A stretch of 64,000 nucleotides of DNA from Synechococcus sp. BSA11S (GTDB lineage Bacteria > Cyanobacteriota > Cyanobacteriia > PCC-6307 > Cyanobiaceae), in NCBI RefSeq assembly GCF_014224355.1, contig NZ_VNWP01000007.1, positions 62,001 to 126,000 of the forward strand, given 5' to 3'. The notes under the pieces are model-generated. The model was not told the origin of the DNA, made no database searches, and saw nothing but the letters and a program-made list of their open reading frames with translations. Shown piece by piece: positions 1 to 64,000 of the stretch; position 1 is the first letter of the stretch; each line of letters starts with the position of its first letter. Made by a program: the position numbers and the translations under genes.

Positions 1-967
1 GAAGGCGCCCTACATCGAAGACGTGAACCGCGTCGGCGAGTTTGATGTGGCGATCCTGGGGGTGCCCCACGATTCCGGCACCACCTACCGCCCCGGTACC
101 CGCTTCGGGCCCCAGGGCATCCGCCGCATTTCCGCCCTCTACACCCCCTACAACTACGAGATGGGGGTGGACCTGCGCGAGTCGATCAAGCTCTGCGACG
201 TCGGCGACATCTTCACGATTCCCGCCAACAACGAGAAGAGTTTCGATCAGATCTCCAAGGGCGTGGCGCATGTGTTCGCCAGTGGAGCTTTCCCGATCAT
301 CCTCGGTGGCGATCATTCGATCGGCTTCCCCACCGTGCGTGGCGTCTGCCGCCACCTGGGCGACAAGAAGGTGGGGATCATCCACTTCGATCGCCACGTC
401 GACACCCAGGAGATCGACCTCGACGAGCGCATGCACACCTGTCCCTGGTTCCATGCCACCAACATGGCCAATGCACCCGCACCGAACCTGGTGCAGCTGG
501 GGATCGGCGGCTGGCAGGTGCCGCGCGAGGGGGTGAAGGTCTGCCGGGAGCGGGGCACCAATGTGCTCACCGTGACCGACATCTGCGACATGGGCCTGGA
601 GGCGGCGGCCCAGTTCGCGATCGAGCGCGCCACCGATGGCACCGACTGCGTCTACATCTCCTTCGACATCGACTGCATCGACGCCGGCTTCGTGCCCGGC
701 ACAGGCTGGCCCGAGCCCGGGGGCCTGCTGCCCCGGGAGGCGCTGAAGCTGCTGGAGCTGATCGTGCGCAACGTGCCGGTCTGTGGCCTGGAGGTGGTGG
801 AGGTGTCGCCGCCCTACGACATCAGCGACATGACTTCGCTGATGGCCACCCGGGTGATCTGCGACACCATGGCCCACCTGGTGGTGAGCGGCCAGCTGCC
901 CCGCAAGGGGAAGCCCGCCTGGTTGCATGAGGCCTGCAACATGGCCGTCGATCAGGCCTGGAGGTGA
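1..967 (+). CDS. gdmH: Nickel-dependent guanidine hydrolase GdmH (ureohydrolase family), 5' end cut by the window
   Basis: Ureohydrolase (arginase/agmatinase) fold enzyme. The frame is open from base 2, so the GTG at 23 is probably internal and the N-terminus lies outside the window; about 321 codons are visible against roughly 390 residues in Synechocystis Sll1077. Metal-ligand motifs are visible: GGDHS, then DRHVD in place of the usual DAHxD, then SFDIDCID followed by PGTGWPEPGG. The next genes are HypA- and HypB-like nickel chaperones and a nitrate/taurine-type ABC importer, the order known around Sll1077, which was shown to be a Ni-dependent guanidine hydrolase making urea and ammonia. 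Function is therefore assigned by family plus context. Agmatinase is the alternative, but a separate, more typical SpeB lies at 25795-26721 beside spermidine synthase. Confidence 0.85.
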   Translation, partial: KAPYIEDVNRVGEFDVAILGVPHDSGTTYRPGTRFGPQGIRRISALYTPYNYEMGVDLRESIKLCDVGDIFTIPANNEKSFDQISKGVAHVFASGAFPIILGGDHSIGFPTVRGVCRHLGDKKVGIIHFDRHVDTQEIDLDERMHTCPWFHATNMANAPAPNLVQLGIGGWQVPREGVKVCRERGTNVLTVTDICDMGLEAAAQFAIERATDGTDCVYISFDIDCIDAGFVPGTGWPEPGGLLPREALKLLELIVRNVPVCGLEVVEVSPPYDISDMTSLMATRVICDTMAHLVVSGQLPRKGKPAWLHEACNMAVDQAWR

Positions 968-970
968 GCC

Positions 971-1363
971 ATGCATGAGGTCGACATGACCAAATGCCTG
1001 CTGCTCTCCCTGCAGGAGTGGAAGCAAGGGCATGAACCCCATACCCCCGTGGTTGAGGCCGTGCATCTGCAGGTGGGCGACTTCACCTGCGTGGAACCGG
1101 AGGCATTGCGATTCACCTTCGCCGCCGCCGTGCAGGGCACCTGGCTCGACGGCGCGACCCTCCAGATCGACACCGTGCCTCTGCGCGCCCGCTGCCTGGC
1201 CTGCTCAACCGTTTACGCCCCTGATCCGGAGCAGGCCTACCGCTCCCCCTGCTGCGATCGGCCCATGGAGGAGATCGTCAGCGGACGTGAGCTGCGCATC
1301 CGCACCGTCGACTACAGCCTGCCGGCTCAGGCCTCCGCTTCCGCCGCCCTTCCCTCGCGCTGA
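971..1363 (+). CDS. hypA: HypA-like nickel metallochaperone of the guanidine hydrolase operon
   Basis: 130 residues. The protein starts Met-His-Glu-Val, the N-terminal nickel site of HypA, and carries a zinc site of the form CLAC followed by SPCCDRP about 15 residues on. Classical HypA usually has two CxxC pairs; here the second pair is a CC dipeptide. A strong Shine-Dalgarno (GGAGG at 959-963, inside the end of the hydrolase gene) supports the ATG at 971. No hydrogenase genes are visible nearby, so it most likely serves the hydrolase rather than a NiFe hydrogenase (inference from context). Confidence 0.85.
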
Positions 1364-1367
1364 TCCC

Positions 1368-2072
1368 ATGCACATGCCTCTTCAGGACACGCTCGGCCTC
1401 AACCTGATGGCTGCCAATCAGCACCAGGCCGAGCACAACCGCGAGCACTTCGGCGCCTGGAATCTGCTCTGCCTCAACGTGATGAGCAGTCCCGGTGCCG
1501 GCAAGACCTCCCTGCTGGAGGTCACGATCACGGCGCTGGCTCCCCAGCTGGAGATGGCTGTGCTGGAGGGCGACATGACCACCCAGCTCGATGCCCAGCG
1601 CCTCGCGGCGGTGGGTGTGCCGGTGGTGCCGATCACCACCGGCCGGGCCTGCCACCTCGATGCCGCGATGGTGAGCGGTGGTCTGCGTCAGCTCCAGGCC
1701 CAGCTCAATCCGGCCACGCTCGACCTGCTCTGGGTGGAGAACGTCGGCAACCTGGTCTGTCCGGCTGAATTCGAGGTGGGCGAACATCTCAAAGTGGCCC
1801 TGCTGAGCGTCACCGAGGGCGACGACAAGCCGCTCAAGTATCCGGTGATGTTCCGTGAGGCCGATTGCGTGCTGATCACCAAGGTGGATCTGCTCCCGCA
1901 TCTGCCCGTGGCGGTGGAGCGGATCGAGGAACACATCCGCGCCGTCAACCCTGAAGCCGTGGTCTTTCAGGTGTCGGCCACCAGCGGCGCTGGGCTTGAG
2001 GCCTGGCACCAGTGGTTGCTCTCCACCACCCGGGAGCACAACCGCCGGGCCGTGCTGGCGGAGGTGGGATGA
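1368..2072 (+). CDS. hypB: HypB-like GTPase for nickel insertion
   Basis: 234 residues of the SIMIBI GTPase family. The P-loop reads [11 protein letters not shown], the G4 motif ITKVDL, and the nickel-binding switch region [13 protein letters not shown] carries the conserved Cys-Pro. It lacks the N-terminal CxxCGC nickel site and His-rich stretch of many hydrogenase HypB proteins and begins almost directly with the GTPase domain. The ATG at 1368 follows the hypA stop by 4 bp; the stop overlaps the next start (ATGA at 2069-2072). With hypA it probably delivers nickel to the upstream hydrolase. Another Met at 1374 is a possible start. Confidence 0.88.
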
Positions 2073-3403
2073 GCGTCCGGCAGCGCAAGCTCGACCTGGA
2101 CAGCCAGGGGGTGCGCTATGCCCTGGCCAGCTTCGTGGATCTGCACGGCACCAGCAAGGCCAAGGCGGTGCCGCTCGATCATTTCGAGGCGATGCTGCTT
2201 GGCTCCGAGCTGTTCACCGGGGCCGCCCTTGATGGCGTGCCCCAGGATGTCAGCGACGACGAGGTGGCCGCCATCCCCGATCTGGCCACAGCCACCGTGC
2301 TGCCCTGGCGCCGCGACGTGGTCTGGATGGCCAGCAGCCTCCAGCTGCATGGGGAGCCCTTCGAGGCCTGCAGCCGCAACATCCTGATCCGCTCCCTCGC
2401 CGAGGCGGGCCGGATGGGATTCCGCTTCAACCTCGGCATCGAGACTGAATTCTTCGTGCTGCGCCGTGGTGACGACGGCGTTCTCAAGCCGGCCAGCGCC
2501 CGCGACAACCTTGAGAAACCCTGCTACGACCTCGCCGGCCTGCTCGACAATCTGCCCTGGCTCGATGAGCTGGTCCAGGCGATGAATGATCTGGGCTGGG
2601 GGGTGTATTCCTTCGACCATGAAGATGGCAATGGCCAGTTCGAGACCGACTTCGCCTATGCGGAGGCTCTCACCATGGCGGATCGCCTCACCTTCTTCCG
2701 GTTGATGCTCAAGGAAATCACCCACCGCCATGGGTTGATCGCCAGTTTCATGCCCAAGCCCTTCAGTGATCGCACTGGAAGCGGAGCCCACCTCAACATG
2801 TCGCTGGCGGATCCTGCCACCGGCCGCAACCTGTTCACGGGTGCCCGGCCGGGCACCATCTCCCGCCTGGCGGAGCACTTCATTGCCGGCATCCTGCGCC
2901 ATGCGCCGGCGATCTGCGCCGTGATCGCCCCCACGGTGAACAGCTACAAGCGCCTGGTGGCCCAGGGCTCGATGAGTGGCTTCACCTGGGCGCCTGTGTT
3001 CATCTGCCACGGCAACAACAACCGCACCAACATGCTGCGGATTCCATCTGCTGCCGACCGGGTGGAGTGCCGTGCGGCCGACAGTGCCTGCAACCCCTAT
3101 CTCAGCGCGGCGATGATCCTCTCGGCCGGCCTGGAAGGGATCCGGGAGGAACTTGATCCAGGCGACCCCAATCTCGTCAACGCCTACCGGCTCAGCGCCG
3201 AGCAGCGAGCCGAGCGGGGGCTGAGGGTTCTGCCGAGAACCCTCGGAGAGGCGATCGAGGCCTTTGCCGCCGATCCGCTCTCCCGCTCGGTGTTCGGTGA
3301 TGCCATGGCCGAGGCGTTCATCGCCTACAAACGTGCCGAATGGGCCGACTATCACGGCTGCGTGTCGGAGTGGGAGCTGACGCGTTACCTCGAGTTCCTC
3401 TGA
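2069..3403 (+). CDS. Type III (GlnT-like) glutamine synthetase family protein
   Basis: 444 residues with GS architecture: an N-terminal beta-grasp region with [11 protein letters not shown], then the catalytic domain with IETEFF, a Glu-rich [10 protein letters not shown] metal site, [15 protein letters not shown] and a C-terminal [14 protein letters not shown] region. This matches the GlnT / gln_synth_III branch rather than the housekeeping GlnA. Those enzymes ligate glutamate to ammonia or small amines. Start ATG 2069 has GGAGG upstream and overlaps hypB by 4 bp, so translation is probably coupled. In context it would fix the ammonia released by guanidine hydrolysis; gamma-glutamylation of an amine or guanidino compound is the alternative. 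Confidence 0.85.
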
Positions 3404-3467
3404 GCCACCACCAAACGGTCTTCTCCCGCGCTTTGCTGCTTTGCCGCTTTTCTTTGCCGATCAACCG

Positions 3468-4547
3468 ATGACCTCCAATCAGCGCCCTGACCCCGCCTCC
3501 ACCGTCTCCTCGTCGAGCTCCGCTTCCCGCCCGCACCAGCAGACGCTCTCCCTGCGCAGGCCGCACCGTCTGCTCAGTTTCGGTCTGCTGGCGCTGCTCG
3601 CTGGGAGCCTGCTCGCCAGCTGCCAGAGCCCACAGCAGACGGAGGCGTCTCCAGTGCGGATCGGCTACAGCGCCTGGCCGGGTTGGATTCCCTGGAAGGT
3701 CACCGAGGAGAAGGGGTTGTTCGAGGCCGCCGGCGTGCCCGTGACCCTGCAGTGGTTCGATGGCTACCTGGATTCGATCAACGCCCTCAATGCCGGGCAG
3801 CTTGATTGCAACAGCCAGACCCTCAACGACACGATCAGTTCGATCGCAGGGGGCGCCGACCTGCGCGTGGTGCTCACCAACGACAACTCCACCGGCAATG
3901 ACCAGATCATTGCCGCCGAGGACATCACGGATGTGCCCCAGCTCAAGGGCCGCACGGTGGCCGCTGAGGAAGGCACCGTTGATCACTATCTGCTGCTGCT
4001 GGGTCTTGAGAAGGCGGGCCTCACGCCCGACGACATCAAGTTCGTGCCCCTGGAGACAGGCGCAGCTGCAGCGGCGTTCGTGGCCGAGAAGGTGGATGCC
4101 GTCGGTGTGTTCGCCCCCTTCACCACCCAGGCGCTCAAGCGGACCGGCAGCACCACCCTGTTCTCCTCCAAGGACTTCCCCGGCGCGATCAGTGATCACC
4201 TGGTCTGCCGCACGGAGTTCGTGGAGAAGAATCCCGAGCAGCTGCAGAAGGTGGTGAATGCCTGGTTCGCCACCCTCAAGGAGATCAAGTCGAACCCGGG
4301 CCCCAGCCTCACGATCCTGGCGGCCCGCGCTGGGGTGAGCGAGGCCGAATACAAGGACTACGACGCCGGCACCACGATCTTCACGCTCAAGCAGAACCGT
4401 GAGGCGCTCAAGCCGGGCACCACCATGGCTTCGCTGCCCTTTGCCGCCGGGGAGATCAGCAACTTCCTTCAGGAGGTGGGGCTGGCCGAGACACCGCCGG
4501 ATCTCACCAAGCTCTTTGACTCCCGCTTCGTCGACGCAGCCCCCTGA
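3468..4547 (+). CDS. ABC transporter substrate-binding lipoprotein (nitrate/taurine/guanidine type)
   Basis: 359 residues. A long, Ser-rich N-region is followed by a hydrophobic segment and the lipobox LLASC (Cys about residue 52), so it is predicted to be lipid-anchored outside the plasma membrane. The mature part opens with VRIGYSAWPGWIPWKVTEEK, typical of the NMT1/SsuA/TauA group. A TTG at 3441 could also start it; ATG 3468 is preferred. It precedes a matching permease and ATPase and follows the guanidine hydrolase and its chaperones, as in Synechocystis sll1080-1082, so guanidine or a guanidino compound is the likely substrate (inference). Confidence 0.85.
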   Translation: MTSNQRPDPASTVSSSSSASRPHQQTLSLRRPHRLLSFGLLALLAGSLLASCQSPQQTEASPVRIGYSAWPGWIPWKVTEEKGLFEAAGVPVTLQWFDGYLDSINALNAGQLDCNSQTLNDTISSIAGGADLRVVLTNDNSTGNDQIIAAEDITDVPQLKGRTVAAEEGTVDHYLLLLGLEKAGLTPDDIKFVPLETGAAAAAFVAEKVDAVGVFAPFTTQALKRTGSTTLFSSKDFPGAISDHLVCRTEFVEKNPEQLQKVVNAWFATLKEIKSNPGPSLTILAARAGVSEAEYKDYDAGTTIFTLKQNREALKPGTTMASLPFAAGEISNFLQEVGLAETPPDLTKLFDSRFVDAAP

Positions 4548-4556
4548 GCCCCCACC

Positions 4557-5333
4557 ATGCGTTCCTCCTCCTCCCTGGCCGGGGCCCTGCGTAATCCCTG
4601 GGTGCTCGGCCCGGTCGGGATCGCCTCGGTGCTGCTGATCTGGTCATTGATCAGCCTCAGCGGCACGGTCGATCCTCTCTTTCTGCCCAGCCCTCCGGCG
4701 GTCTGGCAGGCGGCCGCCGACCAGTTCCATGGGGGAATCCTGGTCACTGACGCGATCGCCAGCATTCAGCGGGTGTTCCTCGGCTTCGCCCTCTCGGCGG
4801 CCCTGGCCCTGCCCCTGGGGATCGCCATGGGCAGCAACCCGCTGATCTGCCGCCTGCTGGAGCCCCTGCTGGGCCTGATCCGCTACATGCCAGCCCCGGC
4901 CTTCATTCCCCTGCTGATCATCTACTTCGGCCTGGGGGAGTTGCCCAAGGTGCTGCTGATCTTCATCGGCACCTTTTTCTTCAACACGCTGATGATCATG
5001 GATGCGGTCAAATTCGTCCCCCAGGAGTTGCTGGAAACAGCCCTCACGCTCGGGGGGCGTGGGCTGCCGATTCTCACCCGCGTGGTGGCCCCGTACATCG
5101 CTCCCCAGGTGATCGATGCCTACCGCATCAACATGGCCTCAGCCTGGAATCTGGTGATCGTGGCGGAGCTGGTGGCCGCCAATGAGGGGTTGGGCAAGCG
5201 CATCAGCCTTGCCCAGCGCTTCCTGCGTACCGATGAGATCTTCGTCGGTTTGATCGTGATCGGCCTGATCGGCCTGCTGATTGATCTGGGCTTCCGCGCT
5301 TTGCTGCGCCGCAGTTGTCGCTGGGCCAGCTGA
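4557..5333 (+). CDS. ABC transporter permease, taurine/nitrate/guanidine family
   Basis: 258 residues, about six membrane segments, BPD_transp_1 family. The cytoplasmic coupling region reads ETALTLGGRGLPILTRVV, corresponding to the EAA loop that contacts the ATPase. It starts 9 bp after the substrate-binding protein and ends 1 bp before the ATPase start, so the three are clearly co-transcribed. It forms the membrane channel of the importer; substrate follows from the operon only. Confidence 0.87.
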   Translation: MRSSSSLAGALRNPWVLGPVGIASVLLIWSLISLSGTVDPLFLPSPPAVWQAAADQFHGGILVTDAIASIQRVFLGFALSAALALPLGIAMGSNPLICRLLEPLLGLIRYMPAPAFIPLLIIYFGLGELPKVLLIFIGTFFFNTLMIMDAVKFVPQELLETALTLGGRGLPILTRVVAPYIAPQVIDAYRINMASAWNLVIVAELVAANEGLGKRISLAQRFLRTDEIFVGLIVIGLIGLLIDLGFRALLRRSCRWAS

Positions 5334-5334
5334 G

Positions 5335-6102
5335 ATGCACCTATCCGTCAACGGCGTCAGCAAAACCTTCGGTGATGGCCGTCACGCCAAGTTGGTGCTC
5401 GACGACATCAGCTTTTCAATCAAGTCCGGTGAATTCGTGGCCCTGGTGGGCAGCTCCGGCTCGGGCAAGTCCACGGTGATGCGCCTGATCGCCGGTCTCG
5501 AACGCCCCAGCGCCGGGGTGATTGCCCTGGATGGCAAGTCGGTGGATGGGCCCGGCTCCGACCGGGGCATGGTCTTCCAGAAGTACAGCCTCTACCCCTG
5601 GATGACGGCGGCCCAGAACGTGGCCTTCGGCATGTCGCTGCAGGGGTTGCCCAGGGCCCTGGTGCGGGAGCGCACCGCCTACTTCCTGGAGGTGGTCGGC
5701 CTTCAGGATGCCGCCCGACGTCTGCCCAAGGAACTCTCCGGAGGCATGCAGCAGAGGGTGGCGATTGCCCGCGCCCTGGCCGCTGATCCCAAGGTGGTGC
5801 TGCTGGATGAACCCTTCGGGGCCCTCGACCTGCAGATCCGCGAAACGATGCAGGAGTTCCTCTACCAGCTCTGGCAGCGCTCGGGGATCACCGCTCTGCT
5901 GATCACCCACGACCTCGAGGAGGCCCTGCTGCTGGCCCAGCGGGTGCACATCATGGCGCCGAGGCCCGGGCGGATCGTGCGGACGGTGGAGGCGGACCTG
6001 GATCGCTCCAACCTGGCCCACCTCAGGGTGTCACCGCCGTTCCTGGAACTGCGCGAAGAGCTGGTCACCACCCTGCGCAACCTGGATGCTGCCGCCATCT
6101 GA
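5335..6102 (+). CDS. ABC transporter ATP-binding protein of the guanidine-type importer
   Basis: 255 residues. Walker A GSSGSGKST, Q-loop FQKYSLYPW, signature LSGGMQQR, Walker B VVLLDEPFGALD and H-loop LLITHDLEEA are all intact. The sequence resembles SsuB/TauB/NrtD ATPases. ATG 5335 lies one base after the permease stop and fits the usual N-terminus; the longer frame upstream is permease sequence. Provides the energy for the importer at 3468-5333. Confidence 0.9.
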   Translation: MHLSVNGVSKTFGDGRHAKLVLDDISFSIKSGEFVALVGSSGSGKSTVMRLIAGLERPSAGVIALDGKSVDGPGSDRGMVFQKYSLYPWMTAAQNVAFGMSLQGLPRALVRERTAYFLEVVGLQDAARRLPKELSGGMQQRVAIARALAADPKVVLLDEPFGALDLQIRETMQEFLYQLWQRSGITALLITHDLEEALLLAQRVHIMAPRPGRIVRTVEADLDRSNLAHLRVSPPFLELREELVTTLRNLDAAAI

Positions 6103-6112
6103 GGCTGGCGCC

Positions 6113-7210
6113 ATGGCCGATTCCGGGACTCCGTTCAGCCGGCGTCCGTTCCTGGAGGCCGAGCTCTACCGCTCGACAGCGGTGGCTGGACGGGAGCGGC
6201 AGCTCTACGCGCCCCGGTTCTGGCATCCGGTGGCCCCCCTGGCCAGCCTGCCGGAGGGCTCGGCGCTGGCCCTGGAGCTGCTGGATCTGCCCCTGCTGCT
6301 CTGCCATCCCCCCGGCGGTCCGCCGCGGGCCTTCATCAACCGCTGCCCCCACCGTGGGGTGGCTCTGCTTCCCCCGGCGGCGGCCGCCCAGACCTGCCGC
6401 CGCCTGGTCTGCCCATACCACGGCTGGACCTACGACCTGGACGGCCGACTGCGGGCCGCGGCCCGGGAGGGGGAGTTCACGGGAGCCTTCTCACGCCACG
6501 ACTGGCCCCTGATCGCTCTGGCCTCTGCCGTGCGCGGCTCGATGCTCTGGGTGGCGATCGGGCCCGATCCTCTGCCGCTGGAGCAGCAGCTGGATCTGGT
6601 GGAGCAGGAGCTGGGCGGGTCTCTGGAGCGGCCTCGGGTGCTGCTGGCCAGCCTGGAGAGCGAGCTGGCCTGCAACTGGAAGATCGCTCACGACAACACC
6701 CTCGACGACTACCACGTGGCCATCGCGCACCCCACCACCCTGCACCGCCAGCAGGGGCCGGTGCGTCTCTACCGCCATCGCTTCGCTGAGAACGCCAACC
6801 TGCTGGCCACGCCGGTTTCCAGCCCGGGTCGGAGCGAGCCAGCCAGAGCTACCGCCACAGCTGCGGCGACGGAGTTCCTCACCTTCGGGGCTCCGCCCTG
6901 GATCCATCTGCTCGCCTGGCCGGACGGCCGCCTGGCCCTGATCAGTTTTCCTCCCCTCGCTCAGGGCCGCTGCCGCCTGCAGGTGTGGCTGTTGGGGGAT
7001 CCGTCGCAGCGGCCCTACGGGCAGCGCTGGATCGAGGAGCTCCGCGCGTTTCTCGAGGAGGACCGGGCCCTGGTGGAGTCGGCCCAGCGGGGCTATGCCA
7101 GCGGCCTGACGCCCGGCCCGGCCCACCGGCTGGAGCGGCGGATCCTGCACCACCAGGCGCTCTATGCGCGGATCATGGAGCTGGAGCCGCCGCCACCAGC
7201 TCCTGCCTGA
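6113..7210 (+). CDS. Rieske (2Fe-2S) non-heme iron oxygenase, alpha-subunit type
   Basis: 365 residues. The N-terminal Rieske domain shows CPHRGVALL and, further on, CPYHGWTYD (both Cys-His pairs). The C-terminal catalytic domain has the iron-binding motif NTLDDYHVAIAH (Asp, two His). Such enzymes hydroxylate or N/O-demethylate small molecules using electrons from a reductase, none of which is encoded nearby. GAGG upstream supports ATG 6113; it is 10 bp after the ATPase and is the last gene of the operon. Substrate unknown; release of guanidine from N-methyl or other substituted guanidines is a context-based hypothesis. Its 3' end overlaps the convergent gene by 38 bp. Confidence 0.85.
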   Translation: MADSGTPFSRRPFLEAELYRSTAVAGRERQLYAPRFWHPVAPLASLPEGSALALELLDLPLLLCHPPGGPPRAFINRCPHRGVALLPPAAAAQTCRRLVCPYHGWTYDLDGRLRAAAREGEFTGAFSRHDWPLIALASAVRGSMLWVAIGPDPLPLEQQLDLVEQELGGSLERPRVLLASLESELACNWKIAHDNTLDDYHVAIAHPTTLHRQQGPVRLYRHRFAENANLLATPVSSPGRSEPARATATAAATEFLTFGAPPWIHLLAWPDGRLALISFPPLAQGRCRLQVWLLGDPSQRPYGQRWIEELRAFLEEDRALVESAQRGYASGLTPGPAHRLERRILHHQALYARIMELEPPPPAPA

Positions 7211-8027
7211 GCCAGGCGGCCATGGCCGTGTTGATCTGCAGCAGATCGGCCACGGGCTGGTTCGTGAAGGGAAGGGTGGGCAGGTAGCCGTCGGGGCCGA
7301 ATTCCGGGGTGAGCGTGATGTGCTCCATGCCGCGCTCTCGGGCACGATCGAGAAACAGCTGCCAGCAGGCCCGGTGGGCCGCCAGGGGCTCGGCGTGTTC
7401 GGGTGCGAACGGGTGGCCCACCTGGGGCCCCTGGGCATGCCCCACCCGGGCGTGGATGTGGTCCACCCGCTCAGCCATCGCCTGGATCGGCGCCAGATCC
7501 GGGGTCATCAGTCGCTCGCAGGCCACGCACCAGTGGCTGAGGTCGGCGGTGAGCCGCAGGTCCGGGTAGCGGCTGATCCAGTCCTGAATGCGCCAGGGGG
7601 TCGCCAGGCTGCGCGAACGGTGGGTTTCGAACGTCACCGGCGCCTGGGCCGCGGCGGCTAGCTCCAGCGCCCGATCCCAGAACCACTGTTGCTCCGCCCA
7701 GCTCCAGCTGTCGCTGCCGGTGATCACCGTGATCAGCAGCGGCTCGAGTCGGCGAGTGCGCTCCAGTTGGCCGGCCAGTTGATCCAGATGCTCTGCGGCT
7801 GTGATGGCGAGATCGGGCACGTAACCGTTGCCCGTGACCAGCTCCACGATCAGGCTGAGCTCGGCGGCTGTGAATTCAGCCATCACCGTGCCGGGATCAG
7901 CGCCTGCCAGGGCTGGATGGTCGAGGTTCGCCTCCACACCTTCGAAGCCGCTGTGGCGTGACTGGCGGATCGCCTCCTGCAGTCCCCCCTGGAATCCCCA
8001 GAGGCTGTGCAGGATCAGAGTCTGCAT
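7173..8027 (-). CDS. TIM-barrel sugar phosphate isomerase/epimerase-like protein
   Basis: 284 residues of the xylose-isomerase-like TIM barrel (AP endonuclease 2) superfamily. Features include GFEGVEANLD near the N-terminus, VTFETHRSRS, LTADLSHWC and HIHARVGHAQG, which carry the Glu, Asp and His typical of the metal site. ATG 8027 is preferred over the ATG at 8039 because GGGAGGG lies just upstream of it. Substrate unknown. It converges on the Rieske gene with a 38 bp overlap, so the two transcripts are antisense at their ends. Confidence 0.8.
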   Translation of the reverse strand: MQTLILHSLWGFQGGLQEAIRQSRHSGFEGVEANLDHPALAGADPGTVMAEFTAAELSLIVELVTGNGYVPDLAITAAEHLDQLAGQLERTRRLEPLLITVITGSDSWSWAEQQWFWDRALELAAAAQAPVTFETHRSRSLATPWRIQDWISRYPDLRLTADLSHWCVACERLMTPDLAPIQAMAERVDHIHARVGHAQGPQVGHPFAPEHAEPLAAHRACWQLFLDRARERGMEHITLTPEFGPDGYLPTLPFTNQPVADLLQINTAMAAWLRQELVAAAPAP

Positions 8028-8060
8028 GGACCCTCCCATGCGGTTGTGCTTGAAGAGGAT

Positions 8061-8258
8061 TCAGCGGCCGCTGGTGTGCTCAGGTGCTGCCGTGGTCTGC
8101 TCAGGTTCCAGAAGGTTGGGCTGGATGCCGAGGTAGACCGCCTCGCGGAACAGAGCATGGCGGGCGTCGGCATCCCCGCAGGCTCGGGCTTCGGCCATCC
8201 GTTGACGCAGGGAGAGCACCAGGGCCTGCTGGCGCGGTTCCAGGGTGGTGTGGGCCAT
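8061..8258 (-). CDS. Small conserved-looking hypothetical protein
   Basis: 65 residues from ATG 8258 (a longer frame starts at 8303). The sequence is polar with an N-terminal helix-rich half (MAHTTLEPRQQALVLSLRQR) and an acidic/Thr-rich tail. It lies 33 bp upstream of the isomerase-like gene on the same strand and probably shares its transcript. No family recognised. Confidence 0.5.
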   Translation of the reverse strand: MAHTTLEPRQQALVLSLRQRMAEARACGDADARHALFREAVYLGIQPNLLEPEQTTAAPEHTSGR

Positions 8259-8374
8259 GGCGGTCAGTCCTGCACCGGTGTTGCCCGGGCTTTGGAACTT
8301 CACTCTATCGAGCGCAGGCGAGGGTGGAAGTGAGTGAAGGCCCTGCTGGCGGGCTCTCGGTAAGGTGAGCGCGA

Positions 8375-8396
8375 GTTCGGCCTGAGAAGGCAGAAC
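8375..8396 (+). other. Hairpin in the 5' leader of the carbohydrate ABC operon
   Basis: GTTC-G-GCCT, loop GAGA, AGGC-A-GAAC: an 8 bp stem with one central G/A mismatch closed by a GNRA tetraloop, 58 bp before the ATG at 8454. A second weaker pairing (GGTGCCG with CGGCTACC) follows at about 8409-8432. Together they suggest a structured leader RNA. It matches no riboswitch class that I recognise. Confidence 0.35.
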
Positions 8397-8453
8397 CCAA
8401 CCGCCGAGGTGCCGAGAGCTCCCCGGCTACCAGGATGTTGGTGGAGGACGGGC

Positions 8454-9746
8454 ATGGGGCTGCGCAGCACCCTGCGGTACGCGGTCCTGGCTCTGCTGCT
8501 GGTTGGGTTGATCGCCGGCGGGGCGCTGTGGGCGCAACGGCGGCAGCCCGTGATCGTCACCGCGTTGATGCCGGCGCCGTTCGCTCAGGCCACCGAGCCG
8601 ATCGTGGCCACGTTCAACCGGACCCACCCGGACATCGAACTGAGGGTGAACAGGGGCCCCTTCGAGACCGAATCCATCTCCGATCTGGCGATCAGCAGTC
8701 TGCTGCTGGGGGACAGCCCCTACGACCTGCTGCTGATGGATGTCACCTGGACGCCGAAGTACGCCGCCGCCGGCTGGCTGGCGCCCCTGGAGCCCCTGCT
8801 GGGGGAGGACGCCCTCGCAGGGGTGGTGCCGGGCGCCCAGGAGGGCAACCGCTTCGACGGTCACCTCTGGCGCATCCCCCTGGTGGCCGACATGGGGCTG
8901 CTCTACTGGCGCACCGATCTGATGGCGGCGCCACCGCGCACTCCCGATGAGCTGATGGCCACGGCCAGCCGGTTGCAGCGCTCAGGGCGCGTGCGCTGGG
9001 GCTACGTGTGGCAGGGCCGTCAGTATGAGGGACTGAGCTGTGTGTTTCTCGAGGTGCTGCGGGCCTTCGGCGGGCAGTGGCTCACGGACTCAGGCGATCG
9101 GGTGGAGCTGGGAAACCCGGGTGGGGTGGCCGCGGCCTCCTGGCTGCGCCAGCTGATCGATCGGGGCATCACGCCCCGGGCGGTGGCGAATTTCGCCGAA
9201 CCGGAGGCGCTGCAGAGCTTCGAGGCCGGGGATGTCGCCCTGATGCGCAACTGGCCCTATGCCTGGGCCGAGCTGCAGAAACCCGGCAGCAAGGTCAGAG
9301 GAAAGGTGGGCGTCACCACCATGGTGGCCACGTCCGAGGGCGCCACAGCCGCCACCCAGGGCAGCTGGGGATTCTCCCTGGTGAGCCAGAGCCCTCATCC
9401 CCGCGAGGCCGCGCTGGTGATTGCGGCTCTCACGTCGCCGGAGGTTCAGAAGGACCTGGCCAGGCGTCTGGGCTACACCCCCACCCTCTCGGCCCTGTTC
9501 GAGGATCCGGAGCTGGTGGCGGCGAACCCGGTGCTGCCGGAGTTGCGCCGGGCCCTTGATCACACCGTGCTGCGTCCGCTCAGCCCGCTCTACGCCCAGC
9601 TCAGCGACATCCTGCAGCGGCAGCTCAGCGAGGTGATCACCGGCGAGCGTCAGGCCCCCGCGGCCATGGAGCGGGCCCAGAGGCTCAGCAACCAGGTGTT
9701 GCGGGCCAGCGGTGTGGGAACCAGCGCCGTGGAGGCGACGCCATGA
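8454..9746 (+). CDS. Carbohydrate ABC transporter substrate-binding protein (MalE/GgtB-like)
   Basis: 430 residues, family 1 extracellular solute-binding protein. One N-terminal hydrophobic segment (residues about 9-25) without a lipobox Cys suggests a signal anchor or Sec signal. The mature part has EPIVATFNRTHPDIELRV and DLLLMDVTWTPKYAAAGWL, typical of sugar binders. A GGAGG at 8442-8446 fixes ATG 8454. It overlaps the first permease by 4 bp. Gene order binder-permease-permease-ATPase resembles the cyanobacterial ggtBCD glucosylglycerol/sucrose/trehalose importer; the substrate cannot be read from sequence. Confidence 0.85.
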   Translation: MGLRSTLRYAVLALLLVGLIAGGALWAQRRQPVIVTALMPAPFAQATEPIVATFNRTHPDIELRVNRGPFETESISDLAISSLLLGDSPYDLLLMDVTWTPKYAAAGWLAPLEPLLGEDALAGVVPGAQEGNRFDGHLWRIPLVADMGLLYWRTDLMAAPPRTPDELMATASRLQRSGRVRWGYVWQGRQYEGLSCVFLEVLRAFGGQWLTDSGDRVELGNPGGVAAASWLRQLIDRGITPRAVANFAEPEALQSFEAGDVALMRNWPYAWAELQKPGSKVRGKVGVTTMVATSEGATAATQGSWGFSLVSQSPHPREAALVIAALTSPEVQKDLARRLGYTPTLSALFEDPELVAANPVLPELRRALDHTVLRPLSPLYAQLSDILQRQLSEVITGERQAPAAMERAQRLSNQVLRASGVGTSAVEATP

Positions 9747-10600
9747 ACCTCCTGCTCACGCTGCCCGCCCTGCTGCTGCTGGCGCTGGTCTTCGCTGTGC
9801 CGCTGCTGCGTTACGGCTGGCTCAGCTTCCACGCCGACTCGGTGATCACCGGCCTGCAGCCGGTGCCCAACGGCGGCGCCAACTGGTTGCGTCTGATCGA
9901 GGACGAGCGCTTCTGGCAGAACACCGTTCAGACCCTGCGCTTCGCAGGGCTGTCGGTGGCGCTGGAGCTGCTGCTGGGGCTGGCCCTGGCCCTGCTGCTG
10001 CATCAGCGCTGGCGCGGCCGCACGGCCGTACGCACCATCACTCTGCTGCCCTGGGCCCTGCCCACCGCCGTGATGGCCCTGGGCTGGCGCTGGATCTTCA
10101 ACGATCCCTACGGTCCGATCAATGCCCTGGTGCAGGCGCTGGGCCAGCCGGCTCTGCCTTTTCTGAGCAGCCCTGCCAGCACCTGGTTCGTGGTGGTGCT
10201 GGCGGATGTCTGGAAGACCACGCCCTTTGTGGCCCTGCTGCTGCTGGCAGGGTTGCAGACCATCCCCTCGGATCTCTATGAGGCGTTTGCCCTCGACGGC
10301 GGCAGCCCCTGGCAGGCCCTGCGGCGGATCACCCTGCCCCTGCTGCTGCCCTATGCCTTTCTGGCTGTGTTGTTCCGCCTGGCCCAGGCCCTGGGGGTCT
10401 TCGATCTGGTCCAGATTCTCACCGGTGGTGGCCCGGCCGGCAGCACCGAGACCCTGGCGCTTTACTCCTATCTCACGGCGATGCGTTTCCTTGATTTCGG
10501 CTACAGCGCCACCGTGATGCTGGGCATGTTCCTGCTGCTGCTGGGCCTCACCACCGCCCTGCTGCTGGGCCGGCGCTGGCTGGCGGGGGGGAGAGCCTGA
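9743..10600 (+). CDS. Carbohydrate ABC transporter permease 1 (MalF/GgtC-like)
   Basis: 285 residues, about six membrane helices. The EAA loop reads DLYEAFALDGGSPWQALRRI, as in MalF-type permeases. Start overlaps the binding protein stop (ATGA, 9743-9746) and its stop shares a base with the next start (TGATG at 10598-10602), indicating tight translational coupling. Confidence 0.88.
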   Translation: MNLLLTLPALLLLALVFAVPLLRYGWLSFHADSVITGLQPVPNGGANWLRLIEDERFWQNTVQTLRFAGLSVALELLLGLALALLLHQRWRGRTAVRTITLLPWALPTAVMALGWRWIFNDPYGPINALVQALGQPALPFLSSPASTWFVVVLADVWKTTPFVALLLLAGLQTIPSDLYEAFALDGGSPWQALRRITLPLLLPYAFLAVLFRLAQALGVFDLVQILTGGGPAGSTETLALYSYLTAMRFLDFGYSATVMLGMFLLLLGLTTALLLGRRWLAGGRA

Positions 10601-11409
10601 TGCGCTTCCGACGGCTGGCCGTGCTGCTCGTGCTCCTCTGGAGCCTGTTGCCGTTGGTCTGGCAGCTGTACACCTCCCTGCGCACGGGGGCTGCCCTGGT
10701 GACCCCCCAGCCTGGCCTGGCGGGCTGGACCCTGGAGAACTACCGCCAGATCCTCACCGGTGACCCCCCCTTCTGGCGCTTTCTGCTCAACAGCACGGTG
10801 GTGGGCCTGGCCAGCACGGCTCTGACCCTATCGCTGGCCATCCCCTGTGCCTACGGACTCCAGCGCCAGCCGGCCGGGACCAGGGCGGTGATCAGCGGTG
10901 TGCTGCTCGCCGCCGCCGTGTTCCCCTACGTGCTGCTGTTCCTGGCCCTGCTGGAGGTGGCCCGGCGCTTCGGACTGGCCAACCATCTGCTGGCTCTGAG
11001 CCTGCCCTATGCCGGTCTCTCGCTGCCCCTGGCGGTGCTGCTGCTGGGGGCGGCCTTCCGGGATCTGCCTCCTGAACTGGAGGAGTCGGCCCGGCTGGAG
11101 GGCCTCAACACCTGGCAGCGACTGCGCTGGGTGCTGCTGCCCCTGATCGCCCCCGCCAGCGCCAGCACAGGGTTGCTGGTGTTCCTGTTCAGCTGGAACG
11201 AGTACCCGATCGCCCTCACCTGGATCAGCCGCCAGGAGCTGCTCACCCTGCCCATCGCCATTGCCCGTATCGCCGGATCCTCCGTGTACACCGTTCCCTA
11301 TGGCGCCTTCGCGGCGGCCACCGTGCTCGGCAGCCTGCCGCTGCTCGCCCTGGTGGTGATCTTCCAGAAGCCGATCGTGGCGGGTCTCACCCAGGGGGCC
11401 GTCAAATGA
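10600..11409 (+). CDS. Carbohydrate ABC transporter permease 2 (MalG/GgtD-like)
   Basis: 269 residues, about six membrane helices; EAA loop [19 protein letters not shown]. Partner of the upstream permease in the heterodimeric channel. Overlaps the ATPase start by 4 bp at 11406-11409. Confidence 0.88.
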
Positions 11410-12416
11410 GCGGCGACCAGCGGCCCCAGGGCCTCGTGCTCGAGGGTCTCGAGCGAAGGGTCGGCAACAACCTTGTGCTCGACAACCTCAACCTCGGCGT
11501 CGCGCCGGGGGAATGCCTGGCCCTGCTGGGCCCCAGCGGCTGCGGCAAGACCACCATCCTGCGCCTGATCGCCGGGTTGGATCGTCCCAGTGCCGGCAGC
11601 ATCCACCTCGATGGTGTCGACATCACGGAGCAGCCACCCAGCCGCAGGGAGGTGGGGATGGTGTTCCAGAGCTATGCCCTCTATCCACACCTCAGCGTCG
11701 AGCGAAACCTCTCGCTGGGGATGGAGCTGCGCGGTCTGCCCCGCGACCGGGTCCAGCAGCAGATCAGCTCGGTGCTGGAGCTGCTTCAGCTCACGGCCCA
11801 GCGCCGGCGCCGTCCTGCGGAGCTCTCCGGAGGCCAGCGGCAGCGGGTGGCCCTGGCCCGCGCCCTGGTGCGCCAACCGCGGATCTACCTGCTGGATGAG
11901 CCGATGAGCAACCTCGATGCCCAGTTGCGGGAGGATCTGCGCGCAGAGCTGCGCCTGCTGCTCTGCGGCGGCCCCCAGCCGGTGGTCTACGTGACCCACG
12001 ATCAGCAGGAGGCCATGGGGCTGGCCGACCGCATCGCCGTGCTGCACGAGGGACGTCTGCAGCAGATCGGCACCCCTCGCCAGCTTTACCAGGAGCCAGC
12101 CAACCTGTTCGTGGCGGGCTTCATCGGTCGCCCCCGCATCAACGTGCTGCCTGCTGAGGCCGGACGCATCAGGGCGATTCGCCCGGAGCACCTGGAGCTG
12201 GTGGAGGAGGGGGGCCTGGAGGCCAGGGTGCTGGTGCGCGAATGGCAGGGTGCCAGCCAGCTGTTGCAGCTGGACACGCCCCACGGCCGCTGGCGGATGG
12301 TCTGCCCCGCCCGGCTGGAGGTGGCCGAGAGTGCTCGCGTGGGCTGGCTGCCGAAGCGGGAACTGTGCTTCGAGGCCGGCAGCGGCCGCCGGCTGGCCTG
12401 GCGTAACACGGCTTAG
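11406..12416 (+). CDS. Carbohydrate ABC transporter ATPase (MalK/GgtA/UgpC-like)
   Basis: 336 residues. Walker [11 protein letters not shown]-loop [10 protein letters not shown], signature LSGGQRQR, Walker [16 protein letters not shown]-loop [10 protein letters not shown], then a C-terminal regulatory OB-type domain of about 100 residues (from about residue 235), shorter than in full-length MalK. In many cyanobacteria the matching ATPase gene lies elsewhere; here it completes the operon. Confidence 0.9.
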
Positions 12417-12427
12417 CGCAGCGCGGC

Positions 12428-13249
12428 CTAGCGCAACACCGACTCCAGTTCGTCCAGCCAGAGGTCCGGCAGGTTCCAGTGGCGAGCTCCGCGCAGGATG
12501 GTCCGGGCGTAGTCGCCCCCGGCCCTCAGCCCCGTGGCGCTCCAGGCGGGTGTGGGCACGTAGGTGAGGGCCTCGAGGTGCTCGCCTGCGCTGGTGGTGA
12601 CCAGGACCCGCTGGTGCTGGTAATGACCGATCGCCACGCCTTCGCAGCGATCAAGCGTGGCCCGATCTCCCGGGCTGTGGTGCTGCACCACCCCCCAGCA
12701 GTGGGCGCCGGGTTCAGGCTCGAGGCCTGCGGCCCCCTCCCCCGGGGGGCGGCCCAGCCGCCGCTTGTTGATCCGCCAGCGCCACCCCTCCAGCCGCGCC
12801 ACCAGTCCGCTGCCGTCCCAGCCGGGACAGCGGCGCCCCAGCTGGGTCGGGCAGAGGTTGGAGCCGTAGCTGAACACCGGCGTGCTGCCCCAGTCTCCGA
12901 AGGGCACCAGCGGCAGGCCGAGCACCTGCTCCCGGCGGCCCAGGTACACCCAGGCCCGGCTCCCGTCGCTCAGGCGCCAGCGCTGGCGGAGGTACTCGCG
13001 GGGGACGTCTTCGAGCTGATCGAGCCGAGCCAGGCCGCTGGCCTCCAGCGCGAACAGCTCCCCATGGATCAGGGCCGCCGCTTCCGGTTTCGGCTCAGCG
13101 GGGGCGGCCACCGCCATCGGGTACGGGCCCAGGTCGTGCAGCCGGGCACCGTGCAGACGCCGTCGCCCGAGGAAGCGCCCCCCCCTCAACCAGTGGTGGT
13201 TGGGTCCCCCCCGCTTCAGGCTCCCGTAAACGAAGACGAGCTCGGGCAT
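12428..13249 (-). CDS. Protein with two gamma-glutamylcyclotransferase-like domains
   Basis: 273 residues. The N-terminal half begins FVYGSLKRGG, the substrate loop of the AIG2/GGACT-like family, followed by LDQLEDVPREYL (a likely acidic catalytic region). The C-terminal half begins VFSYGSNLCPTQL, the loop of the GGCT/ChaC-like group, with CEGVAIGHYQHQRV later. Both halves keep the YGS(L/N) signature, so this is a head-to-tail fusion of two related domains. Possible role in gamma-glutamyl peptide or gamma-glutamylamine breakdown; substrate unknown. Last gene of a - strand run starting at 17513. Confidence 0.75.
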   Translation of the reverse strand: MPELVFVYGSLKRGGPNHHWLRGGRFLGRRRLHGARLHDLGPYPMAVAAPAEPKPEAAALIHGELFALEASGLARLDQLEDVPREYLRQRWRLSDGSRAWVYLGRREQVLGLPLVPFGDWGSTPVFSYGSNLCPTQLGRRCPGWDGSGLVARLEGWRWRINKRRLGRPPGEGAAGLEPEPGAHCWGVVQHHSPGDRATLDRCEGVAIGHYQHQRVLVTTSAGEHLEALTYVPTPAWSATGLRAGGDYARTILRGARHWNLPDLWLDELESVLR

Positions 13250-13273
13250 CGGGCGCTGACCTGAAGCCTCCGC

Positions 13274-13723
13274 TCAGCCCGGGAGGGGATCGGCCGGCTC
13301 GATGCCCCACTCCAGGCGGATGGCCGGGTTGCTCAGTTCCCAGGCGTGCTCCTGCGCGGCCACCGGTGCCGTGCGGGTGCCGGGCTCGAGGTCCCGTCGG
13401 TCGAGTTCCTGGCGCAGCTCAGCCTGGAAGGAGCGGGTTTCCCCCAGCAGATCGGCCACCCGTTGCGGCCCCCCCAGCACCTTCTGCATCGCCCCCTGGC
13501 CGCTCGAGAGCTGGAGGGTGGCGAGATGGTCAGCGAGCCAGGCCCACTCGTAGCGGAGCATGGCGTCGCTGCAGGCCCGCAGGTGCTCCCGGTAGCTCTG
13601 GAGGTGCCCCTCGAGCACCCGCTCGCTCAGGGGGGCGTAGGGAACGGTGGGCGGCGTGTGGCCGGATTCGCCGCCTCCGGAGCGCTCCCGCAGCCGGACC
13701 ATGATCTCGCGCAGATAGCTCAT
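13274..13723 (-). CDS. Conserved hypothetical cyanobacterial-type protein
   Basis: 149 residues from ATG 13723 (a longer frame runs to 13768 but would overlap the preceding gene). Mostly helical and charged, with MSYLREIMVRLRER at the N-terminus. No signal or membrane segment, and no family I can name. Lies 19 bp after the DCC gene and 24 bp before the cyclotransferase-like gene, so it is co-transcribed with them. Confidence 0.55.
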   Translation of the reverse strand: MSYLREIMVRLRERSGGGESGHTPPTVPYAPLSERVLEGHLQSYREHLRACSDAMLRYEWAWLADHLATLQLSSGQGAMQKVLGGPQRVADLLGETRSFQAELRQELDRRDLEPGTRTAPVAAQEHAWELSNPAIRLEWGIEPADPLPG

Positions 13724-13742
13724 GGCGCCGCGATCGCTGGCC

Positions 13743-14201
13743 TCAGAGGCTACGCCCGGCAGCGCCATCGGGATCGAGGGGCAGGCCCCGCAGCGCCAGG
13801 GCGCCGCGGCGGGCGGCCAGCAGCAGGGGGTAGAGCCTGCGGCTGCGGCGCTCCTCGCCGAACACGGCCTTGAGCAGCCCCAGCAAGGCGGAGCTGGGCT
13901 TCAACAGAGAGCAGAGTCGCTGCACCGCCTGAGCCCCGTGCCAGCAGTGGTCCCCCTCGATCAGCACCGCCCCCGTGGCCAGATCGAAACCCTGGCGCTT
14001 CAGTTGCCGCCGGAGACCATGGTCGGCGCGGCCATCGATGATGCGCAGCTGGGGCAGGCCGCCGCGCAGTTCTCCCATGGCGGCAAAGCTGCTGCAGAAA
14101 GGACAGCCGCCGTCGTAGATCAGTTGAATGACCCCCGGCTCAGCGTTGGCGGGTGTCGTTGAAGTGGCTGAAATCAAGACAGCGGAACTCGCTGCGATCA
14201 T
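13743..14201 (-). CDS. DCC-family (DUF393) thiol-disulfide oxidoreductase-like protein
   Basis: Defined by LIYDGGCPFCSSF, the DxLCxxC-like signature of the DUF393 family (CxxC in a thioredoxin-like context). The start is uncertain: ATG 14201 gives 152 residues and overlaps the channel gene by 62 bp, TTG 14177 overlaps it by 38 bp, and no ATG/GTG/TTG exists between there and the motif. The family is of unclear function. A second DCC gene lies at 19008. Confidence 0.7.
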   Translation of the reverse strand: MIAASSAVLISATSTTPANAEPGVIQLIYDGGCPFCSSFAAMGELRGGLPQLRIIDGRADHGLRRQLKRQGFDLATGAVLIEGDHCWHGAQAVQRLCSLLKPSSALLGLLKAVFGEERRSRRLYPLLLAARRGALALRGLPLDPDGAAGRSL

Positions 14202-15051
14202 CTCTGACGATATCCACGAACGTTTCGTCGAAGCGGATCTGGCTGGTGCCGTAGGTGGTCCGTTTGTACACCGGGCTGCGGACCGTCTCGTCAATGCCCT
14301 CGAAGGCCACCAGCACCTCCCCGTGGGCCTCCCGCAACTGGGCCTGCCCCAGCCCATGCAGTGGACTCTCCGGCCCGATCGGGTGCATCACGGTCCACAT
14401 CAGCTGGAACAGGAAAGCCTGGCCGCGCACCAGCTCCAGCCGATGCAGGCGGCGCATCGTCTCGCCCTCGGTGCTGCGTTCATCGATGGCCAGGTAGGCC
14501 TGCACCTTGGCGCTCACCAGGTTGTTGTGATGCACGTTGGCGATGCGGAACGTGAGGCAGGGCATCCCATCCCAGGGCTGCACCGTGGCCACCTGGCTGA
14601 AGCGGATCTCGGCCCTGCTGCGGGAGAAGCGGGCGAACACCAGGCCGGTGGTCACGGCGGTGAACACCAGGCTCAGGAAGGCCTGGAGGGTGACCAGTCC
14701 GTTCACCACCGGCGAAACAGGATGGAGCACGCCGTAGCCGATCGAGCCCAGGGTCTGGACGCTGAAGAAAAAGGCGTCGCTGAAGCCCGCCACCTGCCCT
14801 TCGGGCAGACCACCGATGCCGCGGGGATCGAGCAGGTAGAGCAGGGCGAAGAGCACGTTCGTGCCCAGGTAGGCCATGGCGATCAGCAGCAGGAAGGCCG
14901 GCCATGGCACCGAGAGCATCAGCCTGTACGGCTCCCTCCAGCGGCTGATCAGGCTGTCGATGTTGTCGGCGCGGTAAACGCCGTCGAGCTTGAGCAGGCG
15001 CACGGGGCGTAGTCGGCTCGATCGGGCGCGCCGGGGGCGAAAGGCGCTCAT
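14140..15051 (-). CDS. Inward-rectifier potassium channel (KirBac family)
   Basis: 303 residues. Two membrane helices flank the pore loop with selectivity filter TLGSIGYG; the C-terminal half is the beta-rich cytoplasmic Kir domain (for example LTFRIANVHHNNLVSAKVQA). Predicted plasma-membrane K+ channel gated by its cytoplasmic domain. Its ATG overlaps the stop of the MCE gene (15048-15051), so both are translated from the same message. Confidence 0.9.
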   Translation of the reverse strand: MSAFRPRRARSSRLRPVRLLKLDGVYRADNIDSLISRWREPYRLMLSVPWPAFLLLIAMAYLGTNVLFALLYLLDPRGIGGLPEGQVAGFSDAFFFSVQTLGSIGYGVLHPVSPVVNGLVTLQAFLSLVFTAVTTGLVFARFSRSRAEIRFSQVATVQPWDGMPCLTFRIANVHHNNLVSAKVQAYLAIDERSTEGETMRRLHRLELVRGQAFLFQLMWTVMHPIGPESPLHGLGQAQLREAHGEVLVAFEGIDETVRSPVYKRTTYGTSQIRFDETFVDIVRDDRSEFRCLDFSHFNDTRQR

Positions 15052-15920
15052 GGCGTGGGGGATGGCGCTGGGCTGGAGCGTTCTTCCGGAGTGGGAACCC
15101 CCAGCAGGTGATTGGCCCGTTCGGCCAGGGTCCTGATCTCCTTGAGGGTGCCGAGCACTTCAGGCTGGGTGTCACGGATCAGGCGGATGGCGGCCTCGGT
15201 GGCCTCCTGGGCTTCGGCGCTGGTGCTCTCCAGGCGCTCGCCCGTGCGCTCGAACACCTGCAGGGTCTTGCGGGCGGTGGCGGCGGTCGTGCCGGATTCC
15301 TGCTCCACCCGCTGGCTGAGCCGGCTCACATCCCCAAGGGTGCCTTTGAAGCCGGCGATCGCTCCAGGAAGATCCCGCTCCGCGATCTCGACGGTGCCCT
15401 GCAGGGCACGGTTCAGCACCAGGCGGGTCTCCCCCAGTTGCACCAGCAGCTTGGCCAGATCCGGTGACTCGTCGAAGGGGATCAGGCGATCGGTTCTCGG
15501 CCGGGATTGACCGTTTCCGGAGGGATCGGCGCTCAGGGCGATCAGGCTGCTGCCGATCAAGCCTTCCTGATAGATCGAAGCCCTGCTGTTGGGGCCGACC
15601 AGCGAGCGGTAGCGCTCGGCGATGCGCATGTCGACCGACACGTTGCCATCCGATCCCAGCCGCACCTTTTCAACCTCGCCGATCCGGTAGCCGGAGATGG
15701 TCACATGAATCCCCGGCCAGATGCCCGTGGCGTTCCCGGTGCGGAAGCGCAGCGCAAAGCTGGAGCTCAGCCAGGCCTGCTGCCGCAGGGCCCCCGCCAC
15801 GATCCAGGTGCCGAGGACCAGGGCGCCGAGCAGCACCGCCCAGCTGAGCCCTTCGCTGAGACCCAGTTGCATCCGACGGCCGGTCTGCATGGATGGTTGA
15901 TCCGGTGGGCGTTCGTTCAT
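15048..15920 (-). CDS. MCE/MlaD-domain lipid transport protein
   Basis: 290 residues. One N-terminal membrane segment (about residues 24-46), then an MCE domain (FALRFRTGNATGIWPGI, GYRIGEVEKVRLGSDG), then a long helical tail with many Glu/Arg residues. Domain order fits MlaD-type proteins that bridge the periplasm and carry lipids. No MlaE or MlaF is adjacent; those overlapping it encode a KirBac channel and an unassigned membrane protein. A second MCE protein is at 47804. Confidence 0.85.
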   Translation of the reverse strand: MNERPPDQPSMQTGRRMQLGLSEGLSWAVLLGALVLGTWIVAGALRQQAWLSSSFALRFRTGNATGIWPGIHVTISGYRIGEVEKVRLGSDGNVSVDMRIAERYRSLVGPNSRASIYQEGLIGSSLIALSADPSGNGQSRPRTDRLIPFDESPDLAKLLVQLGETRLVLNRALQGTVEIAERDLPGAIAGFKGTLGDVSRLSQRVEQESGTTAATARKTLQVFERTGERLESTSAEAQEATEAAIRLIRDTQPEVLGTLKEIRTLAERANHLLGVPTPEERSSPAPSPTP

Positions 15921-16531
15921 CCGATCGGAGGGATGTTGGGTGGCACGAGGATGGCGACCAACGCCTCCAGGCTGAGGATCACAAGGACGGCCTCCACCGT
16001 GGCGGAGGCGATGCAGCGGGGCAGGTCATCCGAGCGATGGCGGCAACGTCGACCCTGACGGAAGCAGATCAAGGCGCTTGCGGCCGCAAGCACGGCCCCA
16101 TGCAGGGTCACCCTGGCCATGGCTGGCGGAGTGAGCAACCCCAGCAGGGGGACCAGCTGTCGCAGAGGATCCGGCACCGAGGTGGCCAGGGCTCCAGCCA
16201 GCATCGCTGCCCCGATGAAGTAGGGGAGCAGCAGGGTGGCGCAGGCTGCTGCGGTCGCCATCGCCGCGACCATCTCCCCGCGGGATCCGCCCTGCGGATG
16301 ACGCGCCGCCTGCCCAACCCGCTGGGGGGCGCAACAGCTGATCCAGATCAGGCTGACCGCCAGGGGAGCCACGACGTTGAGCAGGGCCACCATCAAGGCC
16401 TCAAGACTCAGGGCGGCGCGCTGGTTCAGCAGGTCCACCAGCAGGTGAATCAGACCCATCCCCATCGCCGCGGCAATCACCACGGCCAGGGGCATCGAGG
16501 CGAGCAGTTCGCGTCGGATCCACTCCACCAT
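15917..16531 (-). CDS. Integral membrane protein of unknown function
   Basis: 204 residues from ATG 16531, with about five hydrophobic segments and a Cys-containing stretch (WISCCAPQ). It does not show the MlaE permease sequence features that I know, although it overlaps the MCE gene by 4 bp (15917-15920), so a partner role in that system is plausible. The longer open frame to 16717 would run into the GNAT gene and is rejected. Confidence 0.65.
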   Translation of the reverse strand: MVEWIRRELLASMPLAVVIAAAMGMGLIHLLVDLLNQRAALSLEALMVALLNVVAPLAVSLIWISCCAPQRVGQAARHPQGGSRGEMVAAMATAAACATLLLPYFIGAAMLAGALATSVPDPLRQLVPLLGLLTPPAMARVTLHGAVLAAASALICFRQGRRCRHRSDDLPRCIASATVEAVLVILSLEALVAILVPPNIPPIG

Positions 16532-16568
16532 CGCAAGCGTCGCTGGCCAAGGGTACCCAGGGGTCTCG

Positions 16569-17513
16569 TCAGCCCAGCTCCAGGCAGGCCAGTCCGTAGA
16601 TGTCCTGCTGCGGCAGGGCAGGAGGTCTGCCCCGGTACATGCGCACGGTGCGCCCGACGATCTGGAAGCCCCGCTCCTGAAGCAGTCGATGGGCTCTGGG
16701 ATTCGCTTCGGGAGCATCGATCATCAGGGGGCCCGTCCGCTCGGAGCAGAGGCGATCGAGCAGGGCGCCAGCCAGGACCGGGGCATCGGCCAGCAACGGG
16801 CCCAGCCGCCAGCCCAGGGCGCCCGCACCATCGCTCAGCAGGCAGGGACGGATCCGCCCGAAGCCACGGCAACAGCCCAGGTCATCGCGCACGAGCTCCA
16901 CGGTGCCGTTGCTCTGCCCCAGCCATTCCCCCAGGAAATGGGGGCGCGGTGTGGCCTCGTGGCGGGCGTCGTAGGCGAGCACCAGGTCGTGGGCCCCCGC
17001 GTCTGCGGCCAGTTCTGCTCTGCCCACCACGGCGTAGCCCCTCGGCAGGACAGCCCCGCTGCAGCGGCTGCGGCTGGCGGCTGGCAATCGCCAGCGCAGG
17101 GTGTCGTAGGCCGCCACGAATCCCCAGCGGCTGTAGTCGATCAGCCTCTCAGGGGCCGCTTCCAGGCCGATGCAGGCCACCCCTTCAAGGTGCGCGAGGG
17201 CGTGGCGCCAGAGCGCCACGCCATAACCCCGTCCACGGAAGGCCGGCCGCACAAGGAACAGGCCGATGAATCCATAGCGCTGGTCGTAACGAATGCCGGC
17301 GACACATCCCACCGGCTCCTCGCCAAGGCATCCCAGCCAGAGGCCGCCGGCATCGGTGTGGCGATACACCCCGGCATCCCCAACACCTGGGCAGAACCCT
17401 TCCTGCCGGGCCCATTCCGTCACCAGCGGCAGATGCGCCTCGCTCATCGGCTGGATCGTGAAAGCAGGCATGGCGACCACCGTCCGAGCTCTGGGATGCG
17501 CTGTCACTGACAT
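16569..17513 (-). CDS. GNAT-family N-acetyltransferase, two-domain
   Basis: 314 residues (300 if translation starts at ATG 17471). The N-terminal GNAT domain shows IGLFLVRPAFRGRGYGVALW, the acetyl-CoA binding motif A. The C-terminal half (RLGPLLADAP, LMIDAPEANPRAHRLL) resembles the second domain of YitH-like acetyltransferases. First gene of the - strand run to 12428; acceptor unknown. Confidence 0.82.
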   Translation of the reverse strand: MSVTAHPRARTVVAMPAFTIQPMSEAHLPLVTEWARQEGFCPGVGDAGVYRHTDAGGLWLGCLGEEPVGCVAGIRYDQRYGFIGLFLVRPAFRGRGYGVALWRHALAHLEGVACIGLEAAPERLIDYSRWGFVAAYDTLRWRLPAASRSRCSGAVLPRGYAVVGRAELAADAGAHDLVLAYDARHEATPRPHFLGEWLGQSNGTVELVRDDLGCCRGFGRIRPCLLSDGAGALGWRLGPLLADAPVLAGALLDRLCSERTGPLMIDAPEANPRAHRLLQERGFQIVGRTVRMYRGRPPALPQQDIYGLACLELG

Positions 17514-17755
17514 CCTGGCTGATTCGTTGTGCTCAGATCAGGGGCTGGTGATGCCGTTCCAGACGATGCCGCGCTGGTGGTAGAGACGGCATGGCCTGAA
17601 GTTCTGTTGGGGTGGTGAGGCGGCTCCAGGCCAACACCATCCCGATCATGTGGCTTTACGTCAAGCGCCTTCTGGCTTGCATTCGGTCATCACTTGGTCT
17701 GGGTTGTTGGGTGGAACTGAGGGCTGTTTTCTGGTCAAAGCATCTGTTTGATTGC

Positions 17756-17761
17756 TATGAT
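17756..17761 (+). promoter_or_regulatory. Putative -10 element of the cyAbrB gene
   Basis: TATGAT in a locally AT-rich stretch (17725-17762) about 26 bp before ATG 17787. No good -35 box is visible at the usual distance. If used, transcription would begin about 17768, which would exclude upstream ATGs at 17748 and 17757 as starts. The remainder of the roughly 270 bp gap from 17514 holds no gene I can support. Confidence 0.35.
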
Positions 17762-17786
17762 TGGAGCGTTCCAAGACACGAACGCC

Positions 17787-18155
17787 ATGCTCACCGGACC
17801 AGACCTTCTCGCCAAGGTGAAGGAGATGGGTGATGCCTCCAAATCCGACCTGGTGCGCAGCTGCGGCTATGTGAGTTCCAAGAAAGACGGCAGCGAGCGG
17901 CTCAATTTCACGGCCTTCTACGAAGCGCTGCTGGAGGCCAAGGGCGTCAGCCTCGGCGTCGGCGGTGGCTCCGGTGCCGGCAAGAGTGGCCGCAAGCTCA
18001 GCTACGTCACCAAGGTTCAGTTCAACGGCAACCTGCTGATCGGCAAGGCCTACACCGCCCTGATCGACCTCAAGCCCGGTGACGAGTTCCAGATCAAGCT
18101 CGGCCGCAAGCAGATCCGTCTCGTTCCTGTCGGGGGTGACGACGAAGAGGAGTGA
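17787..18155 (+). CDS. cyAbrB-family transcriptional regulator
   Basis: 122 residues from ATG 17787. N-terminal conserved cyAbrB region (MLTGPDLLAKVKEMGDASKS, LVRSCGYVS, FYEALLEAKGV), a Gly/Ser-rich linker, then the C-terminal AbrB-like swapped-hairpin DNA-binding domain (YVTKVQFNGNLLIGKAY, GDEFQIKLGRKQIRL). The DNA-binding domain sits at the C-terminus, as is typical of cyanobacterial AbrB proteins, which tune carbon and nitrogen metabolism. Upstream ATGs at 17748 and 17757 are alternatives. Ends at a strong hairpin shared with the convergent methyltransferase. Confidence 0.88.
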   Translation: MLTGPDLLAKVKEMGDASKSDLVRSCGYVSSKKDGSERLNFTAFYEALLEAKGVSLGVGGGSGAGKSGRKLSYVTKVQFNGNLLIGKAYTALIDLKPGDEFQIKLGRKQIRLVPVGGDDEEE

Positions 18156-18223
18156 TGGTCGGGGTCCTGAAGCAGGCCTTGCCTTGCCGCAGCAGGATTC
18201 TCCCAGCACCCATGACTTCTCTG

Positions 18224-18257
18224 GGAGCTGACGCCTTCAATCGAGGGCGTCAGCTCC
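18224..18257. terminator. Probable bidirectional terminator hairpin
   Basis: GGAGCTGACGCC (18224-18235) pairs perfectly with GGCGTCAGCTCC (18246-18257): a 12 bp stem with a 10 nt loop, between the convergent cyAbrB and methyltransferase genes. There is no clear U-tract on either side, so it may be a weak or Rho-assisted terminator or an RNA-stabilising hairpin. Confidence 0.6.
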
Positions 18258-18270
18258 TTCGCCTCCGGCC

Positions 18271-18900
18271 TCAGCTCTTCCGGCGCCAGAGTCCCAGCCA
18301 TTCGTTATCGCGGCTGGGCAGCCCGTGATGGGCGGGGCCCCACACCTCGGCCTCGAACCCGGCACCCTGGAGCCAGCGGGCCACCTGTTCAGGCTGGCAT
18401 CCGAACGGTGGGCCACCGCTGCGCGAGTGGCACCAGAACAGGCCCAGCAACCATCCACCTGGCGCCACCATCCGGCCCATGCTCTGGGCATAGGCAGTCC
18501 GCAGGGCCGGGTCGATGGCGCAGAAGCAGGTGTGTTCCACCGCGCCGATCACGCTGTCCTGGCCCAATCCGGCCTCTTCCAGTGCCGGCGGGTCGAGCAG
18601 ATCAACCTGCAACCACTGGCACGAGGCGTCGGGCTGATCCAGCCGTCTGGCTTCCCGCAGGGCCTCGGCGCTGATGTCGATCCCGATCACCGTGAAGCCA
18701 AGGGAATTCAGCAATCGTGCTTCATGGCCGCGGCCACAGCCCGGCACCAGCACCCGGCCCGGCGGCTGGGGGGCCAAAGGATGGTCGTGAAGAAAGTGCG
18801 CAAGCGGAGGAGCGGCCTTGCCGAGTTCCCAGCCATCACGACCCTGCAGGTAACGCTGATCCCAGGCCTTCGGGGTCAGGTCAGATTCGTGCATCGTCAT
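18271..18900 (-). CDS. SAM-dependent methyltransferase, TPMT family
   Basis: 209 residues. AWDQRYLQGRDGWELGKAAP at the N-terminus is the TPMT-family signature, followed by the SAM-binding motif VLVPGCGRGHEA and IGIDISAEALREA. The family includes thiopurine methyltransferases and plant-type halide/thiol methyltransferases; the substrate cannot be chosen. ATG 18894 is an alternative start. Confidence 0.85.
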   Translation of the reverse strand: MTMHESDLTPKAWDQRYLQGRDGWELGKAAPPLAHFLHDHPLAPQPPGRVLVPGCGRGHEARLLNSLGFTVIGIDISAEALREARRLDQPDASCQWLQVDLLDPPALEEAGLGQDSVIGAVEHTCFCAIDPALRTAYAQSMGRMVAPGGWLLGLFWCHSRSGGPPFGCQPEQVARWLQGAGFEAEVWGPAHHGLPSRDNEWLGLWRRKS

Positions 18901-19007
18901 GGCCTAGATCCGAGCAAAAAATTCTTCGATGGCATGGGCGGTCATCCGGCCTTGGGTCGGCCTCCGATCCAGCCGCTCCAGGCAAGATTCAGCCTTAGGG
19001 TCAATCG

Positions 19008-19469
19008 ATGATCCCACCAGAGCTCACTCTTCTCTACGACGGGGCCTGCCCACTCTGCAGGCGTGAAGTGGCGCTCCTCAGCCGTCGTGACGACGGCCAC
19101 GGAGCGATTCGCTTCGTCGACATCGATGCTCCGGGCTATGACCCTTCGGCCTTCCAGGGGATCAGCTACCGCCAGGCGATGGGCCGTGTGCACGGGATCA
19201 CGGCCGATGGCCGTGTGCTGCGCGATCTGGCGGTGTTCCAGGAGGCCTACCGCCAGGTGGGGCTGGGATGGATCTACGCCCCCATCGACTGGCCCTTGCT
19301 CGGCCCCCTGGCCCGGGTGATCTACGGGATCTGGTCCCGCCTGCGGCTGCGGATCACCGGTCGCCCCGATCTCGACACCCTCTGCGCCGGACGTGAGGGT
19401 CCCTCCTGCCGGGTGGGCGAGCGGAAGGCACCGATCCATGGCGAGCTCAGCGACCAGACGGGAGGATGA
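19008..19469 (+). CDS. DCC-family (DUF393) thiol-disulfide oxidoreductase-like protein
   Basis: 153 residues with LLYDGACPLCRREV at the N-terminus and LRDLAVFQEAYRQVGLGW centrally, typical of the family. It is longer than the copy at 13743 and has the usual C-terminal hydrophobic part (PLARVIYGIW). Cellular role not established. Its last codons run into a decayed transporter gene. Confidence 0.8.
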   Translation: MIPPELTLLYDGACPLCRREVALLSRRDDGHGAIRFVDIDAPGYDPSAFQGISYRQAMGRVHGITADGRVLRDLAVFQEAYRQVGLGWIYAPIDWPLLGPLARVIYGIWSRLRLRITGRPDLDTLCAGREGPSCRVGERKAPIHGELSDQTGG

Positions 19470-19763
19470 GCTCCAGACCCTTCTGCGCGGGGTGATGTAG
19501 CTCTGTCCATCTCCTTCACAGCACTGGCCAGTCTGATCACCACCATCACGCTGCCTGTGCTGCTGGGGATCGGGACAGCCGTGGCCCAGATCCTTCGCCT
19601 TCCGGCCAGCCTGGTGAGCTCCGTTGCGATCGAAAGCGGCTTCCAGAACGGCACGGTGGGCATCGCGGTGGGAGCCCTGTTGATGATGGTCACCAGCCTT
19701 CCCGATCTGGCCTGGCGCTGTGCGATCCAGGCCATGGCTGATCCGTCTGTGATCGAGCTGTGA
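19438..19763 (+). pseudogene. Decayed bile acid:sodium symporter (BASS/SBF) family gene, C-terminal remnants
   Basis: From 19488 the frame reads RGDVALSISFTALASLITT, a BASS transmembrane motif, then LRLPASLVSSVAIESGFQNG, matching the family's conserved 'EVGIQNG' C-terminal helix. In intact symporters these motifs are separated by a long stretch that is absent here, and the N-terminal half is missing. Just before 19488 the matching sequence (DELQTLLRG) is in a different frame, so a frameshift near 19488 is likely. The open frame 19557-19763 has an ATG but begins inside the remnant. Not expected to be functional. Confidence 0.6.
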
Positions 19764-19843
19764 CGGGCTACTCCCGCGCCGGCACGCCCGACCATGGTTG
19801 AACGTTCCTGGGGAGACAGTCCATAGCCGCTGCTTCTCCCGAT

Positions 19844-20623
19844 TTGTCTCAACCCACCCATCGCGCTGACCCTCATCCCCTGTCACTGGCGGGCAATCGA
19901 GGAACCGCTGTTCTCTTGCTGCATGGCTTCACGGGCTCGGCCGCGGAGATGAGGCCTCTGGCCACCTGGTTGCATCGCCAGGGGTACAGCGTGGAAGTAC
20001 CGCTGCTGGCGGGCCATGGCACCTGCCTGAAGGATCTCCAGCCTGTGCAGGCGAGCGACTGGAGTGAACAGGTGGTGCATGCAATCGCCCGACTCCGTCA
20101 GCGTGGTGAGCGGGTGGTCGTGGGAGGCCTCTCACTCGGTTCAATCCTGGCCTTGCAGGCGGGGATGCAGGATCCAGATCTGGTGGGACTGTTGCTTTAC
20201 TCCCCACCGATCGCCATCCGGGATCGGCGCCGATGGCTGGCTCCGTTGCTGCGTCTGCTTGTGCGCGAGTTGCCCAAGGATCCGGATGATTTTGTGGACC
20301 CCTCAGCAGTCGAGGAGTTCTGGGGGTATGAGCGCTACCCGGTAGCCACCAGCCTGCAGGTGCTGCACCTGATCTCGCAGGTCCGAAGCCAACTCAGGCG
20401 GAAAGGCCTGCAGCTGCCGGCGCTGGTCCTGATGAGCCATCAGGATCGTGTGGTGCAACCGGCCAAGTCCGTGGCGATGCTGCAGCGCTGCCTGAATCCT
20501 GAGCGCTGCCGTTTCTGCTGGCTTGAAGGAAGCGGGCATGTGCTGACGATCGATGGCGCCTGGCAGCAGCTGGCGCAGCTGAGTGTGGAGGCTCTGCGTG
20601 ACTGGGAGTTGGAGCAAGGATGA
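19844..20623 (+). CDS. Alpha/beta hydrolase, Est30-like carboxylesterase
   Basis: 259 residues. LLLHGFTGSAAEM forms the oxyanion region, GGLSLGS holds the nucleophilic Ser, HQDRVV the acidic residue and GSGHVL the catalytic His. It resembles small carboxylesterases and monoacylglycerol lipases; no signal peptide. The start is TTG 19844; no ATG or GTG fits the conserved N-terminus. Cytosolic, substrate unknown. Confidence 0.85.
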   Translation: MSQPTHRADPHPLSLAGNRGTAVLLLHGFTGSAAEMRPLATWLHRQGYSVEVPLLAGHGTCLKDLQPVQASDWSEQVVHAIARLRQRGERVVVGGLSLGSILALQAGMQDPDLVGLLLYSPPIAIRDRRRWLAPLLRLLVRELPKDPDDFVDPSAVEEFWGYERYPVATSLQVLHLISQVRSQLRRKGLQLPALVLMSHQDRVVQPAKSVAMLQRCLNPERCRFCWLEGSGHVLTIDGAWQQLAQLSVEALRDWELEQG

Positions 20624-20809
20624 GCTCATCGCCGGCCTGAGGGTTGCCTGCATCGTCGGCTCGAATCGTCAGCCCGTCAGGCAGGCCAGCGCCAGGTGAG
20701 TGATGGCCATCGCCCGTGGGCGCCCATTCAGTGAAGAGGGAGCAGTTGCGGAGGCCGCACTTCGGCCCGATGGCTACGGTTCTGGTAGGCCACCTCGGAG
20801 GATAATTCC

Positions 20810-21532
20810 ATGATCGAATGCATGAGCGGGCTGCCGGACGGAACCCTCGGTTTTTCCTTCCAGGGCCAGATCACCGCCAACGATTATGACCACGTGCTCA
20901 CACCGGCTTTGGATCGTGCCCTTGAACAGCACGATCGCCTCAAGCTGCTCGCGCATCTGGGGCCCGCCTTCGGGGGCTATGACCTGGGCGCCGCCTGGGC
21001 TGACGGCCGAGAGGCTTTGCGGCACTGGGATGGTTTCGAGCGACTGGCGCTGGTGTCGGATGTGGCCTGGGTGCGCACGGCCGTGGCGGCCTTCAGCCTG
21101 GTGATGCCCTGCCCGGTGCGGGTGTTCGCCGATGCGGAACTGGAGGATGCCCGCCGCTGGTTGGCGGAGTCGCTGGGCACGATGCATCTGGAGCGGCAGG
21201 GCGATGTGATCCGGGTCCAGCTCATCGGCACGATCGAGGCCAGTGTTTATGAACGGATCGAAGCCGACATCGATGCTGAGATTCAGGGGATCGATGGTGT
21301 CAGGCTGCTGCTGGATCTGCGCCAGTTCGATGGCTGGGCTGGCCTCGGTGCCCTGGGGCGCCACCTGGCACTCGTGCGCGACCATCGTCGGGCGATCCGG
21401 CGGGTGGCGGTGGTGGGAAATAAAGCCTGGCAGGCCCTGGCGGAAAAGCTGGTCTCCAGATTCGTCGATGCCGAAACCCGTTTCTTCGAGGGCGCTGATC
21501 TCGCCCTGGCGGACACCTGGATTCGGCAATGA
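20810..21532 (+). CDS. Tandem SpoIIAA-like (DUF3478) domain protein
   Basis: 240 residues in two similar halves. Residues about 8-116: TANDYDHVLTPALDRAL, FGGYDLGAAW, RLALVSDVAWVR, CPVRVFADAELEDARRWL. Residues about 127-238: EASVYERIEADIDAEI, FDGWAGLGAL, RVAVVGNKAWQALAEKLV, ETRFFEGADLALADTWI. The order of elements matches single-domain SpoIIAA-like proteins, which have a STAS-like fold, so this is an internal duplication. A GGAGG at 20797-20801 supports ATG 20810. Function unknown. Confidence 0.75.
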   Translation: MIECMSGLPDGTLGFSFQGQITANDYDHVLTPALDRALEQHDRLKLLAHLGPAFGGYDLGAAWADGREALRHWDGFERLALVSDVAWVRTAVAAFSLVMPCPVRVFADAELEDARRWLAESLGTMHLERQGDVIRVQLIGTIEASVYERIEADIDAEIQGIDGVRLLLDLRQFDGWAGLGALGRHLALVRDHRRAIRRVAVVGNKAWQALAEKLVSRFVDAETRFFEGADLALADTWIRQ

Positions 21533-21590
21533 ACCTGATCGTTCATTGACAACTGTGCGCCTCAAAGGGAGGGGTGATCAGGCCGATGGA

Positions 21591-22034
21591 TCAGCCCACG
21601 AAACGCTTGTACAGCCAGCGCACGAAGCCTCCCACGACAGGAACCGGGGAAAAAGTCGGTCCCACGAAATCGAAGTAGTCACGATGGTCGACGATCTTGC
21701 CCGCGTCGTTGATCAGCAATCGGGTCGTGCCGGGGTAGATGAACTCGATGCCCTTGATCTTCAGCCCCATCTCCCACTCAATGAAGGCGGTCCTGCCCTC
21801 GATCGCAATCGCCCCCGGCATCAGGTACACATCATCGCAGCGTTTCACCAGGTCCTCCTGGGCCTGGATGTAGGCCGCAAGCCCATGGCGCTCCTGGGTG
21901 GGGTCCTGAAAATGAACGTCTTCGGCATAGAGGGCGCGCCACTGCTCCTCCCCCGGGGCAGGGGTGCCGTACGGCTTGGTGAACAGGGCCCGCAGGCTGG
22001 CGTCATCCATGGCGATGGTGGTGAAAGCCTCCAT
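21591..22034 (-). CDS. NTF2-like (SnoaL-type) protein
   Basis: 147 residues. WRALYAEDVHFQDPTQERHG and GRTAFIEWEMGLKIKG fit the NTF2/SnoaL cone fold; the end is hydrophobic/basic (GGFVRWLYKRFVG) and may touch membranes. ATG 22010 is an alternative start. Role unknown. Confidence 0.72.
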   Translation of the reverse strand: MEAFTTIAMDDASLRALFTKPYGTPAPGEEQWRALYAEDVHFQDPTQERHGLAAYIQAQEDLVKRCDDVYLMPGAIAIEGRTAFIEWEMGLKIKGIEFIYPGTTRLLINDAGKIVDHRDYFDFVGPTFSPVPVVGGFVRWLYKRFVG

Positions 22035-22080
22035 TCCACTGCCTACGCCCCGCCGCGGTGGCCTGCCCCCTGTGTTCGGA

Positions 22081-22152
<72 letters not shown>

Positions 22153-22193
22153 GTGGAGGCATTCTGCCTCCACATCAGCAGCCCGCTCCAGCC

Positions 22194-22697
22194 ATGGCCA
22201 GTGGCCGCAGCCATGACCGTGCCACCTGGCTGTTGAGCCTGCCCTTCGGGTTGCTGTGGTGGCCGTGGCTGGGGCTGGCGGGGGTGGCCAGCGCAGCCGC
22301 TGGCTTCCTGGCCGGTGGCCTCTGGCTCTCCCCCGACCTCGACACCCGCTCCAACCCCAGTCGGCGCTGGGGCCCGCTCGCCCTGCTCTGGTGGCCTTAC
22401 CGCCGCGGGCTGCGCCATCGCTCCCTGCTCTCCCACAGCCCCCTGCTCGGCTCGGCGCTGCGCCTGACTTACCTGGCAGCGCTGGTGCTGGCGCTGAGTG
22501 CACTGCTGTCGCCCCTGGGAGCGCCGGGCCCAGGGCGGCTGCTGGAGGCGGGGCGGGGGCTCTGGGGTCAGCAGCGGCCCCTGCTGCTGGCGGCGCTGGT
22601 GGGGGTCGAGGCCAGCAGCTGGCTGCATCTGCTCCAGGACGGCGACCCCCTGCCGCGCATGCCCCGGTTGCTGCGTCGGAAGCGGAAGCGGCGTTAG
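22194..22697 (+). CDS. DUF2227-like metal-binding membrane protein
   Basis: 167 residues with about four hydrophobic segments. SHDRATW at the N-terminus, LSPDLDTRSNP, and HRSLLSHSPLLG provide His/Asp residues typical of this family of putative metal-dependent membrane hydrolases (YdjM/DUF457 relatives). The C-terminus is strongly basic. Ends 12 bp before mazG. Confidence 0.75.
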   Translation: MASGRSHDRATWLLSLPFGLLWWPWLGLAGVASAAAGFLAGGLWLSPDLDTRSNPSRRWGPLALLWWPYRRGLRHRSLLSHSPLLGSALRLTYLAALVLALSALLSPLGAPGPGRLLEAGRGLWGQQRPLLLAALVGVEASSWLHLLQDGDPLPRMPRLLRRKRKRR

Positions 22698-22709
22698 GAC
22701 GGTGGACCT

Positions 22710-23618
22710 GTGGCTCATCGGCCCGTGACCGGCCCCGATTCCCGCCTCGATCCCGCCGCCCTGGGTCCCGCCCTGGAGGCCCTCGCCGGGCTGATCGCCG
22801 TGGTGGCGCAGCTGCGTGATCCGGAAGCCGGTTGTCCCTGGGACCTCGAGCAGACCCATGCCTCCCTGGTGCCCTTCGTGCTGGAGGAGGCCCATGAGGT
22901 GGCCGACGCCATTCGCCATGGCGACGACCGGCATCTGGCGGAGGAACTGGGTGATCTGCTGTTGCAGGTGCTGTTGCACGCCCAGATCGCCAGCGAGGCG
23001 GGCCGCTTCGATCTCACCGCGATCAGCCGTGGCCTTCACGACAAGCTGGTGCGGCGCCATCCGCATGTGTTTGCGGCGCCCGACACCGCCGCCAACCGGG
23101 GGCTGGCCGGTGACAGCGCCGCGGTGAAGGTCAGCTGGGAGGCCATCAAGGCCGGCGAAGCCAGCGCCGGCGGTCAGCGCGATTCGTCCAGCAGCCCCCT
23201 CAGTGATCGCCTGGCCGGCAAGGTGCGGGGGCAGCCCGCCCTGGCCGGAGCCATGACCATCTCCCGCAAGGCCGCCGCCGCCGGCTTCGAGTGGGACACG
23301 ATCGAAGGGGTCTGGGAGAAGGTGCACGAGGAGCTCGATGAGCTCAAGCAGGCCGTGGCCAGCGGCGACAAGGCCCACGCCCAGGAGGAGCTGGGGGATG
23401 TGCTCTTCACCCTGGTGAACGTGGCCCGCTGGTGCGGCCTCGATCCGGAGGCCGGCCTGGCGGGCACCAACCGGCGCTTCCTCGATCGCTTCTCCCGCGT
23501 CGAAGCGGCCCTGGGGGGGAACCTCCAGGGACAGAGCATTCGCGAGCTGGAGGGGCTCTGGCAGCAGGCCAAGGCCCAGATCCGTGCGGAGGCCCGAAGC
23601 CAGGACGACTCGGCCTGA
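22710..23618 (+). CDS. mazG: Nucleoside triphosphate pyrophosphohydrolase MazG
   Basis: 302 residues with two MazG domains: LEEAHEVADAI with EELGDLLLQVLLHAQ in the first, and WEKVHEELDELKQAV with EELGDVLFTLVNVARW in the second, giving the ExxE..ExxD metal sites. Hydrolyses non-canonical NTPs to NMP and pyrophosphate, and in some bacteria affects ppGpp. Start GTG 22710; GTG 22725 is possible. Confidence 0.92.
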   Translation: MAHRPVTGPDSRLDPAALGPALEALAGLIAVVAQLRDPEAGCPWDLEQTHASLVPFVLEEAHEVADAIRHGDDRHLAEELGDLLLQVLLHAQIASEAGRFDLTAISRGLHDKLVRRHPHVFAAPDTAANRGLAGDSAAVKVSWEAIKAGEASAGGQRDSSSSPLSDRLAGKVRGQPALAGAMTISRKAAAAGFEWDTIEGVWEKVHEELDELKQAVASGDKAHAQEELGDVLFTLVNVARWCGLDPEAGLAGTNRRFLDRFSRVEAALGGNLQGQSIRELEGLWQQAKAQIRAEARSQDDSA

Positions 23619-23636
23619 ACGGTCTGTTTCTGTGGC

Positions 23637-24071
23637 TCAGTCGTCGGGGTGGGGTGGCCGCGAGCGGCGCTGGCCCTTGATGGCGCCGCGTTGCTTCTTG
23701 GCGCTCAGCCTCCGCTCCACCGACCCCCGCGTGGGCTTGGTGCGCCGGCGGGGCGGTGGTGGTGGTTCGATGGCGGAGCGCAGCAGCTCCGCCAGCCGCC
23801 GCAGGGCCGCCTGGCGGTTCTGCCACTGGGAGCGGTGCTCCGACGCGGTGATCACCACGGCGCCCTCCAGCAGGCGTCCCTCGAGCCGCCGCAGGGCCCG
23901 GGCCTTGAGCAGGGGCGGCAGCGCCGTGGTGGCCGCCAGGTCGAACACCAGCTCCGCGCGTGAATCGGTGGTGTTCACCCCCTGGCCCCCTGGCCCGGAG
24001 GAGCGGGAGAAGCGCCAGCCCAGCTCGGCCGCCGGGATCACCAGCCGCTCGCCCAGGGGCAGGTCAGGCAT
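23637..24071 (-). CDS. arfB: Alternative ribosome-rescue factor ArfB (YaeJ/ICT1-like peptidyl-tRNA hydrolase)
   Basis: 144 residues. SSGPGGQGVNTTDSRAEL contains the GGQ catalytic motif; the basic C-terminal tail (RRLSAKKQRGAIKGQRRSR) matches the mRNA-channel-binding tail of ArfB. Short length and lack of codon-recognition domain separate it from RF1/RF2. Ends 18 bp from the mazG stop in convergent orientation. Confidence 0.88.
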   Translation of the reverse strand: MPDLPLGERLVIPAAELGWRFSRSSGPGGQGVNTTDSRAELVFDLAATTALPPLLKARALRRLEGRLLEGAVVITASEHRSQWQNRQAALRRLAELLRSAIEPPPPPRRRTKPTRGSVERRLSAKKQRGAIKGQRRSRPPHPDD

Positions 24072-24089
24072 TGATCGCCCCTGGGTGGG

Positions 24090-24833
24090 TCACAGCAGCG
24101 TCACCGCGCCGCTGGCGATGTCGAAGCAGGCGGGCTGGATGCGCAGCCGACCCGCGCCCACCGCTTCCCGCAGCAGGGGGCTGCGCCGGCTCAGCTCCTG
24201 GGCGGAATGCGACGCGTTGTGGCTGATCGCCAGGCTGAGGTCGTCGCCCGGTTGCAGCGCCGCCCGGATCGGCGTCACCAGGTGCTCCAGCAATGGAGTG
24301 AGCGGTGCCTCGGCGAGGGCGGCGGTCACAGCGCCACAACCGCTGTGGCCCATCACCAGGATCAGCGGCACCTCCAGCTCCGCCACCGCGTACTCCAGCG
24401 AGGCCACGCCGTCGTCGAACGCGGTGTTGCCGGCGCAGCGCACATCGAACAGCTCACCGGCGCCCGACACGAAGATCCACTCCGGCGACACGCGGGAATC
24501 GGCACAGCTGAGCAGGGCCGCCCACGGCCTCTGACCACTGGCCATGGCGCTGGGGTCCAGCTGACAGCTGCGCTGCCAGATGGCGTTCATCAGCGTGGTG
24601 CGCTCCTGGGCGCTGCCGGCAGTGGCGGCGGCCTGCCAGGCGCGGCTGAACCGGGCATTGCGCCGCAGCAGGCTGCCGAGGGGATCGTCATGGGGGGAGC
24701 AGGCCGTGAGGCTGCGTTCCAGTTCAGGCGAGAGGCCTGTGGCCTCCGCCCGGGCCGGACCCAGGGCCGGCAGGGCCAGGGCCCCGGCCGCCAGGCCCGC
24801 CCGTTGCAACCACTCCCGGCGGCTCAGGCTCAT
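24090..24833 (-). CDS. Exported beta-carbonic anhydrase (Tat signal)
   Basis: 247 residues. The N-terminus SRREWLQRAGLAAGALALPAL is a twin-arginine signal followed by AxA-type cleavage (ARAEA). Beta-CA zinc motifs SCADSRVSPE and GHSGCGAV supply Cys, Asp-Arg pair, His and Cys. Predicted periplasmic interconversion of CO2 and bicarbonate, similar to cyanobacterial EcaB. Upstream of arfB by 18 bp, perhaps co-transcribed. Confidence 0.88.
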   Translation of the reverse strand: MSLSRREWLQRAGLAAGALALPALGPARAEATGLSPELERSLTACSPHDDPLGSLLRRNARFSRAWQAAATAGSAQERTTLMNAIWQRSCQLDPSAMASGQRPWAALLSCADSRVSPEWIFVSGAGELFDVRCAGNTAFDDGVASLEYAVAELEVPLILVMGHSGCGAVTAALAEAPLTPLLEHLVTPIRAALQPGDDLSLAISHNASHSAQELSRRSPLLREAVGAGRLRIQPACFDIASGAVTLL

Positions 24834-24929
24834 CGACTCGCGCTCATGGGTGGGGTGGGCAAGGGGACGCCTGGGTGACAGGGTGCTCCACTGGAGGCTT
24901 AGCTAGGGCGGCTCGAGGAGTCAGCGGCC

Positions 24930-25790
24930 GTGAAATCGATCAATGGCTGGGTTGATGAGATCCACGAGGGTGTGCGCTACGGCCTTGAGGCTGAGGTGCT
25001 GCTGGAGCAGAGCAGCCCTTACCAGGAGATCACCATCATCGACAGCCGGCGCTACGGCAAGGGACTGCTGCTCGATGGCTGCTGGATGACGGCCGAACGT
25101 CAGGAGCGCCACTACCACGAGCCGCTGGTGCATCCGGCCCTCAGCTCCGCCGCCGGCCTCGAGCGGGTGCTGGTGATCGGCGGCGGCGACGGCGGCACGG
25201 CGCGGGAGTGCCTGCGCCATCCCGGCGTGCGCCACCTCGATCTGGTGGAGATCGATGGGCTGGTGGTGGAGTGCGCCCAGCGCTATCTGCCTTCCCTGGG
25301 CGCGGGCTGCTGGGATGATCCCCGCTTTCAGCTCACCGTCGGTGATGGCATCGCCTGGGCCTCTGAGGCCGACGACGCCAGCTACGACGTGGTGATCGTG
25401 GATGGCTCCGACCCCGCGGGCCCCGCCGAAGGCCTGTTCAACCGAGCCTTCTTCCGGCAGTGCCGCCGCATCCTGCGCCCTGGCGGGGTCTTCGCCACCC
25501 AGAGTGAATCCCCGGAAGCCTTCCGCGACGTGCACCTGGCCACCGTGCGGCTGCTGAGGGAGGTGTTCGGCCATGCCGATCCGCTCTATGGCTGGGTGCC
25601 GATGTACCCCAGCGGCTGGTGGAGCTGGACCTTTGCCGCCACGGATGGCCCCCGCTACCTGGAGCCCATGGCCGAGCGGGCCGCGGCGGTGGCCGCCGGC
25701 TGTGAGATCTGGTCGCCCCGCTGGCAGCGGGGCGCCTTCCAGGCCATCCCGGCCGGCATTGAGCGGGCCCTGGCCCTCCACCAGGCCTGA
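24930..25790 (+). CDS. speE: Spermidine synthase
   Basis: 286 residues. [35 protein letters not shown] and [15 protein letters not shown] are the propylamine-transferase signatures for substrate and decarboxylated SAM binding. Start GTG 24930. Followed 4 bp later by speB, so the pair converts agmatine to putrescine and then to spermidine or a related polyamine. Confidence 0.9.
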
Positions 25791-25794
25791 GCTG

Positions 25795-26721
25795 ATGCCT
25801 GTCCCTGTGCCTCCGGATCTGATTGACTCCGACCTGTTCGAGCGCGACGGAGCCATCTACATGGGTTCAAGGCGTGATCCCGACGGTTGCCGGGTGGGCC
25901 TCTTCGGGGTGCCCTACGACGGCACCACCTCGTTCAGACCGGGGGCCCGCTTCGGGCCGGCGGCGATCCGGGAGGTGAGCAATGGGCTTGAAACCTATGA
26001 CCCGCAGCTGGATCTCGACCTCGAAGACCTGGCTTTCGTGGATCTGGGGGCCGTGGCCATTCCCTTCGGGGCGCCGGAGCCGGTGGTGGCCGCCGTGGGC
26101 GAGGCCACCCGGGCGGTGCTTGAGCTGGGGCTGCGGCCGCTGATGCTCGGCGGAGAGCACTCGATCAGCAGTGGTGCGGTTGCCGCCGTGGCCGCCCGGT
26201 ACCCCGAGCTGGCCCTGGTGCAGCTCGATGCCCACGCCGATCTGCGCCAGAACTGGCTGGGGGCCCGCCACAGCCATGCCTGTGCGATGCGCCGCTGCCT
26301 GGAGGTGCTTCCCTCCGCCGACCTGCTGCAGGTGGCGATCCGCAGCGGCACCCGCGAGGAGTTCGAGGAGCTGCGTCGCAGTGGCCGGCTGGTGGGGCAG
26401 GGCCCCGGTCTTTCGCTGGAGCCGGAGCGGCTCCAGGCTGAGCTGGTGGCGGCCCTCAGCCCGCTGCGGGGCCGGCCGCTCTACCTCACCGTTGACCTCG
26501 ACTGGTTCGATCCCGCCGTGCTGCCCGGCACCGGCACCCCCGAGCCCGGGGGCTACCACTGGGGCCACTTCGCAGGGCTGCTGGAGGAACTGCGCCACCA
26601 TCACCTGGTGGCAGCCGATGTGGTGGAACTGGCGCCCGGGCTGGATCCCAGCGGCGTGAGCGCCGTGCTGGCGGCGAAGGTGACCCGCAGTCTGCTGCTG
26701 CTGCTGGGTCAGGCTCAGTAG
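25795..26721 (+). CDS. speB: Agmatinase-type ureohydrolase
   Basis: 308 residues. GVPYDGTTSFRPGARFGPAA, GGEHSIS, the canonical LDAHADL, and VDLDWFDPAVLPGTGTPEPG give the complete binuclear Mn site. It diverges from the GdmH-like protein at the left edge, which has DRHVD instead of DAHAD. Operon with speE supports agmatine as the substrate. Its 3' end overlaps the convergent cyclic-nucleotide-binding gene by 7 bp. Confidence 0.88.
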   Translation: MPVPVPPDLIDSDLFERDGAIYMGSRRDPDGCRVGLFGVPYDGTTSFRPGARFGPAAIREVSNGLETYDPQLDLDLEDLAFVDLGAVAIPFGAPEPVVAAVGEATRAVLELGLRPLMLGGEHSISSGAVAAVAARYPELALVQLDAHADLRQNWLGARHSHACAMRRCLEVLPSADLLQVAIRSGTREEFEELRRSGRLVGQGPGLSLEPERLQAELVAALSPLRGRPLYLTVDLDWFDPAVLPGTGTPEPGGYHWGHFAGLLEELRHHHLVAADVVELAPGLDPSGVSAVLAAKVTRSLLLLLGQAQ

Positions 26722-27110
26722 GAGTAGGAGCCGCTGGCCCGTTGCTCCCGCAGCCTCTCGTGCTGTTGACCGATCAGCACCACCGCCAGGGTGGGGTGGT
26801 TGTGGAGAAGGTTGAGGAAGTTCAGACGCTCCAGTTTGACCAGCTCCACCGGGGTGCGGGCGATGGCCTCGTTGCGGAAGAATCCACCCCGCCAGGCGAT
26901 GTCTTCGTAGCTGAACAGCTCGCCGTGGCGGTAGCAAAGGCGATTTCTCGAGGTGTCGATCAGTTCGACGATGCCCTTGCGCACCCCGTAGATCGCACTG
27001 GTGAGATCTCCGTGGTGAAACACATGGGAGCCGGTGGGCAGGGTGAGGGTTTCACCGTCCACCTGCGAGGCCATCAGTTCAACCGGCGTTGCGGGTGCAG
27101 TTGCAACCAA
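26715..27110 (-). CDS. Stand-alone cyclic nucleotide-binding (Crp-like) domain protein
   Basis: 131 residues. LPTGSHVFHHGDLTSAIYGV and VELIDTSRNRLCYRHGELFS form a Crp/Fnr-type beta-roll. The chain stops in what would be the dimer helix (HERLREQRASGSYSY), with no helix-turn-helix. Either a regulator that lost its DNA-binding half or a genuine one-domain protein. ATG 27074 is another start. Confidence 0.72.
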   Translation of the reverse strand: MVATAPATPVELMASQVDGETLTLPTGSHVFHHGDLTSAIYGVRKGIVELIDTSRNRLCYRHGELFSYEDIAWRGGFFRNEAIARTPVELVKLERLNFLNLLHNHPTLAVVLIGQQHERLREQRASGSYSY

Positions 27111-27239
27111 TCATTCACCTCCAACAGGGGTTTGACCTACCAGCATGGCGCCGGAGGCACGCTTTTGCAGGCAGTCTTGATCACACAGAGTGCGGCCGGA
27201 TGTGTCCCGAGGTCTGTTCCGTGGCGGGTCTGGATCCGC

Positions 27240-27497
27240 TCAGCTGACAGCCGCGAGCAACTCGGTGAGGGCGAGCTGACGGTTGGCCGGCAGGGGCATG
27301 GCCAGCACCCTCGGGTCCACGCTCGGCAGCCGGGGTGGCCGTGGGGTCCAGTGGTGACACCAGAGATCGCTGGCCAGTTCAGGATGGATCGCCAGCCGTC
27401 GCATCTGGCACCAGCTCTGCTCGGAGCCACTGATCGAGGCTTCGGGCGCCTGGCAGTGGTTGCAGCTGCGACAGTTCGGGCGCTGGCCCATGGGCAC
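27240..27497 (-). CDS. Small hypothetical protein with N-terminal Cys cluster
   Basis: 85 residues, PNCRSCNHCQAP near the start could bind a metal; then WCQMRRLAIHPELASDLWCHHW and a plain C-terminus ending ALTELLAAVS. The length, codon use and Cys pattern look like a real gene, but no family is recognised and no clear ribosome-binding site is visible. The flanking gaps (27111-27239, 27498-27646) hold nothing I can identify. Confidence 0.5.
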   Translation of the reverse strand: MPMGQRPNCRSCNHCQAPEASISGSEQSWCQMRRLAIHPELASDLWCHHWTPRPPRLPSVDPRVLAMPLPANRQLALTELLAAVS

Positions 27498-27646
27498 GAC
27501 CCATTCAGGGCACCCAAGGTAATGACCTTCTCCTTATCAGGCCAGGGGAAAACCCGAACCTGCTGGAAGTCTTCGGGATTGCCCGGAGGGCTCCCTGCCG
27601 GTGAGCCTCCATAGGATCCCCGCCAGCACTCGCGACAGCGCAGCCC

Positions 27647-28783
27647 ATGGCGGAATCCCTGAAGCGAACCCCCCTCAACGGGGCCTGCCGCGCCGCCGGC
27701 GCCCGGATGGTGCCCTTCGAAGGCTGGGAGATGCCCGTCCAGTTCCAGGGCCTGGTTCAGGAGCACAGGGCCGTGCGCGAGCGCTGTGGGGTCTTCGACA
27801 TCTCCCACATGGGTGTGCTGCGGCTGCGCGGCGACGGCGCCAAGGACGCCCTGCAGGCCCTGGTGCCCAGTGACCTGTTCCGGATCGGTCCCGGCGAGGC
27901 CACCTACACCGTGCTGCTCAACGAAGCCGGCGGCATCCGGGACGACCTGATCGTCTACGACCGGGGGCGGCCGGAGGACACCGATGGCGCACGCGACGAG
28001 CTTCTGCTGATCATCAACGCCGGCTGCGCCGAGGCCGATACCGCCTGGCTGCGCCAAAACCTGGAGCCGGCGGGCCTGGTGATCAGCGACCGCAAGGCCG
28101 ATGGTGTGTTGCTGGCCCTCCAGGGCCCCGAGGCCATCGGCCGGCTGGAGGCCCTGGCCGCCGTCGACCTGAGCGGCCTTCCCCGTTTCGCTCACCGCAC
28201 GTTCACGCTGGCCGGCAGCGCCGCCGCTGAAGCCGCCGGCGCCTCCGCCTTCGTGGCCCGCACGGGTTACACCGGCGAAGACGGCGTGGAACTGCTGCTG
28301 GATCGAGCTGCCGGTTGCGCCCTCTGGGCTCAGCTGCTGGCGGAGGGGGTGGTCCCCTGCGGCCTCGGTGCCCGCGACACCCTGCGCCTGGAGGCGGCCA
28401 TGCACCTCTACGGCAGCGACATGGACAGCAGCACCACACCCCTGGAGGCTGCCCTGGGCTGGCTGGTGCACCTGGAGATGCCGGCGTCCTTCATCGGGAG
28501 GGAGGTGCTGGAGCGCCAGAGCGCCGAAGGGGTGAGCCGGCGTCTGGTGGGTCTGAAGCTCCAGGGCCGCGCGATCGCCCGGCACGGCTATCCGGTGCTG
28601 CGCCAGGGCCAGGTGGTGGGTGAGGTCACCAGTGGCACCTGGTCGCCCACCCTGGGGGAGGCGATCGCCCTGGCCTATGTGCCGGCTGATTCCACCCGCC
28701 CCGGCACCGAACTGGCGGTGGAGATCCGCGGCAAGGCGGAGCCCGCCATGGTGGTGAAGCGTCCCTTCTACAGGCGGGCCTGA
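27647..28783 (+). CDS. gcvT: Glycine cleavage system aminomethyltransferase (T protein)
   Basis: 378 residues. FEGWEMPVQF, GVFDISHMG, TGYTGEDGVELL and CGLGARDTLRLEAAMHLYG are GcvT signatures for tetrahydrofolate and lipoyl-arm binding. Needed for photorespiratory glycine breakdown. Followed by aspS 63 bp downstream on the same strand. No glycine riboswitch is evident in its 149 bp leader. Confidence 0.93.
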   Translation: MAESLKRTPLNGACRAAGARMVPFEGWEMPVQFQGLVQEHRAVRERCGVFDISHMGVLRLRGDGAKDALQALVPSDLFRIGPGEATYTVLLNEAGGIRDDLIVYDRGRPEDTDGARDELLLIINAGCAEADTAWLRQNLEPAGLVISDRKADGVLLALQGPEAIGRLEALAAVDLSGLPRFAHRTFTLAGSAAAEAAGASAFVARTGYTGEDGVELLLDRAAGCALWAQLLAEGVVPCGLGARDTLRLEAAMHLYGSDMDSSTTPLEAALGWLVHLEMPASFIGREVLERQSAEGVSRRLVGLKLQGRAIARHGYPVLRQGQVVGEVTSGTWSPTLGEAIALAYVPADSTRPGTELAVEIRGKAEPAMVVKRPFYRRA

Positions 28784-28846
28784 CGGGTGCTGCCGGGCCT
28801 GGCCCGGCTGGGTGGGAAAATCGCCGATTGCTCAGGGATTCACAGC

Positions 28847-30667
28847 ATGCGCAGCCACGGGTGCGGCGACCTGCGTCAGGACGCCACCGGAGAGGAGGTG
28901 CAGCTCTGCGGCTGGGTCGACCGCAGCCGTGACCACGGCGGGGTGATCTTCATCGACCTGCGCGACCGCAGCGGCACGGTGCAGGTGACGGTGGACCCCG
29001 ATCTGGGGTCCGAGGCCTTTGCCGTGGCCGAGCACCTGCGCAACGAGACCGTGATCCAGGTGGCTGGGCGGGTGCGGGCCAGGCCAGCGGAATCGATCAA
29101 CACGAAACTGGCCACCGGCGGCCTGGAGGTGCTGGCCAGCGCCATCACGGTGCTGAACAGCGTCAAGGGCAACCTGCCCTTCCCCGTGTCGGTGCACGAC
29201 GAGGAGAACACCCGCGAGGAGCTGCGGCTGCGTCACCGCTACCTGGATCTGCGCCGCGAGCGCATGAACGGCAACCTGCGCCTGCGCGCCCGCACGATCC
29301 AGGCGGCCCGCCGCTTCCTCGAAGACCAGGGCTTCATCGAGGTGGAAACCCCCGTGCTCACCCGCTCCACCCCCGAGGGCGCCCGCGACTATCTGGTGCC
29401 TTCGCGGGTGTGCGGCGGCGAGTGGTTCGCCCTGCCCCAGTCGCCCCAGCTGTTCAAGCAGCTGCTGATGGTGGGCGGCCTGGAGCGCTATTACCAGGTG
29501 GCGCGCTGCTTCCGCGACGAGGATCTGCGGGCCGACCGTCAGCCGGAATTCACCCAGCTCGACATCGAGATGAGCTTCATGGGCCAGGAGGAGATCCTGG
29601 AACTCAACGAAGCGCTGATCGCCGCGATCTGGAAGGCCGCCCGAGGGGTGGAGCTGCCCCGGCCCTTCCCCCGCCTCAGCTGGCACGAGGCGATGGACCG
29701 CTACGGCACCGACCGGCCCGACACGCGCTACGGCCTGGAGCTCACCAACGTGAGCGACCTGGTGGCCGGCATGGGTTTCAAGGTGTTCTCCGGGGCCGTG
29801 GCCGCCGGCGGTTCGGTGAAGTGCATCGCCGTGCCCGGAGGCAATGAGGCCCTGTCCAACGTGCGCATCAAGCCCGGTGGTGATGTGTTCAGCGAGGCCC
29901 AGGCGGCAGGGGCCGGGGGGCTGGCCTTCATCCGTGTGCGTGAGGGCGGCGAGATCGACACGATCGGCGCCATCAAGGACAACCTCAGCGCCGCCACCAA
30001 AGCCGAGCTGCTGGAGCGCACCGGCGCGGCGCCCGGCACCCTGCTGCTGTTCGGCGCCGGCGACACCGCCACGGTGAACAAGGCCCTCGACCGGGTGCGC
30101 CAGTACCTGGCCCGGGAGCTGGGGATGGTTCCGCCCGACCGGGAGAACGACATCTGGAACTTCCTCTGGGTGGTGGATTTCCCGATGTTCGAGTTCAACG
30201 CCGAGGAGAACCGCCTCGAGGCGCTGCATCACCCCTTCTGCGCTCCCAACGCCGCCGACCTCGGCAACGATCCCGCCGCCTGGGCCACCACCCTGCCCGC
30301 GGCCCGCGCCCAGGCCTACGACCTGGTGCTCAACGGCCTGGAACTGGGGGGCGGTTCGCTGCGCATCCACGATTCGGCCCTGCAGCGCCAGGTGCTGCAG
30401 ACCATCGGTCTGCCCCTGGAGGAGGCCGAGCGCCAGTTCGGCTTCCTGATCGAGGCCCTCGACCTGGGCGCCCCTCCCCACGGCGGTCTGGCCTTCGGGC
30501 TCGATCGGATGGTGATGCTGCTGGCCGGCGAAGAGTCGATCCGCGACACGATCGCCTTCCCCAAGACCCAGCAGGCCCGCTGCCTGCTCACCCAGGCCCC
30601 TGCCGGCGTGGCTCCCCAGCAACTGCAGGATCTGCACGTGGCCAGCACCTGGGTGGAGCCTGAATGA
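28847..30667 (+). CDS. aspS: Aspartyl-tRNA synthetase
   Basis: 606 residues from ATG 28847 (the frame is open from 28787). N-terminal OB anticodon-binding domain ([20 protein letters not shown]), class II motifs in [19 protein letters not shown] and [10 protein letters not shown], and the bacterial GAD insertion domain around residues 290-420. Bacterial-type length. Possibly non-discriminating, which cannot be judged by eye. Confidence 0.95.
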
Positions 30668-30763
30668 ACGCAGCGAGACCCGACTGATTCTGAAGAGAAA
30701 CCTTCTGTTTCGCGCTGCTTTTCAGCGGCAACACGAAGGTGAAGGCACGTCAGTCCATGGTTC

Positions 30764-31978
30764 GTGTCCCCAGGGTCAACAGCAGCGCTTCAAGGCAACC
30801 CCGAACCGGAGGTGGCGATCGATCTCGATGCCGTCCCCGACGCTGGCAGGGCCTCCACCCGGGGCCTCCGGGGCCGTCCCCGCCTGCCGGGCCGCGCCAG
30901 TGCCGATCTGGTGCGGCTCTACCTGCAGGACATCGGCCGGGTCGATGTGCTCAGCCAGGAGGAGGAACTGCTGCTGGCCCGCCAGGTGCAGGCCCGTGAG
31001 CTGCTGCTGGAGCAGCGGCGGGAGAAGGCGGCCGACCAGCCGATCCTGCAGGCCATGATCGAGCTGGAGGTGGTGCGGCAACAGCTGGCCACCCGCCTCA
31101 CCCATCAGCCCTCCCACGCCCAGTGGGCCGAGGCCTGTGGCCAGCCCCTGCCCGAGTTGCGGCGCCTCCTGCAGGAGGGTCACGCAGCCTGGGCCGCTTG
31201 CCTGCAGCTCAGCCTCAGCGACCTTCAGCAACGGCTGCTGCGGGGCCGCCGTGCCCGCGACCGCATGATCCAGGCCAATCTGCGTCTGGTGGTGGCGGTG
31301 GCCAAGAAGTATCAGAAGCGGGGCATGGAACTGCTCGACCTGGTCCAGGAGGGCACCCTGGGCCTCGAGCGTGCTGTCGAGAAGTACGACCCCACCCGCG
31401 GCTTCCGCTTCAGCACCTATGCCTACTGGTGGATCCGCCAGGGGGTCACCCGGGCGATCGCCACCCAGAGCCGCACGATCCGCCTGCCGGTGCATGTCAC
31501 CGAGAAGCTGAACCGGATCAAGAAGGCCCAGCGTCAGTTCGCCGCTGACCACGGCCGCACCGCCTCCCTCGCCGAGCTGGCCGAGGCTTTGCAGTGGAGC
31601 GAGGAGGCGGTGCGGCTCACCCTGCTGCGCGTGCCCCGCTCGGTCTCCCTGGACACCAGGGTGGGTCGTGACCACGACACGTCCCTCGGGGACCTGCTGG
31701 AGGCCACCACCGACACCCCGGAACAGCGGCTGACCCGGCAGCAGCTGCACAGCGACCTCGATGCCCTGCTCGATGAGCTCAGCCAGCGGGAAGCGGAGGT
31801 GATCCGCCTGCGCTATGGCCTCAGTGACGACAACCCCCGCACCCTGGCCCAGATCGGCGAGGGGATGCAGCTGTCCCGGGAGCGGGTGCGTCAGATTGAA
31901 ACCACGGCCCTGCACAAGCTGCGCCAGCCGGGCCGGCGTTGCCGCGTGCACGACTACCTGCTCAGCCTCGACGGCTGA
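30764..31978 (+). CDS. RpoD-family RNA polymerase sigma factor, probably group 2
   Basis: 404 residues. Region 1.2 [20 protein letters not shown], region 2 [17 protein letters not shown] and [20 protein letters not shown], region 3, then region 4 with [20 protein letters not shown] and [17 protein letters not shown]. Region 1.1 of the principal factor is missing and the chain ends soon after region 4, which fits the cyanobacterial group 2 (SigB/C/D/E-like) set. Which one cannot be told. Start GTG 30764 is uncertain. Confidence 0.88.
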
Positions 31979-32066
31979 GGCGCTCCTGCACACGCCATAC
32001 GGAAAGCCCCCCCTGGACGCCTGCCGCGGCATTGGGCTAAACCGGAATCACTCCGCTTTGTTTTCC

Positions 32067-32564
32067 GTGAGCAACTCCTCTGCCGTCACCGCCCCTCCGA
32101 TCGACATCGGCATCTCCGATGACCAGCGCGAGCAGATCGCGGCAGGTCTGGGCCGGGTCCTGGCCGACAGCTACGTGCTCTACGGCAAGACCCACGGCTT
32201 CCACTGGAACGTGACCGGTCCGATGTTCAACACGCTGCACCTGATGTTCATGGAGCAGTACACCGAGCTCTGGACGGCCCTCGACGTGATCGCCGAGCGA
32301 ATCCGGGCCCTGGGCTGTCCGGCCCCCTTCGGCGGCGGCCGTTTCGCCGCCCTCTCCTCGATTTCCGAAACCCAGGGTCAGCCCCCGGCCCTTGAGATGG
32401 TGCGTGAGCTGGTGATGGGCCATGAGGCCGTGGCCCGCACCGCCCGCAGCCTCTTCCCCCTGGTGGCGGAGGCCGGAGACGAGCCCACCGCCGACCTGCT
32501 CACCCAGCGGTTGCAGATCCACGAGAAAACCGCCTGGATGCTGCGCAGCCTGCTGGATGCCTGA
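32067..32564 (+). CDS. dps: Dps-family ferritin-like protein
   Basis: 165 residues from GTG 32067. [18 protein letters not shown] and [20 protein letters not shown] carry the His, Asp and Glu of the inter-subunit ferroxidase site. Forms a 12-mer that oxidises and stores iron and protects against peroxide. Follows the sigma gene by 88 bp. The longer frame upstream overlaps the sigma gene and is not used. Confidence 0.9.
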
Positions 32565-32581
32565 TCGGGCGGGCTGGATAG

Positions 32582-34282
<1,701 letters not shown>

Positions 34283-34401
34283 GCAACCGCCTGGATGGAG
34301 CGGGTGCTCGCCTGCGCGCTGCCTCCCGTTGAGTTCAAGGGACACTGGGCGGATGCATTTGCTGGATACCCAGTAAGCTGGTGAGCCGGCAAGCAGGTCT
34401 G

Positions 34402-34740
34402 ATGAAAACGACCTTGGATCTGCCGGATCATCTCGTGCACCAGGTCAAGCAACGGGCCCTGCAGCAGGGCCGCACGCTCTAGGAGCTAGTGGCTGATTAC
34501 ATCCGTCAGGGGCTCCGTGGCGGCACATCAGGGTCTGCGCCACCCGCCAGCAATGGGGTGACAGTGGATGGAGCAGGGCTGCCGTTGTTCCGCTGCGACA
34601 CATCCAGCGGCAAAGCTGGAATCGCTCTGGTGGCGCTTGGCGGGGCTTGTCCTGGAGCTCCTCCAGGCCGATGCCTGCAGCGGGGGTTGAGGCGAACGGG
34701 GCGCCCGTGCGGGGATCGAAGCCTTTCGTTCTGCCGCTGA
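34402..34740 (+). pseudogene. Broken VapB/RHH-like antitoxin gene
   Basis: ATG 34402 opens MKTTLDLPDHLVHQVKQRAL, a typical antitoxin N-terminus, reaches an in-frame TAG at 34480-34482 after RTL, then continues in the same frame with ELVADYIRQGLRG. One base change (for example CAG to TAG) explains the stop. The downstream part has GLPLFRCDTSSG, like the tail of VapB antitoxins, then loses similarity. No toxin gene follows. It lies in the 480 bp gap between pyrG and queE. Confidence 0.65.
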
Positions 34741-34763
34741 GCGTCCGGTCTTCGCTTCCTAGG

Positions 34764-35429
34764 GTGAGTTTCGTTTGCGCCGTGGCCGTGCCCCCAGCCG
34801 GACTCCCGGTGGTGGAAACCTTCCACTCCCTTCAGGGTGAGGGAGTGCACGCTGGCCGCAGCGCCTTCTTCATCCGGCTGGCCGGCTGCTCGGTGGGCTG
34901 CAGCTGGTGTGACACCAAGCACTCCTGGCCGGCGGCCGCCCATCCCCACCGTCACTTCCAGGATCTGGCGGTGGACACCGCGGCTGCTGCTGCTGCCGGT
35001 GCCGCTTTCGTGGTGATCACCGGAGGTGAACCTCTGCACCAAAACCTCGATGGTTTGTGTGAGGCCCTGGGCCAGGCAGCTCCCCAGCTCCCCCTGCACC
35101 TGGAAACCAGCGGCGTCGACCCGCTCTCCGGCCGCTTCGAGTGGATCACCCTCTCGCCCAAGCGCCACCGGCCGGCCACTGCCGAGCTTCTGGCCGCCTG
35201 CCATGAGCTGAAGGTGGTGATCCACGAGAGGGCTGATCTGGCCTTCGCTGAGGCCATGGCCTCAGCCGCTTTGGCCCTGCGCCGGGAGTCGCCGCTGCCG
35301 CCGCCGGTGCTGTTGCTGCAGCCCGCTGCCGGAAGCGAGCTGGGGCAGGAGCTGGCGGTGAACCACGTGCGCCGTCACGGCGGTTGGCGCCTCAGCCTGC
35401 AGACCCACAAATGGCTGGGGCTGCGCTGA
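34764..35429 (+). CDS. queE: 7-carboxy-7-deazaguanine synthase (radical SAM)
   Basis: 221 residues. [10 protein letters not shown] near the start and [15 protein letters not shown], the CxxxCxxC cluster-binding motif, then [12 protein letters not shown]. Makes the deazaguanine precursor of queuosine. Start is one of GTG 34764, 34782 or 34788; the open frame to 34647 runs into the antitoxin remnant and is rejected. hisS follows closely. Confidence 0.9.
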
Positions 35430-35464
35430 AGGCCGGCTCCAGCGATCCCGCAAACTGTGAGCGA

Positions 35465-36760
35465 GTGAGCAACGCGGGCGTGGAGAAGCTGCAGAGCCTT
35501 CGGGGCATGGTGGATCTGCTCCCGGAGCAGATGCCCCTGTGGCAGCGGATCGAAGCCACGGTCCGCAGCCAGTTCGAGTGCGCTGCCCTGCGGGAGATCC
35601 GCACACCCCTGCTGGAGGTCACCGAGCTGTTCGCCCGCGGCATCGGTGAAGCCACCGATGTGGTGGGCAAGGAGATGTACACCTTCCTCGATCGGGGCGA
35701 GCGCAGCTGCACCCTGCGTCCCGAGGGCACCGCGTCGGTGGTGCGCGCCGCCCTGCAGCATGGCCTTCTCGGCCAGGGGGCCCAGCGGCTCTGGTACACG
35801 GGCCCGATGTTCCGCTACGAGCGCCCCCAGGCCGGCCGGCAGCGCCAGTTTCATCAGGTGGGGATCGAGCTGCTCGGCTTCGCCGACCCCCGCAGCGACG
35901 CCGAGGCGATCGCGATCGCCTGGGATCTGCTTCGTGAGCTGGGGGTCGGGGGCCTGGCGCTGGAGCTCAATTCCCTCGGCGATCCTGCTGACCGCGCCGC
36001 CTACCGCACCACCCTGGTGAGCTGGCTGCAGGAGCGGCGCGATCTGCTCGACGGGGACTCCCAGGAGCGGATCAGCACCAATCCCCTACGCGTTCTCGAC
36101 AGCAAGAACCCCGACACCCAGGCGGTGCTGGCTGAGGCTCCGCTGCTGATCGACAGCCTGAGCGACGCCAGCCGCGAGCGTTTCGAGGCTGTGCGCCGTT
36201 GCCTCAACGCGCTGGACATTCCTTACCAGCTCAATCCCCGCCTCGTGCGCGGCCTCGACTACTACACCCACACCGCCTTCGAGATCACCAGCAGCCAGCT
36301 CGGGGCCCAGGCCACCGTCTGCGGCGGCGGTCGCTACGACGGCCTGATCGAGCAACTGGGCGGTGCGCCCACGGCGGCGATCGGCTGGGCGATCGGCCTC
36401 GAGCGGCTGGTGCTGCTGCTGGCCCAGGCCCAGTCCGCCGGCGGATTCACCCTCCCCACACGATCCCCTGATGTGTACCTGGTCAGCCGAGGCGAGCAGG
36501 CTGAACGCCAGGCCCTGGTGCTCTCCCGCCAGCTGCGTCAGGCCGGCCGCATGGTGGAGCTCGATCTCACCGGTGCCGCCTTCGGCAAGCAGCTCAAGCG
36601 TGCCGATCGCTCCGGAGCCCCCTGGGCCGTGGTGATCGGCGAGGGGGAGGCCGAGGAGGGGCTTGTGGTGCTCAAGGACCTGCGCCGTCGAGGCGATCCG
36701 GCCGAAGAGCGCCTGGGAGCGGAGGAGCTGCTCCGACGCCTGACGCTTCAATCACCATGA
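35465..36760 (+). CDS. hisS: Histidyl-tRNA synthetase
   Basis: 431 residues from GTG 35465. Starts with [16 protein letters not shown], then class II motif 2 [16 protein letters not shown], histidine motifs [14 protein letters not shown] and [14 protein letters not shown], and a C-terminal anticodon-binding domain. ATG 35411 is an alternative start that would overlap the end of queE by 19 bp. Confidence 0.93.
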
Positions 36761-36803
36761 GATGCTCTACGGACCCCCGTCCCTTGCCTCATCCAGCTCT
36801 GTG

Positions 36804-38207
36804 ATGACTGTCCGGACCATTTGCTGCATCGGCGCCGGTTATGTGGGCGGGCCCACCATGGCGGTGATGGCCGACCGCTGCCCCCACATTCAGGTCACCC
36901 TGGTTGATCTCAATGCCGAGCGGATCGCTGCCTGGAACGATGCCGATCTGAGCAAGCTTCCTGTCTATGAGCCAGGCCTTGCAGATGTTGTGGCTCGCTG
37001 CCGAGGCCGCAATCTTCACTTCACCACCGAGGTGGACGGAGCGATTGCGGCGGCCGATATGGTCTTTCTTTCGGTGAACACCCCCACCAAGAGGCGCGGT
37101 CTCGGGGCCGGGCAGGCCTCCGATCTGCGTTGGATCGAGGCCTCCGCCCGCCAGGTGGCTGCCCAGGCCATGGGCCACACGATCGTGGTGGAGAAAAGTA
37201 CCCTTCCTGTGCGCACGGCTGAAACCATTCAGTCCATTCTTTTAGCTTCTCAGGACGGTTCCGAAGCAGAAAGCAAGACATTCTCTGTGCTCTCCAACCC
37301 TGAGTTTCTGGCAGAAGGAACTGCCATCTCCGATCTCGAGGATCCCGATCGTGTGCTCATCGGCGGGGATGATGCGAATGCGATTGATGCCCTGGTGGAG
37401 ATCTACTCCAAGTGGGTCAGCCCTGAGCGAATTCTGCGCACCAACCTCTGGAGCAGTGAGCTCTCCAAGCTCACGGCCAATGCCTTTCTGGCCCAGCGCA
37501 TCTCCTCGATCAATGCCATTGGTGCCCTCTGTGAGGCAACGGGTGCTGATGTGAAGGAAGTGGCTCGGGCCATCGGGGCCGATTCGCGTCTGGGGCCGAG
37601 GTTCCTCTCCGCTGGCCCAGGTTTCGGTGGCAGTTGCTTTCGTAAGGATATCCTCAACCTGGTGTATCTCTGCCGGCACTACGGCCTGGAGCAGGCCGCC
37701 CAGTACTGGGAGCAGGTGGTGGATCTCAACAGCTGGCAGCAGCAGCGCATCGCCAGGCTGGTGGTGAGTCGGCTGTTCGGCACAGTGAGCGGCAAGCGCC
37801 TGGCGGTGCTGGGGTTCGCCTTCAAGGCCGATACCAACGACACCCGTGAATCTCCGGCCATTGGTATCTGCCGTGACTTGTTGGAAGAGGGGGCTCACCT
37901 GGCGATTCATGACCCGAAGGTGGGACCCGATCAGGTGGCCGCGGACCTGGGCCGTGAGGCCGCCGCTTCCCGGCTGGGCCTGGCTGATGAAGGAAGCTGG
38001 CAGCCTGCCGCCGGCGTGCTGGATGCCGTGGAGGGTGCCGATGCGGTGATCGTGCTCACGGAATGGCACCAGTTCGCTGAACTCGACTGGACTGCGATCG
38101 TCGCGTGCATGCGTCGACCCGCCTGGTTGTTCGATGTGCGCGGGGTGACTGATGCTGAAGCCGCCCGGGCGGCCGGGCTTAGGGTCTGGCTTGTAGGGGA
38201 AGGCTGA
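36804..38207 (+). CDS. ugd: UDP-glucose 6-dehydrogenase
   Basis: 467 residues. [17 protein letters not shown] binds [24 protein letters not shown], and [11 protein letters not shown] with the catalytic Cys. It resembles the longer, animal/plant-like UGDH branch rather than short bacterial Ugd. Oxidises UDP-glucose to UDP-glucuronate, the substrate of the next gene. The stretch 37190-37450 is visibly less GC-rich than its surroundings. Confidence 0.93.
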
Positions 38208-38211
38208 ACCC

Positions 38212-39162
38212 ATGGATCCATCCTCCCTGCGCAATCTTGTCACCGGCGGTGCCGGCTTCGTGGGCTCCACCCTCGTCGACAGGCTGATGGAGGCCGGGGA
38301 GGAGGTGATCTGCCTTGACAACTATTACACCGGCAGCAAAGCCAATGTGGCCCGCTGGATCGGCCATCCCCGCTTTGAGCTGATCCGCCACGACGTCACT
38401 GAACCGATCCGGCTCGAGGTGGATCGGATCTGGCATCTGGCTTGTCCGGCTTCACCCAGGCATTACCAGTCGAATCCGATCAAGACGGCCAAGACCAGCT
38501 TTCTTGGCACTTACAACATGCTTGGCCTGGCCAGTCGGGTCGGAGCGCGGCTGCTGCTGGCGAGCACCAGCGAGGTGTACGGCGATCCCGAGGTGCATCC
38601 CCAGCCGGAGAGTTACCGCGGCAGCGTCAATCCGATCGGAATCCGCTCCTGCTACGACGAAGGGAAGCGCATTGCCGAAGCCCTCTGCTTCGATTACATG
38701 CGCATGCACGGCACGGAGATCCGTGTGGCCAGGATCTTCAACACCTATGGCCCACGCATGTTCCCGGACGACGGCCGGGTTGTGAGCAACTTCATCGTGC
38801 AGGCCTTGCGGGGCCAGCCGTTGACCCTCTATGGGGATGGAAGCCAGACCCGCAGCTTCTGCTATGTGGACGATCTGGTAGAGGGGCTCATCCGGCTGAT
38901 GAACGGCAACCACACCGGACCGATCAACATCGGCAATCCCGGCGAATTCACGATCCGGCAGCTGGCGGAGCTGGTGCTGGAGCGGATCGACCCCGGTCTC
39001 TCCCTCACCTACCTGCCACTGCCTCAGGATGATCCTCTGCAACGCCAGCCGGTGATCGATCTGGCCAGGCGTGAGCTGGGCTGGGAACCCACGGTTTCAC
39101 TGGAGGAGGGACTGGGTCCCACCATCGCTTACTTCCGCAACTGCCTGGAGCAAGGCCGTTGA
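38212..39162 (+). CDS. uxs: UDP-glucuronate decarboxylase (UDP-xylose synthase)
   Basis: 316 residues, extended [28 protein letters not shown], and [13 protein letters not shown] with the Tyr-x3-Lys pair and the Glu of the decarboxylase subgroup. Makes UDP-xylose from UDP-glucuronate. 4 bp after ugd, overlapping galE by 4 bp. Confidence 0.92.
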
Positions 39163-40202
39163 CCCTGCTCGTCACCGGTGGTGCGGGCTACATCGGCAGC
39201 CACACCGTCCGTGCCCTGCAGCAGGCCGGTTTCAGGCTGGTCGTCCTCGACAATCTGGTCCATGGACACCGTCGCCTCGTTGAGGAGGTGCTGACTGTGC
39301 CGCTGGTGGTGGGGCAGGTGGGTGATCGGGCCCTGCTGGAGCAGGTGCTGAGCGGCTGCCATCCCGCCTGCGGAGGTGAGCCCGTGCATGCGGTGCTGCA
39401 CTTTGCGGCCTATGCCTACGTGGGTGAATCCGTCCAGGACCCAGCCAAGTATTACCGCAACAACCTGGCCGATTCCCTCGCGCTCCTGGAATCCCTGGTG
39501 GAGCCGGTACGGACAGGCACGGGGCCCGCGATCCCGATCGTGTTCTCCTCCAGCTGTGCCACTTACGGGATACCGGACACCGTTCCGATCACCGAAGACG
39601 CCCCCCAGCTGCCGATCAACCCCTACGGACGCAGCAAGTGGATGGTGGAGCAGTTGCTCAAGGATTTCGGCGCCGCCTATGGGTTGCGCAGTGTGATCTT
39701 CCGCTACTTCAATGCCGCCGGTGCTGATCCTGCCGGTGATCTGGGGGAGGATCACACGCCGGAAACCCATCTGATTCCCCTGGTGCTGGCGGCGATGGCC
39801 GGGCTGCGCTCAGGTGTTGAGGTGTATGGCAACGACTACCCCACTCCGGATGGCACCTGCATCCGCGATTACATCCACGTTTGCGATCTGGCGGATGCCC
39901 ACGTTCTTGGCCTGAAGCAGATTCTTGGGTCTGAGTCAAGTCCATCGTGGCTGCCGAGAATCTACAATCTTGGCAATGGCTCGGGCTATTCCGTTCAGCA
40001 GGTCATCGATCAGGCTCGACAGATCATCCCGCGGCATCTGGAGGCTACTGCTTCCCTTCGGCGCCCTGGTGATCCTCCTGTTTTGGTGGCCAGTGCTTCA
40101 AAGGCCCGGCAGGAGCTTGGTTGGACCCCAAGGTTCCCCGATCTGGAGCAGATCATCACCCATGCCTGGCAGTGGCATTGTTTGCAGTGGTCAATCTCTT
40201 GA
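39159..40202 (+). CDS. galE: UDP-glucose 4-epimerase
   Basis: 347 residues. [42 protein letters not shown] and [11 protein letters not shown] are GalE signatures. The start is TTG 39159, overlapping the uxs stop (TTGA). Interconverts UDP-glucose and UDP-galactose. Confidence 0.92.
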
Positions 40203-40207
40203 ACGCC

Positions 40208-40399
40208 ATGCTCATCGAAGACGGCGATGTCGCTGAAGCTCTGGGCGTGAAGTCGCTGATGAACGATCACCTTTCGAGATGGGTTGCCCACAAGCCCCTG
40301 GTGAGTTCTCACCTGCGCTTTGGGGAGACAAATCAGCCAGGAATGAGCGCCGCAAGGCCTTATCACCATCTCGGCCAGTACCAAACGGGGTCAGTCTGA
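40208..40399 (+). other. Short open frame between galE and the GAE-type epimerase, status unclear
   Basis: 63 codons from ATG 40208 (MLIEDGDVAEALGVKSLMND) fill the 199 bp gap. The first half looks protein-like, the end (RPYHHLGQYQTGSV) does not. It may be a tiny gene, a fragment of a lost one, or chance. No ribosome-binding site stands out. Confidence 0.25.
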
Positions 40400-40401
40400 A
40401 G

Positions 40402-41430
40402 ATGGATCGTGCTGTTGTCGTCACCGGGGCTCCAGGCTTCATCGGTGCCGCCGTGTGTCAGAAGCTTCTGGAACGCGGTGAGCGTGTGGTGGGTCTTGAC
40501 AACCTCAATCCCTATTACGACCCGGCCCTCAAGCAGGCTCGGCTGGAGCGGATCGAGATCGTTGCCAGATCAAGCCAGGGACATTTCAGCTTCCACCACC
40601 TTGATGTGGACAGTGGCGATGCAATCTCAACCCTCTTTGCCGAAAGCCGCCCCCGCGCCGTGATCCACCTCGCCGCCCAGGCCGGCGTCCGCTACTCGCT
40701 CGAGAACCCGGCGGCCTACATCCAGAGCAACCTGGTGGGCTTCGGGAACATCCTCGAGGGTTGCCGCCATCACGGTGTGGAGCACCTGGTGTATGCCTCC
40801 AGCAGCTCGGTGTACGGCGGCAACAGGCTCATGCCTTTTTCGGAGCAGCATCCGGTGAATCATCCGGTGAGCCTTTATGCGGCCACCAAGAAGGCCAATG
40901 AACTGATGGCCCACACCTACAGTCACCTCTACGGGCTGCCGGCCACGGGTCTGCGCTTCTTCACCGTCTATGGCCCCTGGGGTCGTCCGGATATGGCCCC
41001 GATGCTGTTCGCCAAAGCGATCCTCGCCGGTGAGCCGATCCGGGTGTTCAACCACGGTCGCATGCAGCGTGATTTCACCTACATCGACGACATCGTGGAG
41101 GGAGTGATCCGCTGCCTCGACAAGCCGGCGACCCCTGATCCGGATTTCGATCCACTGGAGCCGAATCCGGCCACGGCGGCGGCTCCCCACCGGCTGTTCA
41201 ACATCGGCAACAGCCAGCCCACCCCCCTGCTGCGTTTCATCGAGGTGCTCGAAGACGCGCTCGGTGTGAAGGCCATCCCCCAGTTCGAGCCGATGCAGCC
41301 CGGCGATGTGGCCGCCACCGCCGCCGACACCTCGGCCCTGGAGGCCTGGATCGGATTTGCGCCCCACACACCGCTGGAGGTGGGCATCGGCCATTTTGCC
41401 CGCTGGTATCGCGAGTACCACGGCGTCTGA
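40402..41430 (+). CDS. NAD-dependent epimerase, UDP-glucuronate 4-epimerase (GAE/CapI) type
   Basis: 342 residues from ATG 40402. VVTGAPGFIGAAVCQKLL (Ala-Pro-Gly where Gly-Ala/Ala-Gly-Phe is usual), YASSSSVYGGN, SLYAATKKANELMAH and FFTVYGPWGRPDMA, typical of the GAE/CapI group. Likely makes UDP-galacturonate from the UDP-glucuronate supplied by Ugd. The longer frame from 40279 is not supported. Confidence 0.85.
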   Translation: MDRAVVVTGAPGFIGAAVCQKLLERGERVVGLDNLNPYYDPALKQARLERIEIVARSSQGHFSFHHLDVDSGDAISTLFAESRPRAVIHLAAQAGVRYSLENPAAYIQSNLVGFGNILEGCRHHGVEHLVYASSSSVYGGNRLMPFSEQHPVNHPVSLYAATKKANELMAHTYSHLYGLPATGLRFFTVYGPWGRPDMAPMLFAKAILAGEPIRVFNHGRMQRDFTYIDDIVEGVIRCLDKPATPDPDFDPLEPNPATAAAPHRLFNIGNSQPTPLLRFIEVLEDALGVKAIPQFEPMQPGDVAATAADTSALEAWIGFAPHTPLEVGIGHFARWYREYHGV

Positions 41431-41472
41431 GCGCAGGGGCCAGGCCACCCCTCTGGTTCAACGGATCCCCAT

Positions 41473-41497
41473 CAAAAAAGGGCCCCGTCGGGGCCCT
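41473..41497 (-). terminator. Rho-independent terminator of the rubA-ycf48-psbEFLJ run
   Basis: On the - strand AGGGCCCC-GAC-GGGGCCCT (8 bp stem, 3 nt loop, 41479-41497) is followed by a run of T (complement of the A-run 41474-41479) 28 bp after the psbJ stop. A textbook intrinsic terminator; it also separates this run from the convergent epimerase gene. Confidence 0.9.
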
Positions 41498-41524
41498 GGC
41501 ATCAGAGGAACGCTGAGCTGAAGA

Positions 41525-41725
41525 TCAGGCCGAACCAACGCCCACGTAGGAGCCGTAGAAGAACAGGCCCACCACGAAGATCACGGCGATGCCGCCGGCG
41601 GTGGCCACCAGCCAGAGGGGCAGCACCCCTTCGGTCCAGCGGCTGCGCCAGGCCACCGCTGGGCGGCCATCGGGAAGACGGTCGGGAAGCCGACCGTCGG
41701 GCATGGTCATTTTCTTGCCGCTCAT
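41525..41725 (-). CDS. psbJ: Photosystem II reaction centre protein J
   Basis: 66 residues. The membrane segment [20 protein letters not shown] and end [12 protein letters not shown] are diagnostic. The N-terminal extension of about 27 residues ([20 protein letters not shown]) is long compared with the roughly 40-residue PsbJ of Synechocystis and is the form seen in marine Synechococcus relatives. Confidence 0.95.
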
Positions 41726-41740
41726 GGCTGGATCTCCCGA

Positions 41741-41860
41741 TCAGTTGAAGAAGTAGCTGGAGAAAAGCACTCCGGTGACGAACACCAGCAGGAGGCCCAG
41801 ATAAAGGCTCGTGCGGTTGAGCTCGACCGGAAGATTGTTCGGGTTGGGATTGCGCTGCAT
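41741..41860 (-). CDS. psbL: Photosystem II reaction centre protein L
   Basis: 39 residues, [20 protein letters not shown] then a single membrane helix ending SSYFFN; full family length. Between psbF (8 bp upstream) and psbJ (15 bp downstream). Stabilises the PSII dimer and the QA site. Confidence 0.96.
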
Positions 41861-41868
41861 GGCGGAAT

Positions 41869-42003
41869 TCAGCGACGGACGAACTGCATGGCCGCCAAGG
41901 CACCCAGGAAAAAGACCGTGGGGATCCCCAGCGCATGCAAGGACAACCAGCGGACCGTGAAGATCGGATAGTTGCGGGGCGTGGTGCTCGGTGACTGGGT
42001 CAT
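41869..42003 (-). CDS. psbF: Cytochrome b559 beta subunit
   Basis: 44 residues. [20 protein letters not shown] contains the heme-ligating His; the end AAMQFVRR is conserved. Starts 3 bp after psbE. With PsbE it binds the b559 heme in PSII. Confidence 0.96.
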
Positions 42004-42006
42004 GGC

Positions 42007-42255
42007 TTATTGCAAGCGCAGATCGAGCTGGCTCTTGCCTTCGTAGCGCTGGCTCACCACCGGTGCCTTGGCTTCCTGGGCCTGGAAGTAGGCATCGGGG
42101 CGAGGCGTGCCGAAGGCGTCGTAAGCCAGGCCGGTGGAGACGAACAGAAAGCCCGCCAGAAAGATCGCCGGCAAGGTGACGGCGTGGATCACCCAGTAAC
42201 GGATGCTCGTAATAATCTCGAAGAACGGACGTTCTCCGGTGGAGCCGGCAGCCAT
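42007..42255 (-). CDS. psbE: Cytochrome b559 alpha subunit
   Basis: 82 residues from ATG 42255 (the ATG at 42267 adds MPAA and is less likely). [20 protein letters not shown] contains the heme His; the lumenal tail [14 protein letters not shown] is conserved. First gene of psbEFLJ. Confidence 0.96.
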
Positions 42256-42342
42256 AGCAGCGGGCAATTCAGCTCAGAGATCCTAGGCCTTGGCGGTTCG
42301 CCGGAGCGAGCGCATCCCCCTGTTGGTTACAGAGGGATGCAG

Positions 42343-43338
42343 TCAGCCCACCCAGCGCAGCAGGTTGCCCCGCTCGCCCAGCAGGAAGCCCTTGCCGTTG
42401 CCCTCGAAGACGATCCGGGTGAAGTTGGTGGGCTGGGAGCCCCCCATGGGGTCGCGCTCCCAGCTGGAGCCGCCGTCCTGGCTCACCAGCAGGGTGCCGC
42501 TGCCGCCGCCGGCCCAGATGGCGCCGTTGGGGTCCCAGGCCATGTCGAGGTAGCCGTAGCCATTGGTGATCGGGATCACCGGCTTGCTCCAGGCCTCCAC
42601 ATCGGCGGCGTCGGGGTTGAAGCGCAGCTGGGCGCCGCGGGTGACCATCCAGAGGTTGCCGTCGGGCTGGAAGCCCATGCTCTGCAGCCGTTGGCTGCTG
42701 ATGCGCTGGTGGGGCTCCCAGGTGGCCTGCCCCGGCGCCCAGGTGGCGAAGAAATTGCCCAGGCTCGAGACACTCACGTAACGGCCGTCGGGGGCGCGTC
42801 GCAGGTCGCGCACGGCGCCGGCGGCATCGCTCACCTCGGCCTGCCAGCTGCCGCCGCCATCACTGGTGCGGTAGATGGCGCCCACGGTGGTGGCCAGCTC
42901 GGCCTTGCCCCGGGCCAGGGCCGTGATCAGGTAGGGGTCTCCGGGCAGCTTGGTGTCGAGCAGCAGGCGCTCCCAGTTCTGGCCCCCATCGGTGCTGTGC
43001 AGCAGCAGGCCAGGCTGGCCGGCGATCCAGCCCTCCTCTCCGGAGAAGTCGATGCTGAGCAGGCGGAAGTTCTCGTCCTCAGGCAGGGCGAGGGCACGGG
43101 CCTCCCAGCTGGCTCCTCCATCGTCGGTTTCGAGGATCAGGCGGTTGCTGCCCACCAGGAAGCCGTGGCTGTCGTCGGTGAAGGCCAGGTCGAGGGGGTT
43201 GGAGCGGGTGTCGAGGGCCACGGGCTGCCAGGGGCTGCTGGCGGCCACGGGCAGGCCGGTGGTGACGCAGCCGCCGAGGCTGAAGACCAGACCGACGGCC
43301 AGCACCAGGCCGAGCAAGGAGGAAAACAGGCGTTTCAC
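42343..43338 (-). CDS. ycf48: Photosystem II assembly factor Ycf48 (HCF136-like lipoprotein)
   Basis: 331 residues from GTG 43338. Signal peptide ending in lipobox SLGGC (Cys about residue 24), then a seven-bladed propeller with repeated ETDDGGASW, STDGGQNW, TSDGGGSW, SQDGGSSW elements. Acts on the lumenal side during D1 insertion. Between rubA and psbE, the order conserved in cyanobacteria. Confidence 0.94.
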   Translation of the reverse strand: MKRLFSSLLGLVLAVGLVFSLGGCVTTGLPVAASSPWQPVALDTRSNPLDLAFTDDSHGFLVGSNRLILETDDGGASWEARALALPEDENFRLLSIDFSGEEGWIAGQPGLLLHSTDGGQNWERLLLDTKLPGDPYLITALARGKAELATTVGAIYRTSDGGGSWQAEVSDAAGAVRDLRRAPDGRYVSVSSLGNFFATWAPGQATWEPHQRISSQRLQSMGFQPDGNLWMVTRGAQLRFNPDAADVEAWSKPVIPITNGYGYLDMAWDPNGAIWAGGGSGTLLVSQDGGSSWERDPMGGSQPTNFTRIVFEGNGKGFLLGERGNLLRWVG

Positions 43339-43343
43339 AGGAC

Positions 43344-43712
43344 TCAGCGCAGGGAATAGAGAGAGAGGAAGAAGGCGAACGCCAGGGCGAAGCCCCCGAA
43401 GATCAGCACGTTCTTCTGGCCGGGGGTGAGCTTGTTCACGCCGAGGCCGAAGTTGAGGTTTTCCTCGAAGCCGCTGGGCTTGTTGCGCGGTCCGATGTCG
43501 CGGAAGGCGCCCGCGCGGCTGCGGCAGACCGGGCAGCGGAAGCCGATCGGATCCAGTGAGCCGAACGGGGTGCCGGGGGCGATCGCCAGTTTGCGGATGC
43601 CCTCCTCGGGGTCGTAGACGAAGCCGCAGCTTCGGCACTCGAAGCGGTGGGTGTCGGGATCGCTTGTCTGCTCCGGAGCTCGTTCCTCGTCGCCGTCGTG
43701 CCCGTTGACCAT
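43344..43712 (-). CDS. rubA: Membrane-anchored rubredoxin RubA
   Basis: 122 residues from ATG 43712. [13 protein letters not shown] and CPVCRSR form the two CxxC iron ligands; a C-terminal helix ([20 protein letters not shown]) anchors it. Needed for photosystem assembly. 5 bp upstream of ycf48. The frame to 43802 is longer but would cover the divergent promoter region. Confidence 0.94.
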
Positions 43713-43800
43713 GGCGCTGGCCCCACTGCCGTCAGATCGGACTCTATCCAGGCGATCCCTGCCCACGGATGCCAGACTGCGCCCCAGGTTGGGCCCTTTC
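43713..43800. promoter_or_regulatory. Divergent promoter region between rubA and ndhC
   Basis: 88 bp between the start codons of the rubA-ycf48-psbEFLJ run (- strand) and ndhCKJ (+ strand). Transcription of both photosynthetic units must start in or near this interval; no clear -10/-35 boxes stand out by eye. Confidence 0.5.
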
Positions 43801-44163
43801 ATGTTCGTGCTTCCCGGCTACGACGCCTTTCTGGGCTTTCTGCTGATCGCAGCGGCCGTTCCTGTGCTGGCTCTGGTCACCAACAAACTTGTGGCCCCCA
43901 GGTCGCGTGATGGCGAACGCCGCCTCACCTACGAATCGGGGATGGAGCCGATCGGCGGTGCCTGGATCCAGTTCAACATCCGTTATTACATGTTCGCCCT
44001 GGTCTTCGTCATCTTCGACGTCGAGACCGTTTTCCTCTATCCCTGGGCCGTGGCGTTCCATCGCCTGGGCCTGCTGGCCTTCATCGAAGCCCTCATCTTC
44101 ATCTCGATCCTCGTGGTGGCCCTCGCCTACGCCTGGCGCAAGGGCGCCCTCGAGTGGAGCTGA
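43801..44163 (+). CDS. ndhC: NDH-1 subunit 3
   Basis: 120 residues, three membrane helices. [20 protein letters not shown] is the NuoA/NdhC signature with the loop at the quinone site, followed by [15 protein letters not shown]. First of ndhCKJ. Part of the thylakoid complex used in respiration, cyclic electron flow and CO2 uptake. Confidence 0.96.
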
Positions 44164-44197
44164 TCCCCCGCCACCCGGAATCCCGACCAGCCGACCG

Positions 44198-44959
44198 ATG
44201 ACCCTCACCCCGTCAAGCCCCGGAACCAGCGAAGCCCCCTCGATCGAGGCCCTGCGCGACCTGCGTGCCGCCACGTGCAACCCGGTGGGTGCGCCCACGG
44301 TCACCTCGGACCTCTCCGAGAACGTGATTCTCACCAGCCTCGATGACCTGCACAACTGGGCCCGGCTCAGCAGTCTCTGGCCTCTGCTCTACGGCACGGC
44401 CTGCTGCTTCATCGAGTTCGCGGCGCTGATCGGCTCCCGCTTCGACTTCGACCGCTTCGGCCTGGTGCCCCGCTCCAGCCCGCGCCAGGCGGATCTGCTG
44501 ATCACGGCCGGCACCGTGACGATGAAGATGGCTCCTGCCCTGGTGCGGCTCTACGAGCAGATGCCCGAGCCGAAGTACGTGATCGCCATGGGCGCCTGCA
44601 CGATCACCGGCGGCATGTTCTCCGCCGACTCCACCACGGCCGTCCGCGGTGTCGACAAGCTGATCCCGGTGGACCTCTACATCCCCGGCTGCCCGCCGCG
44701 TCCTGAGGCCATCTTCGATGCGGTGATCAAGCTTCGCAAGAAAGTGGGCAACGAGTCCTTCGCTGAGCGGGGGCAGATGCAACCCACACACCGCTACCTC
44801 ACGATCGAGCACGCCATGAAGGCGGTGGAGCCGATCGTCACCGGCGCCTACCTGAAGGCCGACACCCAGCAGGCCGCCTTTGCCGCCGGGGCCGGGCTGC
44901 CCCTGGCCAGCCCTGAACCCGAAGCCCTCGAAGCCACCCGCTCCTCCAGCGATGCCTGA
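44198..44959 (+). CDS. ndhK: NDH-1 subunit K (iron-sulfur)
   Basis: 253 residues. [23 protein letters not shown] and [10 protein letters not shown] provide the Cys ligands of cluster N2. ATG 44198 is 34 bp after ndhC; its end overlaps ndhJ by 8 bp. The N-terminal 25 residues are variable. Confidence 0.96.
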
Positions 44960-45482
44960 TCCCAGCACCGAGCTCAGCTCCGCCCCGATCGGCGCCGTCA
45001 GCCAGTGGCTGAGCGAGCAGGGCTTCGACCACCAGCCCCTGCCGGCCGACCACCTGGGCGTGGAGATCATCGGGGTGGAGCCGATGTTCCTGCCGGTGGT
45101 GGCCGCGGCCCTCAAGGCCTGGGGTTTCGACTACCTGCAGTGCCAGGGCGGTTACGACGAGGGCCCGGGCGGCCGGCTGGTGAGCTTCTACCACCTGGTG
45201 AAGCTGGCGGCGGCTCTCGAGCAGGGCTCCTCCGCTGAGGCCCCCCAGGAGGTGCGCCTGAAGGTGTTCCTGGAGCGGACCGGCGACCTCACCATCCCCA
45301 CCCTTTATGGCCTGTTCCGAGGGGCCGACTGGCAGGAGCGGGAAACCTTCGACATGTTCGGCATCCGCTACGAGGGCCATCCCCATCCCAAGCGGCTGCT
45401 GATGCCGGAAGACTGGAAGGGTTACCCCCTGCGCAAGGATTACGTCCAGCCCGATTTCTACGAGATGCAGGACGCCTACTGA
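44952..45482 (+). CDS. ndhJ: NDH-1 subunit J
   Basis: 176 residues. [20 protein letters not shown] and LPLRKDY-like end ([20 protein letters not shown]) are the NuoC/NdhJ signatures. Last of ndhCKJ; its stop overlaps the convergent yvcK gene by 7 bp. Confidence 0.96.
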
Positions 45483-46933
45483 GCCCGGCTGGCCAGCCAG
45501 TCGAGATCGCTGCCGGGCTTGTGGCCCTTGTGCTTGCGGTAGAAGCGCATCACGGCATGGGCCAGGCTGCGTGAGTCGTGGCGAAGGGTGGGGCTCGGCC
45601 TGGAGCCCTGCAGCGGCGCCAGCATCACGTCGTAGCCGGCCGCGCGCAGCTGCCGTTGATCACAGAGCACGGGCTCGGCGCCCCTGGCGCGGTAGTGCTC
45701 GAGCAGAGAAAGGTCCCGCAGCGGTTCCTGGGCGAGCACTGCCGGGAACAGACGCTGGTTCACGCCGAGGCTGGCCAGCTGGGCTTCGATCGCCCGCAGG
45801 TGACCGGTCACATCCAGCCGGTCGGTTTCGCCGGGCTGGGTCATCAGGTTGCAGATGTAGAGCTTCGGCGCCTTGGACTGGATGATCGCCTGCACCAGCT
45901 CCGGCACCAGCAGGTTGGGCAGCAGGGAGGTGTAGAGGCTGCCGGGCCCGAGGATGATCAGCTCGGCGTTGGCGATGGCCTCGATCGCCCGGGGCAGGGC
46001 CGGAGGCCGCTCGGGGATGCAGCCCAGGCGCACGATCGGACTGGGTGAGTGGCCGATCTTCGATTCACCCTCGATGCGCTCGCCGCTCGCCAGCTCAGCC
46101 CAGAGGCGCACATCGGCAGTGGTGGCGGGAACCACCTGGCCCTGCACCGCCAGCACCCGGCTGCTGGCGGTGATCGCCGATTCCAGGCTGCCGGTGATGG
46201 CGGTGAGCGCGGAGATGAACAGGTTGCCGAAGCTGTGGCCCTCCAGGCCGTTGCCTGCCTTGAAGCGGTACTGGAACAGGCGGGTGAGCAGCGGTTCCTC
46301 CCGGGCCAGAGCGGCCAGGCAGTTGCGGATGTCGCCCGGCGGCTGCACCCCCAGTTCGCGGCGGAGCACACCACTGCTGCCGCCGTCATCGGCGACGGTG
46401 ACGATGGCCGTGATGTTGCTGCTGTAGCGCTTGAGGCCGCTGAGCAGGGTGGAGAGGCCGGTGCCGCCGCCGATCGCCACGACGTTGGGGCCGCGGTTGA
46501 GCCGCCGCTGGGCCAGCAGGGCATCCACCAGCACCGTGTCCTTCTCGGGGGCCAGGGCCTGCTGGATCGAGCCGAAGCTGCGGCTCTGGCCCCAGATCAC
46601 CAGTGCCGCACCGGCGATCAGCACCAGCGGCCCGGTGAAGCCCCGCGGCAGCACCCGCGCCACGTTGGTGATCAGCCAGGTGAGCGACTCGAGCATCCAG
46701 TAGATGGGCGTGAGATCCGCGAGGATGGCGGCGCCCAGCAGCGCCAGCACCAGCCCGAGGCCCGATGTGAGCACCCAGCGCTTCACCACCAGCCCTGGTT
46801 GCAGCCAGCGCACCGCCCGCTTCGAGCGGCTGACGAGGTCCTGCTGGCGGAGGTCGCCACGACCCATCCAACCGGGACGGCGGACCTGCCGGCGGGGGCG
46901 GCGGCGGGGCTGGGTGGGGCGCTGGGAGGTCAA
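45476..46933 (-). CDS. yvcK: YvcK/CofD-like protein with N-terminal membrane segments
   Basis: 485 residues. A basic N-terminus, two hydrophobic segments (about residues 54-75 and 98-112), then the YvcK domain: [46 protein letters not shown]. YvcK proteins bind UDP-sugars and affect carbon flux to the envelope in other bacteria. The membrane extension is typical of cyanobacterial forms. Confidence 0.88.
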
Positions 46934-46993
46934 GCCGATGGGGCGTTATGCCACAGCACAGAGCACCATGAACTGTACGGAGGAAACGCCAGG

Positions 46994-47797
46994 ATGAACC
47001 GAGCCCTCCAGAGCGACCCCGACGGGCCGGTGCTTGAGCTCGATGGCGTGGGCATGCGCTGGGGGGCCAACACGGTGCTCGATGGCCTCAGCCTCAACCT
47101 GCGTCGGGGGGAGCGTCTGGCGGTGGTGGGACCCTCGGGCACGGGCAAATCAACGGTGCTGCGCATCCTGGCCGGGTTGCTGCTGCCCACGACGGGAGAG
47201 CTGAGGGTGCATGGCGCCCCTCAGCGCTACCTGCGGCTGGACCAGCGCCGGCCGCCGGATGTGCGCCTGGTGTTTCAGAACCCTGCCCTGCTGGGCTCGC
47301 TGACCGTGCGCGAGAACGTGGGCTTCCTGCTCTACCGCCACAGCAAGCTGCCGGAGGCCGAAATCCGCGAGCGGGTTCATCGGGCCCTGGAGGCCGTGGG
47401 CCTCTTCGGGATTGAGGAACGCCTCCCGGGGGAGCTCAGCGGCGGCATGCAGAAACGGGTGAGCTTTGCGCGGGCCCTGATCGAGGACCCCGCCCAACCG
47501 GCCGGGCTGCATCCGATCCTGCTGTTCGATGAACCCACGGCGGGACTGGATCCGGTGGCCTGCACCCGCATCGAGGACCTGATCGTCACCAGCACCCGCC
47601 TGGCGGCGGGCTGCTCGGTGGTGGTCAGCCACGTGATGAGCACCATCGTGCGCTCGGCGGAGCAGGTGGCGATGCTCTACGAAGGCAAGCTGCAGTGGCA
47701 CGGTCCCGTGCAGGATTTCAGCCGCACCGACAATCCCTACGTGGTTCAGTTTCGAACCGGTAGCCTGAGCGGACCGATGCAACCGGCGGAGATTTAG
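46994..47797 (+). CDS. MlaF-like ABC ATPase for lipid transport
   Basis: 267 residues. Walker A GPSGTGKST, signature LSGGMQKR, Walker B ILLFDEPTAGLD, H-loop VVVSHVMST. Like MlaF and plant TGD3. AGGA precedes ATG 46994. Followed 6 bp later by an MCE protein; the MlaE permease is not in the window. Confidence 0.87.
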   Translation: MNRALQSDPDGPVLELDGVGMRWGANTVLDGLSLNLRRGERLAVVGPSGTGKSTVLRILAGLLLPTTGELRVHGAPQRYLRLDQRRPPDVRLVFQNPALLGSLTVRENVGFLLYRHSKLPEAEIRERVHRALEAVGLFGIEERLPGELSGGMQKRVSFARALIEDPAQPAGLHPILLFDEPTAGLDPVACTRIEDLIVTSTRLAAGCSVVVSHVMSTIVRSAEQVAMLYEGKLQWHGPVQDFSRTDNPYVVQFRTGSLSGPMQPAEI

Positions 47798-47803
47798 AGC
47801 CCC

Positions 47804-48802
47804 ATGCGTCGCAGCGTGCGAGAAGCCATCGTTGGATTTTCGCTGCTTGCTGCCGTGGTGGGGGGAGCCGGTTTCTGGATCTGGCTGCGGGGAATCTCCC
47901 TCAGCCAGAACAACTGGACCCTGACGGTGAGCTTCGCCGATGCCGCTGGCCTGGCCGACCGATCGGCGGTGATCTTCCGCGGCGTGCAGGTGGGCAGCGT
48001 GCGCAGGATCAAGACCACCTCCTCGGCGGTGCTGGCCGAGCTGGAGATCAGCGATCCCACCCTGCAGCTGTCACGCCCCACCACGGCCCAGGTGCAGACC
48101 GGTTCCCTGCTGGGCGGCGACGCCCAGGTGGCCCTGATCAGCACCGGCAACCCCCTGCCGGAGAATGCCCCACTGCCCCGGGCCAGGGACTGCGACAACA
48201 CAGTGATGGTCTGCGCGGGCAGTGAGCTCAAGGGCGTCACCGCGGCCAGCCTCAACAGCGTGACCGAGCTGATGCAGCGCCTGCTGGCCCAGGTGGATGA
48301 GGAGCAGATCGTGGCGGAGATGGCCCGCACCACCCGCAGCTTCGATGCCACCTCCAAGGAGGCCACCCTGTTCCTCAAGCGGGCTCAGGTTCTGGTGGCT
48401 GAGCTGAAGCGCTCGGTGGGCAAGGCCGATCCGATCCTGGCCAACCTCAACACGGCCACGGCCGAGGCGGTGGCGGCGAGCCGCCACGTGCGCAACGTCA
48501 CCGCCTCGCTCGACAACCCCAAGACCCTGGCCCAGCTCAAGACCACCGTGGGCAATGCGGAGCGGCTCACCGCCCGCATCGATGCCGTGGGCGGTGATGT
48601 GAACAAGCTCACCGCCGACGCGGAGTTCATGGACGGCGTGCGCAGCGTGGCGATCGGCCTGGGCCAGCTCTTTGATGAGCTCTACCCGGCCCAGACCGGG
48701 CTGGCCAGGGAGAAGGCCGAGAAGGAGGCCCAGAAGAAAGCCCAGAAGAAGGAGAGCCAGAAGAAGGCGGCGCCCCAGCCCCAGACGATCAAGGGCCTCT
48801 AA
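47804..48802 (+). CDS. MlaD-like MCE-domain protein
   Basis: 332 residues. One N-terminal membrane helix (about 8-29), MCE domain ([43 protein letters not shown]), a helical region, and a Lys/Glu-rich tail ([17 protein letters not shown]). Partner of the upstream ATPase in phospholipid transport, as in TGD2. Overlaps the chlD stop by 4 bp in convergent orientation. Confidence 0.87.
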
Positions 48803-50922
48803 GCCCCATTGAGGGCGTCGAGGGCGATGGCGGCGATGGCCTGATCGCTGGCCTTGGGCAGCTGCACGTACCTGCCACCGGCCGCCTGGGCCAGGTCCTT
48901 GCCCATGCCGCTGCCGATGAATTTGCGCTCGGTGTCGATCACCAGCAGTTTGATGCCCAGGGCCTGGTAACGGCCGGCCACCTGTTTCACCTCCTCCTTG
49001 AGGTCGACGGGCTCCTCGCCCTCGAGCTCCGGCTGGCCGAGGGAGCGGGAGAGGGGCACGTTGCCGCGGCCATCGGTGATCGCCACCACCACCACCTGGC
49101 CGAGATCACCGGTGGCCAGGGCGTTGGCGGCCACCCGGGCCGCCTGGGTCAGGCCATGGGCCAGGGGTGAGCCACCGCCGCAGGGCATCTGCTCCAGCCG
49201 GCGGCGCGCGGCGGTGATCGAGCGGGTGGGAGGCAGCAGCACCTCGGCCTGCTCGCCGCGGAAGGGGATCAGGGCGACTTCGTCGCGGTTCTCGTAGGCC
49301 TCGGTGAGCAGGCGGATCACGGCCCCCTTGGCGCTCTGCATGCGGTTGAGAGCCATCGAGCCGCTGGCATCCACCAGGAAGATGACCAGGGAGCCGGCCT
49401 TGCGCTGCAGCTGCTTGGCGCGCAGGTCCCCCTCCTCCACGATCACGGCGCGGTGGGGCTCGCGGGCGCGGCGGGCCTTCTGGTAGGGAGCGGCGGCCCG
49501 CAGGGTGGCATCCACGGCGATGCGGCGCACGGGTCCGCGGGGCAGCATCGGCTTGACGTAGCGGCCGCGGGAGTCGGAGAGCACCACCGAGCGCTTGCCG
49601 CTGCCGCCGCTGCGCGACCTGGCGGCGGCGAAGAGCAGCAGATCGGGATCGATGGCGATCGCCTCGGGGTCGAGCAGAAACTCCTCGGGCACCTGGGGCG
49701 GCGCCTGGTCCTCGGGGCTGTCGTCCTCGGGATCGTCGTCGGCCTCCTCCTGGTCGGGCGGGTCCTGCTCCGGGGGCTCCTGCTCGTCAGGGGTGTCGGG
49801 CTCGGGCGGCTGCTCCCCCTGGGGAGGGGGCGGCGGCGGCTCCATGGGCTGCTGCGGATCGGGCGGGGGCAGCTGCAGGGCCCTCGGCGCGATCACCAGC
49901 CGCACCGCCACCTGCAGGTCGTCGGCGTCGACGCTGTCACGGCCGCTCAGGGCCGCATGGGCCCGCGCCACCCGCACGGCGTAGAGCTCGGAGCGGTGGC
50001 CTTCCACCCCGCCCCGGAGGGCCTCGTTGACCAGGTAGGTGATCTGCTCACGGGTGATCGTGACATCGGGCAGCCACTGACGGGCCAGCAGCAGCTGGGT
50101 GGCCAGGGCGTCGCTCTCCTCCTGCCAGCGGGCGCGGAAGGATGCGCTGGAGGCGCCGTGGTCGAGGGCGGAGCTGGTGATGGCCACCCGCTGCTCCACC
50201 CCCAGCACCTGGTTGGCCGAGAGCGCGATGGCGAAGCGATCCAGCAGGTGGTCGCGTATCGCCCCCTCCTCCGGGTTGTAGGTGGCGATCAGCAGGCAGC
50301 GGCAGGGGTGGGAGAGGCTGAGCCCCTCGCGCTCGATCCGGTTTTCGCCGCTCCCCACCGCCGCCAGCAGCAGGTTGGTGATGCCGTCATCGAGCAGGTT
50401 GAGCTCATCGACATAGAGCACGCCCCGGTGGGCTTCGGCCAGCAGACCGGGCTGGAAGACGGGTGCCCCGGCGGCCAGGGAGGCGGCCACATCCACCGAA
50501 CCCACCAGGCGGTCTTCGGTGACACCGAGAGGCACCTGGATGAAGGGGGCGGGGATCACCGCGGTGGGCAGCAGCGCCGTGGGGTCGGATCCGGTGGGAT
50601 CACCGCCCAGCTGGGTGATGCGGCTGCGAATGGTGGCGTCCCAGTCGTCCGGCCGCTGGGGATCGACGTTGAGGCGGCGGCAGGCGTCACCGAGGGCGAG
50701 CACGTCGATCGGCGGCAGCAGGGCATGCAGCCCCCGGGCCAGCACTGATTTGCCTGTGCCGCGCCCCCCGGCGATCACCACACCGCCGAGGCCGGGATCC
50801 ACCGCCGCCAGCAGCAGGGCCAGCTTGAGGGTGCCGTGGCCGGTGATGGCCGCCAGGGGGAAGGAGCTGGAGCCCGCCACGCTGGCGGCCGCTGGGGAGG
50901 CTGCAGACCCGCTGACGACCAT
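48799..50922 (-). CDS. chlD: Magnesium chelatase subunit D
   Basis: 707 residues. N-terminal AAA+ domain with [15 protein letters not shown] (about 51-65) and VDELNLLDD, a linker at about 351-412 made almost wholly of Pro, Asp, Glu and Gln, and a C-terminal VWA domain with MIDAS DASGSM (about 518-523). With ChlI and ChlH it inserts Mg into protoporphyrin IX for chlorophyll. Confidence 0.96.
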
Positions 50923-50975
50923 GGGGGGCGGAGGCCTCGAAAGGATTGCTCAGTCTGGCCGATGGAGCGACAGGG

Positions 50976-51305
50976 CTAGAACCGCGACATCGCCTTGATC
51001 TTGGCCAGCTTGTCGCCGTCGAGGCCGTTGAGTTCGTCGAGCCGGAGCAGATCCTCCTTGACCAGGCTGGCGAACACGAACAGGATGCCGTCGAGACGGA
51101 AATCGAAGCGTCCTTCCATCACATGGCGCTGGGTGCTGAGATAATCGTGCAGTTGCCAGAGGGCCTGCGCTGATGTGATCGAATCGGCCTCGCGGCGCAC
51201 GGTGCTGATCACCGACTGAACGGCACGGCCATAGGCACAACTGAACGCCTGTTCAGCGATGGCCTGCTCTTCGTCCGTCCAGGTGATCAGTGCCGGGTCA
51301 GCCAT
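50976..51305 (-). CDS. frp: Fluorescence recovery protein
   Basis: 109 residues from ATG 51305. LWQLHDYLSTQRHVMEGRFD, FVFASLVKEDLLRLDELNGL and DGDKLAKIK match FRP in length and pattern. FRP binds the C-terminal domain of red OCP, detaches it from the phycobilisome and speeds return to the orange form. 23 bp after crtW in the same run as ocp, which strongly supports the call. Confidence 0.88.
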   Translation of the reverse strand: MADPALITWTDEEQAIAEQAFSCAYGRAVQSVISTVRREADSITSAQALWQLHDYLSTQRHVMEGRFDFRLDGILFVFASLVKEDLLRLDELNGLDGDKLAKIKAMSRF

Positions 51306-51328
51306 GATGTCGTCTTTGATACAGGAGT

Positions 51329-52117
51329 TTATCGCGGCAGGGCTTCGTGCGCGAGCCGCAGGGATTGCCGCCGGGCCGAGAAGCGAAGGCGCCGCATGCC
51401 GGGCAACTGAAACCAGGCTTTGGTGGGGAACTCGTGGTGTTCCCAGTGATAGCCGAAGTGAAAACAAGCCAACAGAGAAAGCCACACCGGCAGCTCAAGG
51501 CTGCGGGCCTGGTGGCTGTTGGTCTCGCCGGGCCGTTCCCGGTGGGGCAGATAGGTGCCGAAGACGAACAGCTGCAGGGAGCTGATCAACAGCGGAAGGG
51601 TGCAGAACAGCAGCACGTTCTGCAGTGCCCCGTGACTGAACTGTGCCGTGATCAGAGCCAGCAGGGTCCAGCCTGTCAGCAGCAGGAGCATCTGGGCGAC
51701 TCCCAGATAGCCGGCCATGAAGTGAACGTACCAACGCAGGATTCCAGGACCATGCTGGGGATGGTGGTCGGGGTCACTCGCGCTGCCCGGGGCACGGTGG
51801 TGGCGCAGATGGTTGGCGCGGCACGCCCGGTAGGGAAGACCGGCGTAGAGCCCGAGCGCCAGCTGACCCAGGCCGTGGTTGGCCCGGGGCCGGCCCGGGA
51901 GGAGCAGGCCGTGCATGGCGTCGTGCCCGACGATGAACAGCCCGGTGTGCAGTACTGAGCGGAGAAGAACCGCGAGCAGCAGCAGGGGCAGGGGCAGATG
52001 GCCTGAATCAGCCGGCAGCAACACCGCCAGACTCACGATCCAGGCCAGCAGGATCAGTGCCGCCAGCGCAAGGCCCTTGCCGGAGGAGGCAGGGGCCGTG
52101 GCTGTAGCGAGGGTCAA
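51329..52117 (-). CDS. crtW: Beta-carotene ketolase
   Basis: 262 residues, several membrane helices. Histidine boxes HDAMHG, NHLRHHRAPG and YHWEHHEFP are those of the CrtW fatty-acid-desaturase-like family. Adds 4-keto groups to beta-carotene, giving echinenone or canthaxanthin, the pigment class carried by OCP. Its ATG overlaps the ocp stop (52114-52117). Confidence 0.93.
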   Translation of the reverse strand: MTLATATAPASSGKGLALAALILLAWIVSLAVLLPADSGHLPLPLLLLAVLLRSVLHTGLFIVGHDAMHGLLLPGRPRANHGLGQLALGLYAGLPYRACRANHLRHHRAPGSASDPDHHPQHGPGILRWYVHFMAGYLGVAQMLLLLTGWTLLALITAQFSHGALQNVLLFCTLPLLISSLQLFVFGTYLPHRERPGETNSHQARSLELPVWLSLLACFHFGYHWEHHEFPTKAWFQLPGMRRLRFSARRQSLRLAHEALPR

Positions 52118-53067
52118 GGGGCGAACTTGAGAAGCTCGGCGGGGGAGGCCAGCAGGTCGATGGCCACGAAGTAGATCTTTCCTTCGGGATTGAGCAGGAA
52201 GCGCCAGGCCACGTTCATGCCCACGCCGGCTCCGAACCAGGGTGTCTGCACCTTGCCGGTGACCTTGATCTGGGTGAATTCGCCGTCGGCGGGTTCGGCA
52301 ACACCGGATTCGGGAAGAAGCTTGAGGTTCTGGCAGTCTTCGCGGAAGAAACGCAGGATGGATTCCTTGCCCACGATCGGCTTCTGGAAGGGAGGTTGCA
52401 GGGCCCCATCCGGCAGGAACAGCTCAATCAGGTTGTCGAAATCATTGGCGTTGAGCTGATCCATGTAGGCGCTCACCGTGGTGTTGTCGATTCCGGCGAT
52501 CGACACCTTCTGACGCTGGGACTCTGGGGTGGGAGCCACCACGGGCTCACTGACGCGCTGCGCCTCGCCCTTGGCGGGGTCGTAGCCCATGTCGACCACG
52601 AAGTTGCGCAGCAGGGTGATCTGCTGGCCCTGCTCCACGCTCTTGAGCGAGCTGAGCACGGAGGCGGCGTTGGCGGAGAGCTGGTAGCCCTGGGGGATCG
52701 GAGCCACGATTCCGGCGGCCATCCACTCGCCGAGCTGATACCAGAAGCCGAGCTTGATGTTCACCGACCATCCGGAGTAGGTGCGGCCGATGGCTGTGTC
52801 GGTGCTGTTGGCCAGATCGCACATCACCTGGCTCTGCTGGGCAAAACTCATGCCTTTGATCTGGCTGAGCACCCCCTCGGCGAACTGCATGCGGGCGGCG
52901 CCGGGGGCGGCGATCGTGATGGTTTTGCCCATCTCGAGGTAGGCGTACCAGATCAGCGCCAGCTGGTCTTCGGCGCTGAGCAGCTTGTAGCGGGCCGTGA
53001 TCGCGGGGACCACGTCCGCCGAGAGCGTGTCGGGGAAGATCTGGGTGGCCTTCTCAAGCGTGTACAT
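52114..53067 (-). CDS. ocp: Orange carotenoid protein
   Basis: 317 residues, the usual length. Helical N-terminal domain, linker about 165-190 rich in Pro/Ser/Val, then an NTF2-like C-terminal domain. The carotenoid-ketone ligands Tyr201 and Trp288 fall at exactly those positions; the N-terminal Tyr and Trp fall at 43 and 109 and the salt-bridge Arg at 154 (LLRNFV). Light-activated quencher of phycobilisomes. First gene of ocp-crtW-frp. The 173 bp upstream gap includes an AT-rich leader without a strong Shine-Dalgarno. Confidence 0.96.
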   Translation of the reverse strand: MYTLEKATQIFPDTLSADVVPAITARYKLLSAEDQLALIWYAYLEMGKTITIAAPGAARMQFAEGVLSQIKGMSFAQQSQVMCDLANSTDTAIGRTYSGWSVNIKLGFWYQLGEWMAAGIVAPIPQGYQLSANAASVLSSLKSVEQGQQITLLRNFVVDMGYDPAKGEAQRVSEPVVAPTPESQRQKVSIAGIDNTTVSAYMDQLNANDFDNLIELFLPDGALQPPFQKPIVGKESILRFFREDCQNLKLLPESGVAEPADGEFTQIKVTGKVQTPWFGAGVGMNVAWRFLLNPEGKIYFVAIDLLASPAELLKFAP

Positions 53068-53240
53068 CTGGGTTTGCTGCTTTTTATTAAGGAGATTTAC
53101 AGACTCTAGCCGATGACCCCTGAGGCTGGTAATGAACTGCCCCGCTTTTGCTGTGGTTCTGGTGAGGCTGAACCGAGCTGGCAGGGCTGACTGGCCAGAG
53201 ACGTGCCTGCCAATTTTCGGATCTACGCCAAGCTGGAGGG

Positions 53241-53663
53241 ATGCTCCGCTTCGTTCTTAACGTCCTCTGGTTCGTGCTCGGTGGCCTCGTGATGGGCCTG
53301 GGCTGGTGGCTGGCCGGCCTGGTGGCCGCGATCACGATCGTGGGCCTCCCCTGGGCGCGGGCCTGCTTCGTGATCGGCAACTTCTCCTTCTGGCCGTTCG
53401 GCCAGGAGGCGATCAGCCGCCGCGAGCTCACCGGCCGCAACGATTTCGGTACCGGCCCCCTGGGCCTGGTGGGCAACGTGATCTGGTTTCTGCTGGCGGG
53501 CTGGTGGCTGGCGATCGGCCACCTCAGCTCCGCCCTGGCCTGCTTCGTGACGATCATCGGCATCCCCTTCGGGATCCAGCACGTCAAGCTGGCACTCATT
53601 GCCCTGGCGCCGATCGGTCTGCAGGTGGTGCCCACGGGAACCCGACCCCGGCTTCCGGAGTGA
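53241..53663 (+). CDS. YccF-domain inner membrane protein
   Basis: 140 residues, two YccF repeats: FVLNVLWFVLGGLVMGLGWW with GLPWARACFVIGNFSFWPFG, then LVGNVIWFLLAGWWLAIGHL with IIGIPFGIQHVKLALIALAP. About four hydrophobic segments. Function unknown. Its 3' 68 bp overlap the convergent gene. Confidence 0.87.
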   Translation: MLRFVLNVLWFVLGGLVMGLGWWLAGLVAAITIVGLPWARACFVIGNFSFWPFGQEAISRRELTGRNDFGTGPLGLVGNVIWFLLAGWWLAIGHLSSALACFVTIIGIPFGIQHVKLALIALAPIGLQVVPTGTRPRLPE

Positions 53664-54210
53664 AGCGGCACCGCAGCAGCGCCAGGGCCTCATCGGGCAA
53701 TCCCAGGAACCGATCCAGCCAGGCCTCGCCGCTGGGCTGAATCGTGGCCACCCCCACCAGCAGGGCCATGCCATCGGCGCTCAGCCGCTGGCCCCAGCGC
53801 TGGTGCCGCCGGCTGCTGACCTCTCCGGTGACCAGCTGGGTGGCCACGAGCAGGGCCGGTGCGCGGTAGAGAGACCCCACGCGAAAGAGGAAGCGTGCCC
53901 TGAAATTCAGGGCCAGGGAGCCGCTGGCGGGATCGATGATCCCCTCCAGTTCCTCCGGCTCGATGGCGATGCTCAGCCCCGGCGGCAGGGGCAGCCCCAG
54001 GACACGGGTGCTGCGCCAGTCGAGCGGGGGAATGCGCAGCCCTGCCGGGGGGAAGCTCAGCGGCCGGAGGCCGTCGCTGCGTGGCGGCCCAAGCTGAGCG
54101 CTGCCACCACCCCCCCGCGCGTCGTAGCGGAAGCGGGGGTAGCCGGCGATGGCCAGGCCACAGTCCGCCAGGGTGCCGAGCTGCAGTGCGGCGGCCGGCG
54201 GCACGCTCAT
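53596..54210 (-). CDS. Hypothetical protein, cyanobacterial type
   Basis: 204 residues, rich in Leu, Pro and Arg; segments such as LSIAIEPEELEGIIDPASGS and NFRARFLFRVGSLYRAPALL suggest a beta-rich soluble or lipid-binding protein. No family recognised. Coupled to the upstream gene by a 4 bp overlap (54207-54210) and overlapping yccF by 68 bp at its end. Confidence 0.55.
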   Translation of the reverse strand: MSVPPAAALQLGTLADCGLAIAGYPRFRYDARGGGGSAQLGPPRSDGLRPLSFPPAGLRIPPLDWRSTRVLGLPLPPGLSIAIEPEELEGIIDPASGSLALNFRARFLFRVGSLYRAPALLVATQLVTGEVSSRRHQRWGQRLSADGMALLVGVATIQPSGEAWLDRFLGLPDEALALLRCRFTPEAGVGFPWAPPADRSAPGQ

Positions 54211-54785
54211 CCCTGGCGCAGGGCTTCCAGCTCACCCCTGCCGTGGCGCTGGGCCAGCTCGTCGTAGCCGCCGATCAGCTGCCCATCGAGGAAGACCTGG
54301 GGCACGGAGCCATCGGCGCTGGGCTCGATCAGCCGGTAGGGAATGCCGAGGGTTCGCAGCATGCGCAGGGCCCGCCGGGAGAAGGGGCAACCGGAGCGCA
54401 CGGCGATTGCCACCCGGGGCTCCGGCGCCGCCGTGGTGCGAGCCGGGGCCTGCGCCGCCGTGTCGAGCAGGCCCACCAGCAGGTCGGCGCCCTTGAGCAC
54501 CCGGGAGCCGGGTTCGAGGTGGCCGCCCCAGACCCGGCACTCCCCATCGGAGAGGCTCAGGTGCAGGTGCACCCCTTCGGGGGCGATGGTGCCCTGCAGG
54601 GTGATGATCTCGAGCTCGCCGCGCAGCACTGTGGGGATGCTCTTGCCGGGGCACTGGAAGGCGGCCTGGGCCAGGTTGCCCACCACGCCGAGCACGAAGC
54701 CGGAGGCGTTCTGTTCCACGGCCAGCTGCTCCAGCGCCTGGCGCAGGTCGCTGCCGGGCTCGAGGTGGAGCGGCACGGAACGCAT
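54207..54785 (-). CDS. DUF296 (PPC-like) and glutaredoxin fusion protein
   Basis: 192 residues from ATG 54785. N-terminal about 115 residues fit the PPC/DUF296 domain (GSDLRQALEQLAVEQNASGF, LHLHLSLSDGECRVWGGHLE). The C-terminal about 75 residues are glutaredoxin-like: VRSGCPFSRRALRMLRTLGI, VPQVFLDGQLIGGYDEL. The active site is CPFS, monothiol, instead of CPYC. An unusual two-domain combination. Confidence 0.78.
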   Translation of the reverse strand: MRSVPLHLEPGSDLRQALEQLAVEQNASGFVLGVVGNLAQAAFQCPGKSIPTVLRGELEIITLQGTIAPEGVHLHLSLSDGECRVWGGHLEPGSRVLKGADLLVGLLDTAAQAPARTTAAPEPRVAIAVRSGCPFSRRALRMLRTLGIPYRLIEPSADGSVPQVFLDGQLIGGYDELAQRHGRGELEALRQG

Positions 54786-54814
54786 CGCTGGCGGGGCAGA
54801 TGGGCGCGGCAAGA

Positions 54815-55666
54815 TTAGGCCGCGAGGATCGGCAGGCGAGGGTGCTGCAGGCTCAGGCCCAGCTCCCGCAGGCGGCGGTTCGAGATTCGCCGTTCGGCGG
54901 TTGGGTTGGCCACGCGCTCGTTGTCGCCATCCCAGATCACCGGCTCGAGGCCGGCGGCGTGGCAGCTGCGGTCGATCAGCTCGCGCACGCTGATGGGTTC
55001 GTCGTCCACCAGGTTGAGCAATCCATCGAAGCCCTGCTCCACCGCCCAGGCCAGGGTCGCCACCACATCGTCGCGGTGGATCCAGCTGATCAAGGACGAC
55101 CCATCCCCCTTGCGGCGGCTGCCCGCCAGGGAGCGGAAGCGGGGTTCCAGCTCGCGCCCGGGGCCATAGATCGCCCCCAGCCGCGCGATCGCGACGCGGC
55201 GGTGGGGGCTGCGGCAGGCGAGCAGCAGAGCTTCGGCGTCACGCAGGATCTGAGCGTGGGGCTCCCGGGGCTTGGGGTGTGTGTCTTCCTCCAACAGGCC
55301 CGTGGCCTCGCCGTAGACCGAGCAGCTGCTGGTGTACACAAGCTGCTGGAGCTCGGGGAGCCGGGGCACCACGGCCGCCACGGCCTCCATCGTGCGCAGG
55401 TAGGTGGCCTCATAGCCGGCGGCATCCACCTGGCGGCTGCCGCCGGGTGCCAGGCAGAACACCGCCGCCTCGGTGGTCTCGAGGGCCTGGCGCAGCTGAT
55501 CGGGGTCGGCGGCATCCAGCCGCTGCACCGCATCGGCCAGGGGGGCCAGCTCCCCCAGGCGCTCCTCGCGGGTGGTGGTGACCCGCAGCCAGTGCCTGGC
55601 CTGCTGATGCCAGTGGCTCGCCAGGGCGGAGCCCACATAGCCGCAGCCAACGATCGTGATCCGCAT
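54815..55666 (-). CDS. NAD(P)-dependent SDR-type epimerase/dehydratase (YeeZ-like)
   Basis: 283 residues from ATG 55666. RITIVGCGYVGSALASHW binds the nucleotide; YTSSCSVYGEATG and ARLGAIYGPGRE follow extended-SDR patterns, but the catalytic Tyr-x3-Lys is not obvious. Similar to YeeZ-type proteins of unknown substrate. Confidence 0.8.
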   Translation of the reverse strand: MRITIVGCGYVGSALASHWHQQARHWLRVTTTREERLGELAPLADAVQRLDAADPDQLRQALETTEAAVFCLAPGGSRQVDAAGYEATYLRTMEAVAAVVPRLPELQQLVYTSSCSVYGEATGLLEEDTHPKPREPHAQILRDAEALLLACRSPHRRVAIARLGAIYGPGRELEPRFRSLAGSRRKGDGSSLISWIHRDDVVATLAWAVEQGFDGLLNLVDDEPISVRELIDRSCHAAGLEPVIWDGDNERVANPTAERRISNRRLRELGLSLQHPRLPILAA

Positions 55667-55739
55667 CAAGGCTGAGCTGGCTGGCGAAAAGCTAGGGCGC
55701 CGCCACCACACTGACGTCAGCACCACCGCTCCAGTCGTC

Positions 55740-56558
55740 ATGACCGGCCACGACCGCCAGTGGGAGCTCAACAGGCTCAACTTCGAGGGCCGCTGGTGTG
55801 GTACGCGCCGCTGGTATGAGCGCAGCTCCACCGGTGTGCTGGACCTCACCTGCCCCAGCGCGGAGATCGAGGGCACCTCCTACGCCATCAGCTTGTCTGA
55901 CCCCGACACGGGTCTGTGGGATGGCAGCGGTCTGCGCTTCGCTCCGGACGGCCGCCGCCAGCTGCCCCTCTCGCGCTCCACCTACAACGGCGGCGGACAG
56001 TGCTGGCAGTTCCGCGGCGCTGCCGGCCAGTCGAGCCTCGCGGTGGACGGGCAGCAGCCGCGATTCGGCCACGAAGTGAACCTGTTCCGGGGCCGCTCCC
56101 GCTCGATGCTGGTGCTGCTCTACGCGCCTCTGGCAGCAGCCCCGGGCGATCCCCCCGGCTGGCGCCTGCAGAGCCTGGGGGTGGTTCCCTTCCGCTGCGG
56201 CCTGGCCCCTGAGCCCGACCCACCCCGCCCTGCGGCCAGCGACTGGCGGGCCCTGCTGGCGGAGCAGGAGGGCTGGCCCGGCGAGCTGGAGCGCCTGGAG
56301 CCCCACCGCTGGCCCGCCGCGGATGGGGAGCCGCAGCCGTGCGAGCCCTTCCACGGCAGCCAGTTCAGCAGCAACGACCTCACCGCCGGCTTCGCTGATG
56401 GCCTGCTCTGTTCCCTGCCGGAGCAGCTGCCGGAGGGGGCCTTTGCCCTGCAGGTGGGCTGCCGCCTCGATGCCGACCACTTCCAGCAGGTGAGCCTGAC
56501 GTACGACACCAAGCAGCGGCTCACGGCCTGGGAGCTGCGACGGTTCCGCAGGCCCTGA
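55740..56558 (+). CDS. DUF3598-like protein
   Basis: 272 residues from ATG 55740. FEGRWCGTRRWYERSSTGVL, FGHEVNLFRGRSRSMLVLLY and FSSNDLTAGFADGLLCSLPE suggest a beta-barrel (lipocalin-like) protein like the cyanobacterial DUF3598 family. No signal peptide. Function unknown. Divergent from the SDR gene with 73 bp between starts. Confidence 0.62.
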   Translation: MTGHDRQWELNRLNFEGRWCGTRRWYERSSTGVLDLTCPSAEIEGTSYAISLSDPDTGLWDGSGLRFAPDGRRQLPLSRSTYNGGGQCWQFRGAAGQSSLAVDGQQPRFGHEVNLFRGRSRSMLVLLYAPLAAAPGDPPGWRLQSLGVVPFRCGLAPEPDPPRPAASDWRALLAEQEGWPGELERLEPHRWPAADGEPQPCEPFHGSQFSSNDLTAGFADGLLCSLPEQLPEGAFALQVGCRLDADHFQQVSLTYDTKQRLTAWELRRFRRP

Positions 56559-56566
56559 GGGATCGC

Positions 56567-57079
56567 TCAATCCCGCTGCCAGCTGGCGCGCATGGGTGAG
56601 CCGGCGTCAGCAAAGGGCGCTTCCAGCGTTCCTCCGAAGGCATGCACCAGGGCCTCACCCAGGCCATGGGTGGCGTGGATGCCGGTGAAGCGCAGCAGCA
56701 CCTCCCCGCTGGCGGCATCGCCGCTGCTGTCGATCAGGCGCTCAAGCGCATGCTCCTGCCGGATGTGGTCCTCTGTGTTGCTCACCAGCTGCATCACCTC
56801 CTCGGCGTGTTCGGTCAGGAAACGGCCCGAGAGGCGCAGCTCGCCTGCGGGAACCCCATCCCGGATCCGTTCACAGGCCGGGCAGCGGTGGCTGGCGGCA
56901 CCGGCCTCCGGGGCTTCCCAGGTCCAGCGCCCCTGGTGAAAGGTGGCCTGGCAATCCGGACAGGTGCTGGGCTGGGACGGTTTGTGGCGCTGTTGATAGG
57001 GATCGCTGTGATGCCCACTCTCCATCCCGTCATGGCGGGGTTGGTGGCTGGCAGGCGCGTTGGTGGTGTTGGCAGGCAT
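56567..57079 (-). CDS. BCAM0308-like zinc-ribbon protein
   Basis: 170 residues from ATG 57079. His-rich start, then SDPYQQRHKP, CPDC and CPAC (a four-Cys zinc site around residues 40-70), DGVPAGELRLSGRFL, and a C-terminal FTGIHATHGLGEALVHAFGG. This matches proteins named after Burkholderia BCAM0308. Role unknown; RNA or ribosome link is speculative. Confidence 0.7.
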   Translation of the reverse strand: MPANTTNAPASHQPRHDGMESGHHSDPYQQRHKPSQPSTCPDCQATFHQGRWTWEAPEAGAASHRCPACERIRDGVPAGELRLSGRFLTEHAEEVMQLVSNTEDHIRQEHALERLIDSSGDAASGEVLLRFTGIHATHGLGEALVHAFGGTLEAPFADAGSPMRASWQRD

Positions 57080-57214
57080 GGGGTGGACTCTTCTGCTCCT
57101 GCTGTAGCCACGCGCACGGAACCTGTCAGGGGTTCGGCCCGGAGGACATCCAGGCCGAGGGGAATCAGGACGAGCCGTCACAATGGCTGTTGCGATGCCC
57201 ACCGGATCCTGTTC

Positions 57215-57694
57215 ATGGCGCCCAGCACCGACACCCCGTCTGCCGGCAACCTCGACCTGCTGCGCATCCTCTGCTGTGTGGCCTGGTCGGATGGAGAGTT
57301 CTCGGAGGAGGAGAGGGAGCTGCTGGCCCGTCTGGTGGAGCGCTACATCGTGGCCGATGGGGGTGCACCGCTGCCCGCCGAGGCGGCGGAGGTGCTGGCT
57401 GATCGCACCCTGCAACCCGAGGCGCTCGACGTTCTGATCCCCCGACTGCGCTCAGAGGAAGACCGGCAGCTGGCCCTGAAGCTGGCCTACATGACCATCC
57501 GCGTCGGCCGACGGCCCGGCGACACCTCGAGCATCAACCCCCTCGAGAAGGTGGCTTACCGGCGCCTGGTGGAGGGTCTGGGCCTGGGTGAGGCCGACAT
57601 CACCGAGGCCGAATGGTCCGCTGAACTCGACCTCCAGGCCCAGAGCGGCCTGCGCGGTTTCCTGGCGCAGCACTTCGGCTTCCTGGCGGCCTGA
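57215..57694 (+). CDS. TerB-like domain protein
   Basis: 159 residues from ATG 57215. LLRILCCVAWSDGEFSEEER and EEDRQLALKLAYMTIRV carry the acidic, all-helical TerB pattern (Asp/Glu at metal-binding positions). Such proteins are linked to metal or membrane stress, but the role here is unknown. Confidence 0.72.
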   Translation: MAPSTDTPSAGNLDLLRILCCVAWSDGEFSEEERELLARLVERYIVADGGAPLPAEAAEVLADRTLQPEALDVLIPRLRSEEDRQLALKLAYMTIRVGRRPGDTSSINPLEKVAYRRLVEGLGLGEADITEAEWSAELDLQAQSGLRGFLAQHFGFLAA

Positions 57695-57743
57695 GCGACG
57701 ACACCTTGCGTACCGCACGATCGCGTGCAGTCCGATGGCGGCT

Positions 57744-60098
57744 TCAGGCGAGTCGGCGGTTGAGCAGGCCCGCCAGCAGCAGGGCGAGCGCCGTGGTGAT
57801 CAGCACGGTGAGGATCCCGGATGGTTGCAGCGGGTCGAGGCTGAGCAGCTGCTGCAACCCGGGAATGGCCAGCAGCAGCAGCCAGAGCCCAAGGCCGATG
57901 CCGGCACCGGCGGCGGTGATGGGGCTGCGGGGATCCCCGTTCAGCCACACCAGCCCACCGCCGGCGAGCAGCAGCAGCGAGAACACCAGGCTGCGGTGGG
58001 TGGCGGCGTTGGTTTCGGGCCAGAAGACCAGCACCAGGGCGGCCACCATCACCACGGCACCCTGGCTGAGCGAATGGCGCCAGGTGTCGGGCCCGAACAG
58101 GGGCGACTCCGGCGGGCGGGGTGGCTGCCGCATCAGGCCCGGTGTGGCGGGAAGCGCCTCGAACACCACCGTGCAGGCCGGATCGATCACCAGGTGCAGC
58201 AGAGCGATGTGCACCGGCAGCAGGATCAGCGCCTGGCCGCTCAGCAGCAGCGGCACCAGCCCGAGCGCCGCGATCGGCAGGTGGATCGCCAGGGTGTAGC
58301 CCAGCGCCCGGTGCAGGTTGGCGTCGACTCGCCGGCCCAGTTCCAGGGCGGCCACCAGATCGCTGAAGGTGTCGTCGAGCAGCACCAGATCGGCGGATTC
58401 ACGGGCCACGGCGGTGCCCCGTTGGCCCATCGCCACGCCGATGTCGGCGGCCTTGAGGGCCGGGGCGTCATTGACGCCATCGCCGGTCATCGCCACCACC
58501 TCACCGGCGGCCTGCAGCGCACGCACCAGCTGCAGCTTCTGCTGGGGCATCACCCGGGCAAAGACCCCCACCTCGCGGATCGTGACAGCCAGTTCCTGAG
58601 CTGAGAGGGTGTCCAGCTCGGGGCCGGAGAGCACCGGACCGGGCGGCAGCCCCGCCTGATCGGCGATCGAGCGGGCCGTCACCGGGCTGTCACCGGTGAT
58701 CATCACCACACGAACGCCCGCACCCCGCGCCGTGGCGATCGCCGCCGGCACATCCGGGCGCAGCGGATCCGCCAGGGCCACGAACCCCACCGGTTCGAAC
58801 AGGTAGCCGTGCACGTGATCCGGCAGAGCGCCGCCGCCTGCGGACGGCTGACCCTCGTGCACCGGCACGCCATCGAGCCCGCGCGCCACCGCCAGGACCC
58901 GCAGCCCCCTGGCGGCGAGCCCATCGGCGGCGGCCAGCAGGGCGGTGGTCTGCCCGGCGTCGAGGTGACACAGATCGGCGATCGCCTCGGGCGCCCCCTT
59001 GGCGGCCAGCTGCAGGCCCCCGTCACCGTCGTGCCAGAGGCGGGAGAACACCAGCAGGTCGCTCTGCAGGGGGGATTTGCGCCCCGGGGGCCAGGCGGGA
59101 TGCGGGTGTTCGGTGCCGCCGAGATGGTCGGCGGCCAGCCGCTGGATCGCCCGTTCCATGGCATCCACCGGATCACCGCGGCTGGCGAGCACCGCCAGCT
59201 CGAGCAGCTGATGAACCGGTTCCTCCAGGGTCTCCCCCGCCTGCCAACCCTCCAGCTGCGGCCAGGTGAGCAGTTGCTGCACCCCCATGCGGTTCTCGGT
59301 GAGCGTGCCGGTCTTGTCGACGGCAAGCACGGTGGCGCTGCCGAGGCTCTCCACCGCCGCGGGCCAGCGGGCCAGCACCCCGATCCGGGCCAGGCGCAGG
59401 GCGCCGAGGGCCAGGAACAGGGCCAGCACCACGGGAATCTCGTTGGGCAGCACCGCCAGGGCCAGGGCCAGGGCGGCGAGCAGGGCCTGGGGCCAGTCGC
59501 CGCTGAGCGTTCCCTGGATCACCGCCAGGGCCGCGCAGAGCCCCAGCGCCAGCACGGTGAGGCGCCCGGTGAGGCGACGGGTCTGGCGCTGCAGCCGGGT
59601 GGGTGGCGGCTGCACCGTGGCCAGGCTGCTGCCGAGCCGGCCCAGTTCGGTGGCATCGGCCACGGCCTCCACCTCGGCCCAGCCGCGGCCACCGGCCACC
59701 AGTGAACCCGCCAGGACCCGCTCTCCCGGCATGGAGCGGTCGACCGGCAGCGATTCACCGGTGAGCAGGGACTCATCCAGCCACAGCCCCACCGCCTCGC
59801 TGATGGCGGCATCGGCCGCCACCCGATCGCCTTCCTCCAGCCGGAGCCGATCACCCACACGCACCTGCTCGGCGGGCAGGTCGAGCTCCTGGCCATCGCG
59901 CCGCACGTGGGCGCGGGGCGCCGAAAGACGGGCCAGCTCGGCCAGGGCACGGTTGCTGCGCTGCTGCTGGACGGCATCGAGCAGGCTGATGCCCGCCACG
60001 AACACCATCAGGATGCCGCCATCGACCCATTCCCCGATCAGGCCGTAGATCAGGGCGCAGGCGAGCAGCAGCAGATTGGTGGGCTCCAGCCAGCTCAT
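57744..60098 (-). CDS. Cation-transporting P-type ATPase lacking the usual N-terminal domain
   Basis: 784 residues. LTGES (112-116), DKTGTLT with the phosphorylated Asp (261-267), MITGD and GDGVND (539-544) are intact, followed by about six C-terminal membrane segments. The membrane-4 motif is LPNEIPVVLALFLALGA, a variant of PEEFP/PEGLP, so the ion cannot be read off. The chain starts within the first transmembrane hairpin (MSWLEPTNLLLLACALIYGL); the usual 60-80 residue cytoplasmic N-terminal domain is absent, and an in-frame stop lies just upstream. Confidence 0.85.
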   Translation of the reverse strand: MSWLEPTNLLLLACALIYGLIGEWVDGGILMVFVAGISLLDAVQQQRSNRALAELARLSAPRAHVRRDGQELDLPAEQVRVGDRLRLEEGDRVAADAAISEAVGLWLDESLLTGESLPVDRSMPGERVLAGSLVAGGRGWAEVEAVADATELGRLGSSLATVQPPPTRLQRQTRRLTGRLTVLALGLCAALAVIQGTLSGDWPQALLAALALALAVLPNEIPVVLALFLALGALRLARIGVLARWPAAVESLGSATVLAVDKTGTLTENRMGVQQLLTWPQLEGWQAGETLEEPVHQLLELAVLASRGDPVDAMERAIQRLAADHLGGTEHPHPAWPPGRKSPLQSDLLVFSRLWHDGDGGLQLAAKGAPEAIADLCHLDAGQTTALLAAADGLAARGLRVLAVARGLDGVPVHEGQPSAGGGALPDHVHGYLFEPVGFVALADPLRPDVPAAIATARGAGVRVVMITGDSPVTARSIADQAGLPPGPVLSGPELDTLSAQELAVTIREVGVFARVMPQQKLQLVRALQAAGEVVAMTGDGVNDAPALKAADIGVAMGQRGTAVARESADLVLLDDTFSDLVAALELGRRVDANLHRALGYTLAIHLPIAALGLVPLLLSGQALILLPVHIALLHLVIDPACTVVFEALPATPGLMRQPPRPPESPLFGPDTWRHSLSQGAVVMVAALVLVFWPETNAATHRSLVFSLLLLAGGGLVWLNGDPRSPITAAGAGIGLGLWLLLLAIPGLQQLLSLDPLQPSGILTVLITTALALLLAGLLNRRLA

Positions 60099-60507
60099 GG
60101 AGGCTCCGCTCGTGCCTTCGCCTTAGCGGGAACTGACTGCCATGGGGAGCAATCCCAGCAGTTTCTGTCGATTCCCACTGATTTCAGGCGGGTGTTCGAC
60201 TGGGTCAGGATGTCTGCAGGCGCCTGACCACCTCAGACCCGGCAGCTGCAGGGCAACATCTGGCCGATGGATGGGGCGTGATCGCAGGGAATCCGAAGGT
60301 CGGAATCCCAGGATTTCAAACACTCAGATTCGTGGCACATTCATGGCTGTTCATCAGGCAAGGGGCCTTCATCATGCTTCATCTTGGAATGTATCTCCAG
60401 GATTGAACATCTGCCCCTCCGCACCCTTCCCCTCCTGGCGGCCACCTGCCTGACCGGCTTCGGATTGCTGCAGTAGCTGTTCCACAGCTTCTCCTAGATC
60501 GCGGGGT
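60099..60507. other. Gene-poor interval, nothing recognised
   Basis: 409 bp between the P-type ATPase start and the radical SAM remnant, with lower GC in 60300-60420 (for example TTCAAACACTCAGATTCG). No open frame, tRNA, repeat or terminator can be supported. Confidence 0.6.
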
Positions 60508-61499
60508 TCATGGGGCCGCCACCAGTTCAGCTTCGGGCTTCCGGGTCTGTTGATGGTGGTGGGCCGCCAGCTGATTTTCGATCTGCAGGCGCAGGATGTC
60601 CCGATATTCCATCAAATGCTCGTTGTGCGCGCAGACGGCAAGGTGTTGCTCCGCCACCTTTGGATTGGCCCAGAGAATGTGAAGCAGATGGTGCCAGACG
60701 GCCACAGGGGTGGAGCGTTTGATTCCCTGGCGCCAGCAGACGATCAGCAGCCCCCGGACTCTGGCGGGTCCGAGTTTGAGGAAGTGGCGAGGCACGCGGT
60801 CGAGATACTTGTGAGGTTCGTAGTCTTCCGCCGGCCGGGTCGGCACGACGTTCATCAGAGCGCTGTATGGGGCAGAGCCTGGAGCATGGCGAAGGTGGTG
60901 GTGGGAATGCCTGCTGCTTCTGAGAAGGCCACGATCCTCTGGCCAGCACCTGCCTTTTCGCCATCGAAGCCGCGAGGCTGTCGGTGTCGGGCGTTTCGAT
61001 TCCCATGAACACGGCGGCGAAGTTGCAGGCCAGCCTCTGATCGATGAGCTCCTGATCGTCAGCCAGGTCCAGGGAGGCTTCCGTGTCGAGACGGAAGGGA
61101 TAACCATGCTGTTCTTGCCAGCGCTGAAGCTGCGCGAGCATCAGCTTGACGTTGCGCTTGCCGCCGATGAAGTTGTCGTCGACCCTGAACACCCCGCCCC
61201 GCCAGCCGATGGTGTAGGGGCGGTTCAGTTCAGCGATCAGCTGTTCCGGTGTCTTGGTGCGGGGCTTGCGGCCCTAGAGTACGATGATGTCGCAGAACTC
61301 GCACTGAAGATGTCGTCCTTATGGACGATCATCGCTGACATGATCACAGGATCAGCCCACTTCCATTCCTGAGGCAGAATGGCCGCGACGGTGATCAGCC
61401 CAGGCGGGGGAGGAGCGCCTTTCGGTTGACCAGCTCCAGGATCTTTTCATAGCTCCAGAATGTTTTTGGAAATTCTGGATAAACGAGCAGAACGTTCAG
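60508..61499 (-). pseudogene. Decayed B12-binding radical SAM gene (DUF4070 type)
   Basis: Read from the right: LNVLLVYPEFPKTFWSYEKI (ATG replaced by CTG near 61499), a frameshift at about 61396, LITVAAILPQEW then WADPVIMSAMIVHKDD, a gap and frameshift, QCEFCDIIVL holding two of the three cluster Cys, an in-frame TAG at about 61275, GRKPRTKTPEQLIAELNRPY, VDDNFIGGKRNVKLMLAQL, and VFMGIETPDTDSLA; after another break, the C-terminal YEPHKYLDRVPRHFLKLGPA and LLIVCWRQGIKR. These are consecutive motifs of one family of about 500 residues. At least one stop, several frameshifts and internal deletions leave it dead. Confidence 0.8.
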
Positions 61500-61727
61500 T
61501 TTGTTGGCTGGTTGGCGCTGAGGATCAGCACAGATGAACCACTGAGTCCATGGTCGCACCAAGCTTGATGGCCAGGTTCGCCCGGGGGCACTTCCTGAAG
61601 GTGCAGGGCTGAGGAGGGATTCCGGTCTCGATCGCCATCACCGATGCGGGCCCAAGACGACAGGCAGCGGCAGACTGACATAAGCGAACGCGCGCCCGGG
61701 TCCATCCCCGGCCGCAGGGGGGGCGAG

Positions 61728-62759
61728 ATGAAGGCGATGGTGCTCGAGAACTGCTGCGACATGGAGCGCAATCCATCGCCGCTCGTGCTGATGGACCTTC
61801 CACGGCCGGTGCCGGGGACGGGCGAATTGCTGGTGAAGGTATCGGTCTGCGGGGTGTGCCACACCGAACTCGATGAGATCGAGGGGCGCACGCCACCCCC
61901 TCGGTTTCCCGTGATTCCGGGGCATCAGATCGTGGGCAGGGTGGTGGACACAGGCCCGGAGTGCGGACTCTTCCGCCCTGGGGATGCGGTGGGCATCGCC
62001 TGGATCTTCCAGGCCTGCGGCAGCTGTGGCTTCTGCCGCTCCGGCCGGGAGAATCTCTGCCGGGCCTTCGTGGCCACGGGCCGTGACGCGAACGGCGGCT
62101 ACGCCGACTATGTGACCGTGCCGGAGGCCTTCGCCCATGCCCTGCCTGGGGATCTGGAGGCGGAGGCGATCGCGCCGATGCTCTGCGCCGGCGCGATCGG
62201 CTACAGGTCGCTGCGGCTGAGCGGCCTGAAGGACGGCCAGGATCTGGGGCTCACCGGCTTCGGTGCGTCGGCCCACCTGGTGCTGCCGATGGTGCGTCAG
62301 CGGTTCCCGGCCTCGCGGGTGTTCGTGTTCGCCCGCAGCGAACGGGAGCGGGCCTTCGCCCTGGAGCTGGGGGCCGCCTGGGCCGGTGCCACCGAGGCGG
62401 AGTCGCCCGTGAAGCTCCATGCCGTGATCGACACCACGCCGGCCTGGACGCCGGTGGTGGCCGCGCTGAAGTGCCTGCACCCGGGAGGCCGGCTGGTGAT
62501 CAATGCGATCGGCAAACAGGAGGCCGACAAGGCGGCCCTGCTGCGGCTCGACTATCCCCGCGACCTGTGGATGGAGAAGGAGATCCGATCGGTGGCCAAC
62601 GTGACGCGTGAGGATGTGCGGGAGTTCCTGGCGCTGGCCGCCGTCGCCAGGATCCGTCCCACGGTGCAGGCCTTCCCCCTGGCGGAGGCCAACACGGCTC
62701 TGCAGCAACTGCGCTCCGGCGCGGTGCGCGGGGCGAAGGTGCTGCGGATCGGTGCGTGA
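61728..62759 (+). CDS. Zinc-dependent alcohol dehydrogenase
   Basis: 343 residues from ATG 61728. Catalytic zinc site VCGVCHTEL and GHQIVGRV; structural zinc site CGSCGFCRSGRENLC; nucleotide loop GLTGFGASAHL instead of the usual GxGxxG. Resembles the AdhA/YjgB-type MDR group acting on aldehydes/alcohols. The frame to 61644 upstream is not supported; 61500-61727 holds no gene. Overlaps the next gene by 4 bp. Confidence 0.87.
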   Translation: MKAMVLENCCDMERNPSPLVLMDLPRPVPGTGELLVKVSVCGVCHTELDEIEGRTPPPRFPVIPGHQIVGRVVDTGPECGLFRPGDAVGIAWIFQACGSCGFCRSGRENLCRAFVATGRDANGGYADYVTVPEAFAHALPGDLEAEAIAPMLCAGAIGYRSLRLSGLKDGQDLGLTGFGASAHLVLPMVRQRFPASRVFVFARSERERAFALELGAAWAGATEAESPVKLHAVIDTTPAWTPVVAALKCLHPGGRLVINAIGKQEADKAALLRLDYPRDLWMEKEIRSVANVTREDVREFLALAAVARIRPTVQAFPLAEANTALQQLRSGAVRGAKVLRIGA

Positions 62760-63283
62760 GCCCACGGCGTCGCCGGAGGTGGAAGGATGCGCTGATGGTC
62801 AACCCCGCAGGCGCCGTTCGGCGTGTCGTGTTCTTCTGCCTGAAGCGCTGGATCCGGCTGCGCCATCCGGCCGTCACCTCGATCACAGCGGAGCAGCTCC
62901 AGCGGATCCTGGCTGGAGAGGAGCGCGTCGACTGGCTGATCCTCGATGCCCGCAGCCCGGCTGAATTCGCGTGCAGCCACCTGCCCGGGGCCGCGCTGAT
63001 CGGGGCCGGTGGCCGGATTGTGGGCGTGGGAACGATGGCGGCGCTGGCCAGGGACAGGCCGATCGTCGTCTGCTGCTCGGTGGGGGTGCGCAGCGCCGCA
63101 CGGGTGGAGGAGCTGCGGCGAGCCGGGTTCACGCGGGTCGTCAATCTCGAGGGTGGCCTGTTTCAGTGGGCCCTGGAAGGCCGCAGCCTGATCCGGCAGG
63201 GAGAGCCCACCCTGCTGGTGCATCCCTACCGCCCGGGATGGGGCTGGTTGCTGCCAGCGCACAGCCGGGGCGGGGAAAGCTGA
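62756..63283 (+). CDS. Rhodanese-like domain protein
   Basis: 175 residues from GTG 62756. LILDARSPAEFACSHLPGA and the active-site loop CCSVGVRSA with a catalytic Cys, then NLEGGLFQWALEGRSL. The N-terminus is basic with a short hydrophobic patch (VVFFCLKRWIRL) that could touch the membrane. Sulfur carrier role likely; partner unknown. Overlaps both neighbours, so it belongs to a three-gene operon. Confidence 0.85.
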   Translation: MSPRRRRRWKDALMVNPAGAVRRVVFFCLKRWIRLRHPAVTSITAEQLQRILAGEERVDWLILDARSPAEFACSHLPGAALIGAGGRIVGVGTMAALARDRPIVVCCSVGVRSAARVEELRRAGFTRVVNLEGGLFQWALEGRSLIRQGEPTLLVHPYRPGWGWLLPAHSRGGES

Positions 63284-64000
63284 TGGTGGCCGGCATCCAT
63301 CCACCCCGTTCGCTTGATCTGGATTGGCTGCGGCTGCTGGCTGTCCTGCTGCTGATCCCCTTTCACTCGGCCGCTGTCTTCTACGAGGGTGAGCTGGGCC
63401 GCTTCTATGTCGCCGATGCCCAGAGCAGCGCCGGCCTGAGCGTGTTCATCGAGTTCGTGCACCAGTGGCACATGCCTCTGTTCTTCTTTCTGGCCGGTGC
63501 GGCCAGCTGGTATTCGCTGCAGACACGCTCCGCGGTGGACTATCTGCGTCAACGTCTGCGGCGGCTCCTGGTGCCCCTGCTGATCGGAATCCCGCTGCTT
63601 GTACCGCCCCAGGTTTACATCCACGAGCTGCAGGCGGGCCAGGTGAAGGGGTCTTTCCTGCAGTTCTACCCCCGCTTCTTCGACGGAATCCGCCCGGCCG
63701 GTCATTTCGAATGGGCCCATCTCTGGTTTCTGGCCTATCTGCTGGTGATCTCCATCGCCTGCCTTCCCGTGATGGTGAGGCTCAGCCGGAAGGCCAGCGG
63801 GCGTGATGGAATCCGGGCTCGTCCGGTGACGCACGGCCTGGGCGAGTTGATCGTTCTGGCGGGGCCCCTGATGCTGAGCGAGGCTCTGTTGCGCCCCCAC
63901 TGGGCAGGCTTTCAGAACCTCTACGACGACTGGGCCAATCTGGTGCTCTATCTGCTGTACTTCGTGTATGGCGCGCTCTTCTGCAACCGCAGCGGGCTGT
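63283..64000 (+). CDS. Membrane acyltransferase family 3 protein, 3' end cut by the window
   Basis: About 239 codons visible with no stop. DLDWLRLLAVLLLIPFHSAA, with the Arg and the conserved His of the acyltransferase-3/OpgC family, then FIEFVHQWHMPLFFFLAGAA and LRRLLVPLLIGIPLLVP; several membrane helices. ATG 63283 overlaps the rhodanese stop (TGATG). Such proteins acylate sugars or glycans at the membrane. Confidence 0.82.
   Translation, partial: MVAGIHPPRSLDLDWLRLLAVLLLIPFHSAAVFYEGELGRFYVADAQSSAGLSVFIEFVHQWHMPLFFFLAGAASWYSLQTRSAVDYLRQRLRRLLVPLLIGIPLLVPPQVYIHELQAGQVKGSFLQFYPRFFDGIRPAGHFEWAHLWFLAYLLVISIACLPVMVRLSRKASGRDGIRARPVTHGLGELIVLAGPLMLSEALLRPHWAGFQNLYDDWANLVLYLLYFVYGALFCNRSGL

Follow-up and report, generated by a model that had tools for sequence, protein, structure and literature searches.

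What does a Rieske oxygenase do at the end of a guanidine-degradation operon? The question is raised by Synechococcus sp. BSA11S, of which we analysed a stretch of 64,000 nucleotides (hereafter the window; positions 62,001 to 126,000 of contig NZ_VNWP01000007.1). An earlier sequence-only reading of the window had drawn attention to a Rieske oxygenase gene and proposed that its product might release guanidine from substituted guanidines. A Rieske gene (CK_00002251) was reported in 2023 downstream of the guanidinase cluster in most of the cluster-bearing Synechococcus and Cyanobium, and the passages of that paper dealing with the gene propose no substrate, reaction or partner gene for it (PMC10119275). 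Judging by its description, CK_00002251 presumably belongs to the same family as the gene in the window. According to the same paper, the guanidinase cluster of Synechocystis sp. PCC 6803 has no such gene. In the open-licence literature we found no functional study linking a Rieske oxygenase to guanidine; one paper retrieved in that connection (PMC12342949) is unrelated, judging from its excerpt.

The gene in question encodes the 365-aa alpha subunit of a Rieske non-heme iron oxygenase (6113..7210, plus strand), as indicated by Pfam, an AlphaFold2 model and fold matches. The window opens within gdmH, the guanidine hydrolase gene (1..967, plus strand, with its 5' end beyond the window), recognised by sequence matches and by a Guanidine-I riboswitch upstream. 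It is followed, on the same strand, by hypA for a nickel chaperone (971..1363; TIGR00100, at its cut-off), hypB for a nickel insertion GTPase (1374..2072; TIGR00073), a type III glutamine-synthetase-like gene of uncertain start (2072..3403; TIGR03105, 550 bits against a cut-off of 469.6) and the genes of an ABC importer. The latter comprise the substrate-binding protein (3441..4547; SsuA family above the cut-off, 'uca' family below it) and, by family-profile matches, the permease (4557..5333) and the ATPase (5338..6102). The ATPase stop codon ends at 6102, leaving the 10 bp gap before the Rieske gene that had been described from the sequence. An alternative in-frame ATG exists at 6086; the start at 6113 is favoured because the alignment of relatives supports it.

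The riboswitch itself lies some 270-390 bp before base 1 of the window (flanking locus L060, 3615-3736) and stops 26 bases short of the probable start codon of gdmH. Of 15 gdmH loci examined, 11 yielded Guanidine-I; the element heads eight of the 11 examined operons that carry both gdmH and the Rieske gene. It was not found at L072, L074 and L145, where the Rieske gene lies in the gdmH operon, nor at L173, nor at the Rieske loci away from gdmH (L172, L174 and L176); L072 and L145, the latter from Prochlorococcus, yielded none even at a looser E of 0.5. Riboswitch control of gdmH operons is common, not universal.

The sequence-only reading had also stated that neither aromatic-degradation genes nor a reductase are encoded nearby. 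Both statements held among the genes scanned: in 10 genes of 23-9743 (E up to 1e-3) and 30 of the larger ORFs between 12431 and 62756 (E up to 1e-6), Pfam recognised no aromatic-degradation or oxygenase-reductase gene. Likewise, YeaX, HcaD and HcaC of E. coli gave no tblastn match in the window at E 0.01.

The glutamine-synthetase-like gene deserves a separate word. To judge from the window and from loci L063, L067, L070 and L072, it is an optional part of the operon, and it is broken in two relatives (G006 and G008). Considered as a partner of the Rieske gene it was rejected, since it does not track the latter: the operons of G032 and of Prochlorococcus-type loci yielded no such gene, and it is present without the Rieske gene in G031, where it is intact, and in G047. 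Glutamylation of an amine, or plain assimilation of ammonia, may be the role of its product. A gamma-glutamylamine-cyclotransferase-like (GGACT/AIG2) gene (12431-13249, minus strand), found about 5 kb downstream of the operon, is an odd neighbour for a gamma-glutamyl-ligase-like gene.

As the earlier reading held, both metal sites of the oxygenase are intact. The open 365-codon frame matches the Pfam families Rieske (1.6e-14) and Ring_hydroxyl_A (7.9e-17). The CxH...CxxH cluster motif of Rieske oxygenase alpha subunits is complete (C78-x-H80...C100-x2-H103; 6344..6421, plus strand); in a 47-row alignment C78, H80 and C100 never vary, and the conservation of H103 is at least 90%. H80 and C100 are spaced by 19 residues; typical members have 15-17 residues between the two halves of the motif. 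The mononuclear iron motif D198-D199-Y-H201-V-A-I-A-H206 (6704..6730, plus strand) supplies the bridging carboxylate and two histidine ligands and aligns with E205/C206/H208/H213 of the carnitine oxygenase CntA, while the third ligand, D317 (7061..7063, plus strand), aligns with CntA D323; the 2-His-1-carboxylate site is thus present in the profile alignment. Three residues before the first histidine, both the window protein and the rows from picocyanobacteria have D198 as the bridging carboxylate. A sub-clade with the motif DNTLCDYH (L074, L080, L174, L176 and L178-L180) has cysteine at that position, and Asp199 stays invariant there. Asp199 occurs in 99 of 101 family rows, which include the window sequence and some loci fetched twice, and the remaining two rows do not cover the position. 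At one locus, L099, only a 9-residue reading frame was recovered at the Rieske match, and this locus was counted by its tblastn match alone. The idea that Asp199 is a unique guanidinium anchor was weakened by one cyanobacterial paralogue outside the family that also has Asp there.

These sites bear on a loose suggestion of the 2023 eCAG paper, according to which the Rieske Fe-S protein would be a cofactor protein of the guanidinase system; the relevant passage takes the Fe-S protein to suggest iron as the cofactor of that system (PMC10119275). Against it stand the catalytic domain with its complete iron site and the oxygenase fold; moreover GdmH, being a hydrolase, needs no electrons. We regard this explanation as highly improbable.

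What, then, are the nearest relatives of the enzyme? The AlphaFold2 model (47 aligned rows, pLDDT 89.6, pTM 0.89) has, by structure search, the fold of Rieske oxygenase alpha subunits. The nearest fold to this predicted model is that of CntA (6zgp_F; Z 34.8, rmsd 2.5, 334 residues, 24% identity), which is also the best PDB profile match (2.3e-36). It is followed by the stachydrine demethylase Stc2 (4qur; Z 32.5), terephthalate dioxygenase (Z 32.1) and the naphthalene and biphenyl dioxygenases (Z around 30). More distant (Z around 21) are SxtT and GxtA, saxitoxin hydroxylases that act on guanidinium-bearing substrates. The fold and profile matches, with CntA nearest, support kinship to the C-N-cleaving Rieske enzymes of quaternary ammonium compounds. 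Stc2 and GbcA likewise are Rieske enzymes acting on such compounds; however, the ECYHC motif of Stc2 reads DDYHV in the window protein. GbcA is the top NCBIfam match, but the score of 67 bits, where the cut-off is 670, shows that the window protein is not GbcA.

Residues of CntA were mapped onto the window protein through a profile alignment (identity about 24%) rather than through coordinates, with CntA numbered as the chain index minus 20, which brings published residue names into register. Like CntA/YeaW, the window protein has the same iron ligands (Asp323 is Asp317) and keeps the pocket residues Tyr225, Phe258 and Phe319 as Tyr220, Phe255 and Phe313. Unlike CntA, it has Asp198 in place of the bridging Glu205, Asp199 and Val202 in place of the Cys206/Cys209 pair, Thr196 in place of the pi-cation residue Tyr203, and leucines (Leu267 and Leu289) in place of both carboxylate binders, Asn270 and Tyr295. 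A Cys-X-X-Cys pair around the first histidine is described for some Group V members (PMC10952381); neither this pair nor the bridging glutamate of Group V is present in the window protein.

In phylogeny, trees with and without far outgroups differed. In a tree of 39 rows the family forms its own clade (99/98), apart from YeaW, the one characterised Group V reference. When the far outgroups, HcaE and the cyanobacterial paralogues L018, L019 and L025, were included (43 rows), the family no longer came out as a single clade. Both trees used 32 of the 101 family rows; three outgroup rows with a misassigned ORF (L015, L016 and L026) were left out, and seven more of the 15 paralogue loci gave no ORF of usable length. 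The comparison with N-dealkylating Rieske enzymes that had been called for places the family, against a thin reference set, outside the YeaW clade and not within a group of known, unrelated substrate. A CntB/YeaX-type reductase does not accompany the oxygenase either: YeaX has only partial matches in the genome, to its C-terminal residues 232-315 and none of them on the window's contig, no full-length copy was found in the genome, and none was detected at E 1e-4 in the best 80 of 144 related loci. No dedicated reductase having been found, we assume that a general ferredoxin donates the electrons.

The association of the oxygenase with guanidine metabolism extends well beyond this genome. Strong Rieske matches (E 2e-46 or better, the next match being at 1.2e-24) were found in 12 of 60 relatives; in 11 of these the gene follows the ATPase of the importer within the gdmH operon, and in the twelfth (G045) the two halves are found at two contig ends, with the same neighbours. 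A wider scan of contigs, from which the best 80 of 144 loci were kept, gave a similar picture: 79 of these 80 have the importer ATPase gene just ahead of the Rieske gene and 69 have gdmH upstream, every locus without an upstream ATPase or gdmH is a contig end, and the gap between ATPase and Rieske gene ranges from -49 to 45 bp (median 3 bp). Cyanobacterial titles are borne by 78 of these best 80. The other two, L111 and L139, come from public MAGs titled Bifidobacterium breve and Acidiferrobacteraceae that carry the same cyanobacterial operon and are probably mislabelled or contaminated bins. None of 16 pattern matches on viral contigs encodes a relative, and the matches in 87 plasmid records all fall below 60% identity (22-33% among the 40 matches listed).

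Across 386 cyanobacterial genomes, gdmH was detected in 58 (E 1e-120) and the Rieske gene in 19 (E 1e-60), all 19 falling within the 58. The probability of this overlap arising by chance is 1.3e-17 by genome and 5e-6 by genus, kinship not being corrected for. By coordinates, the starts of the two genes lie within about 6.2 kb of each other in 15 of the 19 carriers. In G384 they are on different contigs of a 240-contig assembly, and in three further carriers they are unlinked. One of these, G366, has an importer-Rieske-TIM-barrel block about 160 kb from gdmH; genes for a Nit6803-type nitrilase and an MSMEG_0569-type flavoprotein are found close to this block (L172, 14691-17670). In the second, G115, the Rieske gene belongs to a second importer operon (L174, 7363-11906) together with a cysteine-hydrolase-superfamily gene, whose best NCBIfam match is biuret amidohydrolase, far below the cut-off, and the gdmH operon, with its own importer, is on another contig. 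This second operon is a hint of a related ureido or guanidino substrate. In the third, G221, no importer gene was found beside the Rieske gene (L176, 8179-10165), gdmH is on another contig, and about 170 bp upstream of the Rieske gene lies a gene without an NCBIfam match, which we take to be heme-oxygenase-like. That the Rieske gene stands beside an importer in G366 and G115, despite its distance from gdmH there, makes import of its substrate probable.

Such dispersed loci raise the possibility that the oxygenase acts on some other imported nitrogen compound (an amine, a sulfonate or a ureido compound), merely sharing the importer, and that guanidine is not its product. The second importer operon of G115 with its cysteine-hydrolase-superfamily gene, the location of the gene away from any importer in G221 and the membership of the binding proteins in the SsuA/TauA family would all be in keeping with this. 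Nevertheless, it would leave unexplained why every Rieske carrier in the phylum sample also has gdmH and why most of the examined gdmH-Rieske operons begin with a guanidine riboswitch, and we consider it doubtful. The link to guanidine metabolism proposed by the earlier reading is strong, both by operon position and by co-occurrence with gdmH.

Which guanidino compound might be the substrate? CntA is described as oxidising carnitine and gamma-butyrobetaine and as releasing trimethylamine from carnitine (PMC10952381, PMC7948474), with the substrate ammonium pointing at C206 (PMC10952381). By analogy, the same reaction on an R-CH2-guanidine would release guanidine. With two polar residues gone from the carnitine pocket, and with an invariant acid at the position to which the ammonium points in CntA, the alignment suggests a small cation without a carboxylate. 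One alternative is a guanidino acid such as 4-guanidinobutyrate, whose hydroxylation at C4 would yield guanidine and succinic semialdehyde, with no formaldehyde. It would fit the nearest fold, as CntA acts on gamma-butyrobetaine, the trimethylammonium analogue, and also the distribution of FrmA-type glutathione-dependent formaldehyde dehydrogenase, which was not found in 10 of the 23 Rieske carriers searched. However, the replacement of both carboxylate binders of CntA by leucine makes a guanidino acid less likely than a guanidine with an uncharged alkyl group, and we judge it unlikely. Hence, of the substrates proposed in the sequence-only reading, the link to guanidine stands and the guanidino acids have lost ground.

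We therefore return to an alkylguanidine, for which the specificity of the downstream enzyme offers a rationale. According to the relevant section of a study of a comammox guanidinase, no urea formation by that enzyme could be detected with guanidino compounds, those of the methylguanidine type among them, in agreement, as the authors see it, with the enzyme of cyanobacteria (PMC11410670). With a guanidinase inactive on methylguanidine-type compounds, a preceding dealkylating step would make sense. FrmA was detected in 13 of 23 Rieske carriers versus 5 of 25 non-carriers. Its absence from the ten remaining carriers speaks against a release of formaldehyde there, unless these have another way of dealing with it; otherwise the leaving group is not a methyl.

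Sequence, structural model and analogy taken together, we put forward, at even confidence for and against, that the Rieske enzyme is an N-dealkylase of an imported alkylguanidine, in the simplest case methylguanidine, supplying guanidine to GdmH in a riboswitch-controlled operon. Guanidine and a substituted guanidine would both enter through the importer. With electrons from a general plant-type ferredoxin, the Rieske enzyme would hydroxylate the carbon on a guanidino nitrogen (most simply the methyl of methylguanidine) to give a hemiaminal such as N-(hydroxymethyl)guanidine. The hemiaminal would break up, slowly if unaided and more quickly with the help of a second protein, to release guanidine and an aldehyde, and GdmH would convert guanidine into urea and ammonia.

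A candidate for this second protein is encoded immediately downstream. The convergent gene at 7173..8039 (minus strand), whose 3' end overlaps that of the Rieske gene by 38 bp, codes for a 288-aa xylose-isomerase-like TIM barrel; we regard it as a candidate second-step enzyme on the strength of PF01261, its fold and its co-occurrence and co-loss with the Rieske gene. It matches PF01261 at 9e-07 (29.3 bits, just below the cut-off of 31.1), and a PDB sequence search gave nothing better than E 0.42. The fold is that of the epimerase/lyase superfamily (tagatose-epimerase/IolE/endonuclease IV; Z around 20), in which no specific function can be read because many epimerases, isomerases and hydratases score near-equal Z. 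Four residues are invariant, E138, D166, H196 and E246, and we take them to resemble the metal ligands of the superfamily's epimerases.

The TIM barrel tracks the Rieske gene in Synechococcus and Cyanobium. At E 1e-30 it occurs in 14 of the 386 cyanobacterial genomes, all among the 19 Rieske carriers; no sampled carrier from the window's taxonomic family lacks it. Among the best 80 of 144 loci, tblastn matches were obtained in 53; these are 53 of the 56 loci L089-L144, the exceptions (L101, L112 and L115) being contigs of 4-9 kb, whereas none of the 24 Prochlorococcus-type loci gave a match. Nor was one found in five Prochlorococcus-type genomes searched, some of them small and perhaps incomplete. 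In two relatives from the window's genus it has been lost or broken together with the Rieske gene: G006 has neither gene, and in G008 the TIM-barrel gene is broken by an internal gap (its longer piece retaining 93% DNA identity), with no Rieske remnant found beside the importer. Three further genomes (G016, G031 and G412) have gdmH and lack both. Outside the window's family, G045 has the TIM-barrel gene immediately after the Rieske gene, in the same orientation, and in the other six of seven carriers (G037, G108, G115, G171, G221 and G410) no TIM barrel was found. The TIM barrel is thus coupled to the Rieske gene, yet it can be dispensed with.

A precedent for such a pair is provided by MgdH/MgdL of Vreelandella (Sinn et al. 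2025), described as demethylating methylguanidine from within a guanidine-riboswitch operon; the hydroxylated methylguanidine is reported to be unexpectedly stable, its break-up being sped up by the second protein (PMC12508155). As in the window, an oxygenase and a partner are encoded beside an ABC importer in a guanidine-degrading riboswitch operon, and the reaction we propose would be the same. The components, however, differ: MgdH is a 2-oxoglutarate/Fe(II) dioxygenase and MgdL a lyase modelled as a beta-barrel, whereas the pair in the window, being neither, consists of a Rieske enzyme and a TIM barrel; and the guanidine made by MgdH/MgdL feeds a guanidine carboxylase rather than a guanidine hydrolase. 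On the strength of this analogy we propose that the window's system would be the Rieske counterpart of MgdH/MgdL, and infer that its TIM barrel would perform the hemiaminal-splitting step. A hemiaminal that is long-lived without a second protein would offer a ready reason why some lineages retain the partner and slow growers lose it. Tentatively, one may go further and picture a two-enzyme pathway for substituted guanidines in picocyanobacteria that evolved independently of MgdH/MgdL, with a ferredoxin-fed Rieske N-alkyl hydroxylase and a metal-dependent TIM barrel that splits the hemiaminal, a scheme to which we attach rather low confidence.

We know of no earlier Rieske enzyme that releases guanidine. 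The source of free guanidine in nature is called an open question in the relevant part of a 2025 review (PMC12186494), and the producers of guanidine that the MgdH paper names in its introduction belong to the 2-oxoglutarate enzymes (PMC12508155). If the reading preferred here is correct, the enzyme would be, as far as is known, the first guanidine-releasing Rieske enzyme, and a gene noted earlier but left unexplained would gain a function. Methylated guanidines would then be a nitrogen source for cyanobacteria of lakes and of the ocean surface, so that a new enzyme class and a new nitrogen source would be added to the biology of the very abundant Synechococcus, Cyanobium and Prochlorococcus. 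In many freshwater and marine cyanobacteria, the iron enzyme of the guanidine cluster probably strips a side group from substituted guanidines, turning them into nitrogen food.
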